Shown in pieces: positions 1 to 64,000 of a stretch of 64,000 bases of DNA. Source of the DNA: Bacteroidota bacterium (lineage in GTDB: Bacteria; Bacteroidota; Bacteroidia; Chitinophagales; Chitinophagaceae). The translations under genes were made by a program, and so were the position numbers. The notes below the pieces were generated by a model. The model was not told where the DNA came from. It saw only the letters and a program-made list of their open reading frames with translations, and searched no databases. The stretch covers positions 22,256 through 86,255 of the forward strand of contig JAPLEI010000100.1 in NCBI GenBank assembly GCA_026391195.1, read 5' to 3'. Each line of letters begins with the position of its first letter. The first letter of the stretch is position 1.

Positions 1-211
1 TTAAATCTTCATTGGGCTTTACCAAATCTCCCAACAGTGAATTCAGTCCCTGAAACTCTTCTAAATCCGATTGCATCAGCAGCACATACAGCTCATCATT
101 ATCATACCCGAAAATCACACAATCTACCGACACGGCTATATTAAAATAGTCCTGACGATTTTTTTTCTCAATGGCCGCATTTTTCAACGCTTTGATAATC
201 TTTTCCGACAT
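1..211 (-). CDS. NUDIX-domain regulator/hydrolase (N-terminal part, truncated by window edge)
   Basis: Reverse-strand translation from ATG at 211: MSEKIIKALKNAAIEKKNRQDYFNIAVSVDCVIFGYDNDELYVLLMQSDLEEFQG..., typical of NrtR/AraR-like Nudix regulators. Confidence 0.6.
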   Translation of the reverse strand, partial: MSEKIIKALKNAAIEKKNRQDYFNIAVSVDCVIFGYDNDELYVLLMQSDLEEFQGLNSLLGDLVKPNEDL

Positions 212-222
212 AAAGACCCAAA

Positions 223-3114
223 TTAAGGCAATATAAAATGAATTGAGCGGGTTGCCGAAGAATTTTTAACTGAAAGAATATAATGGGCCGGTGGCAACTG
301 ATCAATGGCCGTTCCCAATACCATGGAATGCTTGCCAGCACTGAGTTTGCCAGAAAACAACACTTTCAGTTGCCTACCATCCGCCGTAAACAGCTCGGAA
401 GTGATTTTACTGGGCACCTTTACTTCTATCTCATAAATCGCTCGCTTATTTACCGGATTAGGAAATAACCTAACCTGAAAACCTGCATCAGCGGCCGATA
501 AGTTATCGCCAATTGCTGTTATCGGTCCCGTACTGGTTAACTTCCGGCTCAGGTAAACCTTGTATTCGCCGGGTTGTAGTGTAATTGATTGGGCCGCTCC
601 CGTTGCAGTAAATGTTTCCCCGGTAAGATGCTCATACCAAGTGCCGCTATTCGGAAATGTAACATTCGCAGTTGCCGGGCCTACATCAAAATTACCCAAC
701 ACACAAATATTAGAAGTATCGGTTACCAGCTGCATCCATTTAAAGGCACCCCCCAAAGAATAGGTAATTCGATTAGAGGTAAAATTATTCCGATACATAG
801 GATGGGTGCGCAATTGATTCAGCTTACTATATACCGTAAACAAGGCCTGCCGCTCGGGCTGCAGGCGATAATCCCACCGAATGGGTTTATTGCCAGTTCG
901 GCAATTGGCATTCACAGTTCCATCCATACAGTAGTTGATAGTATAATCATACCCCAACTCCCCAAATTGCCATATCATTTTAGGGCCGGGCGTTAATAAC
1001 CCAAATGCTGCTGTCAACTCCATTCGCTTGAGTGCAGTGGCCAAGGTGCGCGTATTATAACTGCCAGCCGAATTACCGAATTGAATGTTCTTGTACAGTA
1101 ATCTTTCTTCGTCGTGACTTTCCATATACCCCACCAAATTAGGCTGTACCCATCCACGGCTGGTAAAAATACTTCCCTCAAAATTGCTGTTTAGAAGAAA
1201 CCCCATAGCGGCTTCCTGAAAATTGTATGTATTATTTCCCCATAACAACATGCCATAATTACTCAATTCAATCTCTTCTGTATTTGCAGCAAAATGTTCT
1301 AAAATAGCATAGGACCCCGGAGATTTTACTTGCAGGGTATCGTAATATCTCTTCCAAATCGCTACCCGGCTGGCATCATACTGCCCCCACAATGCCACAT
1401 TGGATCCGGAATTTACCTGGGTAAAGCCTTTCGACAAATCGAATCGGTACCCATCTACCCTAAACTCCTTCAGCCAATATTCCATCACGCGGCTACTGAA
1501 ATACCGTGTTGCCAGCGACTCATGATTAAAATCGTGAAACACATTAAAGGGATGTCGGGCGGTTTCATTTAGCCAGGGATTATTGGCGGCAGGCTGATTT
1601 AAACTCGCATTCCAATAGAGTGCAGCTAGTGGACTATTGCCGGTAGTATGATTTAATACCACATCCAATAAAACAGCAATGCCCCTTTTATGACAAGTAT
1701 CAATAAATTCTTTCAGCGAATTGGCAGGGCCATAATATTTGTCGGGTGCCAAAAAGAAAGCCGGATTATATCCCCAGCTCTCATTCCCATCAAACTCATT
1801 TACTGGCATCAATTCAATAGCATTTATACCCAGTCGCTGCAGGTAGTTGAGGGTATCGCGAATCGTTTTCCAGTCATGCGCCAACACAAAATCTCGCACC
1901 AATAATTCGTATATGATCAATGAGCGTTTGTCCGGACGAGTAAAATTCGTTACCCCCCAATTGTATGCGGGGGGAGCTGTTTGAAGTATACCAACTATCC
2001 CCGTGGTTTTGCCGGTAGGATAGGCTTTGAGGTTAGGAAAAGTAGCAGCCGGAATAGTTCCATCATTCCAGGGATCTAGAATTTTTTCGGAATACGGATC
2101 CGCCACGCGCAGGGTGCCATCTACCAGGTATTGAAAAGCATATTCGGTGCCCGGGGTTAATCCGGTAATTTTTAGCCACCAATAATTTCCATCGGGCGTT
2201 TTATTCATGGCAAAGGCAGACTGTTCTATCCAGTTGCTGCCAGGAAATTCTCCTATTACAGAAACCCGATTTTTGCCCGGTGCGTATAATACCAACACAG
2301 CCGAAGTATTTCCCGCCTCATAATTAATGCCATCACGAACGCCTGCCGGCAGCGGAAGAATAGTACTGGAGCCCGATACAAAAAATTTGATGGTATCTCG
2401 AACCGTTACACTTCCCTTAACCGCTTCTGCAACCAATTCTTGATTGCCAGATTGGGTTATCGTGGGAGTAGCAGCCACAGATGTTACGCTGGAAGCGGTT
2501 TGCACAACCGATCCGTTATAGTATAAAGTGAAATTAGCCGAGGCATTTGCCTGTGCTACCACAGAAATGTTATCCCCCACCTGCTTGCTGATAGGTTCTG
2601 GAATCGGCAGGAACGTGGGTTGTAAAATTGGCTGAGTAAAACGGAGCGCTAAATTAGCAGCGTAAATAGGTAGGTACATATCCGTGCCATCTGTATTCGC
2701 CTGCTTTAAGGTTCCATTGCCATTGCGAAATAAAATGGCAATTTTTAGAATGGTCTCTCCGGCCGGCACCCCATAAAAAGCCCGGATATTAGTAATATCA
2801 TATCGCCACCGGTTATTGCCCAACGAAACCGCCTGCAATTCGGGAAGCGTTTTACCCCAGGGACTTTGACTGCCTAGTTTAACGTATTTCCAATCGCTGA
2901 CACTGGTACTCAAATTGGTGATTACGCCTGTATGAACGTACACATCATTTAGGGATCCATAATTATTTAAACCCCCATTTCCTTTGGAGGCATCCACTGT
3001 GATAGATAAATTATCGGTATCTGTAGGGAATACTACCGAACCGGTTAATAATTGACCCTGCACCTGAATACCATATATACAGAGGCATAAAAATAACAGC
3101 AGGGTCTTTTTCAT
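223..3114 (-). CDS. Secreted GH13 alpha-amylase family protein with T9SS C-terminal sorting domain
   Basis: GH13 motifs VDGYRFDLSKGF, ILEHFA, ESHDEERL; N-terminal signal peptide; C-terminal LFPNPVNK...LPPAHYILSVKN Por-secretion-like tail. Confidence 0.9.
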   Translation of the reverse strand: MKKTLLLFLCLCIYGIQVQGQLLTGSVVFPTDTDNLSITVDASKGNGGLNNYGSLNDVYVHTGVITNLSTSVSDWKYVKLGSQSPWGKTLPELQAVSLGNNRWRYDITNIRAFYGVPAGETILKIAILFRNGNGTLKQANTDGTDMYLPIYAANLALRFTQPILQPTFLPIPEPISKQVGDNISVVAQANASANFTLYYNGSVVQTASSVTSVAATPTITQSGNQELVAEAVKGSVTVRDTIKFFVSGSSTILPLPAGVRDGINYEAGNTSAVLVLYAPGKNRVSVIGEFPGSNWIEQSAFAMNKTPDGNYWWLKITGLTPGTEYAFQYLVDGTLRVADPYSEKILDPWNDGTIPAATFPNLKAYPTGKTTGIVGILQTAPPAYNWGVTNFTRPDKRSLIIYELLVRDFVLAHDWKTIRDTLNYLQRLGINAIELMPVNEFDGNESWGYNPAFFLAPDKYYGPANSLKEFIDTCHKRGIAVLLDVVLNHTTGNSPLAALYWNASLNQPAANNPWLNETARHPFNVFHDFNHESLATRYFSSRVMEYWLKEFRVDGYRFDLSKGFTQVNSGSNVALWGQYDASRVAIWKRYYDTLQVKSPGSYAILEHFAANTEEIELSNYGMLLWGNNTYNFQEAAMGFLLNSNFEGSIFTSRGWVQPNLVGYMESHDEERLLYKNIQFGNSAGSYNTRTLATALKRMELTAAFGLLTPGPKMIWQFGELGYDYTINYCMDGTVNANCRTGNKPIRWDYRLQPERQALFTVYSKLNQLRTHPMYRNNFTSNRITYSLGGAFKWMQLVTDTSNICVLGNFDVGPATANVTFPNSGTWYEHLTGETFTATGAAQSITLQPGEYKVYLSRKLTSTGPITAIGDNLSAADAGFQVRLFPNPVNKRAIYEIEVKVPSKITSELFTADGRQLKVLFSGKLSAGKHSMVLGTAIDQLPPAHYILSVKNSSATRSIHFILP

Positions 3115-3272
3115 AAATAGCTAGTAATCGTTTTACTAAAATACAAATATGTACTAAAAACACATTAATTTTCAAAAAATTATTAATCTTGTTGAAGGAA
3201 TAAGTGAAAAAGCCCATTGATACTTACCCTAACCCGCAAAAATCTATTTTTCAAGATTGCAATTACCCTGCC

Positions 3273-5132
3273 ATGAATAAACGCATCCCTGGTTATCTGC
3301 TCATCAGCTGTCTGCTCCTGTTTCAAAGCTTATTCGCCCAAATTGATCATGTAGAACCCCTAAACTGGTTCATCGGCATGAAGAATCCTAGGGTACAATT
3401 ATTGGTTAACGGAGCCGACATCGGTACCAGCACTCCCTCTATCAAATATCCGGGCGTATCGATTGAAAAAGTTCATCGGGCAAACAGTAAGCAGTATCTA
3501 TTTATCGACCTCTACATACAACCCTCCGCTAAACCTGGCACCCTTTCCATTCGTTTTGAGAAAAATGGTAAAACCATTGCCACTTACCCTTACACATTAT
3601 TGGCACGCACGCAAGATCCCAATCAGTTCAAGGGTTTTACGGCTTCCGATGTAGTTTACCTGATTATGCCCGACCGTTTTGCCAATGGCGATACCACCAA
3701 TGATGTAGTTGCCGGAATGAAAGAAAACCAGGTAAACCGAACACGCCCCGGCGGTAGACATGGCGGAGATATTCGGGGTATCATCAACCACCTCGATTAT
3801 ATTCAAAAAATGGGGTTCACAGCCATCTGGTGTACACCCATGATGGAAAACAACATGGCAGGATATTCTTATCATGGATATTCCATCACCAACCACTACA
3901 AAGTAGATCCCCGCTATGGCACTATGGAAGATTACATAGAACTATCTGCCAAAGCAAAAGAAAAAGGAATCAAATTAATATTTGATGAAGTGCTCAATCA
4001 CTGCGGCAGTGAACATTGGTGGATGAAAGATTTGCCTTTCCCTAACTGGATAAATAAAGCCGACTCTTTTCAACTCAGCACGCACCGTAGAACTACCAAT
4101 CAAGACCCCTATGCCGCCGAATACGATAAAGACCTGATGACGCGTGGCTGGTTTGATAAAACGATGCCCGACCTGAATAGTGAAAATCCATTCATGGCAA
4201 ACTACCTCATACAAAGAAGTATCTGGTATACCGAAACCCTACAGCTGGGCGGCATCCGGCAGGATACGTATGGCTACAGCAATAAAAATTTTTTACAAAA
4301 ATGGAGTTGCCGGATGATGGAAGAATATCCCCGGTTTAGTATGGTAGGGGAAGAGTGGACCTACAATCCCCTGATTGAATCTTACTGGCAAAAGGGAAAG
4401 ATTAACAGCGATGGGTACAAAAGTTGCTTGAATACGGTAATGGACTTCCCCTTACAACAAGCGTTAACAGAAGGAATCCGCGAACAGGAAAAACCTTATT
4501 CCTCAACTGGTTTTACACGGATGTATGAAGCACTGGCGAATGATTTTGCTTATGCGAATCCGAATCAAATGCTGATTTTTGGCGACAACCACGATATGGA
4601 TCGGCTGTTCACCCAAATGAAGGAGGATCTTGCCCTAACTAAAATGGCGATTGCCTATTTACTAACTATGCGTGGCATCCCCCAGTTTTTATATGGCACC
4701 GAAATTTTAGCAACCAATAGCAAACACCCCAACGACCATGGGTATATTCGAATCGATTTCCCAGGCGGCTGGAATGCAGATACGACAAATGGATTTACCG
4801 GGATGGGTTTAGCTCCTGCTCAACTAGACATGCAATCATTTATGAGAAAAATGCTTAACTGGCGTAAAAATCATCCGGCCATTACTTCGGCTGCTACGCT
4901 ACATTTTGCTCCTTTTGAAGGGCTGTATGTTTACTTCCGCTATAACCAACAAGAAACCATCATGGTGGTGATGAATCGTAACAACGAAACGGCGCAACTG
5001 AACACGGCAAGAATGAAAGAAATCCTCCAGAATAAATCAATCGCCCAGCCTATTTTCAGTAACGAAAAACTACCACTCGCCAAACCCATCCCCATTCCCG
5101 GAAAAACAGCGATGATTTTTACCATAGAGTAA
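3273..5132 (+). CDS. GH13 alpha-amylase / cyclomaltodextrinase-neopullulanase-like (SusA-like)
   Basis: Motifs GGIRQDTYGY, MVGEEW, FGDNHDMDR; CDase-type N-terminal domain; ORF 3204-5132 trimmed to the ATG before the signal peptide. Confidence 0.88.
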   Translation: MNKRIPGYLLISCLLLFQSLFAQIDHVEPLNWFIGMKNPRVQLLVNGADIGTSTPSIKYPGVSIEKVHRANSKQYLFIDLYIQPSAKPGTLSIRFEKNGKTIATYPYTLLARTQDPNQFKGFTASDVVYLIMPDRFANGDTTNDVVAGMKENQVNRTRPGGRHGGDIRGIINHLDYIQKMGFTAIWCTPMMENNMAGYSYHGYSITNHYKVDPRYGTMEDYIELSAKAKEKGIKLIFDEVLNHCGSEHWWMKDLPFPNWINKADSFQLSTHRRTTNQDPYAAEYDKDLMTRGWFDKTMPDLNSENPFMANYLIQRSIWYTETLQLGGIRQDTYGYSNKNFLQKWSCRMMEEYPRFSMVGEEWTYNPLIESYWQKGKINSDGYKSCLNTVMDFPLQQALTEGIREQEKPYSSTGFTRMYEALANDFAYANPNQMLIFGDNHDMDRLFTQMKEDLALTKMAIAYLLTMRGIPQFLYGTEILATNSKHPNDHGYIRIDFPGGWNADTTNGFTGMGLAPAQLDMQSFMRKMLNWRKNHPAITSAATLHFAPFEGLYVYFRYNQQETIMVVMNRNNETAQLNTARMKEILQNKSIAQPIFSNEKLPLAKPIPIPGKTAMIFTIE

Positions 5133-5223
5133 TAAACGCAAAAAAACCGATTCCTTGCTTTTCAAGGTAATTGGCATACTTCAGCAATAAAATAGATACA
5201 TTTATCTACGATTTACTGCTCAA

Positions 5224-6660
5224 TTGCCTGCCATGAAAACATTACAAGCATCCTATACCGATGGATTTTTTGATGTGAGCGCCGCGCATGGATTTTTGCC
5301 GGCTGTTCCACCGCTGATTTCATTACCCCACATCTATCAGGCCCTGCAAGAGGTTCTTGATAACATGCCCATACAACTCAGTGATGAGCAACCCGGCTAT
5401 CTGCATTTCCCGGGAAAAATTCAGGAAGTAGCTAACCAATTACCCAATTATTTAGCAGAGGTAAAACAAGAAAGCGATATCCGAATTATTCAGGCTTTAT
5501 ACAGAGGCTATGCCTTTCTTACTTCTGCCTATACCCTGGAGCCCGCTTTTCAACATTACAAACAAACGGGAACCTATGGCAAAGCCATCAACACCTTACC
5601 CGCCAATATTGCCCAACCCTTTGTAGCGGTTTGCGAAAAATTAAACGTTTTTCCTTGGTTAGATTATCACTACGGTTATTCCCTGGGTAATTTTTATAAA
5701 ATTAATCCGGAAGGCTCACTCGAGTGGGATAACCTTCAAATGTGCGTAAAATTTTCTGGTCAGCCAGATGAAGCCGGCTTTATTTTATTGCATGTAGACA
5801 TCAATCAATTTTCACCCAACCTGGTAGGCTCCGTGTTAGCTACCTTAGCAGCAGTTGAAGCCAATGCAATCAATCAAGTGGAGGCAGGATTAGATAAGAA
5901 CCTCGATACCCTCACGCAAATGAATATCCGCAGAAAAGAAATGTGGAAGGCTTCTAGATGGCAACACTACAACGACTTTCGGGTTTTTATTATGGGCATA
6001 AAAGGGAATGAAGAAATTTTTGGTGAGGGTGTAACCTATACAGGGGTTTGGGATACCCCCCAACAATTCAGGGGGCAAACGGGTGCTCAGGATGATATCA
6101 TTCCAATGGAAGATATTTTTTCAGGGGTTACCCGATATTATTTAAAAAATGAACTGACCGACTATCTGCTGGATCTGCGAAAATATCGTCCCCACTGTGT
6201 ACAGGCATTTTTTGTAGACCTGGAAACACAAGTAAAACAGGTTCATGCTGATGGATTAGCTGGGTATTTATTTGAACAAGCTTCCGTGAATGGATTGGCA
6301 CGACTTCTCGGCATTTTAGAACAGATTTATCATTTCCGAAACGGGCACTGGCAATTTGTACAAAAATATATAATGGCCAATACCCCGTATGCAAAAGCTA
6401 CCGGCGGTACACCCATTACCACCTGGCTGCCCAATCAGATTACTGCGGTATTGCAACAAATGGAAGGAGTAATGCAATCGATTGCCTTATTATCTGATAT
6501 CCCAGATGAAAAAGGAACACTACTAATAGCTAACAATCAAGCTACCTTCCAACACAAAAAACAATTACTCGCAGAACAATTATCGATGGTTAGCCAAGAT
6601 ACCTATTCGGCAGATACTCTTTTTTCACTCAATTCCCGGTATGGCTTGTCGGACCAGTAA
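5224..6660 (+). CDS. Indoleamine 2,3-dioxygenase-like heme dioxygenase
   Basis: LRKYRPHCVQAFFVDLE and FRNGHWQFVQKYI...KATGGTP resemble IDO 'MRxYMPxxHRxFL' and 'HLQIVTKYI...GTGGT' (proximal heme His region). Confidence 0.75.
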   Translation: MPAMKTLQASYTDGFFDVSAAHGFLPAVPPLISLPHIYQALQEVLDNMPIQLSDEQPGYLHFPGKIQEVANQLPNYLAEVKQESDIRIIQALYRGYAFLTSAYTLEPAFQHYKQTGTYGKAINTLPANIAQPFVAVCEKLNVFPWLDYHYGYSLGNFYKINPEGSLEWDNLQMCVKFSGQPDEAGFILLHVDINQFSPNLVGSVLATLAAVEANAINQVEAGLDKNLDTLTQMNIRRKEMWKASRWQHYNDFRVFIMGIKGNEEIFGEGVTYTGVWDTPQQFRGQTGAQDDIIPMEDIFSGVTRYYLKNELTDYLLDLRKYRPHCVQAFFVDLETQVKQVHADGLAGYLFEQASVNGLARLLGILEQIYHFRNGHWQFVQKYIMANTPYAKATGGTPITTWLPNQITAVLQQMEGVMQSIALLSDIPDEKGTLLIANNQATFQHKKQLLAEQLSMVSQDTYSADTLFSLNSRYGLSDQ

Positions 6661-6756
6661 TACAATCATTCTTCAACCATCCCCAGCAGTAGGATTTCGA
6701 TTTCGAAAAGATACCAGTGCATCCAAATCATGCGAAAAGTAAAATGCTGTAACATC

Positions 6757-8271
6757 ATGCGAAAACAACATTGGGGGCTGATAATATTTTTACTGCTCTG
6801 CTCAATAGTAACCGCCCAATCAAAAACCCGTCCCAATATATTATTTATTCCGGTAGATGATTTGCGACCTATTATGGGCTGCTACGGCAATCCACTTATT
6901 AAAACACCTAATATTGACCGACTTGCAAAAAGCGGTCTGTTATTTAAGTACGCCTATTGCCAGCAGGCGGTTTGCAATCCTTCCAGAGCCAGCTTGTTAT
7001 CGGGATTAAGACCTGATAGCTTACAGGTATGGGACTTATATACGCCCTTTAGATCTATTTCGCCTACCCTGGTTACTTTACCGCAATATTTTAAACGCAA
7101 TGGATATACTACCATTGGTATAGGAAAAGCCTTTCATAATATTTTTCCGGATGATAGTTCCTGGACGGAGTCGTTGCATGTAGAAGGGTTTCCCTTTGAT
7201 CCGGATGCCGTATATACGGATGAACCCAATCTAAGCCTGATTGCAAAGAAGAAAGAAAGTTTTATCGCCAGAAATATAGACCGAAGAGACCCTTATGGCA
7301 TTTGGTATATCAAGGCCAACTCCATGGAGAAAGGCAGTGGTTCAGACGATAGCTATTACGACGGAGCGCAAACAACCCTGGCAATTGAAAAATTAAAACT
7401 GCTGAAAACTGCTGCCAAACCGTTTTTTTTATCCGTAGGCTATTATAAGCCCCACCTGCCTTTCAACGCTCCCGAAAAATACTGGAACCTATATCAAGAA
7501 GCAGAAATGCCCATTGCAAAAAACGGATTCCCCCCACTGAATGCGCCTGCTTTTGCGCTCAGCGGCGACGAAGAATTGCGGAATTACGACGACCAGCACG
7601 ATTTACCTAAGCCATCCGAAAACCCCCTGGAAAAAAAGAGACAGCAACAACTGGTTCACGGATATTATGCCAGTATATCTTATCTGGATGCGCAAATAGG
7701 AAGACTGCTGGATGCTTTAGATGAACTTGAACTGAGCAACAACACCATCATTGTATTATGGGGCGACCATGGATGGAAATTAGGAGAACACAATAGCTGG
7801 GCCAAACAAACCAACTACGAAATAGATACCCGGGTTCCACTGATTGTAAGCGGTAAAAACGTGCAAGCGCAGAATCAAACTTCGAATGCATTGGTAGAGT
7901 TGGTAGATATTTATCCAAGCTTATGTGAAATAGCAGGATTGCCTATCCCCAACTACTTGCAAGGCAAAAGCTTTTACCCACTAACCAAAAACCCTTCCCT
8001 CCCTTGGAAAAAAGCCGCATACAGTCAATTTTTAATGGGGCATTTTATAAAAAAGGATATAGGCCTAAACGACAAGATGGGCTATGCAATCAGAACCCAA
8101 AACTTTCGGTATGTAGAATGGTATACCTGGAAAAATGGTAAGCGCGAAAACCTGATTGCACAGGAATTGTATGACGAAATAAACGATCCGGATGAAAACA
8201 ACAATATTGCAGGAATGAACAAATACAAAAAATTAATTACGCAGCTATCGCAACAGTTACTGCTTAAATAA
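6757..8271 (+). CDS. Sulfatase (iduronate-2-sulfatase-like)
   Basis: NILFIPVDDLRPIMGCYGN and the Cys-type sulfatase motif CNPSRASLLSG; signal peptide. Confidence 0.92.
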   Translation: MRKQHWGLIIFLLLCSIVTAQSKTRPNILFIPVDDLRPIMGCYGNPLIKTPNIDRLAKSGLLFKYAYCQQAVCNPSRASLLSGLRPDSLQVWDLYTPFRSISPTLVTLPQYFKRNGYTTIGIGKAFHNIFPDDSSWTESLHVEGFPFDPDAVYTDEPNLSLIAKKKESFIARNIDRRDPYGIWYIKANSMEKGSGSDDSYYDGAQTTLAIEKLKLLKTAAKPFFLSVGYYKPHLPFNAPEKYWNLYQEAEMPIAKNGFPPLNAPAFALSGDEELRNYDDQHDLPKPSENPLEKKRQQQLVHGYYASISYLDAQIGRLLDALDELELSNNTIIVLWGDHGWKLGEHNSWAKQTNYEIDTRVPLIVSGKNVQAQNQTSNALVELVDIYPSLCEIAGLPIPNYLQGKSFYPLTKNPSLPWKKAAYSQFLMGHFIKKDIGLNDKMGYAIRTQNFRYVEWYTWKNGKRENLIAQELYDEINDPDENNNIAGMNKYKKLITQLSQQLLLK

Positions 8272-8324
8272 TTATTCATTCGCCAACTGTATCGGCTATC
8301 CAATAAGCACCCCCGCAAATCCTG

Positions 8325-10598
8325 TTACTTTTTGAGCGTAAACTCAGTTGCCTGCACATCTCGGCTGTTACCGCCTACCATTACTGAAAATTCTCCTGGC
8401 TCGGAACCATATTTCATATCAGCATTCCAGAAAGCCAACATGCTCTCCGTGATTGTAAAAACTACTTCTTTACTTTCACCGGCTTTTAAAGCAACTTTCT
8501 GAAAGGCTTTTAATTCTTTTCCAGGAGGGGTAATGCTGCGTACTTTATCCTGTATATAAAATTGTACCACTTCACGTGCATCATATTTTCCAGCATTGGT
8601 TACCCGAATTTTTACAGTAAGCGAGCCCTTATTGGTTAAGGTGGTTCCACTCAGTACCGGCTTCCCATATTCGATGGTGCTGTAGTTAAGTCCAAACCCG
8701 AAAGGGAAAAGTGGCTCATTGGGAATATCCAGGTATTTACTGCTGAACTTATTATCTGGACTTTGGGGGCGACCGGTATTTTTTTGTGAGTAGTAAACGG
8801 GGATTTGACCTACTGCTACCGGAAAGCTCATGGTGAGTTTGCCAGATGGATTTACTTTTCCGAACAATACATCTGCTATCGCATAGCCGGCTTCTATTCC
8901 GGGATGCCATACTTGTAGAATGGCAGCGGCTCCTTCGGTTAGTCCGGTTAGTACCAGCGGACGACCACTCATATTAACTACTACTACCGGTTTGCCGATT
9001 GCATACAAGGCTTTTAATAATTTTTGTTGAGATGGTGGTAAAGTAATATCAGCGCGACTGGCAGCTTCGCCACTCATTTCAGATGCCTCGCCTACTACTA
9101 CTACCACTTTGTCGGAAGCCCTTGCTAATTGTAGGGCTTCCTCTAACATAACCTCGGGAGTACGGGCATCTATTTCTGCACGCATGCCAAATACATTGGC
9201 ACGGGCAGCCAATGCAGGGTCGTCGGTTATATTTGCCCCTTTTGCATATTGAATGGTAACGCCAGTTCCTGCTACCTGCTTCATGCCTTCTAATACAGGA
9301 ATTGATAATTGCGGATCACCGCTTACAGCCCAGGTACCGAGCATATTACTTTTATCATTGGCCAGCGGACCAATCAGTGCAATGCTTCCTTTAGCGGCCA
9401 GTGGCAAGGCTTGTTGATTGTTTTTCAATAACACAAAACTCTGGGTAGCCACTTCTCTCGCAAAAGCACGGTTCTCTGCACTTAAAATTGTCGCTTTGGC
9501 TCGGGCCGCATCCATGGTTTTATAGGGCTGGTCGAATAAACCCAGCTTATATTTTGCTACCAGAATATTGCGGCAGGCAGCATCAATTTGCGCTTGGGTT
9601 ACTTTTTTCTCTTTCAGTGATTGTGAGAGGGTATTTAATAATCCTTCGGCAACCATATCCATATCCAGACCTGCATTCAGTGCCTGTGCAGATACTTCCT
9701 GCAGATTACCCGAGCCATGGTTAATCATTTCGCTGAGTGATGTATAATCGCTCACTACAAATCCGTTAAACTTCCATTGTTTGCGCAAGAGGTCGGTTAA
9801 TAACCAGCGATTACCAGTAGCAGGAACCCCATCAATATCATTGAAAGAACTCATTACCGAAGCAACTCCAGCATCTACTGCCGCTTTATAAGGAGGCAGG
9901 TATTCGTTGTACATACGATTGCGGCTCATGTCTACCGAATTATAATCCCGGCCAGCTTCCGCAGCACCATATAAAGCAAAGTGCTTAACACAGGCCATTA
10001 ATGTATTATTGGCCGCCAGTGAATTCCCCTGATATCCTTTTACCATGGCAGCAGCAATTTGTGATCCTAAAAAAGGGTCTTCTCCCGAACCTTCGGCTAC
10101 CCTGCCCCATCTGGGATCACGGGCTATATCTACCATAGGAGAGAAAGTCCAGTTCAATCCATCCGCCGAAGCCTCATTGGCAGCCATCATGGCCGAGCGA
10201 CGAATCAGTGCCGTATCCCAGCTACAACTCATCGCCAGTGGAATGGGAAAAGTAGTTTTATATCCATGTATCACATCCGAACCAAAAAATAACGGAATTT
10301 TCAATCTAGATTCTTTCATTACAATGTCTTGCGCTTTCCGGATATTTTCATAGCCGATTACACCAAACATGCCGCCCACTTTACCTTCTCGTAATTTTTT
10401 TTCTACATCCGTACTTACTACAGATCCCGTGGGAATTCCTGAACCGGGGGTTATCAAATTCAGCTGACCTAGTTTTTCTTCCAGCGTCATTTGTTTCATC
10501 AGCCCATCAATAAAACTATTCATCCGAGATTCGGAAGTTTGCGCAACACCCCAGAGGGCAATAAAGGTAGACAATAGCAGTAAGGCGATTTTTTTCAT
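8325..10598 (-). CDS. bglX: GH3 beta-glucosidase (BglX-like)
   Basis: MKQMTLEEKLGQL, GSDVIHGYKTTFPIPLAMS, GFVVSDYTSL, GFGLNYSTIEY and a C-terminal fibronectin-III-like domain; start trimmed to MKKIALLLLS. Confidence 0.92.
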   Translation of the reverse strand: MKKIALLLLSTFIALWGVAQTSESRMNSFIDGLMKQMTLEEKLGQLNLITPGSGIPTGSVVSTDVEKKLREGKVGGMFGVIGYENIRKAQDIVMKESRLKIPLFFGSDVIHGYKTTFPIPLAMSCSWDTALIRRSAMMAANEASADGLNWTFSPMVDIARDPRWGRVAEGSGEDPFLGSQIAAAMVKGYQGNSLAANNTLMACVKHFALYGAAEAGRDYNSVDMSRNRMYNEYLPPYKAAVDAGVASVMSSFNDIDGVPATGNRWLLTDLLRKQWKFNGFVVSDYTSLSEMINHGSGNLQEVSAQALNAGLDMDMVAEGLLNTLSQSLKEKKVTQAQIDAACRNILVAKYKLGLFDQPYKTMDAARAKATILSAENRAFAREVATQSFVLLKNNQQALPLAAKGSIALIGPLANDKSNMLGTWAVSGDPQLSIPVLEGMKQVAGTGVTIQYAKGANITDDPALAARANVFGMRAEIDARTPEVMLEEALQLARASDKVVVVVGEASEMSGEAASRADITLPPSQQKLLKALYAIGKPVVVVNMSGRPLVLTGLTEGAAAILQVWHPGIEAGYAIADVLFGKVNPSGKLTMSFPVAVGQIPVYYSQKNTGRPQSPDNKFSSKYLDIPNEPLFPFGFGLNYSTIEYGKPVLSGTTLTNKGSLTVKIRVTNAGKYDAREVVQFYIQDKVRSITPPGKELKAFQKVALKAGESKEVVFTITESMLAFWNADMKYGSEPGEFSVMVGGNSRDVQATEFTLKK

Positions 10599-10611
10599 GG
10601 GTGCAATTTGA

Positions 10612-12342
10612 TTAGTCAACTTGTATAATGGGGGAAGGTATGGATATTCCATTTTCATTCAATGCTTCTATTCGGTAATAGTAAGTTTTTTTACTGTCCA
10701 TCCCCTTATAATAATATTCATTGGCACCATATACCATCACACATTGATAGAGTTGATCGGGAGCAGTACCAAAATAAATATTATAGGCATAAGCGGCATC
10801 ATTGGGCGCCCATTTTAACCAGGCACTGCGCTTGTCTTTTTCCGTTCTCAATACCACAAAGTCTTTTACAGCAGCCGGCACCGCGCCCTTCCCTTTTCCA
10901 AAAACCCGCAATCCGCTGATGGCAAAATTACCTGAAGGCAGGTGTTTATTCTCGAGGCGGATATACCGTGCCTGAATGGGCTGAGGCAGTTCAATATAGT
11001 CGTGGGGTATATCCTGCTGATTATTCGATTTGTCAATCATCAGTTTCCATTGTTTGCCATCGGCTGAATAGCTAACCAGGTATTGATGATATTCCCCGAT
11101 GGTTTTGCCCAAAAACTGTGCATCCTGATCGGCATAGTTGATTTGTAAAGCACGTACTTCCAACACCGCACCTAAATCGGTTTGTATCCATTCACCTGGG
11201 TTGCCTGTTGCGGCAGACCAGTAAGTTTTAATGCTTTCATCTACTGCATAGTTGGGCTGATAATTGCCGGCTACAGAAGATACGGTTACCGGTTTCTGAT
11301 AATTCAGTAACATCCATCCGGTGAACCCTTTTCCAGGTGCATTTTTACCGGGCAGGTAATGAGGATAATCACCAAAAGCCGTATTACAATACATCACATC
11401 TTTTTTATCAAAGCCGGCGGGCCAGATACCGAGGCGCCGTTCGAAATTATTTTTTACAGAAATAGCAATGGTAGATACATGCCACCAGTTTTTTTCATTA
11501 TCCTGAAATGTAGCACCATGCCCTGCCCCGCGGGCAAATCCACCAGCTTTCATGCTGAGGGGGTCGGATTGATTTTGAAAAAAGTTCAAAGGCCCATCTC
11601 CTACGGCTACCCCATCGGCATATCCGCTGAATTCTGTTCCGGGTGCGGCATATTGAAAATAGTATTTGCCGTTGTGTTTGGTCATCCAGGCGCCTTCGAT
11701 AAACCCATCCAAAAAAGTATCGTCCATATATTCTCCAAAGCGATGCCAACCATAGCGCCAGCTTTCTAAAAAGAACAGCTCTTTGCGGGTACCAATGGGT
11801 TGCAGGGTTTTTCTATTTAATTCGATGCCATACAAGGGAAATCGATTACTGCTTCCGTTATATAGATACAATCTGCCATCATCGTCTGTAAAAAATGCCG
11901 GATCCCAGCCACCAATTTCAAAAGAATCTACAAGGGGCTTCCATTGATCGTGCAATGGATCTGTACTCATCCAGATGGTAAAATTTTTGGCGTAGTTTGA
12001 GCCCATCACCAGCATGGTATCGCCAATAATGCCAACTGCGGGTGCACATAATTCGTCGTATACCTGATTCCAGGGGCGCAGAAAGCGGCGGGAAATAAAA
12101 TGCCAACTGCTCATATCATTACTCCACCAATAGCCCCATTGATTGGTACTAAATAAATAGTAAGTGCCCTTATAATTTACAATTACCGGATCAGCCGTTG
12201 CTCGGTGTTTTCCCCAGGTAGAGAAATTAGGAATGGGGGTATACCCATAATCTAGGTTAATGGGATTGCAATAGGTAGTGGGTTGGGTATAGCTGGTAAG
12301 CGAAATCAGTACCCATAAAAATATGCCGAAAAACTTTTTCAT
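10612..12342 (-). CDS. GH43-like family glycosyl hydrolase with discoidin (F5/8C) and FnIII-like C-terminus
   Basis: HRATADPVIVNYKGTYYLFSTNQWGYWWS, GWDPAFFTDDDGRLYLYNGSSN, and a C-terminal discoidin region (VDESIKTYWSAATGNPGEWIQTDLG). Confidence 0.87.
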   Translation of the reverse strand: MKKFFGIFLWVLISLTSYTQPTTYCNPINLDYGYTPIPNFSTWGKHRATADPVIVNYKGTYYLFSTNQWGYWWSNDMSSWHFISRRFLRPWNQVYDELCAPAVGIIGDTMLVMGSNYAKNFTIWMSTDPLHDQWKPLVDSFEIGGWDPAFFTDDDGRLYLYNGSSNRFPLYGIELNRKTLQPIGTRKELFFLESWRYGWHRFGEYMDDTFLDGFIEGAWMTKHNGKYYFQYAAPGTEFSGYADGVAVGDGPLNFFQNQSDPLSMKAGGFARGAGHGATFQDNEKNWWHVSTIAISVKNNFERRLGIWPAGFDKKDVMYCNTAFGDYPHYLPGKNAPGKGFTGWMLLNYQKPVTVSSVAGNYQPNYAVDESIKTYWSAATGNPGEWIQTDLGAVLEVRALQINYADQDAQFLGKTIGEYHQYLVSYSADGKQWKLMIDKSNNQQDIPHDYIELPQPIQARYIRLENKHLPSGNFAISGLRVFGKGKGAVPAAVKDFVVLRTEKDKRSAWLKWAPNDAAYAYNIYFGTAPDQLYQCVMVYGANEYYYKGMDSKKTYYYRIEALNENGISIPSPIIQVD

Positions 12343-12453
12343 ACACGCAGGTGTTAGGGCAAGCCGTTTTTCGGAATGGTAAACAAACCTCGCTAAAGGA
12401 TGCCCTACTAAAAGTATTGAAAACATTCAAACTGTACAATACTACCGAAGGAA

Positions 12454-13671
12454 TTATCGGTTAATAGGTATTACCTCAATTTTTTTATACTGCTTCAATC
12501 TGGCGATGGGTACTTTATAGTCGAGAGCCAGAACGCCTGTTAAAACACCTCCCTGTGAAGGAATCACCAGGGTTTGACTGTAGGAATAATACTTGATCCG
12601 GTCGAGTGGGGTTTTTCTGAGTTCACTCATATACATGTAGGGAGCATAATTATTTACCTCATACTTTCGGTAACGGTTACTCAGGGTTTCTATGGGCGTA
12701 AATGAGGATGATCCAATTTGATCGGTAGAACCCGTCATGCGAACGTTAAATCGTTTATTCATGTTTAACACGGCCGTTTGGCCAAATAAGTTATAGAAGA
12801 AGTCGCGGGGATTGTTGCGCAGGTAAAACGTATTTTTAGCAGTACGATTAGGAAACATATTATTGCCGGTATGCCAGCCAGCGTAATATCTTTTAATATC
12901 CTCTTCGGAAAATACAGAAACTTCATACACTTCTTTTCCCATTTTTTTATAGGTAGCCGCTTCACTGGGCGTCATAGTGATTCCTTTAAAAGTGGTAATG
13001 ATTTCCTGATACACGATTTTAAAATTATCGTTCGAATACACTTCTACGGTAAGGGGAAGTATAAACTCATCTGTAGCTACCCATTCCCTGTCGGCAGTGT
13101 ACTTGCTATAGGGATTGAGTTTGGGCTCATCGGATATGATTTTATAATCAAAAGCCCGATTGAGAATTGCAGCTACTTTATCTGAAAGCGCGGATAAAGC
13201 AACCTTTTCTCCGCTTTCATTTCTCTCTTGCCGGCCAAATTCACTGGCAATAGCCGATCCCTGTATTTCGGTTCCTATGCCATTATTTTTACAAAAAGTC
13301 ATTACTTCTTTAACCGAAACATGTGCCCGGATAGTAATGGATTTACCATTAAATGGTTTTACCGGTTCTACTTTTGTAATGGTGCCGGCTGCTATTTCAG
13401 CAATCTTATCAGAAACCAGTCGATCGTTTACCACTTCGGTTTCTTGGGTAACAAAAGAACCGATGGTACTTACGATTGCTTTTACTTCTGCATTCATCCG
13501 AGCTTCTTCTTCGGTTTTTCCATATCCGGTTACTTCTACTACATTGCTTTTTGAAGCAGAACCGGTTGTTGACTGACTGCCTTGTTTTGCAGAGGTACAG
13601 GATAACAAACAAATTAGTATACAAACAATACTTACTGCTCCATTATTGCGGAGCCCTTTGAAACGAATCAT
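12454..13671 (-). CDS. Hypothetical lipoprotein (LPP20-like repeat region)
   Basis: Lipobox LLSCTS; VEVTGYGKTEEEARMNAEVKAI pattern; long continuous ORF. Confidence 0.6.
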   Translation of the reverse strand: MIRFKGLRNNGAVSIVCILICLLSCTSAKQGSQSTTGSASKSNVVEVTGYGKTEEEARMNAEVKAIVSTIGSFVTQETEVVNDRLVSDKIAEIAAGTITKVEPVKPFNGKSITIRAHVSVKEVMTFCKNNGIGTEIQGSAIASEFGRQERNESGEKVALSALSDKVAAILNRAFDYKIISDEPKLNPYSKYTADREWVATDEFILPLTVEVYSNDNFKIVYQEIITTFKGITMTPSEAATYKKMGKEVYEVSVFSEEDIKRYYAGWHTGNNMFPNRTAKNTFYLRNNPRDFFYNLFGQTAVLNMNKRFNVRMTGSTDQIGSSSFTPIETLSNRYRKYEVNNYAPYMYMSELRKTPLDRIKYYSYSQTLVIPSQGGVLTGVLALDYKVPIARLKQYKKIEVIPINR

Positions 13672-13985
13672 ATAGAAATAATTGGATGATAAATGAATGG
13701 GGGAATATATAAACACAACTTTTTTCGGGTCAAATCACCGAAAATAAGGGTTAGAATAAACTGAGGGAAAAGAGTAGTTGTAATCTGGTAAAAAGAATGC
13801 TGGTATAGCGTATATACAGATAGAATGCCCTGCCGAATTTGCATAGGATGGATAATTGGAGGGCTAAATTATAGAAAAAACAACTGCAAAGAATATAATA
13901 GGCAAGCGAGATGATCTACAAATGAATATAAAAATGAATCTTTGTAGATATAAAAATTACCAATCACAAAAGTAATTTTATTTAT

Positions 13986-15101
13986 ATGTCGGGAAGTCGT
14001 ATTAGAAAAGAGCCGGTTTGCCTCAATTGTGGTCAGGATGTGCAGGGGAGATTCTGCACCGTATGTGGCCAGGAAAATATTGAGCCGAGGGAAAATTTTC
14101 GCAGTTTATTAACGCATTTTATTAAGGATTTCACTCATTTCGACGGAAAATTCTTTCATACCATTCGGGTATTGCTCTTTCAGCCGGGGGAGTTATCAAA
14201 AGCATATATCAATGGAAAAAGGGCTTCCTATCTGCATCCTATTCGGATGTATCTGTTTATTTCCTTTGCTTTTTTCCTTATCATTTATCTAACCGAAAAG
14301 GTTTCATCTACAGAGGTTCCTGCTTCGCAAACTCCTTCCATAGATTCGGTTACTACGGTTCTTACGAAACAAATTGTCGCCTTACAAAAAAAACAGCAGC
14401 CCAATGATTCGGGTATAGGAGATTTTGTAATTCGAGAGAAAATTCTTCAATTAGAAAAAAGAAAATGGCAACTGAAAGCAGATTCATCTCAGATAACAGA
14501 AATATGGAAAAATCTGAATGACAGTTCATTGGTTTTCGATAGCAAAGACAGTAATTTAGTAAGTGCTGAGTGGTACGAATTACAACAGCGCCAGTTGCCT
14601 CCGGAAAAAAGAGATAGCGGGGTAGAGCATTGGATAAAGAAAAAAATTGCCAGGGCAAACGGAAAGTTCAATAGTAGTTCAGAGCTGATAAGCCTACTAA
14701 GTGAGAAATTCCCGGCACAGCTTCCTAAGTTGCTGTTTATTTCATTGCCCTTGGTTGCATTATTGCTGGCGGGCTTATATTTTAGGCGTAAACAATGGGG
14801 GTATGCAGATCATGCCATACTTACCCTGCATCTGTTTAGTGCCACTTTTCTTCTTTTAGCAATACAACTCATTCTCTCGCTGGTATTCACCATGCTTCAC
14901 TGGAATCTGATTAATCGGATACTTGGTATAGGATTTGGCATCCTATTACCTTTCTTTTATTATAGCAGCCTACGAAATTTCTACGCACAATCAATTAGAA
15001 AAACTATCTGGAAAACTTTCCTGCTTTTACTTGGAAGTACGTTTATTTTGGTGATTATTTTCAGCATGTCGGTTTTACTAGCTTTATTGAGTCTTCACTA
15101 G
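13986..15101 (+). CDS. DUF3667-type membrane protein with N-terminal zinc ribbon
   Basis: CLNCGQDVQGRFCTVCGQ followed by HFIKDFTHFDGKFFHTIRVLLFQPGELSKAYINGKRASYLHPIRMYLFIS, and TM segments. Confidence 0.8.
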   Translation: MSGSRIRKEPVCLNCGQDVQGRFCTVCGQENIEPRENFRSLLTHFIKDFTHFDGKFFHTIRVLLFQPGELSKAYINGKRASYLHPIRMYLFISFAFFLIIYLTEKVSSTEVPASQTPSIDSVTTVLTKQIVALQKKQQPNDSGIGDFVIREKILQLEKRKWQLKADSSQITEIWKNLNDSSLVFDSKDSNLVSAEWYELQQRQLPPEKRDSGVEHWIKKKIARANGKFNSSSELISLLSEKFPAQLPKLLFISLPLVALLLAGLYFRRKQWGYADHAILTLHLFSATFLLLAIQLILSLVFTMLHWNLINRILGIGFGILLPFFYYSSLRNFYAQSIRKTIWKTFLLLLGSTFILVIIFSMSVLLALLSLH

Positions 15102-15151
15102 TCTGCTAATTTCTGCAAGGTTCTGTCAGTAATAAATTACATCAGTAAGTT

Positions 15152-15182
15152 CAAAAAAAACAGGCGACCATGGCCGCCTGTA
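15152..15182 (-). terminator. Rho-independent terminator downstream of the DUF4397 gene
   Basis: ACAGGCG accatgg CGCCTGT hairpin followed by a T-run on the minus strand. Confidence 0.75.
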
Positions 15183-15207
15183 TGAATTGAATTAACTGGT
15201 AATTGAA

Positions 15208-15951
15208 TTAGTAGTTCACAAAAGAACTTAAAAACCGCGCAGTAGAAACGCGATGGATGCCCCGATAAATCAGGGTATAGCTGCGTTTTTCTGTTCCCAG
15301 AAAGCCGTTCAACTGGGCCAATACGTTAGAAGTTCCTGCTTCGCGCACTTGCAAAGTATCACTAAGCCGAGAAGGGAAAGCAATAAAACTGCCTATGGAT
15401 GTAGGCGACACATTGGTAAATACATTTCCCATTCGCTTGAAGGAATAGATATCTACGTTAGGCATTGCAACGGTTGAATACGCAAAATGTGCAAAGCGAA
15501 TACGGCAGGAAGTGTCTTCCGGAATGGTGATCGTAGTAGCGACTGTTCTTTGCTTTACAGCAGTGATTGTATCAAAAGTGAAGATGGTATAATTTTTCCC
15601 ATACTCCAATACATTATCAAAGCTAATCGGCAACTGAGTAGTTGTTTTTAGTGTGTCACGAACCTGAAATACGCGCTGGCCCATGGGAACTACAAATCCG
15701 TAACCCACTGCAGGAAAAACACTCCCGGCACTAAGTGCGGATCCATTTTGAGGCACTCCATCCACAAAAACATAGTTTCGGGCGGCGCCTACTGTAGCGA
15801 TATATACCTGCACAACGCCACTTTGATCGGTTATATTTCGGTCTTGCGTTGTTTTTTCGTCGAAGCTCTTTTCACAGGATGACAATAAGAGTCCTGTAAA
15901 AAATACAGTTCCTATACCAAGGATATGTTTCAAATTAACTTTCATATACAT
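15208..15951 (-). CDS. DUF4397-domain lipoprotein
   Basis: Lipobox LLSSCEKS; YIATVGAARNYVFVDGVP...IRFAHFAYSTVAMPNVDIY. Confidence 0.7.
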   Translation of the reverse strand: MYMKVNLKHILGIGTVFFTGLLLSSCEKSFDEKTTQDRNITDQSGVVQVYIATVGAARNYVFVDGVPQNGSALSAGSVFPAVGYGFVVPMGQRVFQVRDTLKTTTQLPISFDNVLEYGKNYTIFTFDTITAVKQRTVATTITIPEDTSCRIRFAHFAYSTVAMPNVDIYSFKRMGNVFTNVSPTSIGSFIAFPSRLSDTLQVREAGTSNVLAQLNGFLGTEKRSYTLIYRGIHRVSTARFLSSFVNY

Positions 15952-15962
15952 AGTTTAAATTG

Positions 15963-17609
15963 TTAGGGTAGAGAAAACCATTGCTCTTTCGTGTGATAAT
16001 CTAATGCCAATCCACCAACGCCATTCAGTGCATCTATGTTATAGAGGTATTCTGAATTATAGCGTGGACGAGCACGATACACCCATTTATTGGCATTGTT
16101 GGTGAATAAATCGATACCTGAGGGAGGAGTGAAGCCGGCATATACTTGTTGCCCTGTTACGGGATCCAAATCAGTATAGTGATAGCGCCGAATATCTACC
16201 CAGGTTTCCTGTAATCCCCAGCCATACATGGCTATATATTTTTGCAACATAATATGTGAACGAGTAAGACTACCAACTGCAGGTACCACAGCCGGATTGG
16301 CCAAATAGGCGGCCCTGCCGGCAGGAGTAATCTGAAGAGCAACTGGAACACTAGTATGATAATCAGCTGTGTTTATTAACATATCGAAGTTGGCATTGAT
16401 TCCGTCGATGTACGACTGCCTGGCTTGAGCAGCAAAAGCAGCTCCCTTTCTAAGAAATGCCTCAGCCTTCATAAAATGATTTTCAGCTGCCGTTAAAATC
16501 GGGAATGGAGCACCGTTGCGAAAGATATATCGGGAAGTTGCATCTGTTCCGGGAGCAGCGGTGGAAGCAAACGTGCCTCCCCAAAAATTCTGGGGTTGAT
16601 CATTGAGCGCCAAACCGTCTGTGCCTTTATTTGGCCGTATACCGCGGTAAGTGCCATTAGTGTTTTCTCTCAATAAATAGGAGGTACGCGGATCAACAAC
16701 CCCGGTAAACATGGTACTCAACCCCTGCATCAGGTCTACTACAAATCTTGATTGGCGTAAGGCACCTACGTTGCTTCGGAATGGACCATAGAAATTATAG
16801 GTTCCTGAAAGTCCGGAAGCCTGAAATTTTGCCGTAGCATCATCTTTGGTAAGATTAATTCCCAGATTAGCATATGCAATAACAGAATCAGGCTGGTAAG
16901 TACTCTTATTGGTTAAATGATTGAAACTGCGTGCCATAACCGAATAAACAAATTTCTTCCATTTATCGCGATCGCCATTATAAAAATAAGCATCCCCTAT
17001 GGCCAGATTAGTTTGGCTCACATTATCTCCACTTTGATTGAGGAAGGTAAGTGCCAGACTAGCCTGTCTGCGGCATTCATCATACATCTCTTGCTGGGTA
17101 TCATATTTAAAAACCAGTAAATTGGCATCAAATGCTTGTTTCTGTATGGCTTCTCCATATGTAGTGGTTAAAGTAAGCCAACTCCAGGCCAATAGGGCAT
17201 GCCCTACGCCAACATAATCCCATTTCTTTTCTTCCGTACCCCACTCAATCATACGTTGCAGGTTTTGGCCCATTCCATAATAATGCATAGCCCAAATAGA
17301 ACCCAGCACATCACTGGCTCCAGTAGCACCCCCCATCTGATCGTATTGATTTCCAGTAGAATTGGTTCCCCAATTCTGTATATAACGGCCAATGTATAAA
17401 CCATCATTGGCTACCCCATAGGCACTTCCCTGTGCAGAGGAATTTCCTACTAAGGTTCCAATAATACCCGGTAAAAGAGTCTCCACCGGAACCCGTACAC
17501 TGGCATTGGGATTTTTATAGGCCTCATCGATTTTTTTGCTGCAGGAGGGGGCACACAAGATGAGTGTGACAAAGAACAACAGCGGCAGTAATTTATGTAA
17601 ATATTTCAT
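15963..17609 (-). CDS. SusD/RagB-family outer-membrane lipoprotein
   Basis: Lipobox LCAPSCSKK; downstream of and nearly overlapping a SusC gene; SusD_2-like organisation. Confidence 0.85.
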   Translation of the reverse strand: MKYLHKLLPLLFFVTLILCAPSCSKKIDEAYKNPNASVRVPVETLLPGIIGTLVGNSSAQGSAYGVANDGLYIGRYIQNWGTNSTGNQYDQMGGATGASDVLGSIWAMHYYGMGQNLQRMIEWGTEEKKWDYVGVGHALLAWSWLTLTTTYGEAIQKQAFDANLLVFKYDTQQEMYDECRRQASLALTFLNQSGDNVSQTNLAIGDAYFYNGDRDKWKKFVYSVMARSFNHLTNKSTYQPDSVIAYANLGINLTKDDATAKFQASGLSGTYNFYGPFRSNVGALRQSRFVVDLMQGLSTMFTGVVDPRTSYLLRENTNGTYRGIRPNKGTDGLALNDQPQNFWGGTFASTAAPGTDATSRYIFRNGAPFPILTAAENHFMKAEAFLRKGAAFAAQARQSYIDGINANFDMLINTADYHTSVPVALQITPAGRAAYLANPAVVPAVGSLTRSHIMLQKYIAMYGWGLQETWVDIRRYHYTDLDPVTGQQVYAGFTPPSGIDLFTNNANKWVYRARPRYNSEYLYNIDALNGVGGLALDYHTKEQWFSLP

Positions 17610-17629
17610 AATCTTTTTTTTGACTTTTA

Positions 17630-20600
17630 TCAAAAGGAAGCTCTGATTCCAAAGTTTAATTGTAAAGGAGAAGGAAGGGTTCCATAATCAAAACCAAAAG
17701 CACCTACCCCCAAACTTCCGGCGGTATTACCATTCACTGCCGGATCTGCTCCGCTATAGTTGGTAAGCAATACCAAATCGTTGCCTGTAACAAACACACT
17801 CAACAATTTAATTCGCTTCACAAAGGTTTTAGGGAAGGTATAATTCAATGTTACATCCCGTAACCGGAACCAGTTCACATTGCGCTCTATAAAGGCCTCT
17901 TCTGGCATGGTTGAATAGTACTGGTCGTTGAAAGCCGGTATCACTGCAATGGCATTTGGCGTAGGCGTTGCGGAATTCTGCAAGCCGTCGTTCAACACAC
18001 CCGAAATAACCCGCGGGGTATAACGATCTTCCGTTAACTTACTCTTACCAATCCGTGTGAGGTAGGCATTCGTACCATTGAAAATATCACCACCCACTTT
18101 CAAATCCCAAAGCATACTGAGTCTCCAATTACCCCAACGAACAGTGTTGTTCCAACCAAGGGTAAACGCAGGATTGCGATCGCCAGCAACCGTGAAAACA
18201 CCGTTCCCAACTGGCAAACCATTAGAAGGATTAATTAAGATTTGACCAGCATTATTTTTTGCATATCCAAAAGCTGTAATTGAAGTGGTAGGTCCACCAA
18301 ATGTTAAACCACCTCGTGCATTTCCATATAGCCAGGTATCAGAAATATAATACTCGGCAACATTTTTTGGAAGTCCAATTACTTCATTCCACATCCGGTT
18401 AAAGTTGAAACGCATGTTCCAAACCAATCCTTTTTTACGGATTACATCATAGTCAAGGCTTAACTCAATACCCTGATTAAGCGTGCTGGCAGCATTCTGC
18501 GTATTTAAAACGAAACCAGTACCATAACTCAAGCGGAAGGCTTGAATGATTTGACCCGTATTCTTTGTGTTGTAATAAGTAACATCCAGGTTTAACCGAT
18601 TATTAAGCAATCGGAATTCCGTACCCACCTCATACGTGCGTTGTCTTTCGGGTGCCAAATCAGGACTGTTGTTGAAGAATCCGTATGAGAATCCACCACC
18701 ACTGGCAAAATTATTAACGAATACAGATTGCGTTGAATAGGGTGTATTGAGGCGAGCCGTTCCAGCCAGAGAGGTCCGCAGCTTCCAGTAATTAATTAAT
18801 CCATTGGTTTTTAATGAGGGGAAGATATCACTCATAATTAAACTCAAACTTGCACCCGGGTAATTGTACTGTCGATTTTGAACCGGCAGTGTAGAGGCTT
18901 CTTCAAAACGATGGGTGTAACTAAAGAAGGCATAGTTTTTATAACTCACGGCAAATTCACCAAAATAGGCGTTCTGACGAAGAATTTGTTGGTTGTATTC
19001 GCCATAAGCATTCCGTAGCAAACGCAAACGAGTATTTCTGCGCGTAACATTGCTATCCATATAATTGCCAACAATTCCTTGTAAGTCACGATCGGTAACC
19101 AAAACCTGCGTTCCTCCTACTACCGGATCGCCATTGGCATCCCGTGGTGTGCGGTACATTTTCCCATCTGTAGAGTTAACATTATCTATAATATTGGTTC
19201 CTGAAACAGCCCACATGCGGGTTTCATAATTCTGCCACATCGTTCCCACCATCAAACGCAGACTCAGATCTTTGCCAATATTTTTTTTGAAAGTAGAAGT
19301 AATGGTATGATTATAGCCAATGTATTTTCTCCAATATTGGTCTAAGTTACCCCCCGATCCGGCTGAAACGTAGAATGACTGCGGATGATAGAACCAATAA
19401 CCATTTAGATCATAGGTATCATATCCGAAACGGCCAGAGATGGTCCACCATTTGGTAGGATTAATGTTGATTCCCAATGTTGCAGTGATACGGTCGGTTT
19501 GATCGTATGCCCGATTCTTTTTAACGTTGAACAAGGGATTGTCAATTTCTGCATTGGCAGACAAACCAGAATATAGGTCAAGCTTATCGCCGGTTGAAAG
19601 GTCTTCATAATTACGAATATCATTGTTGTTGGGCCAGGATAATAGAGAAAGCAGATAACCTCCCGCACTTCTTAGCACTTTATTATTTTCTGAGCGGATA
19701 TAAGCAAGTGAAGGTATTAATTCAACTTTGTCTTTAAATAATTTAGTGGTATTGCTGATACGCAGATTATAGCGACGGAATGTATTTTCAGGCACTACAC
19801 CCTCCTGATCAAAATAACTGGCAGAAATGCGGAAAACAGATTTTTTAACCCCGAAGTCCATCCCCAAATTGTGCGTTTGTGCACGACCTGTTCGGAAGAA
19901 TTGGTTTTTATTATCATACAGCTGAGTGCCTGCAGCCCAACGAGGACCAAAATAAGAAAATAGGTTAGACGGATTATTATTCTGACCATTGGAATATTCG
20001 TCATTTACCTGAGGCCAACGGGTTACTTTCTGAATACGAAAACTATTGTCGTACTGAATTGCCAGTTTATTATTTTTAGCCTTTTTGGTTGTAATTAAAA
20101 TAGCCCCGGAACTCGCCTGGCTTCCGTATAAAGCAGTAGCCTCAGGCCCTTTTAATATAGTAATGGTTTCAATATCATTCGGATTAATATCTGCAATCCG
20201 ATTCTGATAGTCGTTATTCCGGTTAGGTCTGTCTGATGCAAGCCCAACACCCTGACCTCCACTAGAGGTTTCGTTTACTGTTTGGTTATCAAGAATAACA
20301 CCATCTACTACATACAAGGGTTGGTTACTAAGAGACAATGAATTGAAACCACGAAGCACAACAGAAGAAGATGCACCTGCAACTCCTGAAGTTTGGTCGA
20401 GCGTTAAACCAGCTACACGACCTTGTAATCCGTTCAGGAAGTTCTCACGCTGAGTCTCCTGCAATTCTTCTCCTTTTACCGTTTGGGTCGAATACCCGAG
20501 CGAACGAGGATTTCGCTTAATATCCATGGCAGTTACTACTACCTCTCCCATCGTATTATCCGATACCCCAAGCTTCACATTTATGGATGGAGCAGATCCA

Positions 20601-20860
20601 ACTTTAATGTCTTTGGTGGTATACCCCACATACGAGAACTGTAATATTTCCCCTTCAGAAGCCTGAATAGAAAATTTACCATTGGCATCCGTTTGGGTAA
20701 GTCTTCTTGTTCCCCTGATTTTTACAGTTGCCCCTGCCAGAGGAGATTGATTATCTTCTGCGATGATTGTTCCAGAGACTGTCTTCATCTGTGCCTGCGA
20801 AACGGGCATCCACAGAAAAAACATGGAAATTATCGCTAATAAGAAGCGCGATTTTCTCAT
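17630..20860 (-). CDS. SusC/RagA-family TonB-dependent receptor
   Basis: Carboxypeptidase-D-like domain (VSGTIIAEDNQSPLAGATVKIRGT), plug domain, SASSGAILITTKKAK. Confidence 0.95.
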   Translation of the reverse strand: MRKSRFLLAIISMFFLWMPVSQAQMKTVSGTIIAEDNQSPLAGATVKIRGTRRLTQTDANGKFSIQASEGEILQFSYVGYTTKDIKVGSAPSINVKLGVSDNTMGEVVVTAMDIKRNPRSLGYSTQTVKGEELQETQRENFLNGLQGRVAGLTLDQTSGVAGASSSVVLRGFNSLSLSNQPLYVVDGVILDNQTVNETSSGGQGVGLASDRPNRNNDYQNRIADINPNDIETITILKGPEATALYGSQASSGAILITTKKAKNNKLAIQYDNSFRIQKVTRWPQVNDEYSNGQNNNPSNLFSYFGPRWAAGTQLYDNKNQFFRTGRAQTHNLGMDFGVKKSVFRISASYFDQEGVVPENTFRRYNLRISNTTKLFKDKVELIPSLAYIRSENNKVLRSAGGYLLSLLSWPNNNDIRNYEDLSTGDKLDLYSGLSANAEIDNPLFNVKKNRAYDQTDRITATLGININPTKWWTISGRFGYDTYDLNGYWFYHPQSFYVSAGSGGNLDQYWRKYIGYNHTITSTFKKNIGKDLSLRLMVGTMWQNYETRMWAVSGTNIIDNVNSTDGKMYRTPRDANGDPVVGGTQVLVTDRDLQGIVGNYMDSNVTRRNTRLRLLRNAYGEYNQQILRQNAYFGEFAVSYKNYAFFSYTHRFEEASTLPVQNRQYNYPGASLSLIMSDIFPSLKTNGLINYWKLRTSLAGTARLNTPYSTQSVFVNNFASGGGFSYGFFNNSPDLAPERQRTYEVGTEFRLLNNRLNLDVTYYNTKNTGQIIQAFRLSYGTGFVLNTQNAASTLNQGIELSLDYDVIRKKGLVWNMRFNFNRMWNEVIGLPKNVAEYYISDTWLYGNARGGLTFGGPTTSITAFGYAKNNAGQILINPSNGLPVGNGVFTVAGDRNPAFTLGWNNTVRWGNWRLSMLWDLKVGGDIFNGTNAYLTRIGKSKLTEDRYTPRVISGVLNDGLQNSATPTPNAIAVIPAFNDQYYSTMPEEAFIERNVNWFRLRDVTLNYTFPKTFVKRIKLLSVFVTGNDLVLLTNYSGADPAVNGNTAGSLGVGAFGFDYGTLPSPLQLNFGIRASF

Positions 20861-21282
20861 ATTACCTAATTTTAGTTTGGTTAAATTAACACCGAATCCG
20901 CGTTGCGGACTGAAATGTTAAACATATGCAAAATAGGGAATTTTTTTTAAATACTTTCTTTTTAATGGATGAGCGGAATAAAATAAATACTATTTTATTT
21001 TTATGTGTAAAACGTTATTATTAATTGGATAGCATAATCAAACGAGAGCGTACACCCAATTTCGTATTGTTCTAACTAACAGATGTGCTGCATTTAATTG
21101 CCCCCAGCAGTTGAGTATCAATCACATCATTTGCAATCATTTTTGAGGAGGAGTTAGGGAGCATGCATATACCGGTAAACAATTTCTTGGTTTGGGATAA
21201 TCAGCATCCTACTCGCGACAAATTTCGCTGCCGCAACTGATTGCTAAACAATAACGGCAGCTGTGTAGGACGGCATTAAAAA

Positions 21283-22770
21283 CTAATGACTGGTAGCATG
21301 TTCCACCATCAACTCCCACTCTTTCAGCAAAGGATGCTGATGCTCTTTTTTCACAATAGCTTCCATCTTACGGATTATTTTTGGAAAGCGGCTGGCAATA
21401 TCTTCTCGTTCAGCAGGATCCCGCTCTAAATCGAATAACATCCAAGACTGCCCAGGATTTTTTCGGATGTCTTTTTTTACCCCTTTCCATTTCCCCATCC
21501 GAACTGCTAGTTGTCCGCCTGTTTCGGGAAACTCAAAGTATAAAAATGGATGTTGCTGCTGTGCAGCATTGTTTCCCAGTAAAGTAGGCAGCATAGAAAT
21601 GCCATCGGTTGCCGGAATAGTTTGCTGCGTAAGCGCTGCAAAAGTTGCCATCCAATCGTATTGAACCGAAATATGATCCGACACAGCACCCGCAGCAATA
21701 TGTCCGGGCCATCGGGCAATCATGGGTACGCGGATACCCCCTTCGAATAATTCTCCTTTGGTTCCCCGCAATGCACCATTGCTATTGAAAAAAGGCGTAT
21801 TGGCTCCGCCTATATCAAACGTAGCACCGTTATCACTCGAAAAAATTACCAGTGTATTGCTATCTAATTTTCGGTCAGCCAACAGTCCGAGTATTTTACC
21901 CACCTGGGCATCTAAATACGTAATCATAGCCGCATAGGCAGATAGGGGATATCGCTGGGGGGCATAGCCTTTTTGACCATAATAAGAACGCTCCTCAAAA
22001 ACTCCCTCGTATAATTTGCGCAACGAATCGGGTATCTGCAGAGAGAGATGCGGCAAAGTATAGGGTAGATATAGAAAGAAGGGTTCCTTGGCATGCTGCT
22101 CAATAAATCCCATCGCCTTTTCGGTTAGTTTATCGGGGGCATATATTTTCTGCTGATAATACGCAAATGCACTATCGGTAGCAGTTGTACTATCGATGGG
22201 CCGATGAACTTTTATTTCAGTATTACCCAGCATATCTTTTTTGCCATTATCCCATAAATGGGTAGGATAATAATTATGTGCCTGTTTTTGATCGAGGTAG
22301 CCATAGGCAACATCAAAGCCCTGACTATTGGGATTGCCGGAATTATTGTTCATGCCCAATCCCCATTTGCCAATGATAGCCGTAGCATACCCGGCCTGCT
22401 TTAGTAAGTGAGCCATTGTAAAAGTTCCGGCTGGCAAGGGCATTTGTCCTCGCTCGGTAGAATCGGCATAACCACCCAATTCAAAATTACCCCGAATGGC
22501 TGCGTGGCCTGGGTGCTTGCCGGTTAATAACATGCAACGAGAAGGGGCGCATACCGGTGCTCCGGCATAATGTTGCGTAAACCGAATGCCGGCTGCTGCC
22601 AACTGATCGAGATAAGGGGTTTTTATTTTTTGCTGTCCATACGATCCCAATTCGCCATAACCCAAATCATCCGCATATATAAAGACAATGTTAGGCCTAC
22701 GTTGGGCCCATGTAGAATTGACAACAAGCAGGAAAAGGGAAAAAATAATATGAAAACGATAATACTTCAA
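21283..22770 (-). CDS. Arylsulfatase
   Basis: RPNIVFIYADDLGYGELGSYGQ and the Cys-type motif CAPSRCMLLTGKHPGH. Confidence 0.94.
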   Translation of the reverse strand: MKYYRFHIIFSLFLLVVNSTWAQRRPNIVFIYADDLGYGELGSYGQQKIKTPYLDQLAAAGIRFTQHYAGAPVCAPSRCMLLTGKHPGHAAIRGNFELGGYADSTERGQMPLPAGTFTMAHLLKQAGYATAIIGKWGLGMNNNSGNPNSQGFDVAYGYLDQKQAHNYYPTHLWDNGKKDMLGNTEIKVHRPIDSTTATDSAFAYYQQKIYAPDKLTEKAMGFIEQHAKEPFFLYLPYTLPHLSLQIPDSLRKLYEGVFEERSYYGQKGYAPQRYPLSAYAAMITYLDAQVGKILGLLADRKLDSNTLVIFSSDNGATFDIGGANTPFFNSNGALRGTKGELFEGGIRVPMIARWPGHIAAGAVSDHISVQYDWMATFAALTQQTIPATDGISMLPTLLGNNAAQQQHPFLYFEFPETGGQLAVRMGKWKGVKKDIRKNPGQSWMLFDLERDPAEREDIASRFPKIIRKMEAIVKKEHQHPLLKEWELMVEHATSH

Positions 22771-22993
22771 AGCAGTCCAATATACCCTGAAAGTAATAAA
22801 GTAAATGCGTTTAAATGATTAATCAATATATATTAAAAATAGCATATTCATAAGCCCGTTTTTTCCATACTCGATTGCCGATTGAGTAAAAAAAGAATTT
22901 ATTAACATTTTAAATGAAAATTTTTAAATATTAATTATGTATATTAAATTGATTATCATTATTTTAGGCAGTTTGATTAAATTAATTTATTGA

Positions 22994-23027
22994 TTGACTC
23001 AAAAAAATTTATATTCCTTTAACTTTG
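22994..23027 (+). promoter_or_regulatory. Bacteroidota-type promoter upstream of susC-like gene
   Basis: TTG at 22994 and TAACTTTG at 23020-23027, matching the TAnnTTTG -7 motif. Confidence 0.55.
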
Positions 23028-23084
23028 CGTTCCCTATTTTGTTATAGGGATGTTAACAAAAGGACATTTAACTAAAACTACATT

Positions 23085-26081
23085 ATGAGAAAATTACTCA
23101 CAACACTTTTTTGTGTGTATGCGGTGCTGTTACAAGTAGCAGCCCAAAATCGCACGATTAAAGGAAAAGTTACTGATGCTAATAATTTGCCAGTAGCAAA
23201 TGCTTCAGTAGTTGTAACCGGTGCTACATCCGGAACCACCACCGATGCTGGTGGAAATTTTTCAATCAGTGTTCCTGCAAATGCAAAGTCACTGTCTATT
23301 TCCTCCTTAAATTTTGCCCCACAACAGGTATCCATTGGAGGTAAATCAACGATTGCTGTTTCAATGGCAGCAAAATCCAACGATTTACAAGAAGTGGTAG
23401 TTACTGGTTATGGTACATCTAAAAAATCAGATTTAACCGGATCAGTAACCACTGTGAAAGCTGCAGACATTGAAAACCTGCCTTTTTCTTCAGTTGATAA
23501 GGCCTTACAAGGTAAGGTAGCTGGTTTACAATCGGTGGCCGCTTCCGGACAACCCGGTGCTTCTCAAAATATTATTATCCGTGGAGTTAGTTCCATCAGC
23601 GGTAGTAATAACCCTTTATGGGTAATTGACGGTATTCCTGTGAATATTGGGGATGCCTCTCGCTTGCAGACCACTGCTAACTTATTAAGTACGCTCAATC
23701 CCAATGACATTGAAAGTATCTCTGTTTTAAAAGATGCTGCTTCTCAGTCTATCTACGGAAGCCGCGCTGCCAATGGAGTTATAGTAGTTACTACCAAAAA
23801 AGGTAAGGCCGGTAAAACCAAATTCAGATTCGATACTGAATTAGGTCAATCTAATACCGCTTATACTAACCCAGCTTACCGCCCACTGAATGCCCAGGAA
23901 TATGTAAATATTACTCGCGAAGGTTTGGTGAATTTAGGGGTAGCACAAGCAACCATTGATGCCACCCTGGCTTCATTAGGAAGTACCAGTGGAGTTGATT
24001 ATAACTGGTTAAACAATGTTAGCAGAAATGGTACCCAACAACAGTACAACTTTAGTGCAGATGGCGGTAACGATAAAACAACTTTTTATCTTTCCGGTGG
24101 ACGTTTTATTCAAGAAGGAACTACCATCAACTCGAAATTAACCCGAACCAACTTTAATGTTCGCATTAACAATAAAGCCACCGAACGCATAAATATTGGC
24201 TTTAACCTGAATGGTGGATATGTTAGTCAAAGAGCCCCACTGGCCGGTGGCGCTTTTGGTAATCCGGTTCTTTCTTCTTACTTCTTATTGCCTACTCGTT
24301 CTGCCTATAATACAGATGGCACTTACAATATCACCAATACAGGTGGCTTACACAACACCATCGCTTTAACAGAATGGGATAAGCGGTTTTTGAGACAAAC
24401 CTCTTTAAGAGGTAGCGTGTATGGAGAATATAAGATTTTCGAAAACCTGAAATTCAAAACTAATTTTGGCGTAGATTATAACGTATTGGAAGAAGATCAG
24501 TATAACAACCCATTACATGGTGATGGCGCCGCTTCAAACGGTAGAGCTTTTGCTTATTATACAAGATATTTCAACTGGGTATGGACCAATACCCTCGATT
24601 TGCAACAAAATATCACCAAAAATGGCGACCTGTCTTTGAATGCACAAATTGGTTATGAATCACAAAAATCAAATGGCTACTTTACCTCACTGCAGTCTCA
24701 ACAGTTTCCTCCTACCCTGGCGTTAACCTATCCTGCATCCGGTGCTAGTCCAACAACTGCCACCGCTTCGATTTCAGATTATTCATTTGCTTCTTCGTTT
24801 GCTACAGCAGCCATCAATTTCCAAAACAGATTTGTAATTTCAGGTAGCTTCCGTAGAGACGGTTCTTCTAAATTCAGCTCGAACTTTAAATATGGTAACT
24901 TTTATTCAATAGGAGGTACCTGGAATATTGATCGGGAGAAGTTTATGCAGAACAACCGGTTTTTCACTCAGCTGAAACTCCGTTCTTCTTATGGGGTGAA
25001 TGGTAACAATACTGCCATTGGTAACTACGACGCCTTACCATTATATGGTTATGGCTTTAATTACAACCAATTGCCAGGTAGTGCGCCTTCTAACGTAGGT
25101 AACCCTATTTTATCTTGGGAATTGAATAAGCCATTCAATATCGGCTTAGACATGAGTTTCTTAAAAAGCAGAGTAAGCATCACTGCTGAATACTATACCA
25201 GAACTACTTCCGACCTTTTATTAGGAGTTCCGCTTTCCAGAACTTCCGGATTCAGCACTGCCACCCGGAACATCGGTTCTATGGAAAACAAAGGATTTGA
25301 ACTTACATTAAATGTTATACCAGTTCAAACTAAGAACACTCGTTGGGATATAGATTTCAACTTTGCGAATAATAAAAATCAGGTGTTGAGTTTACCAGAT
25401 GGTAACGACATCGTGAATGGATCTTTCCTAATCAGACAAGGCGTTGCCCTCAACTCTTTCTTCTTAAGAGAGTGGGCTGGTGTTGATGCTGCCAACGGAG
25501 ATCCACTTTGGTATGCAGATGACAAAAGAGGTTCAACTACAAATATTTATCCAGGAGTTGCTGCCAGAGTAATTGCAGGTAACGCCCAGCCAAAATATTT
25601 TGGATCATTGGCTACCAGCGTAAACTTTAAAGGGTTCTATCTGCAAGTTTCCTTCTACTACAACTACGGTAATAAAGTGTATGATACCTGGGGAAGCTAT
25701 TACTTAGGATCTGGATTTGGAGCCGTGTATAATAAAGTAGCTCGTCAAATGAATCGTTGGATGAAACCAGGCGATGTTACCGATATTCCTAAATACATCT
25801 ACAACGGTAATAAAAACTTCCAAAGTTCTTCAACCTTCTACTTGAACGATGGCGATTTTGTTCGCTTACGTGAATTACAAGTTGGGTATACGATACCAAA
25901 AGAAGTATTAGCAAAAGCGAAAATTACCAGTGCTAACTTCTATGTGAGAGGAACGAACCTGTTTACTTGGGTAAAAGACAAAAACATACCTTTTGATCCA
26001 GAGCAAGGAACAGGAAGCGCCACTAACTTGAACGTTTTTATTCCGAGAACAGTTACTGTAGGACTTAATATCACTTTTTAA
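23085..26081 (+). CDS. SusC/RagA-family TonB-dependent receptor
   Basis: IKGKVTDANNLPVANASVVVTG, GYGTSKKSDLTGSV, YGSRAANGVIVVTTKKGKAGKT. Confidence 0.96.
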   Translation: MRKLLTTLFCVYAVLLQVAAQNRTIKGKVTDANNLPVANASVVVTGATSGTTTDAGGNFSISVPANAKSLSISSLNFAPQQVSIGGKSTIAVSMAAKSNDLQEVVVTGYGTSKKSDLTGSVTTVKAADIENLPFSSVDKALQGKVAGLQSVAASGQPGASQNIIIRGVSSISGSNNPLWVIDGIPVNIGDASRLQTTANLLSTLNPNDIESISVLKDAASQSIYGSRAANGVIVVTTKKGKAGKTKFRFDTELGQSNTAYTNPAYRPLNAQEYVNITREGLVNLGVAQATIDATLASLGSTSGVDYNWLNNVSRNGTQQQYNFSADGGNDKTTFYLSGGRFIQEGTTINSKLTRTNFNVRINNKATERINIGFNLNGGYVSQRAPLAGGAFGNPVLSSYFLLPTRSAYNTDGTYNITNTGGLHNTIALTEWDKRFLRQTSLRGSVYGEYKIFENLKFKTNFGVDYNVLEEDQYNNPLHGDGAASNGRAFAYYTRYFNWVWTNTLDLQQNITKNGDLSLNAQIGYESQKSNGYFTSLQSQQFPPTLALTYPASGASPTTATASISDYSFASSFATAAINFQNRFVISGSFRRDGSSKFSSNFKYGNFYSIGGTWNIDREKFMQNNRFFTQLKLRSSYGVNGNNTAIGNYDALPLYGYGFNYNQLPGSAPSNVGNPILSWELNKPFNIGLDMSFLKSRVSITAEYYTRTTSDLLLGVPLSRTSGFSTATRNIGSMENKGFELTLNVIPVQTKNTRWDIDFNFANNKNQVLSLPDGNDIVNGSFLIRQGVALNSFFLREWAGVDAANGDPLWYADDKRGSTTNIYPGVAARVIAGNAQPKYFGSLATSVNFKGFYLQVSFYYNYGNKVYDTWGSYYLGSGFGAVYNKVARQMNRWMKPGDVTDIPKYIYNGNKNFQSSSTFYLNDGDFVRLRELQVGYTIPKEVLAKAKITSANFYVRGTNLFTWVKDKNIPFDPEQGTGSATNLNVFIPRTVTVGLNITF

Positions 26082-26109
26082 TTAATACAGATAACTTAAA
26101 TAATTATAT

Positions 26110-27519
26110 ATGAAACATAACATAACCACTAAACTGTTACCCATTGTAATATTACTGGTAACAATGGCCTCCTGTAGTAAGAGTTTTGTTGAATTAACTC
26201 CTCCCACTTCTCTTACCCCTTCACAGGCTTTATCAACTGAAGCGGATTTGCTGGTTGCTCTTCGGGGTGCCTATGCCGGTTTGCGCGGAGTTGATTTTTA
26301 CGGAAGATCTATCCCAGTAATGGGTGATATCATGGCCGACAATGCGTATCAATCTGCATTGAACACCAACCGATATACTTTCTTCAACGACTACAGCACC
26401 ACCAAGGGCTGTACCGCCGGAGACGGAAATGTATTGGGAATGTGGACTTCTGGATACAGCACTATTCTGCGTGCGAATAATATTATCAATTCGAGCTTAG
26501 CTGCTAATGCAAATATTGATCAATATAAAGGAGAAGCATATGCTATTAGAGCATTGTGCTATTTCACACTGGTACGTAATTTCGCTACTCCGTATGCTGA
26601 CAATCCTGCTGCTTTAGGTGTTCCTATAGTCACTACCTATAACCCAGATTTAAAGCCCGGCAGAAGCAAAGTATCTGAAGTATATGCTCTGATGATAGAC
26701 GACTTAAACAAGGCGTATACCTTGATGACTAAATACTCAAACTCTTCTCAATTCAGCAAATACGCTGCCAAAGGTCTTCAGGCAAAAATATACCTGAATA
26801 TGGGAGATAAAACCAATGCAAAAGCAGCCGCACTGGATGTGATTAACAATGGTGGATTTACCCTGGTTACTCCAACTACCCACGCTGCCTATTGGGCAAG
26901 TGCAACCGTTAGAACAGATAAGTTAGAAACCCTGTTTGAGGTTTCTTCTGATGCGGTTGCTAACCTGGCATTTGATGCTCTTAGCTACCTGTATAGCCAG
27001 GCAGGAAACTACGGAGACTTGCTTTGTGCAGATGATTTGTACAATTCTTTTGATGCAACCGATGCTAGAAAAGCACTTTATTTTCCAACAACCCGTGCAG
27101 GAGTTCCTGTATTTGGTGTTAATAAATATCCTGTTATTTCCGGCGACCTGAGCGATACGAAAGTATTACGCCTAAGTGAACTGTATTTAATCGCTTCTGA
27201 AGCTTCTTTGCCAGCAAATGAAGGAGATGCATTAACGTATGTTAATTTTCTAACTTTCAGAAGAGGCGCAAATACAATTACTTCCTCAGGAACTCAGTTG
27301 TTCGAAGATGTTATCAAAGAAAGAAGAAAAGAACTGGCATTTGAAGGAGATCGCTTCCACGATTACCAGCGCTTGAAAAGAGATATCACTCGCTCTACTA
27401 ACTATCCGGCTACTTCCAGAAGTATCCCTTACTCTACTTTTAGAAGATTACTTCCAATTCCACAAACAGAAGTGGATGCAAATCCTACGATAAAAGCACA
27501 GCAAAATCCTGGCTATTAA
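26110..27519 (+). CDS. SusD/RagB-family outer-membrane lipoprotein
   Basis: Lipobox MASCSKSF; RALCYFTLVRNFATPYAD; ERRKELAFEGDRFHDYQRLKR; C-terminal LLPIPQTEVDANP. Confidence 0.96.
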   Translation: MKHNITTKLLPIVILLVTMASCSKSFVELTPPTSLTPSQALSTEADLLVALRGAYAGLRGVDFYGRSIPVMGDIMADNAYQSALNTNRYTFFNDYSTTKGCTAGDGNVLGMWTSGYSTILRANNIINSSLAANANIDQYKGEAYAIRALCYFTLVRNFATPYADNPAALGVPIVTTYNPDLKPGRSKVSEVYALMIDDLNKAYTLMTKYSNSSQFSKYAAKGLQAKIYLNMGDKTNAKAAALDVINNGGFTLVTPTTHAAYWASATVRTDKLETLFEVSSDAVANLAFDALSYLYSQAGNYGDLLCADDLYNSFDATDARKALYFPTTRAGVPVFGVNKYPVISGDLSDTKVLRLSELYLIASEASLPANEGDALTYVNFLTFRRGANTITSSGTQLFEDVIKERRKELAFEGDRFHDYQRLKRDITRSTNYPATSRSIPYSTFRRLLPIPQTEVDANPTIKAQQNPGY

Positions 27520-27540
27520 TCGTTTACTACTTTTTATTAA

Positions 27541-27568
27541 AGGCTGCCCACTGGGCAGCCTTTTTTTT
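27541..27568 (+). terminator. Rho-independent terminator after the susCD pair
   Basis: GGCTGCCCA CTGGGCAGCC followed by an 8-T run. Confidence 0.9.
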
Positions 27569-27626
27569 GCGGTTGACTAGCTATAAAAAAAATACTAGCT
27601 TTATAAAAATATTTAATCCGATAGCG

Positions 27627-28286
27627 ATGAAAAAAAGTTTATTGAGTGTATTGCTGCTGGGGTATCTCTCAGGCTTTAGCCAAAACATTACCCAACTAAG
27701 TGATCCCGTTACCAATAAAAACTTTTCACTGGAGAAGTATTCAGAAATTAAAGGGAGTCCATTTATGATTGATAAATGGATCGAGGGCAGCGTAACCACC
27801 CCCAAGGGCATTTACCAAAAACTCTTGCTAAAATTTAATGCCTACGACAACCTGCTGATTTTTAATAACAACGATGAACCCTACGAATTTCAGGAGACCA
27901 TTCTAGCCTTCTCACTAATGCCTAAAACTGGAGACAACGCATCCAATCTCAATTTTAAAAACGGCATTTCGGCTAACGGCATCCAGCCACAACAATTTAT
28001 ACAAGTGCTCGAAGAGGGAAAGATTAATCTGTATAAATATTTCGGCAAACAGGTATCTGAAATGAGCGAAATCAATGCAGGAATGGTTAAAACCTTTACC
28101 CCCAATATTAAATATTATATTGGCAATTCAGCTAACCTGAAATTTACTAAACTAAACAGTAACGAATGTTTACAACTGATGGCCGACAAAAAAGAGTTGA
28201 TTGATAAATATCTTGCCGAGAAAAAACTATCCCTGAAAAAAGAAAGTGATTTTGTTGAAATCATACATTATTACAATAGCCTTTAA
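27627..28286 (+). CDS. Hypothetical secreted protein
   Basis: Signal peptide MKKSLLSVLLLGYLSGFSQ; continuous ORF. Confidence 0.6.
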   Translation: MKKSLLSVLLLGYLSGFSQNITQLSDPVTNKNFSLEKYSEIKGSPFMIDKWIEGSVTTPKGIYQKLLLKFNAYDNLLIFNNNDEPYEFQETILAFSLMPKTGDNASNLNFKNGISANGIQPQQFIQVLEEGKINLYKYFGKQVSEMSEINAGMVKTFTPNIKYYIGNSANLKFTKLNSNECLQLMADKKELIDKYLAEKKLSLKKESDFVEIIHYYNSL

Positions 28287-28426
28287 GTGCAATAGGATAA
28301 TAATGCCTATCCCATTATCAATATTGCCGTAGCATCCCTCCAGCAGATATCGAAGGGGCATCCCACTAAAGTAAATGCCTGATTAGCTACTGTGATAAAA
28401 ACGAAATCACCCAAGGCAGTTTACTA

Positions 28427-28822
28427 CTACTTAAATCCTAGCTCCCGCAACCTTTTATAGCGCAAGGTGTCGGCAGAACCCCTTTCTGTAATTAACCGGA
28501 TCAACTTGCCGGAAGGACAAGTACACGACAAACAACTGGACAGCTGAGTACTATCCTTTATTATCATAAATCGGCTGGTTTGGTCCAATAAGCTAAGCGA
28601 ATCAAGATACCGATATGCCATCAGTGCAGTACTTGAATCAGTTTTACCATACCCCCAAACATCGGCACATTGGGTTTGTTTGTATATCAATGAAGTATCA
28701 TTGAATGGAGGAGAAGTGCAGCCACCATCGGGGCCAATACCAATCTTGTCACATGAAATCATACCAGTTAGTAAAATAAATACCGCAGATAGGGTAACTA
28801 ACATAGACTTCCGCATAAGCAT
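28427..28822 (-). CDS. Hypothetical lipoprotein
   Basis: MLMRKSMLVTLSAVFILLTGMISCDK lipobox. Confidence 0.55.
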   Translation of the reverse strand: MLMRKSMLVTLSAVFILLTGMISCDKIGIGPDGGCTSPPFNDTSLIYKQTQCADVWGYGKTDSSTALMAYRYLDSLSLLDQTSRFMIIKDSTQLSSCLSCTCPSGKLIRLITERGSADTLRYKRLRELGFK

Positions 28823-28903
28823 AATTTTAAAAATGAGACAGTTTTCGGATATCCAACTCCGTTTTTTCAGTCAATTTCGTATCTTTTGGCACGCTTTTAC
28901 CCC

Positions 28904-31657
28904 ATGACGCTGCCTGGCATTAAAAAAAAATACCTATTGTTAATCGGATTGCTATTATTGGTAGCATCCGCCTGGTATTTTTCTGATACGCCGGTAGACT
29001 ATAATGCCGACATCAAACCCCTGTTGAATAAAAAATGTATTACCTGCCATGGTGGGGTTAAAAAGCAGGGGGGATTCAGTTTGCTGTTTCAAGAAGAAGC
29101 CCTCGCACCAGCCAAATCGGGTAAAAAAGCCATCGTTCCCTACCACCCCGAAGAAAGTGAAATGATCCGCCGCCTCACCCTCTCCGATCCGGAAGAAAGG
29201 ATGCCCTATCAGCACGAAGCCCTCACCCCCACAGAAGTTTCCTTGCTCAAACGCTGGATCAAACAAGGTGCCCCCTGGGGTAAACACTGGGCCTATGTGC
29301 CGGTGAAGGCACCCCAAATTCCCGTTATCAATCATTGGTACTCACCCGGAAATGGCAACCGCTGGGCACAAAACCCCATCGACCATTATATTTGGCAATC
29401 CCTTCAAACACAAAACCTTTCCCCCTCACCCACTGCAGACAAAGCCACGCTTCTCCGAAGAGCTTCCCTCGACCTTACAGGTATGCTTCCTACTGAAACC
29501 CTTGCCAAAAAATTTCTCTCCAACAAACAACCCCTCGAATACGCTTCTCTGATTGATTCCCTGCTGGCATCTCCCCACTTCGGAGAAAAATGGGCCTCGG
29601 TTTGGATGGACCTAGCCCGCTATGCCGATACCAAAGGGTACGAACGCGACGACAGACGCTCTATCTGGCGTTACCGCGACTGGTTAATTCAATCATTCAA
29701 TAACAACAAGCCCTATAACGAATTTATTACAGAACAACTGGCCGGCGACCTGCTACCGAATCCATCCACCGATCAATTAATCGCAACCGCCTTCCATCGG
29801 AACACCCTTACCAATGATGAAGGAGGAACCGATAATGAAGAATTTAGAACCGCCGCAGTAATTGATCGTGTAAACACTACCTGGGAAACCTTAATGGGCA
29901 CCACTTTTGCCTGCGTTCAATGCCATAGCCATCCCTATGATCCCTTTAAACACGAAGAATATTATCAGTTTCTGGCATTTTTCAATAATACCCGCGATGA
30001 AGATACTTATGCCGATTACCCGCTGCTGAGAGAGTTTCATGGGAAAGACAGTTTACATTTTAAAGAAGTAACCGCTTTTCTTCAACAAAATGCACCAAAA
30101 AGAGCCCATGAGATTGGCTTCTTTCTCGCTACCGGTCAACCCGCCCTAAACTCCATCGCCGCCGACCAATTGGTGAACAGCGCCCTAACCGATACAAAAT
30201 GGTTGGTAATGCGCAACCACAGCGAAGCACGCATACCCAAAAGCCCTTTTGAAAATCATACCCAACTTGTATTCAATTATAAAACCTGGAAAGCCGGGGG
30301 TAAATTACAATTGAGATCCGATGCATCTAATGGTCCTCTTCTTGCTTCGATTCCGCTAACCAATACGGGCGGTAAATGGATGATACTTCAAATTAACCTG
30401 CCCACGCTGGCTGGCAACCACGACTGCTATCTACAATATAATAATACATCAACACGCGATCCATTAGAGACCGGCATTCAGTTCGACTGGTTCTTTTTTA
30501 CTGACCCTTTTCCCGGAAAAGGTTTACCAGGATATGATAGTGCCTATACCTATTATCAGCAACTGATGCAACCAAGTACAGCTACCTATACTCCTATTAT
30601 GGTGGAGAATCCCGAAGGCTTTAGGCGCAACACCTATGTATTCGAAAGAGGCAATTGGCTGGTGAAAGGGAAGCAAGTAACCGCAGATATTCCTGCCTAC
30701 CTGGGCAAACTTCCTGCAGGTGAAACCCGCAACCGATTGGCACTGGCCCGTTGGATAACCAGCGAAAACAATCCACTTACCGCCCGTGCACTCGTGAACC
30801 GAATATGGGAACAATTTTTTGGAAAGGGCCTCGTAGAAACCCTGGAAGATTTGGGTACCCAAGGCGCACAACCCACACACCCCGAATTGCTCGATTATCT
30901 TGCCTGGCAACTAGTACATACGTATCGGTGGGATATGAAAAAACTGATGCGCGAAATTTTACTGTCGGCCACCTACCAACAAAATAGCGCACCCACCAAA
31001 GAAACCCTTGCGAAAGACCCTACTAATAAATGGTATGCCCGCGGCCCGCGCATTCGCCTGAGTGCCGAGCAGGTGCGCGACCAGGCTTTGTGTGTGAGCA
31101 GCCAACTAAATACAAAAATGTTTGGTGCCGGCGTATTTCCGTATCAGCCCGAAGGTGTTTGGATGTCGCCATATAATGGGGCCACCTGGAAAATGAATGA
31201 AGATGGAGATCAATATCGAAGAGCAGTATATACCTATTGGAAAAGATCATCCCCCTATCCTTCTCTCATAAATTTCGATGGACCTACCCATGAAGTTTGC
31301 ACCGCCCGCAGAATCCGCACCAACACGCCGTTGCAATCACTTACCACGTTAAACGATTCGGCATATGTAGATTTGTGTAGAGCCTTTGCTTTTGCAACCG
31401 TTGCCCTTCCAGCAAATTCGTTTGCCGAAAAAATGCAACTGGCTTATCAAAAAGTTTTATTTGCACCCATACCATCTACTACATTAGCTGCTCTGCAAAA
31501 ACTATATCAACAATCTGTTCAATACTATCAATCCCATCCAGAAAGTATCTCACTAATAACCGGCAATCAGGCTACCCATCAACAACCTGCAGATGCTGCT
31601 TGGATAGTAGTGATGAATGCGCTGATGAACTTGGATGAAGTACTAACCAAAAATTAA
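28904..31657 (+). CDS. PSCyt1 (planctomycete-type cytochrome) / DUF1549 / DUF1553 protein
   Basis: CITCHGGVKKQGG heme motif; DLARYADTKGYERDDRRSIWRYRDW; NRIWEQFFGKGLVETLEDLGTQGAQPTHPELLDYLA; CVQCHSHPYDP. Confidence 0.92.
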   Translation: MTLPGIKKKYLLLIGLLLLVASAWYFSDTPVDYNADIKPLLNKKCITCHGGVKKQGGFSLLFQEEALAPAKSGKKAIVPYHPEESEMIRRLTLSDPEERMPYQHEALTPTEVSLLKRWIKQGAPWGKHWAYVPVKAPQIPVINHWYSPGNGNRWAQNPIDHYIWQSLQTQNLSPSPTADKATLLRRASLDLTGMLPTETLAKKFLSNKQPLEYASLIDSLLASPHFGEKWASVWMDLARYADTKGYERDDRRSIWRYRDWLIQSFNNNKPYNEFITEQLAGDLLPNPSTDQLIATAFHRNTLTNDEGGTDNEEFRTAAVIDRVNTTWETLMGTTFACVQCHSHPYDPFKHEEYYQFLAFFNNTRDEDTYADYPLLREFHGKDSLHFKEVTAFLQQNAPKRAHEIGFFLATGQPALNSIAADQLVNSALTDTKWLVMRNHSEARIPKSPFENHTQLVFNYKTWKAGGKLQLRSDASNGPLLASIPLTNTGGKWMILQINLPTLAGNHDCYLQYNNTSTRDPLETGIQFDWFFFTDPFPGKGLPGYDSAYTYYQQLMQPSTATYTPIMVENPEGFRRNTYVFERGNWLVKGKQVTADIPAYLGKLPAGETRNRLALARWITSENNPLTARALVNRIWEQFFGKGLVETLEDLGTQGAQPTHPELLDYLAWQLVHTYRWDMKKLMREILLSATYQQNSAPTKETLAKDPTNKWYARGPRIRLSAEQVRDQALCVSSQLNTKMFGAGVFPYQPEGVWMSPYNGATWKMNEDGDQYRRAVYTYWKRSSPYPSLINFDGPTHEVCTARRIRTNTPLQSLTTLNDSAYVDLCRAFAFATVALPANSFAEKMQLAYQKVLFAPIPSTTLAALQKLYQQSVQYYQSHPESISLITGNQATHQQPADAAWIVVMNALMNLDEVLTKN

Positions 31658-31662
31658 ATCGC

Positions 31663-33162
31663 ATGCCTGCCCATCATAATAAACTTTTTGAAGAAGCTCA
31701 ATTACAACAGGCAGCCTATATTACCCGCAGATTATTTTTTAAAGATAGTCTGCTGGGGTTAGGAGGCCTGGCCCTGGGCTCGATGTTGGGAAGTTGTTCC
31801 GATTCGGTTTCACAGAATGGCATAATTGAGCGCGATCCCATTCACCCCTTATTACCCAGAGCCCCTCATTTTGCGCCACGTGCTAAATCAGTCATCTACC
31901 TACACATGGCCGGCGCTCCTTCTCAACTAGAACTTTTCGATTATAAGCCCGATCTGATGAAACTGGATGGACAATCTTGTCCGCCCTCCTTACTGGAAGG
32001 AAAAAAGTTTGCATTCATACGCGGCGTACCCACCATGTTGGGGCCACAGGCAAAGTTTGCACAAAGAGGCCAGAGCGGCGCCTGGGTTTCGGAACACTTG
32101 CCCCATTTTGCAGATGTAGCCGATGAAGTAAGTTTTTTAAAAGCCGTACAAACCGATCAGTTTAACCACGGTCCCGCACAAATGCTGATGCATACAGGTT
32201 CGGCTAGGGCGGGCAGACCTTCAATGGGTGCCTGGGCAACCTATGGACTGGGCAGTGAAAACAATAACTTACCTGGTTTTGTAGTACTCACTTCGGGGGG
32301 GCGTTTTCCAGATGCGGGTAAAAGTGTTTGGGGCAGTGGCTTTCTCCCTTCCGTTTATCAGGGAGTTCAATGCAGAAGTGAGGGCGACCCAGTACTTTTT
32401 TTACAAGACCCCGCCGGCATCAGTCGCGATTTGCGCAAAGCTTCTATTGAAGCGATTAACCAATCCAATGCAGCCACCTATGCTACTTTTCAGGATCCGG
32501 AAATCATTTCGCGGATGGCACAATACGAACTGGCTTTTCGCATGCAAATGTCGGTGCCAGATGTAATGAATATTCAGGATGAACCCGCTTATATTCATGA
32601 ACTCTATGGAAGTGACCCGGCAAAACCGAGCTTGGCCAATAATATTCTACTCGCCCGCAAGCTGGTAGAAAAAGGAGTACGCTTTGTGCAATTGTACGAC
32701 TGGGGCTGGGATACGCATGGAACCAGTGAAGACGGAGCGATTGATTATGGACTGATTAATAAATGTAAAACCATGGACAAACCCGTGGCTGCTTTATTGT
32801 TAGATCTGAAGCAACGGGGATTACTGGAAGATACCCTGGTAGTATGGGGAGGTGAATTCGGCAGAACACCAATGCAAGAGAACAGAGATGGCAAACAAAA
32901 TCCATTTAAGGGAAGAGACCATCATACCGAAGCATTTACCATGTGGATGGCAGGAGGCGGCATTCAACGGGGAACCAGTTATGGAGAAACCGATGAGATA
33001 GGCTATAGTGCTGTTTCCGGAAAAACAAGTACCTATGATGTACAAGCTACTATGCTGCATCAGCTGGGTTTCGATCATGAGCGATTTACCTATCCATTTC
33101 AGGGACGATCTTTCCGACTTACCGATGTGCATGGAAAAGTAATACAAGATATCATTGCATAA
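31663..33162 (+). CDS. DUF1501 family protein (probable Tat substrate)
   Basis: TRRLFFKDSLLGLGGLALGSML; LDLKQRGLLEDTLVVWGGEFGRTP; GRDHHTEAFTMWMAGGG. Confidence 0.93.
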   Translation: MPAHHNKLFEEAQLQQAAYITRRLFFKDSLLGLGGLALGSMLGSCSDSVSQNGIIERDPIHPLLPRAPHFAPRAKSVIYLHMAGAPSQLELFDYKPDLMKLDGQSCPPSLLEGKKFAFIRGVPTMLGPQAKFAQRGQSGAWVSEHLPHFADVADEVSFLKAVQTDQFNHGPAQMLMHTGSARAGRPSMGAWATYGLGSENNNLPGFVVLTSGGRFPDAGKSVWGSGFLPSVYQGVQCRSEGDPVLFLQDPAGISRDLRKASIEAINQSNAATYATFQDPEIISRMAQYELAFRMQMSVPDVMNIQDEPAYIHELYGSDPAKPSLANNILLARKLVEKGVRFVQLYDWGWDTHGTSEDGAIDYGLINKCKTMDKPVAALLLDLKQRGLLEDTLVVWGGEFGRTPMQENRDGKQNPFKGRDHHTEAFTMWMAGGGIQRGTSYGETDEIGYSAVSGKTSTYDVQATMLHQLGFDHERFTYPFQGRSFRLTDVHGKVIQDIIA

Positions 33163-34111
33163 AATGCGAACCATGCCCATCAACCGAAGAAATTTTATAA
33201 CCCTTTCAAGTGCCCTAGCTGCAGGCAGTTTTTTGCAGGCAGGGGCTAATCATCCTCAAAAAAATTGTATGCAAATACCCGCCGAATTTTCTCCCCTGAT
33301 ACTAGCCACCAACTGGGGCTTTGAAGGAAGTACCGATGCCTTTTGTGCCAAAGCCAAAGCAGCCGGATATGATGGCATTGAAGTATGGTGGCCAACTTCG
33401 GAAGCAAGTCAACAGGAACTTTTTCAGGCGCTGGAAAAATATCAGTTACAGGTGGGCTTTTTAACCGGCGGCAGCAGTTCGCAACCCGAAAAACATGTAG
33501 AGCAGTTTACGCAAATGATAAAAGGAGCAATGTTGCAAACCCGAATTCGACCTTTGTATATCAATTGTCATTCCGGAAAAGATTATTTCACCCCGGCGCA
33601 AAATCTACCCTTTATCCAACTCACGCAACAACTCAGTGGGCAAACCGGCATTCCCGTATATCACGAAACCCATCGGGGACGTATGTTATATTCCGCACCC
33701 ATTACCCGCCAATACCTGGAACAACATCCTGATCTTAAACTAACGTTGGATATATCTCACTGGTGTAATGTGCATGAATCCTTATTGCAAGACCAAACCG
33801 AAACCATTCAACTGGCACTTAAAAGAACCGGACATATCCATGCCCGCATCGGTCATGCCGAGGGCCCGCAAGTAAACGATCCCAGAGCCCCCGAATGGAA
33901 ACAGGCAGTAGATCAACACTTGCAATGGTGGGATACCGTGGTGCAACAGGCAATTGCGGGAGGGGCTTCGCGGATGACCTTTCTCACTGAGTTTGGACCA
34001 GCAGATTATTTACCCACCTTACCCTATTCGAGACAGCCGGTGGCGAACCAGTGGGATATTAATGTATACATGATGCAATTGATTCGTAACCGCTATAGTG
34101 CTAAAAAATAA
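33155..34111 (+). CDS. Sugar phosphate isomerase/epimerase-like TIM barrel (probable Tat substrate)
   Basis: INRRNFITLSSALAAGSFL; AAGYDGIEVWWP; DISHWCNVHES; GHIHARIGHAEGPQ. True start is likely an internal ATG at about 33164-33173. Confidence 0.85.
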   Translation: MHKMRTMPINRRNFITLSSALAAGSFLQAGANHPQKNCMQIPAEFSPLILATNWGFEGSTDAFCAKAKAAGYDGIEVWWPTSEASQQELFQALEKYQLQVGFLTGGSSSQPEKHVEQFTQMIKGAMLQTRIRPLYINCHSGKDYFTPAQNLPFIQLTQQLSGQTGIPVYHETHRGRMLYSAPITRQYLEQHPDLKLTLDISHWCNVHESLLQDQTETIQLALKRTGHIHARIGHAEGPQVNDPRAPEWKQAVDQHLQWWDTVVQQAIAGGASRMTFLTEFGPADYLPTLPYSRQPVANQWDINVYMMQLIRNRYSAKK

Positions 34112-35505
34112 TGGAGTCAATCGTTACAATACTCGGAAAGCTTCACCCCTTATGGGTTCACTTGCCTGTAGGTGTTTTATTGCTCACGATTTTTTTTCAG
34201 TGGTTATCGAATAAAGAAAAATATGCCGGACTAATAGTGGCTATTCGGCCCGCTTATCTGGTGGGTATGGTAACAGCTGCTGCTGCCGTAGTAAGTGGAT
34301 GGCTGTTGGCTGATAGCGGTACCTATTCGCAGGAAGCGGATATTTTATTTACGCACCGCTGGTTGGGTATTGGCGTTTTGCTGTTGAGTGCAGGCGGTTA
34401 CTGGATGCAACCCCATGCTTCTCGTTTAGTACAAAATATTTGGGCAGGGGTGTTGTTGATGGTGGTAACAGCTGCAGGGCATTATGGGGGAACGCTTACG
34501 CATGGGGAAGGATATTTATGGACAGCTACGCCTGCGGCACCCACACAAGTAATCGCACCCATCACCTCAGCGCAGGATGCAGCAGTGTATGCTCAGTTGG
34601 TGCAACCTGTTTTAAACAGTAAATGTGTGGGTTGCCATGGACCCAAAAAGCAAAAAGGAAAACTCCGTTTAGACGATAGCAGTTATCTGTTGAAGGGCGG
34701 CGAACATGGAGTAGTTTTTAAAATGGGCCTTGCTGCTGAAAGCGAATTGTTCAAGCGCATCACGCTAGACCCCTTGGAAGAAAAACACATGCCTCCAAAA
34801 GGAAAGCCTGCTTTAACAGAACAGGAAATACAATTAATTACCTGGTGGATTAATAGTGGGGCGGGCTGGCATACAAAAGTAAAAGAGCTTGCCCAACCCG
34901 AACCCATTAAAAATTGGCTGAAAAGTTTAGAGAGTCCGATAAAAGAAAAGAGATCATTGATTCCGGAAATGCCAGTTGCGGCTGCGGCAGAAAAAATAAT
35001 AGCATCGCTACAAGCTGCGGGTGTAGTGATTGTGCCGGTTGCAGCGAATAGTAATTATTTATCGGCAAGTATGATTAATATGCCGGCTGCCTCCGATTCA
35101 GTTATACAACTACTGCAACAACTGCAAGCCCAAATTATCTGGATGAAAGCAGACTATCTGCCCGCTACCGAGCAAATTGTAAATGCCATTAGTTCTTTGA
35201 GCAATCTCACCCGGTTAAGCTGGGCGCATGGTAAATTAACAGATAAGTACTTGCCTGCTTTCCGATCGCTCAGTCAATTACAATACCTGAACCTCTCGAA
35301 TAATCCCATCAGTCGCGATGCCCTCTTTTCGCTACAATCGTTGCCTAAATTGCAGTCGCTGTATATATGGAACACCAAAATAGTAGGCAATGAAATAGCC
35401 GCTTTGGCTTCAGCGTTCCCCCACACACAATTGGATACTGGAAACTATCGGCTGGCAATGATAGCGGCGGATACAATTCCGGTGAAAGCACCACCGGTAA
35501 AATAG
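34111..35505 (+). CDS. DUF2231-like membrane domain, PSCyt1 c-type cytochrome and LRR-like C-terminus
   Basis: LGKLHPLWVHLPVGVLLLTIFF; CVGCHGPKKQKGKLRLD; LQYLNLSNNPISRDALFSLQSLPKLQSLYIWNTKI. Confidence 0.88.
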   Translation: MESIVTILGKLHPLWVHLPVGVLLLTIFFQWLSNKEKYAGLIVAIRPAYLVGMVTAAAAVVSGWLLADSGTYSQEADILFTHRWLGIGVLLLSAGGYWMQPHASRLVQNIWAGVLLMVVTAAGHYGGTLTHGEGYLWTATPAAPTQVIAPITSAQDAAVYAQLVQPVLNSKCVGCHGPKKQKGKLRLDDSSYLLKGGEHGVVFKMGLAAESELFKRITLDPLEEKHMPPKGKPALTEQEIQLITWWINSGAGWHTKVKELAQPEPIKNWLKSLESPIKEKRSLIPEMPVAAAAEKIIASLQAAGVVIVPVAANSNYLSASMINMPAASDSVIQLLQQLQAQIIWMKADYLPATEQIVNAISSLSNLTRLSWAHGKLTDKYLPAFRSLSQLQYLNLSNNPISRDALFSLQSLPKLQSLYIWNTKIVGNEIAALASAFPHTQLDTGNYRLAMIAADTIPVKAPPVK

Positions 35506-35599
35506 GTTTACATATAGTGTTTGGCTATTATCGGGAATTGAGAAACGGACAAGTATTTATTACGTATTCCCCTTATATATGTGGTGAATAATTGCTTTA

Positions 35600-35621
35600 T
35601 TCGCCGCAATAATGCGGAGAA
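35600..35621. promoter_or_regulatory. Inverted repeat, candidate operator of the fic gene
   Basis: TTCGCCGCA ATAA TGCGGAGAA (one mismatch), immediately upstream of TATTTTTG (35629-35636). Confidence 0.5.
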
Positions 35622-35647
35622 AAAGAGCTATTTTTGCCGCATAATTG

Positions 35648-36754
35648 ATGCGTACGATGGCAAAATACATCTATCAATATGAAAACTGGACAACCTTTAC
35701 ATGGCAAGAGACGGACGTAAATCTACTACTTGGTGAGGTAAGACATTTGCAAGGGAAGCTGCTTGGACAAATGAAAACGGTTGGATTTAACACGCAAGAG
35801 GAAGCCTCACTCAGAGCGCTCACCCTAGATGTTGTTAGCACCTCAGAAATAGAAGGGGAGAAATTAGATTACGCACAAGTTCGGTCGTCCATTGCCAGAA
35901 AATTGGGAATCAATATTGCCGGACTAGTTCCAAGCAATAGAAATGTGGAAGGTGTGGTAGAAATGATGCTGGATGCAACTCGGCAATTTCAGCAGCCGCT
36001 AACCAATAAACGGCTGTTTGCATGGCATGCTGCACTTTTCCCAACCGGATATAGCGGAATGGTTAAAATTGAGACAGGCAGGTATCGCTCAGAAGAAATG
36101 CAAATCGTTTCGGGAGCAATGGGTAAAGAAAAAATACATTATGTTGCCCTGCCAGCTAAAGAAGTAAAGGCAGCAATGAACAAATTCCTGGTGTGGTTCA
36201 ACAATAGTCAGCCCATAGATCCCGTAATCAAATCAGCCATTGCGCATTTTTGGTTTATCATCATACACCCTTTTGATGATGGGAATGGCAGAATAGCAAG
36301 AGCACTGAGTGACCTCCTGCTTGCAAAGTCGGAAGCAACATCCGAAAGATACTACAGCATTTCCAGTCAAATACTGGCAGAGCGTAAACAGTACTATGCT
36401 GTTTTACAAAGCATGCAACATAGTTCGGGAGATATTAGTGAATGGATAAACTGGTTTCTACATTGTTTGAAAAATGCATTGCTATCTTCAGAAAAAAGTT
36501 TACAAAATATTTGGAGAAAAGCTACATTTTGGCAAATACACGAAACAACAGCATTAAATGATCGACAGCGATATATGCTCAATAAACTATTAGATGGATT
36601 GGAAGGGAAACTAAAATCATCTAATTGGGCGAAAATGACAAAATGTTCTTCCGACACTGCACTTCGCGATATAAAAGACCTGATTGAAAAAGGAATTTTA
36701 CAACAAGAAAATGAAGGGGGTAGAAATACCAATTATGAATTGCGAGATTTTTAA
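35648..36754 (+). CDS. Fic-family protein with N-terminal DUF4172-like domain and C-terminal winged-helix region
   Basis: Fic motif HPFDDGNGRIAR; N-terminal WTTFTWQETDVNLLLGEVRHLQGKLLGQM. Confidence 0.93.
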   Translation: MRTMAKYIYQYENWTTFTWQETDVNLLLGEVRHLQGKLLGQMKTVGFNTQEEASLRALTLDVVSTSEIEGEKLDYAQVRSSIARKLGINIAGLVPSNRNVEGVVEMMLDATRQFQQPLTNKRLFAWHAALFPTGYSGMVKIETGRYRSEEMQIVSGAMGKEKIHYVALPAKEVKAAMNKFLVWFNNSQPIDPVIKSAIAHFWFIIIHPFDDGNGRIARALSDLLLAKSEATSERYYSISSQILAERKQYYAVLQSMQHSSGDISEWINWFLHCLKNALLSSEKSLQNIWRKATFWQIHETTALNDRQRYMLNKLLDGLEGKLKSSNWAKMTKCSSDTALRDIKDLIEKGILQQENEGGRNTNYELRDF

Positions 36755-36790
36755 AACCCGGATAGATTCTGAAAAACATTGTAAAAAGGA

Positions 36791-38017
36791 CTACTCAACC
36801 CGATGCAACCCCTTATGGCCAAAGGCTTGGTGCAAGCGGCCTTTATCAAACATCTTTTCATGATGCGAAATCACAATGGTAGCCACCCCATTACCGATAA
36901 AATTGGTTATCGCCCTGGCTTCCGACATAAATCGATCTACCCCTAACAAAAGTGCCAATCCTTCTATCGGTATAACTTTTGTTGCGGTTAAAGTAGAGGC
37001 TAATATAATAAAGCCACTACCCGTAACACCGGCAGCCCCCTTGGAGGTAACCATCAATATACCAATGATGGTGATGATTTGAGAGAAATTCAGGTTGATA
37101 TCAAATACCTGCGCCAGAAAAATCATGGCCATCGACAAATAAATAGAAGTACCATCCAGGTTAAATGAATAGCCGGCCGGCACCACCAAACCAACCACCG
37201 ATTTATGGCATCCCATAGCTTCTAGTTTTTCCATCAGCGAAGGCAAACCCGCTTCGGAAGAGGAGGTTCCGAGCACAATCAGCAACTCATTTTTTATGTA
37301 GGCGAGAAAAGCAAGTATACTGATAGAATAATATTTGAGCAAACCTCCCAATATCAAAAAAATAAACAATGCCATGGTTAGATATACGCACAACATCAAT
37401 TTACCCAAGGGCAGCAGGGAGGCAACTCCATATTTTCCGATGGTAAAAGCCATTCCGCCAAAAGCCCCCACCGGAGCGAGTTTCATAACCCAATGCAGTG
37501 CCTTAAACACATAAGAAGAGGCGATATAAAAGTAATGCAGCACTTGCTCTCTGCGCACACTGCGGCTGATAACAATACCCACCACAATGGCAATTAGTAA
37601 AACCTGAATGGTGCTATTGTCTTTAAAAAAATCTATCCACGAGATGGAAGGATTGCCTGTTTTGTATTTAGAAATATCCGCAGCACCGGCCGCCTTAGTA
37701 TTGATGCCCGCTCCAGGTTTAAAAATCCAGCCAACTGCCATGCCGATTATCAAAGCAATGGTGGTTACTATCTCAAAATAGAGTAAGGCTTTTCCGCCAA
37801 CCCTACCTACTTTTTTCAAATCACCCATTCCGGAAATACCGGTAACGATGGTAATAAAAATAATAGGACCAATAAACCATTTTACCACCTGAATAAAATA
37901 GTCGCCCAGTGGCTTCATCTTTACGGCTGTTGCCGGACTAAAGTGCCCCAACAGTACACCGGCAGTAATGGCGAGTAATACCCAAAAGGTTAAATTGGTA
38001 ATTAACTTCTTTATCAT
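36791..38017 (-). CDS. Dicarboxylate/amino acid:cation symporter (DAACS family)
   Basis: GTSSSEAGLPSLMEKLEAMGCHKSVVGLVVPAGYSFNLDGTSIYLSMAMIF; start trimmed to MIKKLITNL. Confidence 0.93.
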   Translation of the reverse strand: MIKKLITNLTFWVLLAITAGVLLGHFSPATAVKMKPLGDYFIQVVKWFIGPIIFITIVTGISGMGDLKKVGRVGGKALLYFEIVTTIALIIGMAVGWIFKPGAGINTKAAGAADISKYKTGNPSISWIDFFKDNSTIQVLLIAIVVGIVISRSVRREQVLHYFYIASSYVFKALHWVMKLAPVGAFGGMAFTIGKYGVASLLPLGKLMLCVYLTMALFIFLILGGLLKYYSISILAFLAYIKNELLIVLGTSSSEAGLPSLMEKLEAMGCHKSVVGLVVPAGYSFNLDGTSIYLSMAMIFLAQVFDINLNFSQIITIIGILMVTSKGAAGVTGSGFIILASTLTATKVIPIEGLALLLGVDRFMSEARAITNFIGNGVATIVISHHEKMFDKGRLHQAFGHKGLHRVE

Positions 38018-38027
38018 GTGCGGGGCA

Positions 38028-38819
38028 TTACTGATTTTGTTTACGCTGAATTTGCTCAACCATTTCGGCACATAATTTCATTTCCTGCTCTGTGAGCTGC
38101 ATCAATCGAAATGATTCCCCGTCTTTATCCGGATAATTATATACTGTTTGAAATTTAGAAGGAAGTTGTCCGGTTATTTTTTTTATAAAACTCAAGGCAA
38201 TTAAAAAAGTTCCCAAATTAGCCGGATGTGATCCGTCGGTAAAAAACAAGTTCATCTCCGGATGAAGCTCCCTCGCCAACTGCCAGGCATCCCCTACCGG
38301 CACTCGAGTGGCTCCGGTGTTGGCAGATAACTCCTGATAGGCCTGTGTAATTACCGACTGAGTTTCCGGTGTTTTCTCCCGGGCCCAGGTGGTATACAAA
38401 TAAGGGTTAGCCCCCTGTTTGCTGATCAATTTACAAAACAACGCACCATAATACAGAAGGCTGTCTTTATGCTCAATAGGCCACATGCTATTATCCTGAA
38501 TTACCACTACATCGTACTTCTTTTGGCTGATCAGTTCTTTAGAACGCAATCCCCGCAATCCACGCCAATGTTCACCCAGGTGGGCAGCCCCTACGGTTGA
38601 CTTAGTACAAATCAACTGAGTAGGCATCGACTCGGTGAGTAAATTAATCAGTTGTGAGAGGTTATTATAATATACATAGCTATTGCCCACAAACAATACC
38701 CGAATGGTATCGCGCTTATCGGCAGCTTGCAGTTGGGTGCTGCTCAATATTACTATGAACAGCATCCAACTTCTAAGCACTTGCCAATTGATAGCAAACT
38801 TTTTATTTACCCTATTCAT
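38028..38819 (-). CDS. SGNH/GDSL-like hydrolase
   Basis: RVLFVGNSYVYYNNL; DGSHPANLGTFLIAL. Confidence 0.8.
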   Translation of the reverse strand: MNRVNKKFAINWQVLRSWMLFIVILSSTQLQAADKRDTIRVLFVGNSYVYYNNLSQLINLLTESMPTQLICTKSTVGAAHLGEHWRGLRGLRSKELISQKKYDVVVIQDNSMWPIEHKDSLLYYGALFCKLISKQGANPYLYTTWAREKTPETQSVITQAYQELSANTGATRVPVGDAWQLARELHPEMNLFFTDGSHPANLGTFLIALSFIKKITGQLPSKFQTVYNYPDKDGESFRLMQLTEQEMKLCAEMVEQIQRKQNQ

Positions 38820-40417
38820 TAGAATCCGGGGTTTTGCACCATATTCGGATTATTCTGCACCTGTGATACCGGAATCGGCAGAATAGTACGAAGTGTGTAT
38901 GAACTTGTTAGGGTAGCATATGAAATTAATCGGGAAGCGCCATTGCCGGCAGCATTGATTTTCACGTAATTCGTTTGGGTTCTGTTTAAATCAAACAACC
39001 GCTGCCCTTCTAACGCAAACTCCTTTCTTCTTTCTACAATAATACTATCTACAAAGGCAGTAGCCCGAATAGAACCCACTGGAGGAGTAGCTAATAATGA
39101 AGCTACATAGGGTTTGGTAGTAGAAGCAGTGTCGCGTAACTTTCTAATCAGGTTAATATCAGTAAGGGAGGAATTCAACTGGTTGGCATCATTATTTGCG
39201 ATAGCCAAACGTGCCAGTGCCTCTCCTCTAGACAAATACATTTCCGCTACCCGAAGCACTTTGATGTTTTCTAGATAGGTGCTGATATTTACATACTTGG
39301 CACAAAGGGGTACATTGGTTTCTCCGCCCAACGAATTACGATTTCCCAAGGCAATAAAACCTCTGCGCACATCGGTAGCAGCATAGGCATCATACAGGCC
39401 ACGGAACGTAGATAGGGTGGTACCTGTGCTTTTACTGTTCATGCTGGCAATGGTACCCAATAATTCGCCATATCCCTGCTGACTAGATAAATAAGCATAA
39501 GAATCGCTGCCGGGATTGTCGTTGGAATTATTAACTACTTCAAAAATAGACTCAATACTGTTTTGGGTACGGAAGTCTTGCACCATAGAACTATACGGAT
39601 ACAAGGAATATTTTCCTGAAGCAATCACTTCAGTGGAAGCAGTTACCGCCGTTGCCCAGTCTTCTTTAAAGATAGCAATTCTGGCACGAAGCGCTAATAC
39701 ACTAAATCTATTCAACCGGGTTCTGAACAAGGCGCTGTTTACTGTTCCGCTGCTGATTACCCCTCCACTAACGGGCATGCGCTTTAATGCATCTGTAATA
39801 TCCTTATCAATTTGTGTATACACTTCTGCAGCAGTATTACGGGCAGGATAAACTACATCGGCAATAGTAGTAATTGACTTTAAAACCAAGGGCACACAAA
39901 GGTGAGAACCATCGGCAGTAAATTTTAATGGGCGACCAAAGAATTTGGCCAGATCAAAATATACCAACGCTCTTACTGCATAGGCTTCTCCCACCAATTG
40001 CAACGCTTCTTCCTGCTCTAAAGCGGTGGCCACTTTTTTTATATTATCCTCATTGGCAATAATCGTATTGGCATTGGTAACTACCTGATACATCTGATTC
40101 CACATACGGCTTACATTGGCATCCGTAGCAGTATGCGTCATCGTATTCATACCAGTATATCGGTTTCCGGTTTTAACGCTTCGCGTCATGTTATCAGATA
40201 ATACCTCTGGAATTACCATAGCATCTCTTCCATAATAGCTATACGATTGCATCAAAGAATACAATCCGTTTACAGCTGCGCGAGAGGTGGATACCTGAGA
40301 AAACACATCCGTAGTTAACACACTTTGCTGTGGTTTCACTTCCAGGAAATCTTTGTTACAGGCAACTAAACAAGAGCCGGCAAAAACAATAAATAATAAC
40401 TTTTTCATATTCTTCAT
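38819..40417 (-). CDS. SusD/RagB-family lipoprotein
   Basis: CLVACNKDFLEVKPQQSV; IVERRKEFALEGQRLFDLNRT; ILPIPVSQVQNNPNMVQNPGF. Confidence 0.95.
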   Translation of the reverse strand: MKNMKKLLFIVFAGSCLVACNKDFLEVKPQQSVLTTDVFSQVSTSRAAVNGLYSLMQSYSYYGRDAMVIPEVLSDNMTRSVKTGNRYTGMNTMTHTATDANVSRMWNQMYQVVTNANTIIANEDNIKKVATALEQEEALQLVGEAYAVRALVYFDLAKFFGRPLKFTADGSHLCVPLVLKSITTIADVVYPARNTAAEVYTQIDKDITDALKRMPVSGGVISSGTVNSALFRTRLNRFSVLALRARIAIFKEDWATAVTASTEVIASGKYSLYPYSSMVQDFRTQNSIESIFEVVNNSNDNPGSDSYAYLSSQQGYGELLGTIASMNSKSTGTTLSTFRGLYDAYAATDVRRGFIALGNRNSLGGETNVPLCAKYVNISTYLENIKVLRVAEMYLSRGEALARLAIANNDANQLNSSLTDINLIRKLRDTASTTKPYVASLLATPPVGSIRATAFVDSIIVERRKEFALEGQRLFDLNRTQTNYVKINAAGNGASRLISYATLTSSYTLRTILPIPVSQVQNNPNMVQNPGF

Positions 40418-40428
40418 TTTTTCTGGAA

Positions 40429-43400
40429 TTATAAATTGATGTCAATACCTAACAATACGGTTCTAAATACCGGTGGACGCTGCGACAATACTCCGTCTAC
40501 AGAAACTTCCGGATCGGTATTAAATCGCTTGTCTTTGGTGTAGGTGAATACATTCTGTGCGCGCATATAAATTCGGGCACTGTTGATTTTCCATTTAGAA
40601 AGCATCTTAGGCGCAATCGTGTAAGACAAAGTAATATCTCTCAACCGCAGATAGCTACCATCATATAAAAAGCGACTGCTTTCTGGACTGCTACCAGCTG
40701 TAGGGCCAAGGAATATCGGCTTGGGCACATCCGTTTTTTGTCCCACCGTTGTCCACCGTCTTTCATATTCATATCTGCTTAAGCCATTGCTCTGATCGGA
40801 GAATCCCAGGTTCGCATCTGTTTTTTGCAGATATCCATACTCATCATAAATCGTATTACCCCAAAAAGCATAGAACTGAAAGCTAAGTCCAATTCCATGA
40901 TAAGTAAACGAGTTGGTAAGTCCTCCGTAAAACTTAGGAGAAGCACTTCCAAAAGCTTGCCGAGGTAATGCGGTAGTAAACACATTGGTTGTAGTGTCTT
41001 TTGCAGTATTTGTGTACCACAGCTGTTCGCCATTATCTGGATTTACACCCGCATAGGCCCTTTGATAGTGGGTATAAAAATCATATCCCACTTTACGCAA
41101 ATAGCTTCCGGATGGATAAGAAGGATCCAGTTCCGTTACCCGATTACGGTTTGTAGTAATATTAAAATCGGTGGTCCATTTTAACCCACGAGCAGATGTT
41201 GGTGCTATGTTAATAGAAGACAAAGTCAACTCCACACCACTATTTCGCATCGCACCGCTATTTACTGTAATGCTGGATACGCCATTTACACTGGGTACTG
41301 GCTGACTGATTAATAAATTACTACTAACCCGGTTATAATATTCGATGGACCCTGAAAAACGTCCTTTCGCCAATGCGAAATCGAGCCCTATGTTAAAGGG
41401 AATATTTTTTTCCCAGGTAAGGTTATCATTGGCCAACTGAGAAAGGGTAAGACCAGAACGGAAATCGTAGTCGCTACCTGCAGAATACAATCCCTGTGAT
41501 TCAAAGTTATCGATACCCTGATTTCCGGTATATCCATAGCTGGCTCTCAGTTTCAAATCTTTCACCCAATCTACGTTGAAGAATTTTTCATTGCTAATAT
41601 TCCAGCCCGCACCAACTGACCAGAATACGGCTGATTGAAAATTCTTGGCAAAACGAGAAGAAGCATCCTGACGAATAGATCCTGATACAAAGAAGCGATC
41701 GTTATAGCTATAGTTACCATTTAAAAATTTACTTAACAAGCGATTACCAGTAGCAGTTCCCGTGGTGGTAACCGGATTAGATCCGCCAGCAGGTGTATTG
41801 GTACCCGGTGCAATTCCATTTACTTCTATGGTGATATCCATATCTGACCGACTCTGGTTTTCGATACCGGCAAAGAGTTCCAGACTATGATCGTCTTTAA
41901 AAGTGGTTTTATATCGAACGATATTGGTGGTTATCCAGTTAATAATATCCTGCGAATAGTTGCTGATAACACCCCCAGCAGCCACATTTGCATTACCTAC
42001 GCGTGGATCATAAAAAATGGAAGTGAAAGCATGGTTAAAATCCAACGCATAATTTCCTTCAAAAGTGAGGCCCTTGGCTAAGCGAATGGTTGGACTCAGC
42101 ACCGCAGAAATATTATAGGTTTTCGCATTACGCTTGGTGGTTTCCAACACGGCTACTGGATTGTATCCGCTGTTGTAACCCAGTTCGTAGGTTGTACCAT
42201 CACTTTTATAAACGGGTAACCAAGGTGCTAAACGATACATAGCTCGCACGGGGTTTCCGAAGAAACTACCGCCCAAAAAGTTACTGGTACGCTGATAACT
42301 TCCGCTGATTCCGCCTTTGATAGTTATGCTTTTGGCAATTTCAGAGTTTACGTTTACCCGATAAGTGGCTTTATCGTAGTCGATATTTTTAGTAGGGGCA
42401 TCCGCTTTATAATAGCTTCCAGATAAGAAATAAGTGGTTTTATCACTTCCGCCACTGGCGTTGAGGTTATACTGTGAGTAGTTACCCTGACGAAGAACTT
42501 TATCAAACCAATCGGTATTTACGGTTGGATCTACGCCGTTGGCGGATAATAAAGAATCAAAAGAACTGGCTCTGTTGCCGGCATTTACCCAACCCTCTTT
42601 ATAATATTGTAAGTACTGGGGAGTAGTGAGTGTTTTTTGTTCTTCCCGAATGGTATTGCTGGTTACTCCACGCTGATAAATTAATCCCAGTTTGGTTTTT
42701 CCTGCCTTCCCTTTTTTGGTGGTAATTAATATTACCCCATTGGCAGCTCGGGATCCATATAAAGAAGTGGCGCTGGCATCTTTCAATACCGTAAGATTTT
42801 CAATATCGTTGGCGTTTAATCCGGCAATGGTGTTACTGTTCAAACCAGAAATATCTCCGCTCACCACCGGAATACCATCTATAACATACAAAGGAGCCGC
42901 TGTTGCATTGATAGAGCCTACACCCCGAATACGAATATTGGGCACACTTCCCGGCTGACCCGATCCGTTGGTACTTTGCACACCGGCAATATTGCCCTGC
43001 ATGGTTTCCTGTACAGAGGCATTGGGGGCAGATTCGATTATGGTATTTTTAATGGTACCTACCGAACCGGTAAATGTTTTCTTGCGCTGATTAGAATAAG
43101 CAACCACCAATACATCTTCCAGGTTATTCTCTGCCTGCTGCATTTGAACGGTGAGTGATTGATTGGGGAAGTTGGATACCGTTTCGGACTGCAGATCTAC
43201 CCGGCTAAAACGCAAGGTTTCTCCTTTTTTCAGTACGATGGTAAAAGACCCATCATCGGCAGTAACGGTTCCGGTTTTGCTTTTGGATGTTTGTACAGAA
43301 ACATTACCCAAGGGCGTGTTCTCTTTTTGTAAAACAACCTTCCCTTTTATGGTTCTGCTTTCGGGCACCGCGGTTTGCGACCAGGCCGCCTGTGGAACAG

Positions 43401-43449
43401 CTCCTACCAAAATACCCAAAAGGGCAACAATTGTGGCAACTCTTTTCAT
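40429..43449 (-). CDS. SusC/RagA-family TonB-dependent receptor
   Basis: IKGKVVLQKENTPLGNVSVQTS; YGSRAANGVILITTKKGKAGKT; start trimmed to MKRVATIVALLG. Confidence 0.95.
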   Translation of the reverse strand: MKRVATIVALLGILVGAVPQAAWSQTAVPESRTIKGKVVLQKENTPLGNVSVQTSKSKTGTVTADDGSFTIVLKKGETLRFSRVDLQSETVSNFPNQSLTVQMQQAENNLEDVLVVAYSNQRKKTFTGSVGTIKNTIIESAPNASVQETMQGNIAGVQSTNGSGQPGSVPNIRIRGVGSINATAAPLYVIDGIPVVSGDISGLNSNTIAGLNANDIENLTVLKDASATSLYGSRAANGVILITTKKGKAGKTKLGLIYQRGVTSNTIREEQKTLTTPQYLQYYKEGWVNAGNRASSFDSLLSANGVDPTVNTDWFDKVLRQGNYSQYNLNASGGSDKTTYFLSGSYYKADAPTKNIDYDKATYRVNVNSEIAKSITIKGGISGSYQRTSNFLGGSFFGNPVRAMYRLAPWLPVYKSDGTTYELGYNSGYNPVAVLETTKRNAKTYNISAVLSPTIRLAKGLTFEGNYALDFNHAFTSIFYDPRVGNANVAAGGVISNYSQDIINWITTNIVRYKTTFKDDHSLELFAGIENQSRSDMDITIEVNGIAPGTNTPAGGSNPVTTTGTATGNRLLSKFLNGNYSYNDRFFVSGSIRQDASSRFAKNFQSAVFWSVGAGWNISNEKFFNVDWVKDLKLRASYGYTGNQGIDNFESQGLYSAGSDYDFRSGLTLSQLANDNLTWEKNIPFNIGLDFALAKGRFSGSIEYYNRVSSNLLISQPVPSVNGVSSITVNSGAMRNSGVELTLSSINIAPTSARGLKWTTDFNITTNRNRVTELDPSYPSGSYLRKVGYDFYTHYQRAYAGVNPDNGEQLWYTNTAKDTTTNVFTTALPRQAFGSASPKFYGGLTNSFTYHGIGLSFQFYAFWGNTIYDEYGYLQKTDANLGFSDQSNGLSRYEYERRWTTVGQKTDVPKPIFLGPTAGSSPESSRFLYDGSYLRLRDITLSYTIAPKMLSKWKINSARIYMRAQNVFTYTKDKRFNTDPEVSVDGVLSQRPPVFRTVLLGIDINL

Positions 43450-43616
43450 ATTACAATAGTTAAAATATAAGCGAATCAAATGACCTCACAATAAACATTT
43501 AATGTTGCCAAAAAGATTTGTTTTGTTAATCTTTCTTTAACTTTATGTAAATCTGAAATAGCAGGTAAATTTCGGAAATTTTATAAAAAATTGATTACCA
43601 GTAATTTATAAATATT

Positions 43617-44870
43617 TTGACTGTATCCAGGGCTGAAATAATTTATCTCCTAACCCGCTGTATCGAAAAATATCAGCAGGAAACCGGCATGGCTTTGGTG
43701 CCCAACACCAATAAGAAAAACTACGAGCCCCTTTCTATTTTGTTGAGTGAAATCAGCAACCGACTCCCCGAAACGGCAGAATCTCAGCAACATATCCCCT
43801 ATACGCCAGACGCAAAAAAGCTTAGCACGGAGTATCCTTTTAGAAAATATGATATAACCGGCGGGCAAATAAGAGATGCTTTTATGGGGTTAGTAGCCAA
43901 CCCGCGCCCCTTTTTGGTAGATGCCTGCTATATATATCTGTATAAGGTAGGTAGACAAGGATTTGAAATGAATCCGGTTGATGAACAGTTAGAGAAAAAA
44001 ATAAAAGCCGAAGATTCGCAAGTTGGAGAGTCTTTATCCGTTTACCAGGAAAATGAACAGCTTAAAAATCAGCTGCAGGAATTACAATCGAGCCCACTTA
44101 CGCGTAATCCTACATCTATAAAATGGCTGAAGTTATTGGTGGGAGCTTTCGGTTTGCTATCCATTATACTGGGTACACTTTATTACAAATCGCATCTCTC
44201 GCATCAACGCCTGAGCAAACAAATGAGTTTGCTGCCCTATCAGCCCACTACAGCCGAAATAGATAGTTTACAAGGTATCTGGATTTGCTATACCGGTTCA
44301 CCACAGGTTCGGCAATCAGATCCGGACCGATACCATAAAATAGTGGCTAATCTAGTACAGATTACCTACCAGCCGGAGGGATATTTTTTGGTAGAAAGAT
44401 ATGGAGCCAGCTTCAATCACAACGGCTATGCCCAATTCGAAAGCCCGGGACTGGTATCTATCCATACCCATGTAAAAAATAACTTACAACAAATAGAGTC
44501 GCCCCGCCACTCACTACTTACCCTTCAACACAGTGCATCCTCTCCTTATATAAATGTAATGTCTACCTCCTGGAATTTTGATGTAGGCAAATTCAATCAG
44601 ATTATCGGCATCCGAGAAGTATATCAAAAGATCGGAAAAGGAGGCACCCTGGAAGAAGTATACAATTCACTGGAAAATGCGCAGTGCAAGTGTAAGATAG
44701 TACGCTGGCATCAACCTAATCAACCCACCCAAAGCTGGTTTCTGAAAAATAGTCCGATCGACTCGCTGCACAATAGCTACCTCTCAACACTGATTAATGA
44801 GAACAGCATTTTATTAAAAGATCCTGCGGGAAACCTGCGGCCAGATAGCCTTACCAACCAACATCCATAA
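43617..44870 (+). CDS. Hypothetical protein with one central TM segment
   Basis: Continuous ORF; hydrophobic LLVGAFGLLSIILGTLYY; start codon uncertain (TTG at ORF start). Confidence 0.6.
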   Translation: MTVSRAEIIYLLTRCIEKYQQETGMALVPNTNKKNYEPLSILLSEISNRLPETAESQQHIPYTPDAKKLSTEYPFRKYDITGGQIRDAFMGLVANPRPFLVDACYIYLYKVGRQGFEMNPVDEQLEKKIKAEDSQVGESLSVYQENEQLKNQLQELQSSPLTRNPTSIKWLKLLVGAFGLLSIILGTLYYKSHLSHQRLSKQMSLLPYQPTTAEIDSLQGIWICYTGSPQVRQSDPDRYHKIVANLVQITYQPEGYFLVERYGASFNHNGYAQFESPGLVSIHTHVKNNLQQIESPRHSLLTLQHSASSPYINVMSTSWNFDVGKFNQIIGIREVYQKIGKGGTLEEVYNSLENAQCKCKIVRWHQPNQPTQSWFLKNSPIDSLHNSYLSTLINENSILLKDPAGNLRPDSLTNQHP

Positions 44871-44876
44871 ATTACC

Positions 44877-46187
44877 CTATCCCTTAGCAGAACTGTTAGA
44901 AGATCCTTTGGGCCGATGTACAGAAGACCGAAATCCCTGATGTCGGGTACCTTTCGAATGGGTATCCGTATGCGCTCCTTTATTGGGGCGTTGCGGGTAT
45001 TGACCGCCGCGGCCACCTGAGGGGCGAGCTGCTCGTGGATTATAGGCAGGCGTAGGGCCAAGTTGCTCGGGAACCGGACTTTTGGTAACTTCTTTGCCCA
45101 ATAGTTTTTCTATGCGGGAAAAAGATGCCTGTTCGCCCTCGGTAATAAAGGTATAGGCCGTTCCCTTACTTTCGGCACGGGCGGTTCTTCCGATGCGGTG
45201 GATATAATCTTCGCCATCGTGGGGCACATCATAATTAATTACCAGGTCAATATCCTCCACATCAATACCCCGGCTGAGGATGTCGGTAGCTACCAGTACT
45301 TTCACTTTACGATTACGAAAATCTTGTAATACCTGTTCGCGTTGAGACTGCTCCAGATCGGCATGAATTTCATCGGCATGCAGGTTGGCACGTTGTAAAT
45401 CGCGGGTAAGCTGCTTCACCTGTTGCTTTCTCGAGCAAAAAACAATCACACTTTGCTGCTCTCTTCCCGCCAACAGGGCTTTGATTAAGGGAATCTTCTG
45501 CGGCTCGTATACCACAAAAGCTTCTTGCACTATTTGCTCGGGTGGTTTAGAAACGGCAATATTAATCTCTAATGGATTATGCAAAATTTTTCGCGCCAGC
45601 TCTCGCATTTTAGCAGGCATGGTTGCCGAAAACAACAAATTCTGGCGTTGCTTGGGCAGGTAGGAGATGATTTTCATAATATCATCATGAAATCCCATAT
45701 CCAGCATCCGGTCGGCCTCATCTAAAATCAGGTATTTGAGCGATTTTACCTGCACATACCCCATATTCAGGTGGGTAATCATCCGCCCGGGCGTACAAAT
45801 CACCATATCAACTCCGGTTGTAAGTGCTTTCTTTTCTAAAGAAAAATTTATGCCATCCCCTCCCCCATATACCGCCATAGAACTAACGGAGGTAAAGTAA
45901 GAAAGTCCTTCCATTGCCTGCTCAATTTGCACTGCCAGCTCGCGGGTAGGCACAATAATCATGGCTTTGATCTGATGCTCTTCCTGTGGTTCGGTAAGTA
46001 TCCGGTGAATTACCGGTAACAAAAAAGCGGCTGTTTTGCCGGTGCCGGTTTGTGCGGAGGCAATAATATCTTTGCCCTCCAGAATGGGTTGTATCACCTG
46101 CTCCTGCACCGGGGTGGCCGTTTCATAGCCCATCGAATCAATTCCCTCTAATAATCTTTCATCCAGGCCTAACTCAGTAAATTTCAA
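44877..46187 (-). CDS. rhlE: DEAD/DEAH-box ATP-dependent RNA helicase (RhlE-like)
   Basis: AQTGTGKTAAFLLPV, VPTRELA, DEADRMLDMGF, SAT, HRIGRTARAESKG. Confidence 0.95.
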   Translation of the reverse strand: MKFTELGLDERLLEGIDSMGYETATPVQEQVIQPILEGKDIIASAQTGTGKTAAFLLPVIHRILTEPQEEHQIKAMIIVPTRELAVQIEQAMEGLSYFTSVSSMAVYGGGDGINFSLEKKALTTGVDMVICTPGRMITHLNMGYVQVKSLKYLILDEADRMLDMGFHDDIMKIISYLPKQRQNLLFSATMPAKMRELARKILHNPLEINIAVSKPPEQIVQEAFVVYEPQKIPLIKALLAGREQQSVIVFCSRKQQVKQLTRDLQRANLHADEIHADLEQSQREQVLQDFRNRKVKVLVATDILSRGIDVEDIDLVINYDVPHDGEDYIHRIGRTARAESKGTAYTFITEGEQASFSRIEKLLGKEVTKSPVPEQLGPTPAYNPRAARPSGGRGGQYPQRPNKGAHTDTHSKGTRHQGFRSSVHRPKGSSNSSAKG

Positions 46188-46350
46188 AATTGCTTGTTTA
46201 ATAAATAATAGGACAAAGATAGGTTGTTTGGGTTGGCCGGGGGTGTTAATAGGCCCTGTTTGGGAGCTTTGGACTTGGTTTTAGGGGTTGAAGGGAGGTA
46301 TTTATATATTTTTGACTAATTTTTAACCCTCTTAATGCGGCCAATTCAGT

Positions 46351-46358
46351 TATTTTTG
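46351..46358 (+). promoter_or_regulatory. Bacteroidota -7 element (TATTTTTG)
   Basis: TAnnTTTG match about 40 nt upstream of the ATG at 46397. Confidence 0.5.
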
Positions 46359-46396
46359 CCCCGCTACAGCAAATGATTGCTGTTCAACGTTACCAC

Positions 46397-47200
46397 ATGA
46401 AGAAACTACTGCTTTTATTATTCGTACTGCCAGCTGCGCTGGTGAGTTATTCCCAATCGACTTCTAAAGATTCGGCTGTTACTAAAAAACCAACGCCTCC
46501 TGCCAAAAAACAGGCAGTGGCTACCCCGGTAATGCCCAAAAAGGATTGGAGTAAGGTTGACTTATCATCCAGGGCGGCTGATCATATTATGATACAATAT
46601 GGCTCGGACACCTGGTTGAACCGCCCCGACAGTGTTCGCATAGGAAGTGGATTCAGTAGACATTTTAATATGTATGTAATGCTAGATAAGCCTTTTAAAT
46701 CTAATGCCCGGTTTAGTGTGGCATTTGGACTAGGCATTGGAAGTAGTCATATTTTCTTTAACAATACAAAGGTTGACATCAAAGCCAATGCAGCTCGTTT
46801 GCCGTTTACCAGAGTAGACAGTACCGATCATTTTAAAAAGTACAAGGTTACCAATGTGTATGCCGAAATACCCGTAGAACTTCGGTACTATTCAAACCCC
46901 GAAAACCCCAATAAATCGTGGAAAGCTGCTTTGGGCGTTAAAGTGGGAACCCTGCTGAAAACCTATACCAAGGGTAAAAACCAGCTCTCGAAAAACGGAT
47001 TTTCAACTTATGGGGCCACTTATATTCAGAAAGAAAGTGAAAAACGTTTCTTCAACGGAACCATGCTGGCAGTTACTGGAAGGGTAGGGTATGGATTTAT
47101 CTCTCTTGATGCCGGCTACCAGATAACAGGTGTATTAAAAGATGGCGCCGGACCGGTGATGAACAAATTCTCATTTGGTATTACCATCAGCGGATTATAG
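46397..47200 (+). CDS. Outer-membrane beta-barrel protein
   Basis: Signal peptide MKKLLLLLFVLPAALVSYSQ; alternating hydrophobic beta-strands (FSVAFGLGIGSSHIFF, YAEIPVELRYYS). Confidence 0.75.
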   Translation: MKKLLLLLFVLPAALVSYSQSTSKDSAVTKKPTPPAKKQAVATPVMPKKDWSKVDLSSRAADHIMIQYGSDTWLNRPDSVRIGSGFSRHFNMYVMLDKPFKSNARFSVAFGLGIGSSHIFFNNTKVDIKANAARLPFTRVDSTDHFKKYKVTNVYAEIPVELRYYSNPENPNKSWKAALGVKVGTLLKTYTKGKNQLSKNGFSTYGATYIQKESEKRFFNGTMLAVTGRVGYGFISLDAGYQITGVLKDGAGPVMNKFSFGITISGL

Positions 47201-47226
47201 TCTAACACTCCATTAAATATTTACAA

Positions 47227-47278
47227 CCCCGTTTGTACGTGCGGTCCGCCAAAGGTGGACGTGCGAACGGGGTTTTTT
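47227..47278 (+). terminator. Rho-independent terminator
   Basis: CCCCGTT...GTCCGCC AAA GGTGGAC...AACGGGG followed by TTTTTTT. Confidence 0.85.
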
Positions 47279-47323
47279 TCGTGGGGGTGGCAATTGAACT
47301 ACCTTTGCATAAAATCAGATTAC

Positions 47324-48511
47324 TTGATAGAAAGAAAATCAGCCGCTTTTAAAGAAGACCAGGCCGTGTTAGTGGGGGTGATACAGAAAGACCATACCGA
47401 AATTCAGGTAAACGAATACCTGGATGAGCTCACTTTTTTGTCGGAAACTGCCGGAGCAATCGCCGTGAAACGTTTTACCCAAAGATTGCCGCATCCCGAC
47501 AGTAGAACCTTTGTGGGCAAGGGTAAGCTGGAAGAAATTAAACAATACGTAAAACAAAAAGGCATTCCGCTGGTGATATTTGATGATGAACTTACCGGTT
47601 CGCAGATATCCAATATAGAAAAAGAGCTTGGCGTAAAAACCATCGATCGGAGTGATTTAATTCTCGACATTTTTGCCAGTCGAGCCCGCACCGCCCAGAG
47701 TAAAGTGCAGGTAGAACTGGCCCAATACCAATACTTGTTACCACGCCTCAAGGGCTTATGGAAACACCTAGAAAGACAGGGAGGGGGCATTGGTACACGA
47801 GGCCCCGGGGAAACGGAGATTGAAACCGACCGCCGGATAGTGAAAGACAAGATATCCCTGTTACGTAAGCGATTGGCCGAAATAGACAAACAATCCTTTA
47901 CCCAGCGCAAAGAGCGGGGTGAGCTGATACGGGTAGCATTGGTGGGGTATACCAATGTGGGCAAGAGTACGCTGATGAATGTGCTGAGTAAGGCAGAAGT
48001 ATTTGCCGAAAACAAACTCTTTGCCACCCTAGACACTACTACCCGCAAAGTAGTATTTGAGAATACGCCTTTTTTGTTAAGTGATACGGTGGGTTTTATT
48101 CGCAAGCTGCCCCATCATCTGGTAGAAAGTTTTAAAAGTACGCTGGATGAAGTGCGGGAGGCGGATATATTATTGCATGTGGTAGACACTTCTCATCCGC
48201 AATACGAAGAGCAGATTGGCGTAGTTAATAAAACCCTGCAAGAGTTAAAAGCCTTTGAAAAGCCGATTCTTACGATATTTAATAAGATGGATTTATATGT
48301 AGAACGGCATTTTGATCAGTGGCTGTCGGAAGATGTAAAAGAAGAGATTCTCCGCGATTTACGCCATCGCTGGGAGGAAGCCACGCAAAATCAGTGTGTA
48401 TTTGTTTCGGCTACCGAGCGCGACAACCTGGAGGCATTGCGCAACCTGATTTTAGAAAAAGTGCGCGATATGTACGGCATCCGCTATCCTTACAAAACCA
48501 TGATTTATTAA
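47324..48511 (+). CDS. hflX: GTPase HflX
   Basis: GGGIGTRGPGETEIETDRR, GYTNVGKSTLMN, DTVGFIRKLPHHLVESFKSTLDEV; ORF 47255 begins inside the terminator, so the start was moved downstream of the TACCTTTG promoter-like motif. Exact start uncertain. Confidence 0.93.
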   Translation: MIERKSAAFKEDQAVLVGVIQKDHTEIQVNEYLDELTFLSETAGAIAVKRFTQRLPHPDSRTFVGKGKLEEIKQYVKQKGIPLVIFDDELTGSQISNIEKELGVKTIDRSDLILDIFASRARTAQSKVQVELAQYQYLLPRLKGLWKHLERQGGGIGTRGPGETEIETDRRIVKDKISLLRKRLAEIDKQSFTQRKERGELIRVALVGYTNVGKSTLMNVLSKAEVFAENKLFATLDTTTRKVVFENTPFLLSDTVGFIRKLPHHLVESFKSTLDEVREADILLHVVDTSHPQYEEQIGVVNKTLQELKAFEKPILTIFNKMDLYVERHFDQWLSEDVKEEILRDLRHRWEEATQNQCVFVSATERDNLEALRNLILEKVRDMYGIRYPYKTMIY

Positions 48512-48522
48512 TAGCAGTAGCC

Positions 48523-48867
48523 ATGCTGTATTGGTATAAAATAGCCGAGCACGCCAACGCACTTCCCTGGCAAGAAAATGGCATTTGTGTGGTACAAGTG
48601 CGTGGTAAAGATCGTTTACTGGCAAAGGTAGGCGAAGCCTGCAAGGCCGTATCTGCCACCTGTCCCCATGCCGGCGCCCCCCTGGCAGATGGATGCCTGA
48701 ATGCTCGCGGAGAAATTGTTTGTCCACTACACCACTACCGATTTCGCCTCCAAAATGGCTATAACAGTTCGGGGGAGGGCTACCGTTTAACTACCTATAT
48801 ATTGGAACAAAAGGCCGATGGATTGTATATAGGCCTGCCTGAGCCACCCGAAACAGATATAATTTGA
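48523..48867 (+). CDS. Rieske [2Fe-2S] ferredoxin-like protein
   Basis: From MLYWYKIAEH: CPHAGAPLADG and CPLHHYRF Rieske motifs. Confidence 0.93.
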   Translation: MLYWYKIAEHANALPWQENGICVVQVRGKDRLLAKVGEACKAVSATCPHAGAPLADGCLNARGEIVCPLHHYRFRLQNGYNSSGEGYRLTTYILEQKADGLYIGLPEPPETDII

Positions 48868-48909
48868 GTTTTTTTTGCCTTCTGATTTCATCTCCAATAA
48901 ATTTTCCCC

Positions 48910-48917
48910 TACTTTTG
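48910..48917 (+). promoter_or_regulatory. Bacteroidota -7 element upstream of tRNA-Asn (TACTTTTG)
   Basis: TAnnTTTG match 27 nt upstream of the tRNA 5' end. Confidence 0.55.
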
Positions 48918-48944
48918 CAATCCGCCGATAGCGGGAAAGCATAT

Positions 48945-49018
48945 TCCTCCTTAGCTCAGTTGGTTAGAGCATCTGACTGTTAATCAGAGGGTCGTCTGTT
49001 CAAGTCAGACAGGGGGAG
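48945..49018 (+). tRNA. tRNA-Asn (GTT anticodon)
   Basis: TCCTCCT acceptor / AGGGGGA; D-arm TAGCTCAGTTGGTTAGAGC; anticodon loop CTGTTAA; T-arm GTCTGTTCAAGTCAGAC. Confidence 0.97.
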
Positions 49019-49132
49019 CAAAACCAGTGTGAGAGCGAGTGTGGGTGTGGGAAATTTTTCCTACACTGATTTTACTTCACACTCAAACTCGAACTCACTC
49101 TACTTAAAGCCGGGATTTTATCTCGGCTTTTT
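49004..49132 (+). repeat. Junction J0 and core repeat R1 (overlaps tRNA 3' end) with terminator 49106-49132
   Basis: GTCAGACAGGGGGAGCAAAACCAGTGTGAG...GTGTGGGAAATTTTTCCTACACTGATTTTAC...CACTCTACTTAAAGCCGGGATTTTATCTCGGCTTTTT. Confidence 0.85.
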
Positions 49133-49150
49133 AATTGCTACTATTGGAAG

Positions 49151-49330
49151 GTAGCTGCATCTTTCGTCGGTAAGGGGAGCGAAATCAGTGTGAGAGCGAG
49201 ATTGAGTGTGGGAAAATCTCCTACACTGATTTTTCTTCGCTCTCAAATGCTCCAGAGGCGCACAGGCTCAAACCTTGTGCGCTGCAAGCGTATCACTCTA
49301 CTTAAAGCCCCGCTATAATCGGGGCTTTTT
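49151..49330 (+). repeat. Junction J1 and core repeat R2 with terminator
   Basis: GTAGCTGCATCTTTCGTCGGTAAGGGGAGCGAAATCAGTGTGAG...GTGTGGGAAAATCTCCTACACTGATTTTTCTTC...AAAGCCCCGCTATAATCGGGGCTTTTT. Confidence 0.88.
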
Positions 49331-49353
49331 AATTCTACAACTGGAAGGAAGCA

Positions 49354-49380
49354 ATAGCTTTTGTCAATAAGGAGATTAGA
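49354..49380 (+). repeat. Junction J2 (left half only)
   Basis: ATAGCTTTTGTCAATAAGGAG at the start of the HicAB module. Confidence 0.7.
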
Positions 49381-49476
49381 CATAAAAGTAAAAGGGTTAT
49401 ACTTTTAAAGTATGATTTTTTTGTATATGATTATTTAAATTTTCGGAGAAAGTAATAAATATATTACCTTTACTAG

Positions 49477-49662
49477 ATGAAATCCAGCGAACTTGTTCGA
49501 CTACTTAAAAAGGATGGTTGGTTTGTCATAAGGCAAACAGGAAGCCACATGATAATGGAGCATCCATCTAAAAAAGGACAGATAGTTTGCCCTTATCATG
49601 GCAGTCAAGAAGTCGGAAAGGGATTGGAAAAGAAAATTAAAAAAGACGCAGGCATTAAATAA
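49477..49662 (+). CDS. hicA: HicA-family mRNA interferase toxin
   Basis: SSELVRLLKKDGWFVIRQTGSHMIMEHPSKKGQIVCPYHGSQEVGKGLEKKIKKDAGI. Confidence 0.95.
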   Translation: MKSSELVRLLKKDGWFVIRQTGSHMIMEHPSKKGQIVCPYHGSQEVGKGLEKKIKKDAGIK

Positions 49663-49670
49663 AAATTTTT

Positions 49671-50048
49671 ATGAAAATTGAAATGATAGTTGAAAAAACA
49701 AAAACTGGCTATTCAGCCTATGCTGAAAAATATCCCGTTTATACAGTTGGGAAATCCTTGGATGAACTTAAAAATAAAATTATTGAAGCGCTCAATCTTT
49801 ATTTTGAGAAAGAGGGCACAAACATCACTGAAAAAGATTTAAAAATCAAGTTAGATCTACCTCATTTTTTTGAGTTTTATAAAGTGATCAATGCAAAAGC
49901 CTTATCAGAAAGAATCGGCATGAACCAAAGCCTTCTTGCTCAATATATAAAAGGAAATAAAAAACCATCTACAACCCAAACTCAAAGAATTTTAAAGGGA
50001 GTACAACAGATAGGCAGCGAGTTAGCGGCGATCCGTTTTTTACTTTAA
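49671..50048 (+). CDS. hicB: HicB-family antitoxin with C-terminal XRE HTH
   Basis: HicB-like N-terminus YSAYAEKYPVYTVGKSLDELKNKIIEAL; HTH ALSERIGMNQSLLAQYIKGNKKPS; adjacent to hicA. Confidence 0.9.
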   Translation: MKIEMIVEKTKTGYSAYAEKYPVYTVGKSLDELKNKIIEALNLYFEKEGTNITEKDLKIKLDLPHFFEFYKVINAKALSERIGMNQSLLAQYIKGNKKPSTTQTQRILKGVQQIGSELAAIRFLL

Positions 50049-50130
50049 TGATTTAAGATTATTCCGGTTCGTTCAAATTTATATGAAGAAGATTCAGTTG
50101 ATATTTTTATTTATTACTCACATAGAGAAA

Positions 50131-50341
50131 TAGCAGCAGCATTTGTCAATAAGTAAAACGAAAATCAGCGTGAGTGCCTGTGCGGCTTTGGATTATGGGT
50201 GTGGGATATTTTCCTACACTGATTTTACTTCACATGCACCAAAGGCGCACAGGCTCAAATGCTCCAGAGGCGCACAGGCCTTACTTGTGCGCTGGAAGCG
50301 TATCACTCTACTTAAATTCCTGCTATAATCGGGGCTTTTTT
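50131..50341 (+). repeat. Junction J3 and core repeat R3
   Basis: TAGCAGCAGCATTTGTCAATAAGTAAAACGAAAATCAGCGTGAG...GTGTGGGATATTTTCCTACACTGATTTTAC...GCGTATCACTCTACTTAAATTCCTGCTATAATCGGGGCTTTTT. Confidence 0.88.
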
Positions 50342-50409
50342 TATTTCAATTTTAATGTTACACAGTTACAGGTGGTGGCAAAAATGGTGATATAATCAAA
50401 TTTGAAAGA

Positions 50410-50766
50410 TTACGCTAAGAGTACATCAGCAGGAATACTCAGTTCTCTGTGAAACAACTTTGCCAGTTCCAGTGTAAGGGGCTTACGCTTGTTGAGGAGT
50501 GCAGATACATACCCTTTGCTACCTACCTTCCCTACCAAATCCTTATTTTTTAATCCCAGGTCTTGCATCTTTAATTTGATGGTTTCAATCGGATCTGGTA
50601 CAGGTATCGGATAATGCAGATCTTCATATTGTTTAATCAGTAAAAGCGCGACCTGCACTTTTTCTCCCTTTGGGCTATCTGGTTTTACTTTTTTATCCAA
50701 TTGTTTATCAACCCAGTCAAGATATTCTTGGTATTGTTTTTTTGTTCTAATGATTTTGAGCTCCAT
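50410..50766 (-). CDS. higA: HigA-like XRE antitoxin
   Basis: IETIKLKMQDLGLKNKDLVGKVGSKGYVSALLNKRKPLTLELAKLFHRELSIPADVLL. Confidence 0.85.
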   Translation of the reverse strand: MELKIIRTKKQYQEYLDWVDKQLDKKVKPDSPKGEKVQVALLLIKQYEDLHYPIPVPDPIETIKLKMQDLGLKNKDLVGKVGSKGYVSALLNKRKPLTLELAKLFHRELSIPADVLLA

Positions 50767-50768
50767 AA

Positions 50769-51080
50769 TTATTTCTTTGAGTGTTGAATAGTAGTAACAT
50801 CAATTTTATCATACTCGGCATGTGTACCAAACCATTTGATCTGAACAACTTTGAAATCAAAAACAATTCGTACCACCAACCGGTATTTATTACCCATTAT
50901 ATTAAATACCACACAATTATCTGCCACAACCCTTACATTACCATATACCCTTTTTAACTCATTAAAGTTTTTAAAATCACTGTTTACCAACTCGTGATAC
51001 CATTCCTGTAAAGCTGTTGAAGCGGCAGGATATTTTTTACAATAATCCAACAAGGTCTTTCTGGTAATGATGCTAAACAC
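50769..51080 (-). CDS. higB: HigB-like (HigB_toxin family) mRNA interferase
   Basis: LVNSDFKNFNELKRVYGNVRVVADNCVVFNIMGNKYRLVVRIVFDFKVVQIKWFGTHAEYDKID. Confidence 0.9.
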   Translation of the reverse strand: MFSIITRKTLLDYCKKYPAASTALQEWYHELVNSDFKNFNELKRVYGNVRVVADNCVVFNIMGNKYRLVVRIVFDFKVVQIKWFGTHAEYDKIDVTTIQHSKK

Positions 51081-51273
51081 AAGGCAAAGATGATAAAATG
51101 TTTTCTATTAGAAAACAATTCCCGAAGCGTACTATTATTAAATTATTTTTACACAACCTCGTGTTTTAGTCACTTTACCATACAATTGCTCACCGTTACA
51201 ATCAACCTCGTGCAATTTTTGAACGAACTATTTTATTGATTTACAGATAATTAATATTTCCGACAGTCTATTA

Positions 51274-51468
51274 TAGATGCATTTTTCGTCAATAAGGGGA
51301 GCAAAATCAGTGTGAGTGTGGGATTGGGTGTGGGAAATTTTCCTACACTGATTTTTCTTCGCATGCTCCAGAGGCGCACAGGCTCAAATGCACCAAAGGC
51401 GCACAAGCCTTACTTGTGCGCTGCAAGCGTATCACTCTAAGCGCATTCATTTTCGGATGCGCTTTTTT
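51274..51468 (+). repeat. Junction J4 and core repeat R4 with alternative terminator
   Basis: AGATGCATTTTTCGTCAATAAGGGGAGCAAAATCAGTGTGAG; perfect 11-bp arms AAAATCAGTGT (51303-51313)/ACACTGATTTT (51345-51355); inner near-palindrome GTGTGGGAAATTTTCCTACAC (51328-51348); terminator GCGCATTCATTTTCGGATGCGCTTTTTT. Confidence 0.9.
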
Positions 51469-51640
51469 ATTAAATTAAATGCAAAATAGCTACAGCTTGC
51501 GTCAATAACGCAAAATGATAATCAAGCAGTTACGAGTTTATAGCCGTAGCTGCTTTTTTATTTGCACCAAAATTTGCACCACAAAGTCGGGGAGCTCGCA
51601 ATTGAAATGTGCGGGAATTAATTTTAAGAAATTCATCCAG
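51440..51640 (+). repeat. Second dispersed repeat family, copy A (contains junction J5)
   Basis: Shared with 58262-58440: GCGCATTCATTT..GGATG.., AAAATAGCTRCA, GATAATCAAGCAGTTACGAGTTTATA, TTTGCACCAAAATTTGCACC, GGGGAATTAWTTT-like segments. Confidence 0.8.
51526..51559 (+). terminator. Terminator-like hairpin
   Basis: GCAGTTACG AGTTTATAGC CGTAGCTGC followed by TTTTTT. Confidence 0.7.
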
Positions 51641-51667
51641 CTTCCCATTCTTTTATAATTTTTAGCA

Positions 51668-51877
51668 ATGACTCCAAGTGAAATATTATTAAATGGCCTT
51701 TCCGTTTAGCAGTTGATCGAACTATTGAGACCTAAAATCAAAGAAGAAATTCGACAAGCGCAATTAGAACAGCCATAGAAACTGCTGTCACAAGCGGAGA
51801 CCTGTAAACTTTTTAAAGCGGCTATTACAAGAGCTACCCCGACTTCATTGACTAAACAGGGCCTTTTACAAGAGTAA
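51668..51877 (+). pseudogene. Degenerate helix-turn-helix (excisionase/MerR-like) gene remnant
   Basis: MTPSEILLNGLSV*QLIELLRPKIKEEIRQAQLEQP*KLLSQAETCKLFKAAITRATPTSLTKQGLLQE; two in-frame stops. Confidence 0.5.
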
Positions 51878-52069
51878 TAAATCCTCTTCTTTTGTATCTT
51901 TTATCTGCAGCAGTTCCAGGCTGATGGATCACAGAATTCCCCCCGCAACGCCAATGCGAGATTGTTGTGCGAAATTTATCAGCTCTCTTATATTCAATCA
52001 TAACCAATTGATTTTCATACGATATTAATAAATTAGCCTTAATTCAGGCTCTTTTCATTTGCTAAAATA

Positions 52070-52088
52070 ATTCCCAATCATTAGGAAT
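52070..52088. promoter_or_regulatory. Palindromic candidate operator of the MqsRA-like locus
   Basis: ATTCCCAATCATTAGGAAT, near-perfect dyad, about 40 nt upstream of the predicted toxin ATG. Confidence 0.5.
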
Positions 52089-52127
52089 TTTAAAAAATAC
52101 CCTTACCTTTAAAAAAGCAAGTAACTA

Positions 52128-52508
52128 ATGAAACAATAGCGATAAACAGAAGAGAATGTTTCCATTATACAAGACTTTTTAGATGAAACTAAGAAGCGAA
52201 TATCTGATGGTGTCGAAATTATTTTCACAAAAAAAGCTGGCTCTGAATTGGAAGATTTAGCTCTGGTTTACGATATCGAAGTGAGTGATATTGAAGCAGC
52301 TATATCAAATCTGACTACTGAAAATTATTATAGAGGAATTGATCCTTCTTGGAGCGCCGATTTTAATGTATGTGCATTTTGCACAAATATTGCAGAAGCT
52401 AAAATTGAAATTTATTTAAAATATAGGTTAGAGGTGAACGGTTTTCAGATTTTACTTTTCTCTAATCATGAACCAGATTTTCCGATGAAACAGCCTTTTA
52501 AAAATTAA
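52128..52508 (+). pseudogene. MqsR-like toxin with nonsense codons at positions 4 and 6
   Basis: In-frame ATG AAA CAA TAG CGA TAA ACA GAA GAG...: MKQ*R*TEENVSIIQDFLDETKKRISDGVEIIFTKKAGSELEDLALVYDIEVSDIEAAISNLTTENYYRGIDPSWSADFNVCAF... Confidence 0.55.
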
Positions 52509-52512
52509 TATT

Positions 52513-53010
52513 ATGGAAACCAAGAAAGTATTAACAAGAGAAAATATTCCTACCAATGAAATTAGTGGTATGACTGAAAAAACTTTTAGAGGAATTAAAT
52601 TAAAGTACCCTGAAGTTTATTATCTTGATCATAATGTAGATGAAGAAACCGGAAAAATCAATAGAAGTGTAAAGGTTAAACATTACACTAAAAATCAAAT
52701 AGAACGAAATATTAAAGCACTTAAATCTGCTTATCTTATTGCAAAAGGAGCAGCAGACCCGAGTGAAATCATTGATTTTAGAAATAAGTATAAAATATCT
52801 GCTTCTATTTTTAGTATTATTTTAGGGTTTAGCAAAAACACGATTTCTAATATTGAAAACGAAGGGATGACATCCTTATCTACTGGCAGATTAATAAAAG
52901 TATGTTTAGATAATAAGGAAATCGTTTGTAAATATATTCAATTGTGTGACGCAATTGAACAAAGTAAAAAGGAAGAGTTGTCAAAAAGACTAATGGAAGA
53001 AACTATTTAA
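52513..53010 (+). CDS. HTH antitoxin (MqsA-like C-terminal region)
   Basis: IIDFRNKYKISASIFSIILGFSKNTISNIENEGMTSLSTGRLIKVCLDNKEIV, adjacent to the MqsR-like gene. Confidence 0.65.
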   Translation: METKKVLTRENIPTNEISGMTEKTFRGIKLKYPEVYYLDHNVDEETGKINRSVKVKHYTKNQIERNIKALKSAYLIAKGAADPSEIIDFRNKYKISASIFSIILGFSKNTISNIENEGMTSLSTGRLIKVCLDNKEIVCKYIQLCDAIEQSKKEELSKRLMEETI

Positions 53011-53020
53011 ATACTAATTC

Positions 53021-53047
53021 AGGCCAGGATTTAAGCTCGGCTTTTTT
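53021..53047 (+). terminator. Cassette terminator (R1-like)
   Basis: AGGCCAGGATTTAAGCTCGGCTTTTTT, similar to AAAGCCGGGATTTTATCTCGGCTTTTT of R1. Confidence 0.6.
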
Positions 53048-53064
53048 ATTTCTACAATTGGAAG

Positions 53065-53096
53065 ATAGCTGCAGGTTTTGTCAATAAGAGTAGCAT
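53065..53096 (+). repeat. Junction J6
   Basis: ATAGCTGCAGGTTTTGTCAATAAGAGTAGC. Confidence 0.75.
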
Positions 53097-53100
53097 GCAA

Positions 53101-53125
53101 GACCGGCTTTATGCCGGTCTTTTTC
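53101..53125 (+). terminator. Strong rho-independent terminator
   Basis: GACCGGC TTTAT GCCGGTC TTTTTC, perfect 7-bp stem. Confidence 0.85.
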
Positions 53126-53341
53126 ATTTTCTCGTATGCATGCCCCGACAACGCAGAGCGTTCGTCGGTGGTCCAACATGGGGAGCACTGAAAATCAATG
53201 GATTACAGAAATATAGCTCTTTTTTTATTAAGCCCTTCCGAAACAATTCCGAAACAAACGGCAAAATAAACCTGTTTTTAAGGGTTGCTGGTGGGCTGAA
53301 GGAAGCATCTATTTATAGCTACTTTAACTAATTACAGGCAT

Positions 53342-53897
53342 TATTCAATCGGTTATCGGTTCGATGTATGGATCAGGAACAATTTGAATAATAGTTTGAG
53401 TGGCTTGTTCGGTTTCAGTTTCCAGTTGCAAGGGTATCAGCTTTGAAGCCAATCGGTAAAATTCGGTCGGGGTTCGCCTTCACCAGGCTACAAGGATCAC
53501 CGTCTTCTCTTCCTGAAATAGTTCAATTGCTTCAGCGAAGTGTTCCCTTATTGCACTGGTAACACGGTTCTCGGCAACTTTTGTATTTTTCAGTAAAAGG
53601 TGCAATACCTGTTCATTGGCGTCCATCAAATCTGTCGGTAAATCATAATCAGCTGCTGAATTTGCGCCGGTTGATCTTTCAGAAATGGATTGATTTTTAC
53701 CAGCCTTTCTGCTAGTAAATCTTTAAGTATTACTTCCCGCAGCGATTTAGGAAGGGATGTCGAGGTTTCGTTGACCTGATTAGCTTCGTTGAGCTCTTTC
53801 AACTCCCAGCTAATTCCTTGAGTTGATTAATAAAAGGGCTCTCTACTTTGGTGTACTCGTCTATACGGAGTTCCTTATTTTTTTGCAATTCGTACAT
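53342..53897 (-). pseudogene. Truncated/frameshifted type I restriction HsdR N-terminal remnant
   Basis: MYELQKNKELRIDEYTKVESPFINQLKELAG then frame shift to WELKELNEANQVNETSTSLPKSLREVILKDLLAERLVKINPFLKDQPAQIQQL; multiple stops after. Confidence 0.6.
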
Positions 53898-53924
53898 AAC
53901 GTTTTTATTTAGCGCCGGAGTTTA

Positions 53925-54300
53925 CCGGTTAATCCCGGCGCTGTCCGATAAAATAACGGACATGTCCGTTATCCTGTCCGATATGCCCGGTTTTCCGGCG
54001 GTTTTATCGCCGTAAATACCCGGGGAACCGCCCTAAACCGCAGCTTCTGCCGGCGGCTGGCGGCAAAATATCGGACATTGAGCTGGTAGCCTTCCGAAAT
54101 ACCGGCATTTTCCCGCCAACGGCGGCAGTTTTATCGGACACGTCCGATATTTTGTCCGATATATCCGGCTTTTCGGCGGTTTTATCGCCGCTGGCGGCGG
54201 CGGCGCCAAAATATAGGACACACTTGCGGCAGCCTGACCGATATCGCCGACATTATCCGGCTGATAGCGGCTAATATTACCGCCATGGCGGTGCCGATTC
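53925..54300. repeat. GC-rich palindromic repeat cluster built on TGTCCGATA / TATCGGACA units
   Basis: Two ~56-nt copies: CGGACATGTCCGTTATCCTGTCCGATATGCCCGGTTTTCCGGCGGTTTTATCGCCG and CGGACACGTCCGATATTTTGTCCGATATATCCGGCTTTTCGGCGGTTTTATCGCCG, plus single half-sites. Confidence 0.8.
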
Positions 54301-54301
54301 A

Positions 54302-55786
54302 TCATTTGTTCTTTATAAAATACCTTGTCCCTTTCTTTTCACCCTCCCTGGCTAATACTTCATCCTTCACCAATTTATTCAAATGCCTTCCTGCTGTCTT
54401 TGGAACTAAATTAAAGTGCATAGCATAATCCCCGGTCGAAATCTTGCCCTTCTGCCTCACAAAAGCAACTACCGCTTCATCAGATAAAGCAGGGGCAACC
54501 GGCTTAACTTCCGTTGCTTTCTGCTTCTTCCGATAAACGGTTATTACAAAATAGCCTTCTTCCATCCTGAAATCCGGATCTGGTAACTCTTCATTATTCT
54601 TAAAGGCTTTCAGTTCCTTCATACCAATTCCCCGTTCTTCAACAACCCCCGATTTAAAAAAGACATATGCCAGTTTCGGATTACGACTAATGGAGGGCAC
54701 CTGGAATGCACGGAACCTTTCAATATCTATAATTGGTTCACCGGGGCTCCATATTTCTATTTTATCCTTTGAAGCGACAATCCGGATTTGCTTATTCTGA
54801 ATGGTATAATCCCGGTGAACAATTGCATTCACTATTAATTCACGCAGCAACTTCTTAGGAATATCAACTATCTCTTCCCGATGAAAATTATCACGATTAA
54901 TCTCAGGCAGAAAAGTTAAATCGAGTAAACTTTCTGCCTTATCTGGCATCAACAAGATTGGGCCTTCAATATCTTTTATTTTTGCATCACCAACAGATTG
55001 TTCTATTGTAAATTTTATCCTTGCTTGTTCAAAAGCAGACTGCGGATTACGACCCAACACCAATAACCCAAGGCCTGTCGGCTTTACAGTATTTGAATGG
55101 TCGGGTTTGTATAACATGTCCAACTGCAACAAGAATTTAAAAAATCCCTCTGACCCGACCTTAACACTCAAACCCATCCGATCAATCAATTCCTGCTGTG
55201 CTTCTTCTGAAAAATCTGTTAAATCGAAATTATTCATGTGCTGTGTCAATACAGTTACAGTAGGAACAAGTGTTTTATGGTGTTCCTCTTTCGCTCTTAT
55301 TTCAGCATCATCAAAAAACTTCTTGTTTTCATTATAAATAATATCATACAGGTCGCCATCGAAATAATCCACTTCAATTTTATTGGCAATTAAGAAATCT
55401 CTGCCTTCACCTGCCACGGAAGGGTCAGGATCAATTGCGCCAATATATACTTTACCTATACGGGCATTGGTTATCCTTTCGGCACAGGAAAGCTTGGGAT
55501 GGTTTCTTGCACCAGGAGCACAAGGCTCCAGTGTTGCAAATACCACAAGACCGGTAAGGTTACTGCCCCAGTGGTGACGTTCAATTGCAGTGAACTCTGC
55601 ATGATCGCCAATGCGTAATTCGCCACGATGTGATTTACCAACCAATTTTCCATCTGGTGTTGCAATCACAGCGCCTACTTTTGGATTAGGTTTACCATCA
55701 GACCTGTTGGGGTCGGGAACCGACTTTCGCATTTCCTCGATGGCCATTACCATCAACTCCCTTTGTGTATATTTTTTTGTTGCCAT
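54302..55786 (-). CDS. Deaminase (RibD/dCMP-deaminase-like) fused to an ATPase/HTH regulator-type region (HATPase_c_4-like)
   Basis: N-term: HAEFTAIE...TLEPCAPGARNHPKLSCAERI; C-term: LLRELIVNAIVHRDYTIQNKQIRIVASKDKIEIWSPGEP and winged-helix end GDYAMHFNLVPKTAGRHLNKLVKDEVL. Confidence 0.85.
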   Translation of the reverse strand: MATKKYTQRELMVMAIEEMRKSVPDPNRSDGKPNPKVGAVIATPDGKLVGKSHRGELRIGDHAEFTAIERHHWGSNLTGLVVFATLEPCAPGARNHPKLSCAERITNARIGKVYIGAIDPDPSVAGEGRDFLIANKIEVDYFDGDLYDIIYNENKKFFDDAEIRAKEEHHKTLVPTVTVLTQHMNNFDLTDFSEEAQQELIDRMGLSVKVGSEGFFKFLLQLDMLYKPDHSNTVKPTGLGLLVLGRNPQSAFEQARIKFTIEQSVGDAKIKDIEGPILLMPDKAESLLDLTFLPEINRDNFHREEIVDIPKKLLRELIVNAIVHRDYTIQNKQIRIVASKDKIEIWSPGEPIIDIERFRAFQVPSISRNPKLAYVFFKSGVVEERGIGMKELKAFKNNEELPDPDFRMEEGYFVITVYRKKQKATEVKPVAPALSDEAVVAFVRQKGKISTGDYAMHFNLVPKTAGRHLNKLVKDEVLAREGEKKGTRYFIKNK

Positions 55787-55796
55787 GGTAACTTAT

Positions 55797-56165
55797 TTAA
55801 AGGCCATAGCCTTGTTTAATTTTATTCAATACCTCCGGGTGGCTCTTTTTAATATCATTCAGGTTCCATGTAGAGTATTGGTTGTATATCCTCCCAAAAT
55901 TGCTGAATAATTCAACGTGACTTTTAAAATACATTTCCTTTTTTTCGGCATAAGCTTTATTGCTTCGCGCTGATTTTTTTCTTCTTGAAATAAGCACCAG
56001 GTTCTGCATTTTATTTGTCCATTCTGATTCTTCTAAATCTGTAAAATCAATCTTTCTTTGGCTAGCATCCTGCGGTGTTTGTGGTAGTTCATGTTCTATG
56101 CTTATTGTTTCAGGCATTTCTAACTTGGTGGTGTAACCATGATAAAACAAGTCCAGTTTCAGCAA
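55797..56165 (-). pseudogene. C-terminal remnant of a GmrSD-type (DUF262/DUF1524) nuclease
   Basis: ISIEHELPQTPQDASQRKIDFTDLEESEWTNKMQNLVLISRRKKSARSNKAYAEKKEMYF resembles the DUF1524 HNH region 'IEHILPQ...WTNxLGNLxLLSxxxNSxxSNxxFxxKK'; no N-terminal half. Confidence 0.7.
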
Positions 56166-56379
56166 AACAAATTGTCAGCTCCCCTAAAATCCGCCATATT
56201 CAAAAGTACAATCAATTTATTGCTTTTTAAGGGGCAAGTGTTAGGTAGATCCAACATAAATCCAGTTGTTATGATAAAGCATTTAGAAAATGAATACTGA
56301 TTGTCCCCAACTTAGTTCCCTCAAAATCAAACGAACTAATTCATTGATAATCAACAAATTTAAAACTGAGTAACCCGGA

Positions 56380-56484
56380 ATAGCTGCATCTTTCGCCAAT
56401 AAGGCGAGCGAAAATCAGTGCGAGCGCCTGTGCACTGCAAGCGTATCACTCTACTTAAAGCGCCGCTATAATCGGGGCTTTTTC
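56380..56484 (+). repeat. Junction J7 and short core repeat R7 with terminator
   Basis: ATAGCTGCATCTTTCGCCAATAAGGCGAGCGAAAATCAGTGCGAG...CACTGCAAGCGTATCACTCTACTTAAAGCGCCGCTATAATCGGGGCTTTTT. Confidence 0.88.
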
Positions 56485-56534
56485 TTTGTCCATCAGTGCG
56501 CTAGGGGGGGTGTATCTTTTCTTATATTCACCAT

Positions 56535-57629
56535 ATGAAAACATTTCTTTTTGTTCTAACCTTCTTACTGTATGGAAATTTATATTCCCAAAGTACGCTG
56601 AGTCCAAAAGAACCTGATAATAAGACGGTAAACATATTGAGCAAATACCCTAAAGAAATTGCCGAGATCATTTATTCAAAAACCAAAGATTTGCCAAATA
56701 ATACGCAACTTTCCATAGCCTTAATTGAAAATGGGGAAACCTATTATTATGGAATTATAATAGAAAATGACACCTTAAAACCAGCCGAAAATCAAAAGAA
56801 AATATTTGAAATAGGCTCAATCACAAAAGTATTCACATCAACTATTTTAGCGTCACTTGTTGAGAATAAAAAAATAAACTTGACTGACGAAATAAATTCT
56901 TATTACCCTTTTGCTTTCAAAGATAACATCAAGATAAATTTTGAGAGTTTAGCTAACCATACATCAGGGTTACCACGTTTGCCAGAAAACCTAGACTTAT
57001 CAAATCAAGTTAATCCATATAAAAATTTTGGCAAACCCGAAATTGAGCAGTATCTGAAAAATTTATTGAAACTTGGAAACAAAACATATTCATATTCAAA
57101 CTTGGGTGTAGGACTTTTAGGTTATACACTCGGTTTATCTCAAAAAACAAATTTTCAAAGCCTTTTACAAAAGAAAGTTTTTGACAAATACAAAATGAAA
57201 AATTCATTTACAAGTTCCCAAAATTTGGGGAATAATCTTATTAAAGGATTGAATAAAAAGGGAGAAGTTGTATCTAACTGGGATTTTGATGTTCTATTTG
57301 GAGCAGGAGGAATATTATCTACAACAGAAGATTTGGCACTTTTCGTAAATGCACAATTCAATCCTAAAAACAAAGAGCTCGAATTGACAAGAAAAACAAC
57401 TTCTGAAATTAAAGGAAATACGAAAATTGGTTTAGGCTGGCACAAATTAGAATCCGAAAATGGAAAAGGATTCCTTTGGCATAATGGAGGAACAGGCGGA
57501 TATTCATCTTCAATAATATTTAAAATTTCAGATAAAACGGCAGTTATTATCTTATCAAATGTATCAGGTATTAATGGCCAAATTGACGCTATATCCTACG
57601 AATTGATAAATAAAACGAATAAAAATTAA
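56535..57629 (+). CDS. Serine hydrolase, class C beta-lactamase-like
   Basis: SxxK in FEIGSITKVFTSTILASLV; YSYSNLGVGLLGYTLG; HNGGTGGYSS. Confidence 0.9.
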   Translation: MKTFLFVLTFLLYGNLYSQSTLSPKEPDNKTVNILSKYPKEIAEIIYSKTKDLPNNTQLSIALIENGETYYYGIIIENDTLKPAENQKKIFEIGSITKVFTSTILASLVENKKINLTDEINSYYPFAFKDNIKINFESLANHTSGLPRLPENLDLSNQVNPYKNFGKPEIEQYLKNLLKLGNKTYSYSNLGVGLLGYTLGLSQKTNFQSLLQKKVFDKYKMKNSFTSSQNLGNNLIKGLNKKGEVVSNWDFDVLFGAGGILSTTEDLALFVNAQFNPKNKELELTRKTTSEIKGNTKIGLGWHKLESENGKGFLWHNGGTGGYSSSIIFKISDKTAVIILSNVSGINGQIDAISYELINKTNKN

Positions 57630-57711
57630 CGAGCAAGATTAGTTATTTAAGATTGTGTGCGATGGCTTGTCAAATACTTTCCTGATAGTCACAAACTCAA
57701 TCATCGCATTT

Positions 57712-57746
57712 TGGCTGCATCTTTCTAGGAAAAGAGGAGCAAAATA
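57712..57746 (+). repeat. Junction J8 (divergent)
   Basis: TTTTGGCTGCATCTTTCTAGGAAAAGAGGAGCAAAATAAATG. Confidence 0.6.
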
Positions 57747-57852
57747 AATGTTTTACCGGTTTTTCTCTTAATTCCGATAATGCCAACAGTAAAATTAACA
57801 CCAGCCTGAATAAGAATTAAACAGCGTGAAAGTTCCCTAAAGTGATAAACTG

Positions 57853-58092
57853 CTACAATGTTTTATGCGAGCCATCACAAAACCCTGGATTTTTTGTATG
57901 CTTACAATTACACAAGTAGGCTGTTTTAGTTTCTTCAGCTACAAATACTTTTGGAACAAAAGAAGAACCTTTATGTGAACCATCACAAAATGGTTGATTA
58001 GTTGATTTGCCGCAAGAACACCATGCGTAAGTTTTACCGGCTTCTAATTGAACCGGTAGCGGAGTTTTTCCTGCAATTGTTGGGTTTTCCAT
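57853..58092 (-). CDS. Tandem CDGSH iron-sulfur protein
   Basis: CSCGKSTNQPFCDGSHKG and CNCKHTKNPGFCDGSHK. Confidence 0.93.
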   Translation of the reverse strand: MENPTIAGKTPLPVQLEAGKTYAWCSCGKSTNQPFCDGSHKGSSFVPKVFVAEETKTAYLCNCKHTKNPGFCDGSHKTL

Positions 58093-58261
58093 TTTTTTAT
58101 TGTGAAATTAAGTAATGTTTTCGATTAATTCGGGTAAGACTATGATGCCTTTTCTTACCCATGAGTTTGTAAATGCAAATAGCACTCATCAGTTTGGTGC
58201 CCATGCTTACGAAGCTGTAAAGAAAAGGAAGTTTTAAATTTTCTGATTAAGACAAAGTTAT

Positions 58262-58440
58262 AGCGCATTCATTTCTGGATGCCCTTTTTAATTACAGCAA
58301 ACCCAAAATAGCTGCATCTTAGACAACAAAGCAAGGTGATAATCAAGCAGTTACGAGTTTATACCCTATTTGCACCAAAATTTGCACCAAAAAATCGGGG
58401 TGGTTGGCTAGTAAAATGTCGGGGAATTATTTTCATCCGG
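58262..58440 (+). repeat. Second dispersed repeat family, copy B (contains junction J9)
   Basis: AGCGCATTCATTTCTGGATG..., AAAATAGCTGCATCTT, GATAATCAAGCAGTTACGAGTTTATA, TTTGCACCAAAATTTGCACC; collinear with 51440-51640. Confidence 0.8.
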
Positions 58441-58637
58441 CTAATTGGCATCCTGCTATTTTTTACATGTAGATATAATTGCTAGTCAGACTTCATTGAA
58501 TAGGCTGTTTGTTGAGGTGTTGTTTGAATTTTTCAGGATCTTCAAATTCAAAATATTTCAGAAAGCATCAGAAGCAACAAACATCTGTTGTAATATTATG
58601 GTAGGATTAGCTACTTATACAAAGTAAATACATCATT

Positions 58638-58850
58638 ATGGACAAATTTGAATACAAAATACTGGATGTTTCCAGAACGCAGATTAAGAAGGAAGGATTT
58701 CAGTTAGAGTTAATGGAAAAGCTTAACGAACTCGGAGCCAAAGGTTGGGAGCTAATCACCATCGAGGGTATGACTGAAGGTTCAGCATTATTCCGTATAA
58801 GTGAGACGACGGATGTGCTGTTTGTTTTTAAAAGGAAGGTGAGTGGGTGA
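58638..58850 (+). CDS. DUF4177-like small protein
   Basis: KFEYKILDVSRTQ...LMEKLNELGAKGWELITIEGM. Confidence 0.75.
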   Translation: MDKFEYKILDVSRTQIKKEGFQLELMEKLNELGAKGWELITIEGMTEGSALFRISETTDVLFVFKRKVSG

Positions 58851-58920
58851 GCGTAGTATAAGAAACGATGTTTTGAAATTTTCTGATATAGACAAATCTA
58901 TTCAACGAATAAGAAAACAT

Positions 58921-59040
58921 TATTTATCAGTAATGAGAGCAAAATCACCCTGAGTGTGTGCGCCAGTGGCGAAACAAAAGCTAAACACGTGGACTAAAAG
59001 CCTACCACTCTACTTTAGGCCACGATTTCTCGGCTTTTTT
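58921..59040 (+). repeat. Junction J10 and divergent core repeat with terminator
   Basis: AGTAATGAGAGCAAAATCACCCTGAGTGTG...CCTACCACTCTACTTTAGGCCACGATTTCTCGGCTTTTTT. Confidence 0.65.
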
Positions 59041-59239
59041 ATATCTAAAAGTGGTAATTTACTTCTGCATTTTTAAACCAAATAACAAGTTATGACTTCC
59101 GAATTAATTTTTAGTTTTTTAATGATTGCAACATACTTATACCTTGATTTTCTTGGGTATAAATTTATGTCCCAAAGAAAAGGGCTAATTCAAATGTTTA
59201 TAACAAAGTATAAAGCAAGAATTAAAATTAAACATACAG

Positions 59240-59395
59240 CAAGCTAAATTGCTGTCGTGGGCGGAGACTTTTAAACTATATAAAGCCGCTATATAAACAC
59301 TATGTTGGCTTCCTGGAATAAAAAAGGGATTCTTTAAGAGCATCGAATTAGGGGGGGCGTTTTATCTTCAGTCCGAGATCTTGGCATGTAAGAAA
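59240..59395 (+). pseudogene. Second helix-turn-helix (excisionase-like) remnant
   Basis: AKLLSWAETFKLYKAAI*TLCWLPGIKKGFFKSIELGGAFYLQSEILACKK; shares CTGTC..GCGGAGAC..TAAACT.T.TAAAGC.GCTAT with 51780-51830. Confidence 0.4.
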
Positions 59396-59545
59396 TAGTT
59401 GATGAAATATCGGACTACATATTAAAATATAATAATATTATTCTTACATTTAAGGAATGCCTTATTCTTTTTTGCATATGTATCCGACTTTGAGTGCATA
59501 AGCGATAATGTGTGGCGAGTATAAATAAGTTAGTTGCAATAATAT

Positions 59546-60028
59546 ATGACTGTCTATTCCCGAATTATTTTACTCTCCATATTTTTATCTTGCGCCTGCT
59601 CGTTCGTTGATAAGACGACACCTAATGTTGAATATATAGTTTATGGTATTTATTGTGGAGAATGTTACGGTCATTGTGCAACAATGTTTAAAATTGACAA
59701 TACACATTTACTAATTGACACTACAGACTCATATTTTAAGAATCAGCCTCAAGGAGAAAAAGTAACTTTCACAGGAGATTCTTTAAACAGAGAGCAATTC
59801 CAAAAAGCCATCATTCTAAAGAGTACAATTCCTAAATTATTGCTTGACTCTAAAGACAGAAAATTTGGAAACCCAGACGAATATGATCAATGTGGTATTT
59901 TTATACAATTTAAGGTTGCTGATAAACTAAAGACATTTCATATTGACACTAATTTAAAAGAAGTCCCCGCTGAAATCCGGAGTTATGCTCAATCAATTAT
60001 GGCATTATCAAGATTTAGACCGCTATAA
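59546..60028 (+). CDS. Hypothetical lipoprotein
   Basis: Signal/lipobox ILLSIFLSCACSF; continuous ORF. Confidence 0.6.
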   Translation: MTVYSRIILLSIFLSCACSFVDKTTPNVEYIVYGIYCGECYGHCATMFKIDNTHLLIDTTDSYFKNQPQGEKVTFTGDSLNREQFQKAIILKSTIPKLLLDSKDRKFGNPDEYDQCGIFIQFKVADKLKTFHIDTNLKEVPAEIRSYAQSIMALSRFRPL

Positions 60029-60222
60029 TTGTTTCAGCTTACAAAAGTGTACAAAAATGCGGGGCTTTCAATGACACCTACAAGAAATTGTCGGTTCAGT
60101 AGTTAAAAAAGCTTTATGCCCGCATCAAGTTTAGTGGTGGCAGACAGTTTCATCTCTGAAATCGCCAACTTCTTTTAGCTGCAAAACGTTAGCGACAAGT
60201 TTAACAGACCCAACAAACGACA

Positions 60223-61026
60223 ATGTTTACGACAAAGAGGATTACAATAAAAGGAAACGACATTTACATCAATAAGCCCGGACTATTTGGACAAAAGACC
60301 GAAGAGTATTTGGGTGTGTTAAGTTTTGACACCTCGACACCGACAATAAAAGTTTTTGAAAACAACATACTGCTAAAGACTTTCAATATTGAAACCCTTG
60401 CAACAAATTCCAATCTCGCAGGACAATACTTTCATATTTCGGTTAGACTTTTAGAAAATGATGGAGTAATGATTGATGGTGTTATCTCCAAGCAAAAAGA
60501 CAAGCATCCCGACTGGCAGGATAGCGACTATGAGGCAATAAGATTTCAACCTTTCTTTTTGTCGACAGCCGACGTTGCGACAAGTCAGAGAATAATTGGT
60601 AAAGGAGTTTTTGAAAGAGGATTGCATTATTCAGGGACAGTAACACCGACAACTGTTCGTGTAATTTGTATTTGCGACAACTGCGACAAAAGTTTTACGG
60701 TTCAACACTTTCATGGTGGCTTTTCAGAAAGTCAATACTACTATTCAGAAGACAGCAAACAAACACTGACTGTGCCTTACGACAAAATAAAAAACTTGCC
60801 GACACATTTACAAAAAGAGGTTGACGAAAAAATAATCGCAGAAGTAGAAGCAGAACTTCCAAAGCCGACAAAGGGAAAAGGGAGTTACCGTTATTACAAT
60901 TCATTTTGTTGCCCGCATTGTTTAAGTCCTTATACTGACTTTCAAAAAAACAAACAAATTAGACAGACAGAATATTACGGACTAAAGTATATCAATGACA
61001 AATTTTACACACTTGATGAGCATTGA
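60223..61026 (+). CDS. Hypothetical protein with two CxxC pairs
   Basis: CICDNCDKSF and CCPHCLSPY; continuous ORF. Confidence 0.6.
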   Translation: MFTTKRITIKGNDIYINKPGLFGQKTEEYLGVLSFDTSTPTIKVFENNILLKTFNIETLATNSNLAGQYFHISVRLLENDGVMIDGVISKQKDKHPDWQDSDYEAIRFQPFFLSTADVATSQRIIGKGVFERGLHYSGTVTPTTVRVICICDNCDKSFTVQHFHGGFSESQYYYSEDSKQTLTVPYDKIKNLPTHLQKEVDEKIIAEVEAELPKPTKGKGSYRYYNSFCCPHCLSPYTDFQKNKQIRQTEYYGLKYINDKFYTLDEH

Positions 61027-61125
61027 CACCCCCACTTAAGCAGTCAACAAATTAAAATAACAAGGCCCTTCATTTAGAGCCTACCTCCCATTCGAATATT
61101 TACCGCAGCTAAACTGCCTGCCAGT

Positions 61126-63180
61126 TTACTCAATAGGCAAACCAGATTCAGGCTCACCAAATACATAATGGTTAAACCATAACCAGTTATGCCAAATGGC
61201 TGCTAAGCGCTCTTTGGGCTTGGAAATGGAATGTCCAAAACCTTTGTACACGATTAATTTCGATGGGATGCCCCTATCCTGTAAGCCCCTGTATAATTCG
61301 TAAGCGTTCGAAATGGGTACGCGTTTATCCAGCTCACCATGCTGAATAAGGGTGGGTGTTTGGGCTTTGTTGATGTTGGTCATAGGAGAAGTGATGTTAT
61401 AGATCGCCTTATCCTGCCAGGGGGTGGCTTTTAAATATTGACGGGTAAAAGGAGTGATATCTGTACTTACATAATAGGTAATCCAGTTGGATATACCTGC
61501 ACCAACCGAGATTGCTCTAAATATGTTGGAATTGGTAGTTAAAAATGCTGAAATATATCCTCCCTGGCTCCAGCCCATGCAACCCATTTTTGATGTATCA
61601 ATAAATCCTTTTTTTGCCAATGATTCAACCCCACTGATTACATCCCACATATCGCCAACACCCAAATTACCCACGTTTAGTGATCTGAATTTTTCGCCAT
61701 AACCCGCACTCCCCCGATAGTTAACCCTTAATACTACTGCCCCCTTTTCTACCCATTGCTGAATTGGGTAAACATAAGTTGGGGTTGGTTCGGGCCGATC
61801 AGTACCGGTTGGACCACCATGAATTACCACCAGCAAAGGGTATTTCTTTTGAGGATCAAAATTCCGGGGCTTGTGCAAAACACCTTCTATTAGGGTACCA
61901 TCTTTACTGTTCCAATCAACTATTTCATTTACGGGTGTATTCCATGCACTGATTTGTTCCGTCATGCTGGTAATTTTTTGCCAATTGCCATTGATGGTTC
62001 CCAGGTATACTTCTGGCAGGTCGGTGAAGTTTCTGCCAAGAATGGTAATACCCTCTGATTTTTTACTAAAGCCTATATAACTAATTGTTTCCAGTGGTGT
62101 TTTGATACGTACAGATTTCCCGCTTACCGGATCGGCGAGGTACACACCGCTTTTCATTTTGAGTGCGACACCAAAATAAATACCCTGAGGCGTCCAGGAA
62201 AAGACTGATTTGTTTTCATCTATATCCTGACCAATTTCGTGGCTTTTTTTGGTAGCCGTATCATAGATAAAAAGTCGCCCATTTTTAAAAAAATTGGTAA
62301 CCGAATCATCAACAGAACTTCTATATACAAAGGCTTTGCCATCAGGACTCCAATCTGCAAAAGCATCATTTGCAGCATTGGCCACCAATATGTTTATTTT
62401 TTTTGTAGCAATATCTATACTCGCTATATCACTATAAATACCGGAATTAATCAGCGGATTCGGTTGCTTATTAAAAATAACGGATTGTCCATCTTTACTC
62501 CAGGCAAACCCGGCAACAGTAAAATCGCCGTCTGTTAATTTAGTTGCAAGGGGTATTTTAAAACAGGGATTTTGTTTTTCTGATCCTTCTTTTAGCCCAT
62601 TGCAGGGAAATTGACCTGCCAGCAAAATAGAATCATAGTTATAATTCAATAACCAAAGATGGCTTTGTTTGTACTCTTCTCCCTCTACAGCAAATGCGCC
62701 AAACCGCTCTTTAAACGCTTTATCTTTTTTGCTATCGGGTTCACTTTTTGTATAAATGATTTGTGTGCCAGCAGGATTCCATTCATATCCCGAAATGCCA
62801 TCTTCGTCTTTAGAAATTTGTAATGCTTCGCCGCCATCAACGGGAATGATGAATAGCTGTGCCTTATCACCCCTGTCGGCCAGAAAGCTGACATATTTAT
62901 TATCCGGAGTAAAGGCGGCAGCAGTGCTACTCCCCTTGAGGGTGCGCGTTAACTGAACAGGCGGCTGCCCCTCCTTTGATAAACAGATTTCTGCATCATA
63001 TCCATTATTTACCCAATCAGTGCCAGTAACCGTATAGGCGATGTATTTTCCGTTGGGAGAAATTACGGGTGCTCCTGCTTGTTTAAGGCTGAGCCATTTT
63101 TCAAAAGATATGGATGCATTTTTTTGCGCCGATGCCTGGCAACAAAAAAAGATTAGTAAAAGGGAGGTAAAATATTTCAT
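61126..63180 (-). CDS. S9-family peptidase (prolyl oligopeptidase/DPP-like)
   Basis: WD40-like propeller repeats; catalytic GWSQGGYIS; C-terminal LIQHGELDKRVPISNAYELYRGL...GFGHSI. Confidence 0.94.
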   Translation of the reverse strand: MKYFTSLLLIFFCCQASAQKNASISFEKWLSLKQAGAPVISPNGKYIAYTVTGTDWVNNGYDAEICLSKEGQPPVQLTRTLKGSSTAAAFTPDNKYVSFLADRGDKAQLFIIPVDGGEALQISKDEDGISGYEWNPAGTQIIYTKSEPDSKKDKAFKERFGAFAVEGEEYKQSHLWLLNYNYDSILLAGQFPCNGLKEGSEKQNPCFKIPLATKLTDGDFTVAGFAWSKDGQSVIFNKQPNPLINSGIYSDIASIDIATKKINILVANAANDAFADWSPDGKAFVYRSSVDDSVTNFFKNGRLFIYDTATKKSHEIGQDIDENKSVFSWTPQGIYFGVALKMKSGVYLADPVSGKSVRIKTPLETISYIGFSKKSEGITILGRNFTDLPEVYLGTINGNWQKITSMTEQISAWNTPVNEIVDWNSKDGTLIEGVLHKPRNFDPQKKYPLLVVIHGGPTGTDRPEPTPTYVYPIQQWVEKGAVVLRVNYRGSAGYGEKFRSLNVGNLGVGDMWDVISGVESLAKKGFIDTSKMGCMGWSQGGYISAFLTTNSNIFRAISVGAGISNWITYYVSTDITPFTRQYLKATPWQDKAIYNITSPMTNINKAQTPTLIQHGELDKRVPISNAYELYRGLQDRGIPSKLIVYKGFGHSISKPKERLAAIWHNWLWFNHYVFGEPESGLPIE

Positions 63181-63820
63181 TGGTTTGTTTTTAATGGTAC
63201 ATCAGGCAATGCCATTTTGAAGTTATGGATTATTCATAAATTGAGGAAATAGCTTGTCACATTACCTACCACTAGTTAACCAAAATTTCTTTGTTTACTG
63301 TCTTTCTATTCTATCGCTAAAGGTTTTGTCTAAAAGCATTTAGCACAAAAATCTACTCGTTTACATTTCCTTAACAAATTGTTTTGAAGTTTAAAAAATA
63401 AATTTGGAAACCCCTTATTCGGAATAGTATATTTGCAAAATAGAAGAACTTAATTACTATTGAAAGTAAAATAATCTTTAAAATTATAAGCGTAAAATGA
63501 TATTACTATACCTTATAAAAGATTTATTAACAAGTTGGGCATCTATTATAATTTCCCCTTAAGTAATAGATAAAGGATAAAGCAAAGAATTTAATAAGCT
63601 ATCTACGTTTTAAATGGTAGAACAAGGTTAAAGCGTGTGTCTAATAAGTAGGCGTCGATTAAATGTATTTCGATATATGTAACCGTTAATTTATTATCAT
63701 TGTTGTCCGACTAAAGTCGGGTTTAAATTAGCTGTAACCCTTTTCTGTAAAGAGTTACAGCCCAAAAATACGTTATTTCAATTTCGGTGGTAGTACCCCA
63801 CCCTTTTTTAAGGAGAAAAT

Positions 63821-64000
63821 GCTAGGGGTAGTCCATTCATTTTTCTCCAGGCTTTATAAGTGTCTTTTATAAATTCCAGTAACCCTACATAGCTCATCAA
63901 ATGCAGGCGTATAACTGTAATCATATTGGCAAAAGACTTCTTGGTCGCCGCCTTTTTCCTTATAACTACCATCAGCAACTGAGCCATCAGCACACAATAA
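63821..64000 (-). mobile_element. C-terminal fragment of an IS4-like transposase (continues beyond window)
   Basis: MLMAQLLMVVIRKKAATKKSFANMITVIRLHLMSYVGLLEFIKDTYKAWRKMN resembles the C-terminus of Bacteroidota IS4-type transposases. Confidence 0.5.

Follow-up and report, generated by a model that had tools for sequence, protein, structure and literature searches.

A tRNA-Asn gene as the probable anchor of mobile gene cassette arrays in freshwater Bacteroidota

In freshwater Bacteroidota, the hosts of the system described here, gene cassettes line up directly behind one tRNA gene. The region that we analyzed is very probably a tRNA-anchored array of mobile gene cassettes. Judged from sequence comparison, we show that the units are bounded by GGGGAGC, that the 3' end of tRNA-Asn and the unit termini serve as interchangeable left boundaries, and that one and the same whole unit can be found in distant taxa, in changed order and at more than one place in an array. 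We tentatively propose a Bacteroidota-wide gene-capture platform apart from integrons, with a one-sided ~95-bp att site and a built-in 5' terminator. Its cassettes would enter at the 3' end of tRNA-Asn without a dedicated integrase in the host genome, relying on host XerC/XerD or on the enzyme of a passing element.

Organization of the array behind tRNA-Asn

The window is a stretch of 64,000 nucleotides (G000:C64:22256–86255) in a genome of 3.16 Mb. Its host genus is large, and the named members reached in our sampling include Sediminibacterium. An HflX gene (47255–48511) and a Rieske-type gene stand upstream of the tRNA-Asn, which is the sole match of the Rfam scan. The tRNA 3' end reads AGGGGGAGC (49011-49019) and is followed by AAAACCAGTGTGAG. 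From the last tRNA base to about 59.1 kb we delineated approximately 11 units, each of which starts directly behind an intact or decayed ..GGAGC.

48945..49019, + strand: tRNA-Asn(GTT), the anchor (ARAGORN, Rfam RF00005)
49020..49180, + strand: cassette 1, gene-less, with hairpin, terminator and terminus TAGCTGCATCTTTCGTCGGTAAGGGGAGC
49181..49377 (end approximate), + strand: cassette 2, gene-less, like cassette 1, with degenerate terminus GTCAATAAGGAGATT
49378..50159 (end approximate), + strand: cassette 3, HicA toxin (49480-49662, PF07927), degenerate terminus
50160..51302, + strand: cassette 4, hairpin unit and HigB toxin/antitoxin pair (50410-51080, - strand), intact terminus GTCAATAAGGGGAGC
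51303..51513 (end approximate), + strand: cassette 5, gene-less, degenerate terminus
51514..51592, + strand: left-end relic of an integrase-bearing element, terminator and TTTGCACC..TTTGCACC repeats
51514..53094, + strand: unit 6, the preceding relic and genes at 52248-53010, terminus ..GTCAATAAGAGTAGC
53095..56409, + strand: unit 7, deaminase/HATPase_c_4 protein (54302-55786, - strand) and GmrSD_C protein (55797-56165, - strand), terminus ..GCCAATAAGGCGAGC
56410..57740, + strand: cassette 8, beta-lactamase-family protein (56535-57629, PF00144)
57741..58336 (end approximate), + strand: cassette 9, CDGSH iron-binding protein (57853-58092, - strand), degenerate terminus
58337..58400, + strand: second TTTGCACC-type element-end relic
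58337..58940, + strand: unit 10, the preceding relic and a small ORF, terminus ..GAGAGC
58941..59085 (end approximate), + strand: cassette 11, decayed and gene-less, the last recognisable repeat of the array

Several units are thus gene-less, consisting of hairpin, terminator and terminus, and most of the later unit ends are degenerate. Because so many termini are degenerate, the array of the window may be inactive. Its best-preserved 95-bp terminus belongs to cassette 8 (65 bits), and homologues of cassette 4 are present in the arrays of three other genomes (G034, G006 and G004). The repeat AAGGGGAGC[A/G]AAATCAGTGTGAG is found at 49172 and 51294. It is confined to the array and absent elsewhere in the 3.16-Mb genome; the window motif gave three matches against none expected from 100 dinucleotide shuffles.

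The ORF at 49671-50048 in cassette 3 is, by its position only, probably the HicB antitoxin. In unit 7, the protein encoded at 54302-55786 joins a cytidine-deaminase-like domain to a RecG-C-terminal-like HATPase_c_4 domain, and with the adjoining GmrSD C-terminal-domain protein it may form a defence or restriction pair. We also notice a hairpin, AAAATCAGTGTGAG..CCTACACTGATTTT, that opens gene-less units and is repeated at 49020-49063, 49181-49230 and 51303-51350. Strong copies of this hairpin were found only in the window genome and its closest relative, G036.

The shared terminus and the point of exchange

The tandem units share a conserved terminus of ~95 bp (consensus ..TTTAATTTCCTGATAGTCACAAACTCAATCATCGCATTATAGTTGCATCTTTCGTCGAAAAGGGGAGC), whose conserved arm contains TTGCATCTTTCG and which ends in AAGGGGAGC in 49 of the approximately 53 intact termini. 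The corresponding tRNA ends read AGGGGGAGC, TTGGGGAGC or, in Aquirufa, AGAGGGAGC, and the termini keep an A where most of these tRNAs have a G (position 67). Over all taxa sampled, the tRNA and the motif have only GGGAGC in common, extending to GGGGAGC in a narrower comparison; the remainder of the terminus is not evidently tRNA-derived. The G67 of the tRNA could be explained by selection on the acceptor stem, whereas the A of the termini is not explained in this way.

The initial annotation had read the right half of the motif as a copy of the tRNA-Asn 3' end. The shared AA-x-GGGGAGC bears this out in part, but the alignment needs a 1-nt gap and the rest is not tRNA. AAAAyCAGTGTGAG lies outside the tRNA and forms the 5' end of the following repeat unit, and the GTCA match does not hold generally, for other tRNA-Asn genes differ there. 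The description of an att-like motif, with elements accumulated at the tRNA, stands; the idea that each insertion newly copied the tRNA end into the motif holds only in part. The motif is mostly the cassette's own conserved ~95-bp terminus, which travels with the cassette and keeps its A. The conserved A at position 67 and the shared ~95-bp terminus speak against simple copying of the tRNA end. In short, the proposed crossover was rightly placed and partly wrong in nature.

Most simply, strand exchange would fall within the six bases GGGAGC, because both sides keep their own bases to the left of this segment and the unit body changes to its right. We infer that the last seven bases of the window tRNA-Asn, GGGGAGC (49013-49019), constitute the exchange segment, on the basis of the breakpoint at the last tRNA base in two sister genomes (G011 and G099). 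To the right of the exchange segment, we found no shared recombinase-binding arm.

These features suggest a possible course of the reaction. A site-specific recombinase would act on a circular cassette and on a partner site, which is the tRNA end or a further terminus, and exchange their strands within GGGAGC. The reaction would proceed in phage style, with the conserved ~95-bp left arm as part of attP and the tRNA end as attB. Exchange 3' of tRNA position 67/68 would keep the tRNA gene intact. The enzyme would be supplied either in trans by a transient element or by the host as XerC/XerD.

Whole cassettes change places between genomes

Superimposing the loci of the sister genomes G011 and G099 revealed 99.74% identity over 2.3 kb ending at the last tRNA base (99.7% further upstream), after which the two diverge. 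This supports the earlier suggestion that the tRNA-Asn 3' end is the insertion or anchoring site. The cassettes follow in the order tRNA-A-B in G011 and tRNA-B-C-A-D in G099. Cassette A (1,020 bp) is 99.2% identical between them over positions 1-1020, and cassette B (1,310 bp) is 98.2% identical. Past the last terminus of G099, a terminator and flank that also occur in G011 (54 bp, 91%) lead into 4.6 kb of synteny at 94.6%. Cassette B is also 96.2% identical in G094, where the host flank reaches just 83–84%.

A cassette of 762–763 bp extends this pattern to distant taxa. It aligns from the first or second base to the last among Aquirufa aurantiipilula, A. rosea, Sandaracinomonas, a Cytophagaceae MAG and the Sediminibacterium-type genome G144, at 84-99% identity, or 88–99% when the MAG is set aside. 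In A. aurantiipilula it stands directly after tRNA-Asn, and elsewhere it has other left neighbors. As in integrons, tandem cassettes here change in order and content as whole units. Whole-unit mobility is thus shown by comparison of present-day sequences, in which no move in progress was seen; neither a circular cassette nor excision was observed.

Such units could in principle also be moved by ordinary homologous recombination, with DNA uptake as a possible source and the shared termini as substrates, since the termini are ~95 bp long and alike and the flanks are homologous within a species. However, RecA would need more than the 6-9 bp that the tRNA and the termini have in common, and no shared flank was detected for the moves between distant taxa. 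We consider this explanation very unlikely for the array as a whole, and homologous recombination may help to reorder arrays within species.

Terminators at the unit starts

An intrinsic terminator, a hairpin followed by a T-run with the stem ending 25–44 nt into the unit, was detected at 75 of 93 unit starts (81%) by a simple purpose-written script, which is an uncalibrated predictor. It is present at 33 of the 37 starts after a tRNA and at 42 of the 56 after a terminus. In comparison, one was detected in 2 of 88 windows placed mid-unit, and the shuffles gave 0.3. Each insertion would sever an essential, strongly transcribed tRNA gene from its old terminator, so that the new unit must replace it; the 5' terminator may persist for this reason.

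Distribution and cargo

The order HflX–Rieske–tRNA-Asn is conserved in approximately 25 genomes of the genus (Sediminibacterium-type), and the sequence after the tRNA differs in nearly every one. Variable insertions behind a tRNA that relatives keep in common are as expected of a tRNA-anchored additive island. After the final GC of the tRNA, the relatives usually have an unrelated hairpin and a T-run. The cassettes measure ~0.5–2 kb (median 1,020 bp) and lie in tandem downstream of tRNA-Asn. The contig of the closest relative stops 404 bp past its tRNA, and the peptidase gene on the right-hand side of the window was not found in the tRNA-Asn loci of relatives that we examined.

A model of the ~95-bp terminus has matches in 61 of the 147 genomes that represent the genus, and in five of 101 other sampled genera of the family. 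Where tRNA-Asn is in view, the termini lie downstream on the strand of the tRNA with few exceptions, namely inverted termini in L123 and L232 and a weak match near tRNA-Leu in L101. The exact core pattern TGCATCTTTCGTNNNNAAGGGGAGC occurs in at least 114 stretches. Almost all of them carry a Bacteroidota label, and isolates of Aquirufa, Sandaracinomonas and Sediminibacterium are represented. One record with the label Bacilli and one with the label Acidobacteria, both of them MAG contigs, are candidate cases outside the phylum. Most arrays are found in MAGs, and five isolates carry termini too. A virus or plasmid carrier was rejected, as the exact pattern had no match in IMG/VR and BLAST gave none in phage or plasmid records.

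Among the cargo are toxin–antitoxin, defence-related and small metabolic genes. A sample annotated with Pfam and PADLOC, in which a number of genes come from flanks or larger elements and which is thus not a pure cassette inventory, contains HicA, HigB, PD-Lambda-2-like pairs, DUF2442, DinB, HxlR, alpha/beta hydrolases, short-chain dehydrogenases and restriction-like genes. Of 34 units with clear bounds, 27 have their longest ORF on the strand of the array.

The tRNA-Asn genes of G004, G014b, G024 and G030 (L049, L045, L056, L051) differ blockwise in their anticodon- and T-stem sequences between close relatives, a pattern that element-borne copies could have produced by replacing part of the tRNA. 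G014 has two versions of tRNA-Asn on two contigs. At L059 (G034:C7:75000-90000, ~4700-5800), where no tRNA-Asn is in view, an intact terminus adjoins a truncated tyrosine-recombinase C-terminus, and this is a possible secondary insertion site.

Larger integrase-bearing elements at the same tRNA

In G037, an element of ~19.6 kb sits between tRNA-Asn and the array. It encodes an integrase with Arm-DNA-bind_5, SAM_5 and PF00589 domains, and is flanked by the tRNA and by a copy of the tRNA 3' half starting at the anticodon stem. Together with G037, five loci carry such 43-bp copies of the tRNA 3' half away from the complete tRNA. True tRNA-half duplications are a feature of larger elements that bear an integrase and are found in genomes other than that of the window. 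The long tRNA copy, set against the 6–7 bases shared by cassettes, makes these elements look distinct from the cassettes. In the window, paired TTTGCACC repeats behind a terminator (51559-51592 and 58367-58400) match the left end of the G037 element, and the same arrangement adjoins the tRNA in G037. Since these end repeats recur twice in the array, the window holds relics of such elements.

The relics bring up another reading, in which the array consists of fossils of successive tRNA-targeting integrative elements and the motif is the decayed attR of an ICE or prophage whose genes were lost. Integrative elements do use tRNA-Asn, as the five 43-bp copies and the integrase beside one of them in G037 attest, and two of their ends remain in the window. 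However, decayed attR sites should diverge independently from the tRNA, and instead the termini share one non-tRNA sequence of ~95 bp. The movement of intact ~1-kb units in different orders, and the end-to-end conservation of a cassette across distant taxa, weaken this reading further. We regard it as unlikely, and favor an array of mobile cassettes into which element ends were included.

Relation to known systems

The arrays resemble integrons, including sedentary chromosomal integrons, in their small, mostly single-gene tandem cassettes, mostly in one orientation, their primary anchor site, toxin-antitoxin-rich cargo, reordering and horizontal spread. Unlike in integrons, no IntI was found, no attC-like fold is apparent, a tRNA 3' end serves as the anchor and a terminator stands at the unit start. 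In place of GTTRRRY, the proposed exchange segment reads GGGAGC. When 18 termini were folded as DNA, the folds were weak (mostly -2 to -8 kcal/mol), and those inspected had no structure in common. None of 16 array genomes had a protein above the TIGR02249 cut-off, in a search where matches were fragmented and 14 control genomes also gave none; the best candidate of the window genome, as a protein, scored 193.7 against the cut-off of 265 bits. A true integron or an integron remnant (CALIN) was rejected on these grounds, and we hold it to be most improbable. The array is integron-like in its working, and is not an integron by its defining parts.

Additive flexible genomic islands have been described at tRNA genes, such as fGI1 of Alteromonas (PMC4119200). 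In fGI-2 of Methylopumilus, the repeats are described as the last 20 bp of tRNA-Lys and the islands reach tens of kb (PMC10872708). Shared with the arrays are a conserved tRNA as repeated target, variable accretion and repeats resembling the tRNA end. In contrast to Methylopumilus, only 6-7 bp are shared here, the ~95-bp terminus is separate, and units of ~1 kb are reordered whole. Within the wide group of additive islands anchored at tRNAs, the arrays form a variant whose units are miniature, whose shared terminus is one-sided and whose terminators are built in.

Tycheposons, as outlined in a study on Methylophilaceae that cites the original Prochlorococcus work, span 4-200 kb and encode a tyrosine recombinase (PMC10872708). 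They likewise have tRNA-bordered cargo, but the units here measure ~1 kb and no recombinase was identified for them. NBU1, an element of the IntCTnDOT integrase type, is cited as residing in the 3' end of tRNA-Leu (PMC8138268). Such elements share with our system Bacteroidota hosts and tRNA targets, and arm-binding and SAM-like domains are present in the integrase of G037. They are autonomous with their own integrase, whereas the G037 element sits between the tRNA and the array and does not compose it. Our literature search, with most subscription journals and preprints outside its coverage, retrieved related tRNA islands and no description of this system.

If our proposal is true, the arrays would represent a second cassette-capture system with integron-like behavior, of which none was found reported for Bacteroidota in the literature searched, and a tRNA gene would act as its assembly platform. 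Across distant taxa, the arrays carry toxin–antitoxin, defence-related and beta-lactamase-family genes. The question arises which enzyme moves the cassettes where only XerC/XerD-type recombinases are detected. The five isolates with termini make the system experimentally testable.

Candidate enzymes

Among 113 proteins sampled from ORFs of arrays and their neighborhood, only two match PF00589, one in an integrase-bearing element and one a truncated C-terminal fragment. No recombinase gene in this sample is tied to the units, nor do the units have a tyrosine recombinase of their own as tycheposons and IMEs do. Two PF00589 proteins with the scores and lengths of XerC/XerD, and no others of this family, were seen in G008 (97% complete) and likewise in the isolate A. 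antheringensis; G139, G040 and G117 have two each. For comparison, Xer-exploiting elements (IMEX) have a dif-like site on which XerC/XerD act. The Xer class was assigned by size, score and comparison with XerC/XerD of the window genome, not gene by gene. Some array genomes thus have no Pfam-recognised site-specific recombinase besides XerC/XerD-type proteins, within the bounds of the profiles used and of assembly completeness, which leave room for other families or missing genes.

PF00239 and PF01797 had no match in G008, G139, G117 and G040, so that no cognate serine integrase or Y1 transposase was recognised in these genomes. Serine recombinases were rejected, as Pfam recognises none in seven array genomes, that of the window among them, and those near Cytophagales arrays are not general. 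The Y1/IS200 transposase was rejected as well, since 11 of 15 array genomes lack it.

The tRNA-Asn arrays of L231 (Aquirufa rosea) and L232 (A. antheringensis) have serine recombinases at most a few kb away; most Sediminibacterium-type genomes tested lack such enzymes. The one near the array of A. antheringensis is a small resolvase, and that genome is therefore not free of other recombinases. The window genome itself encodes two extra tyrosine recombinases resembling Xer proteins and integron integrases (G000:C157:15253-15747 and C127:10354-10836; L007, L005). Both score below every specific cut-off and one has an in-frame stop; they are possible candidates for the array enzyme.
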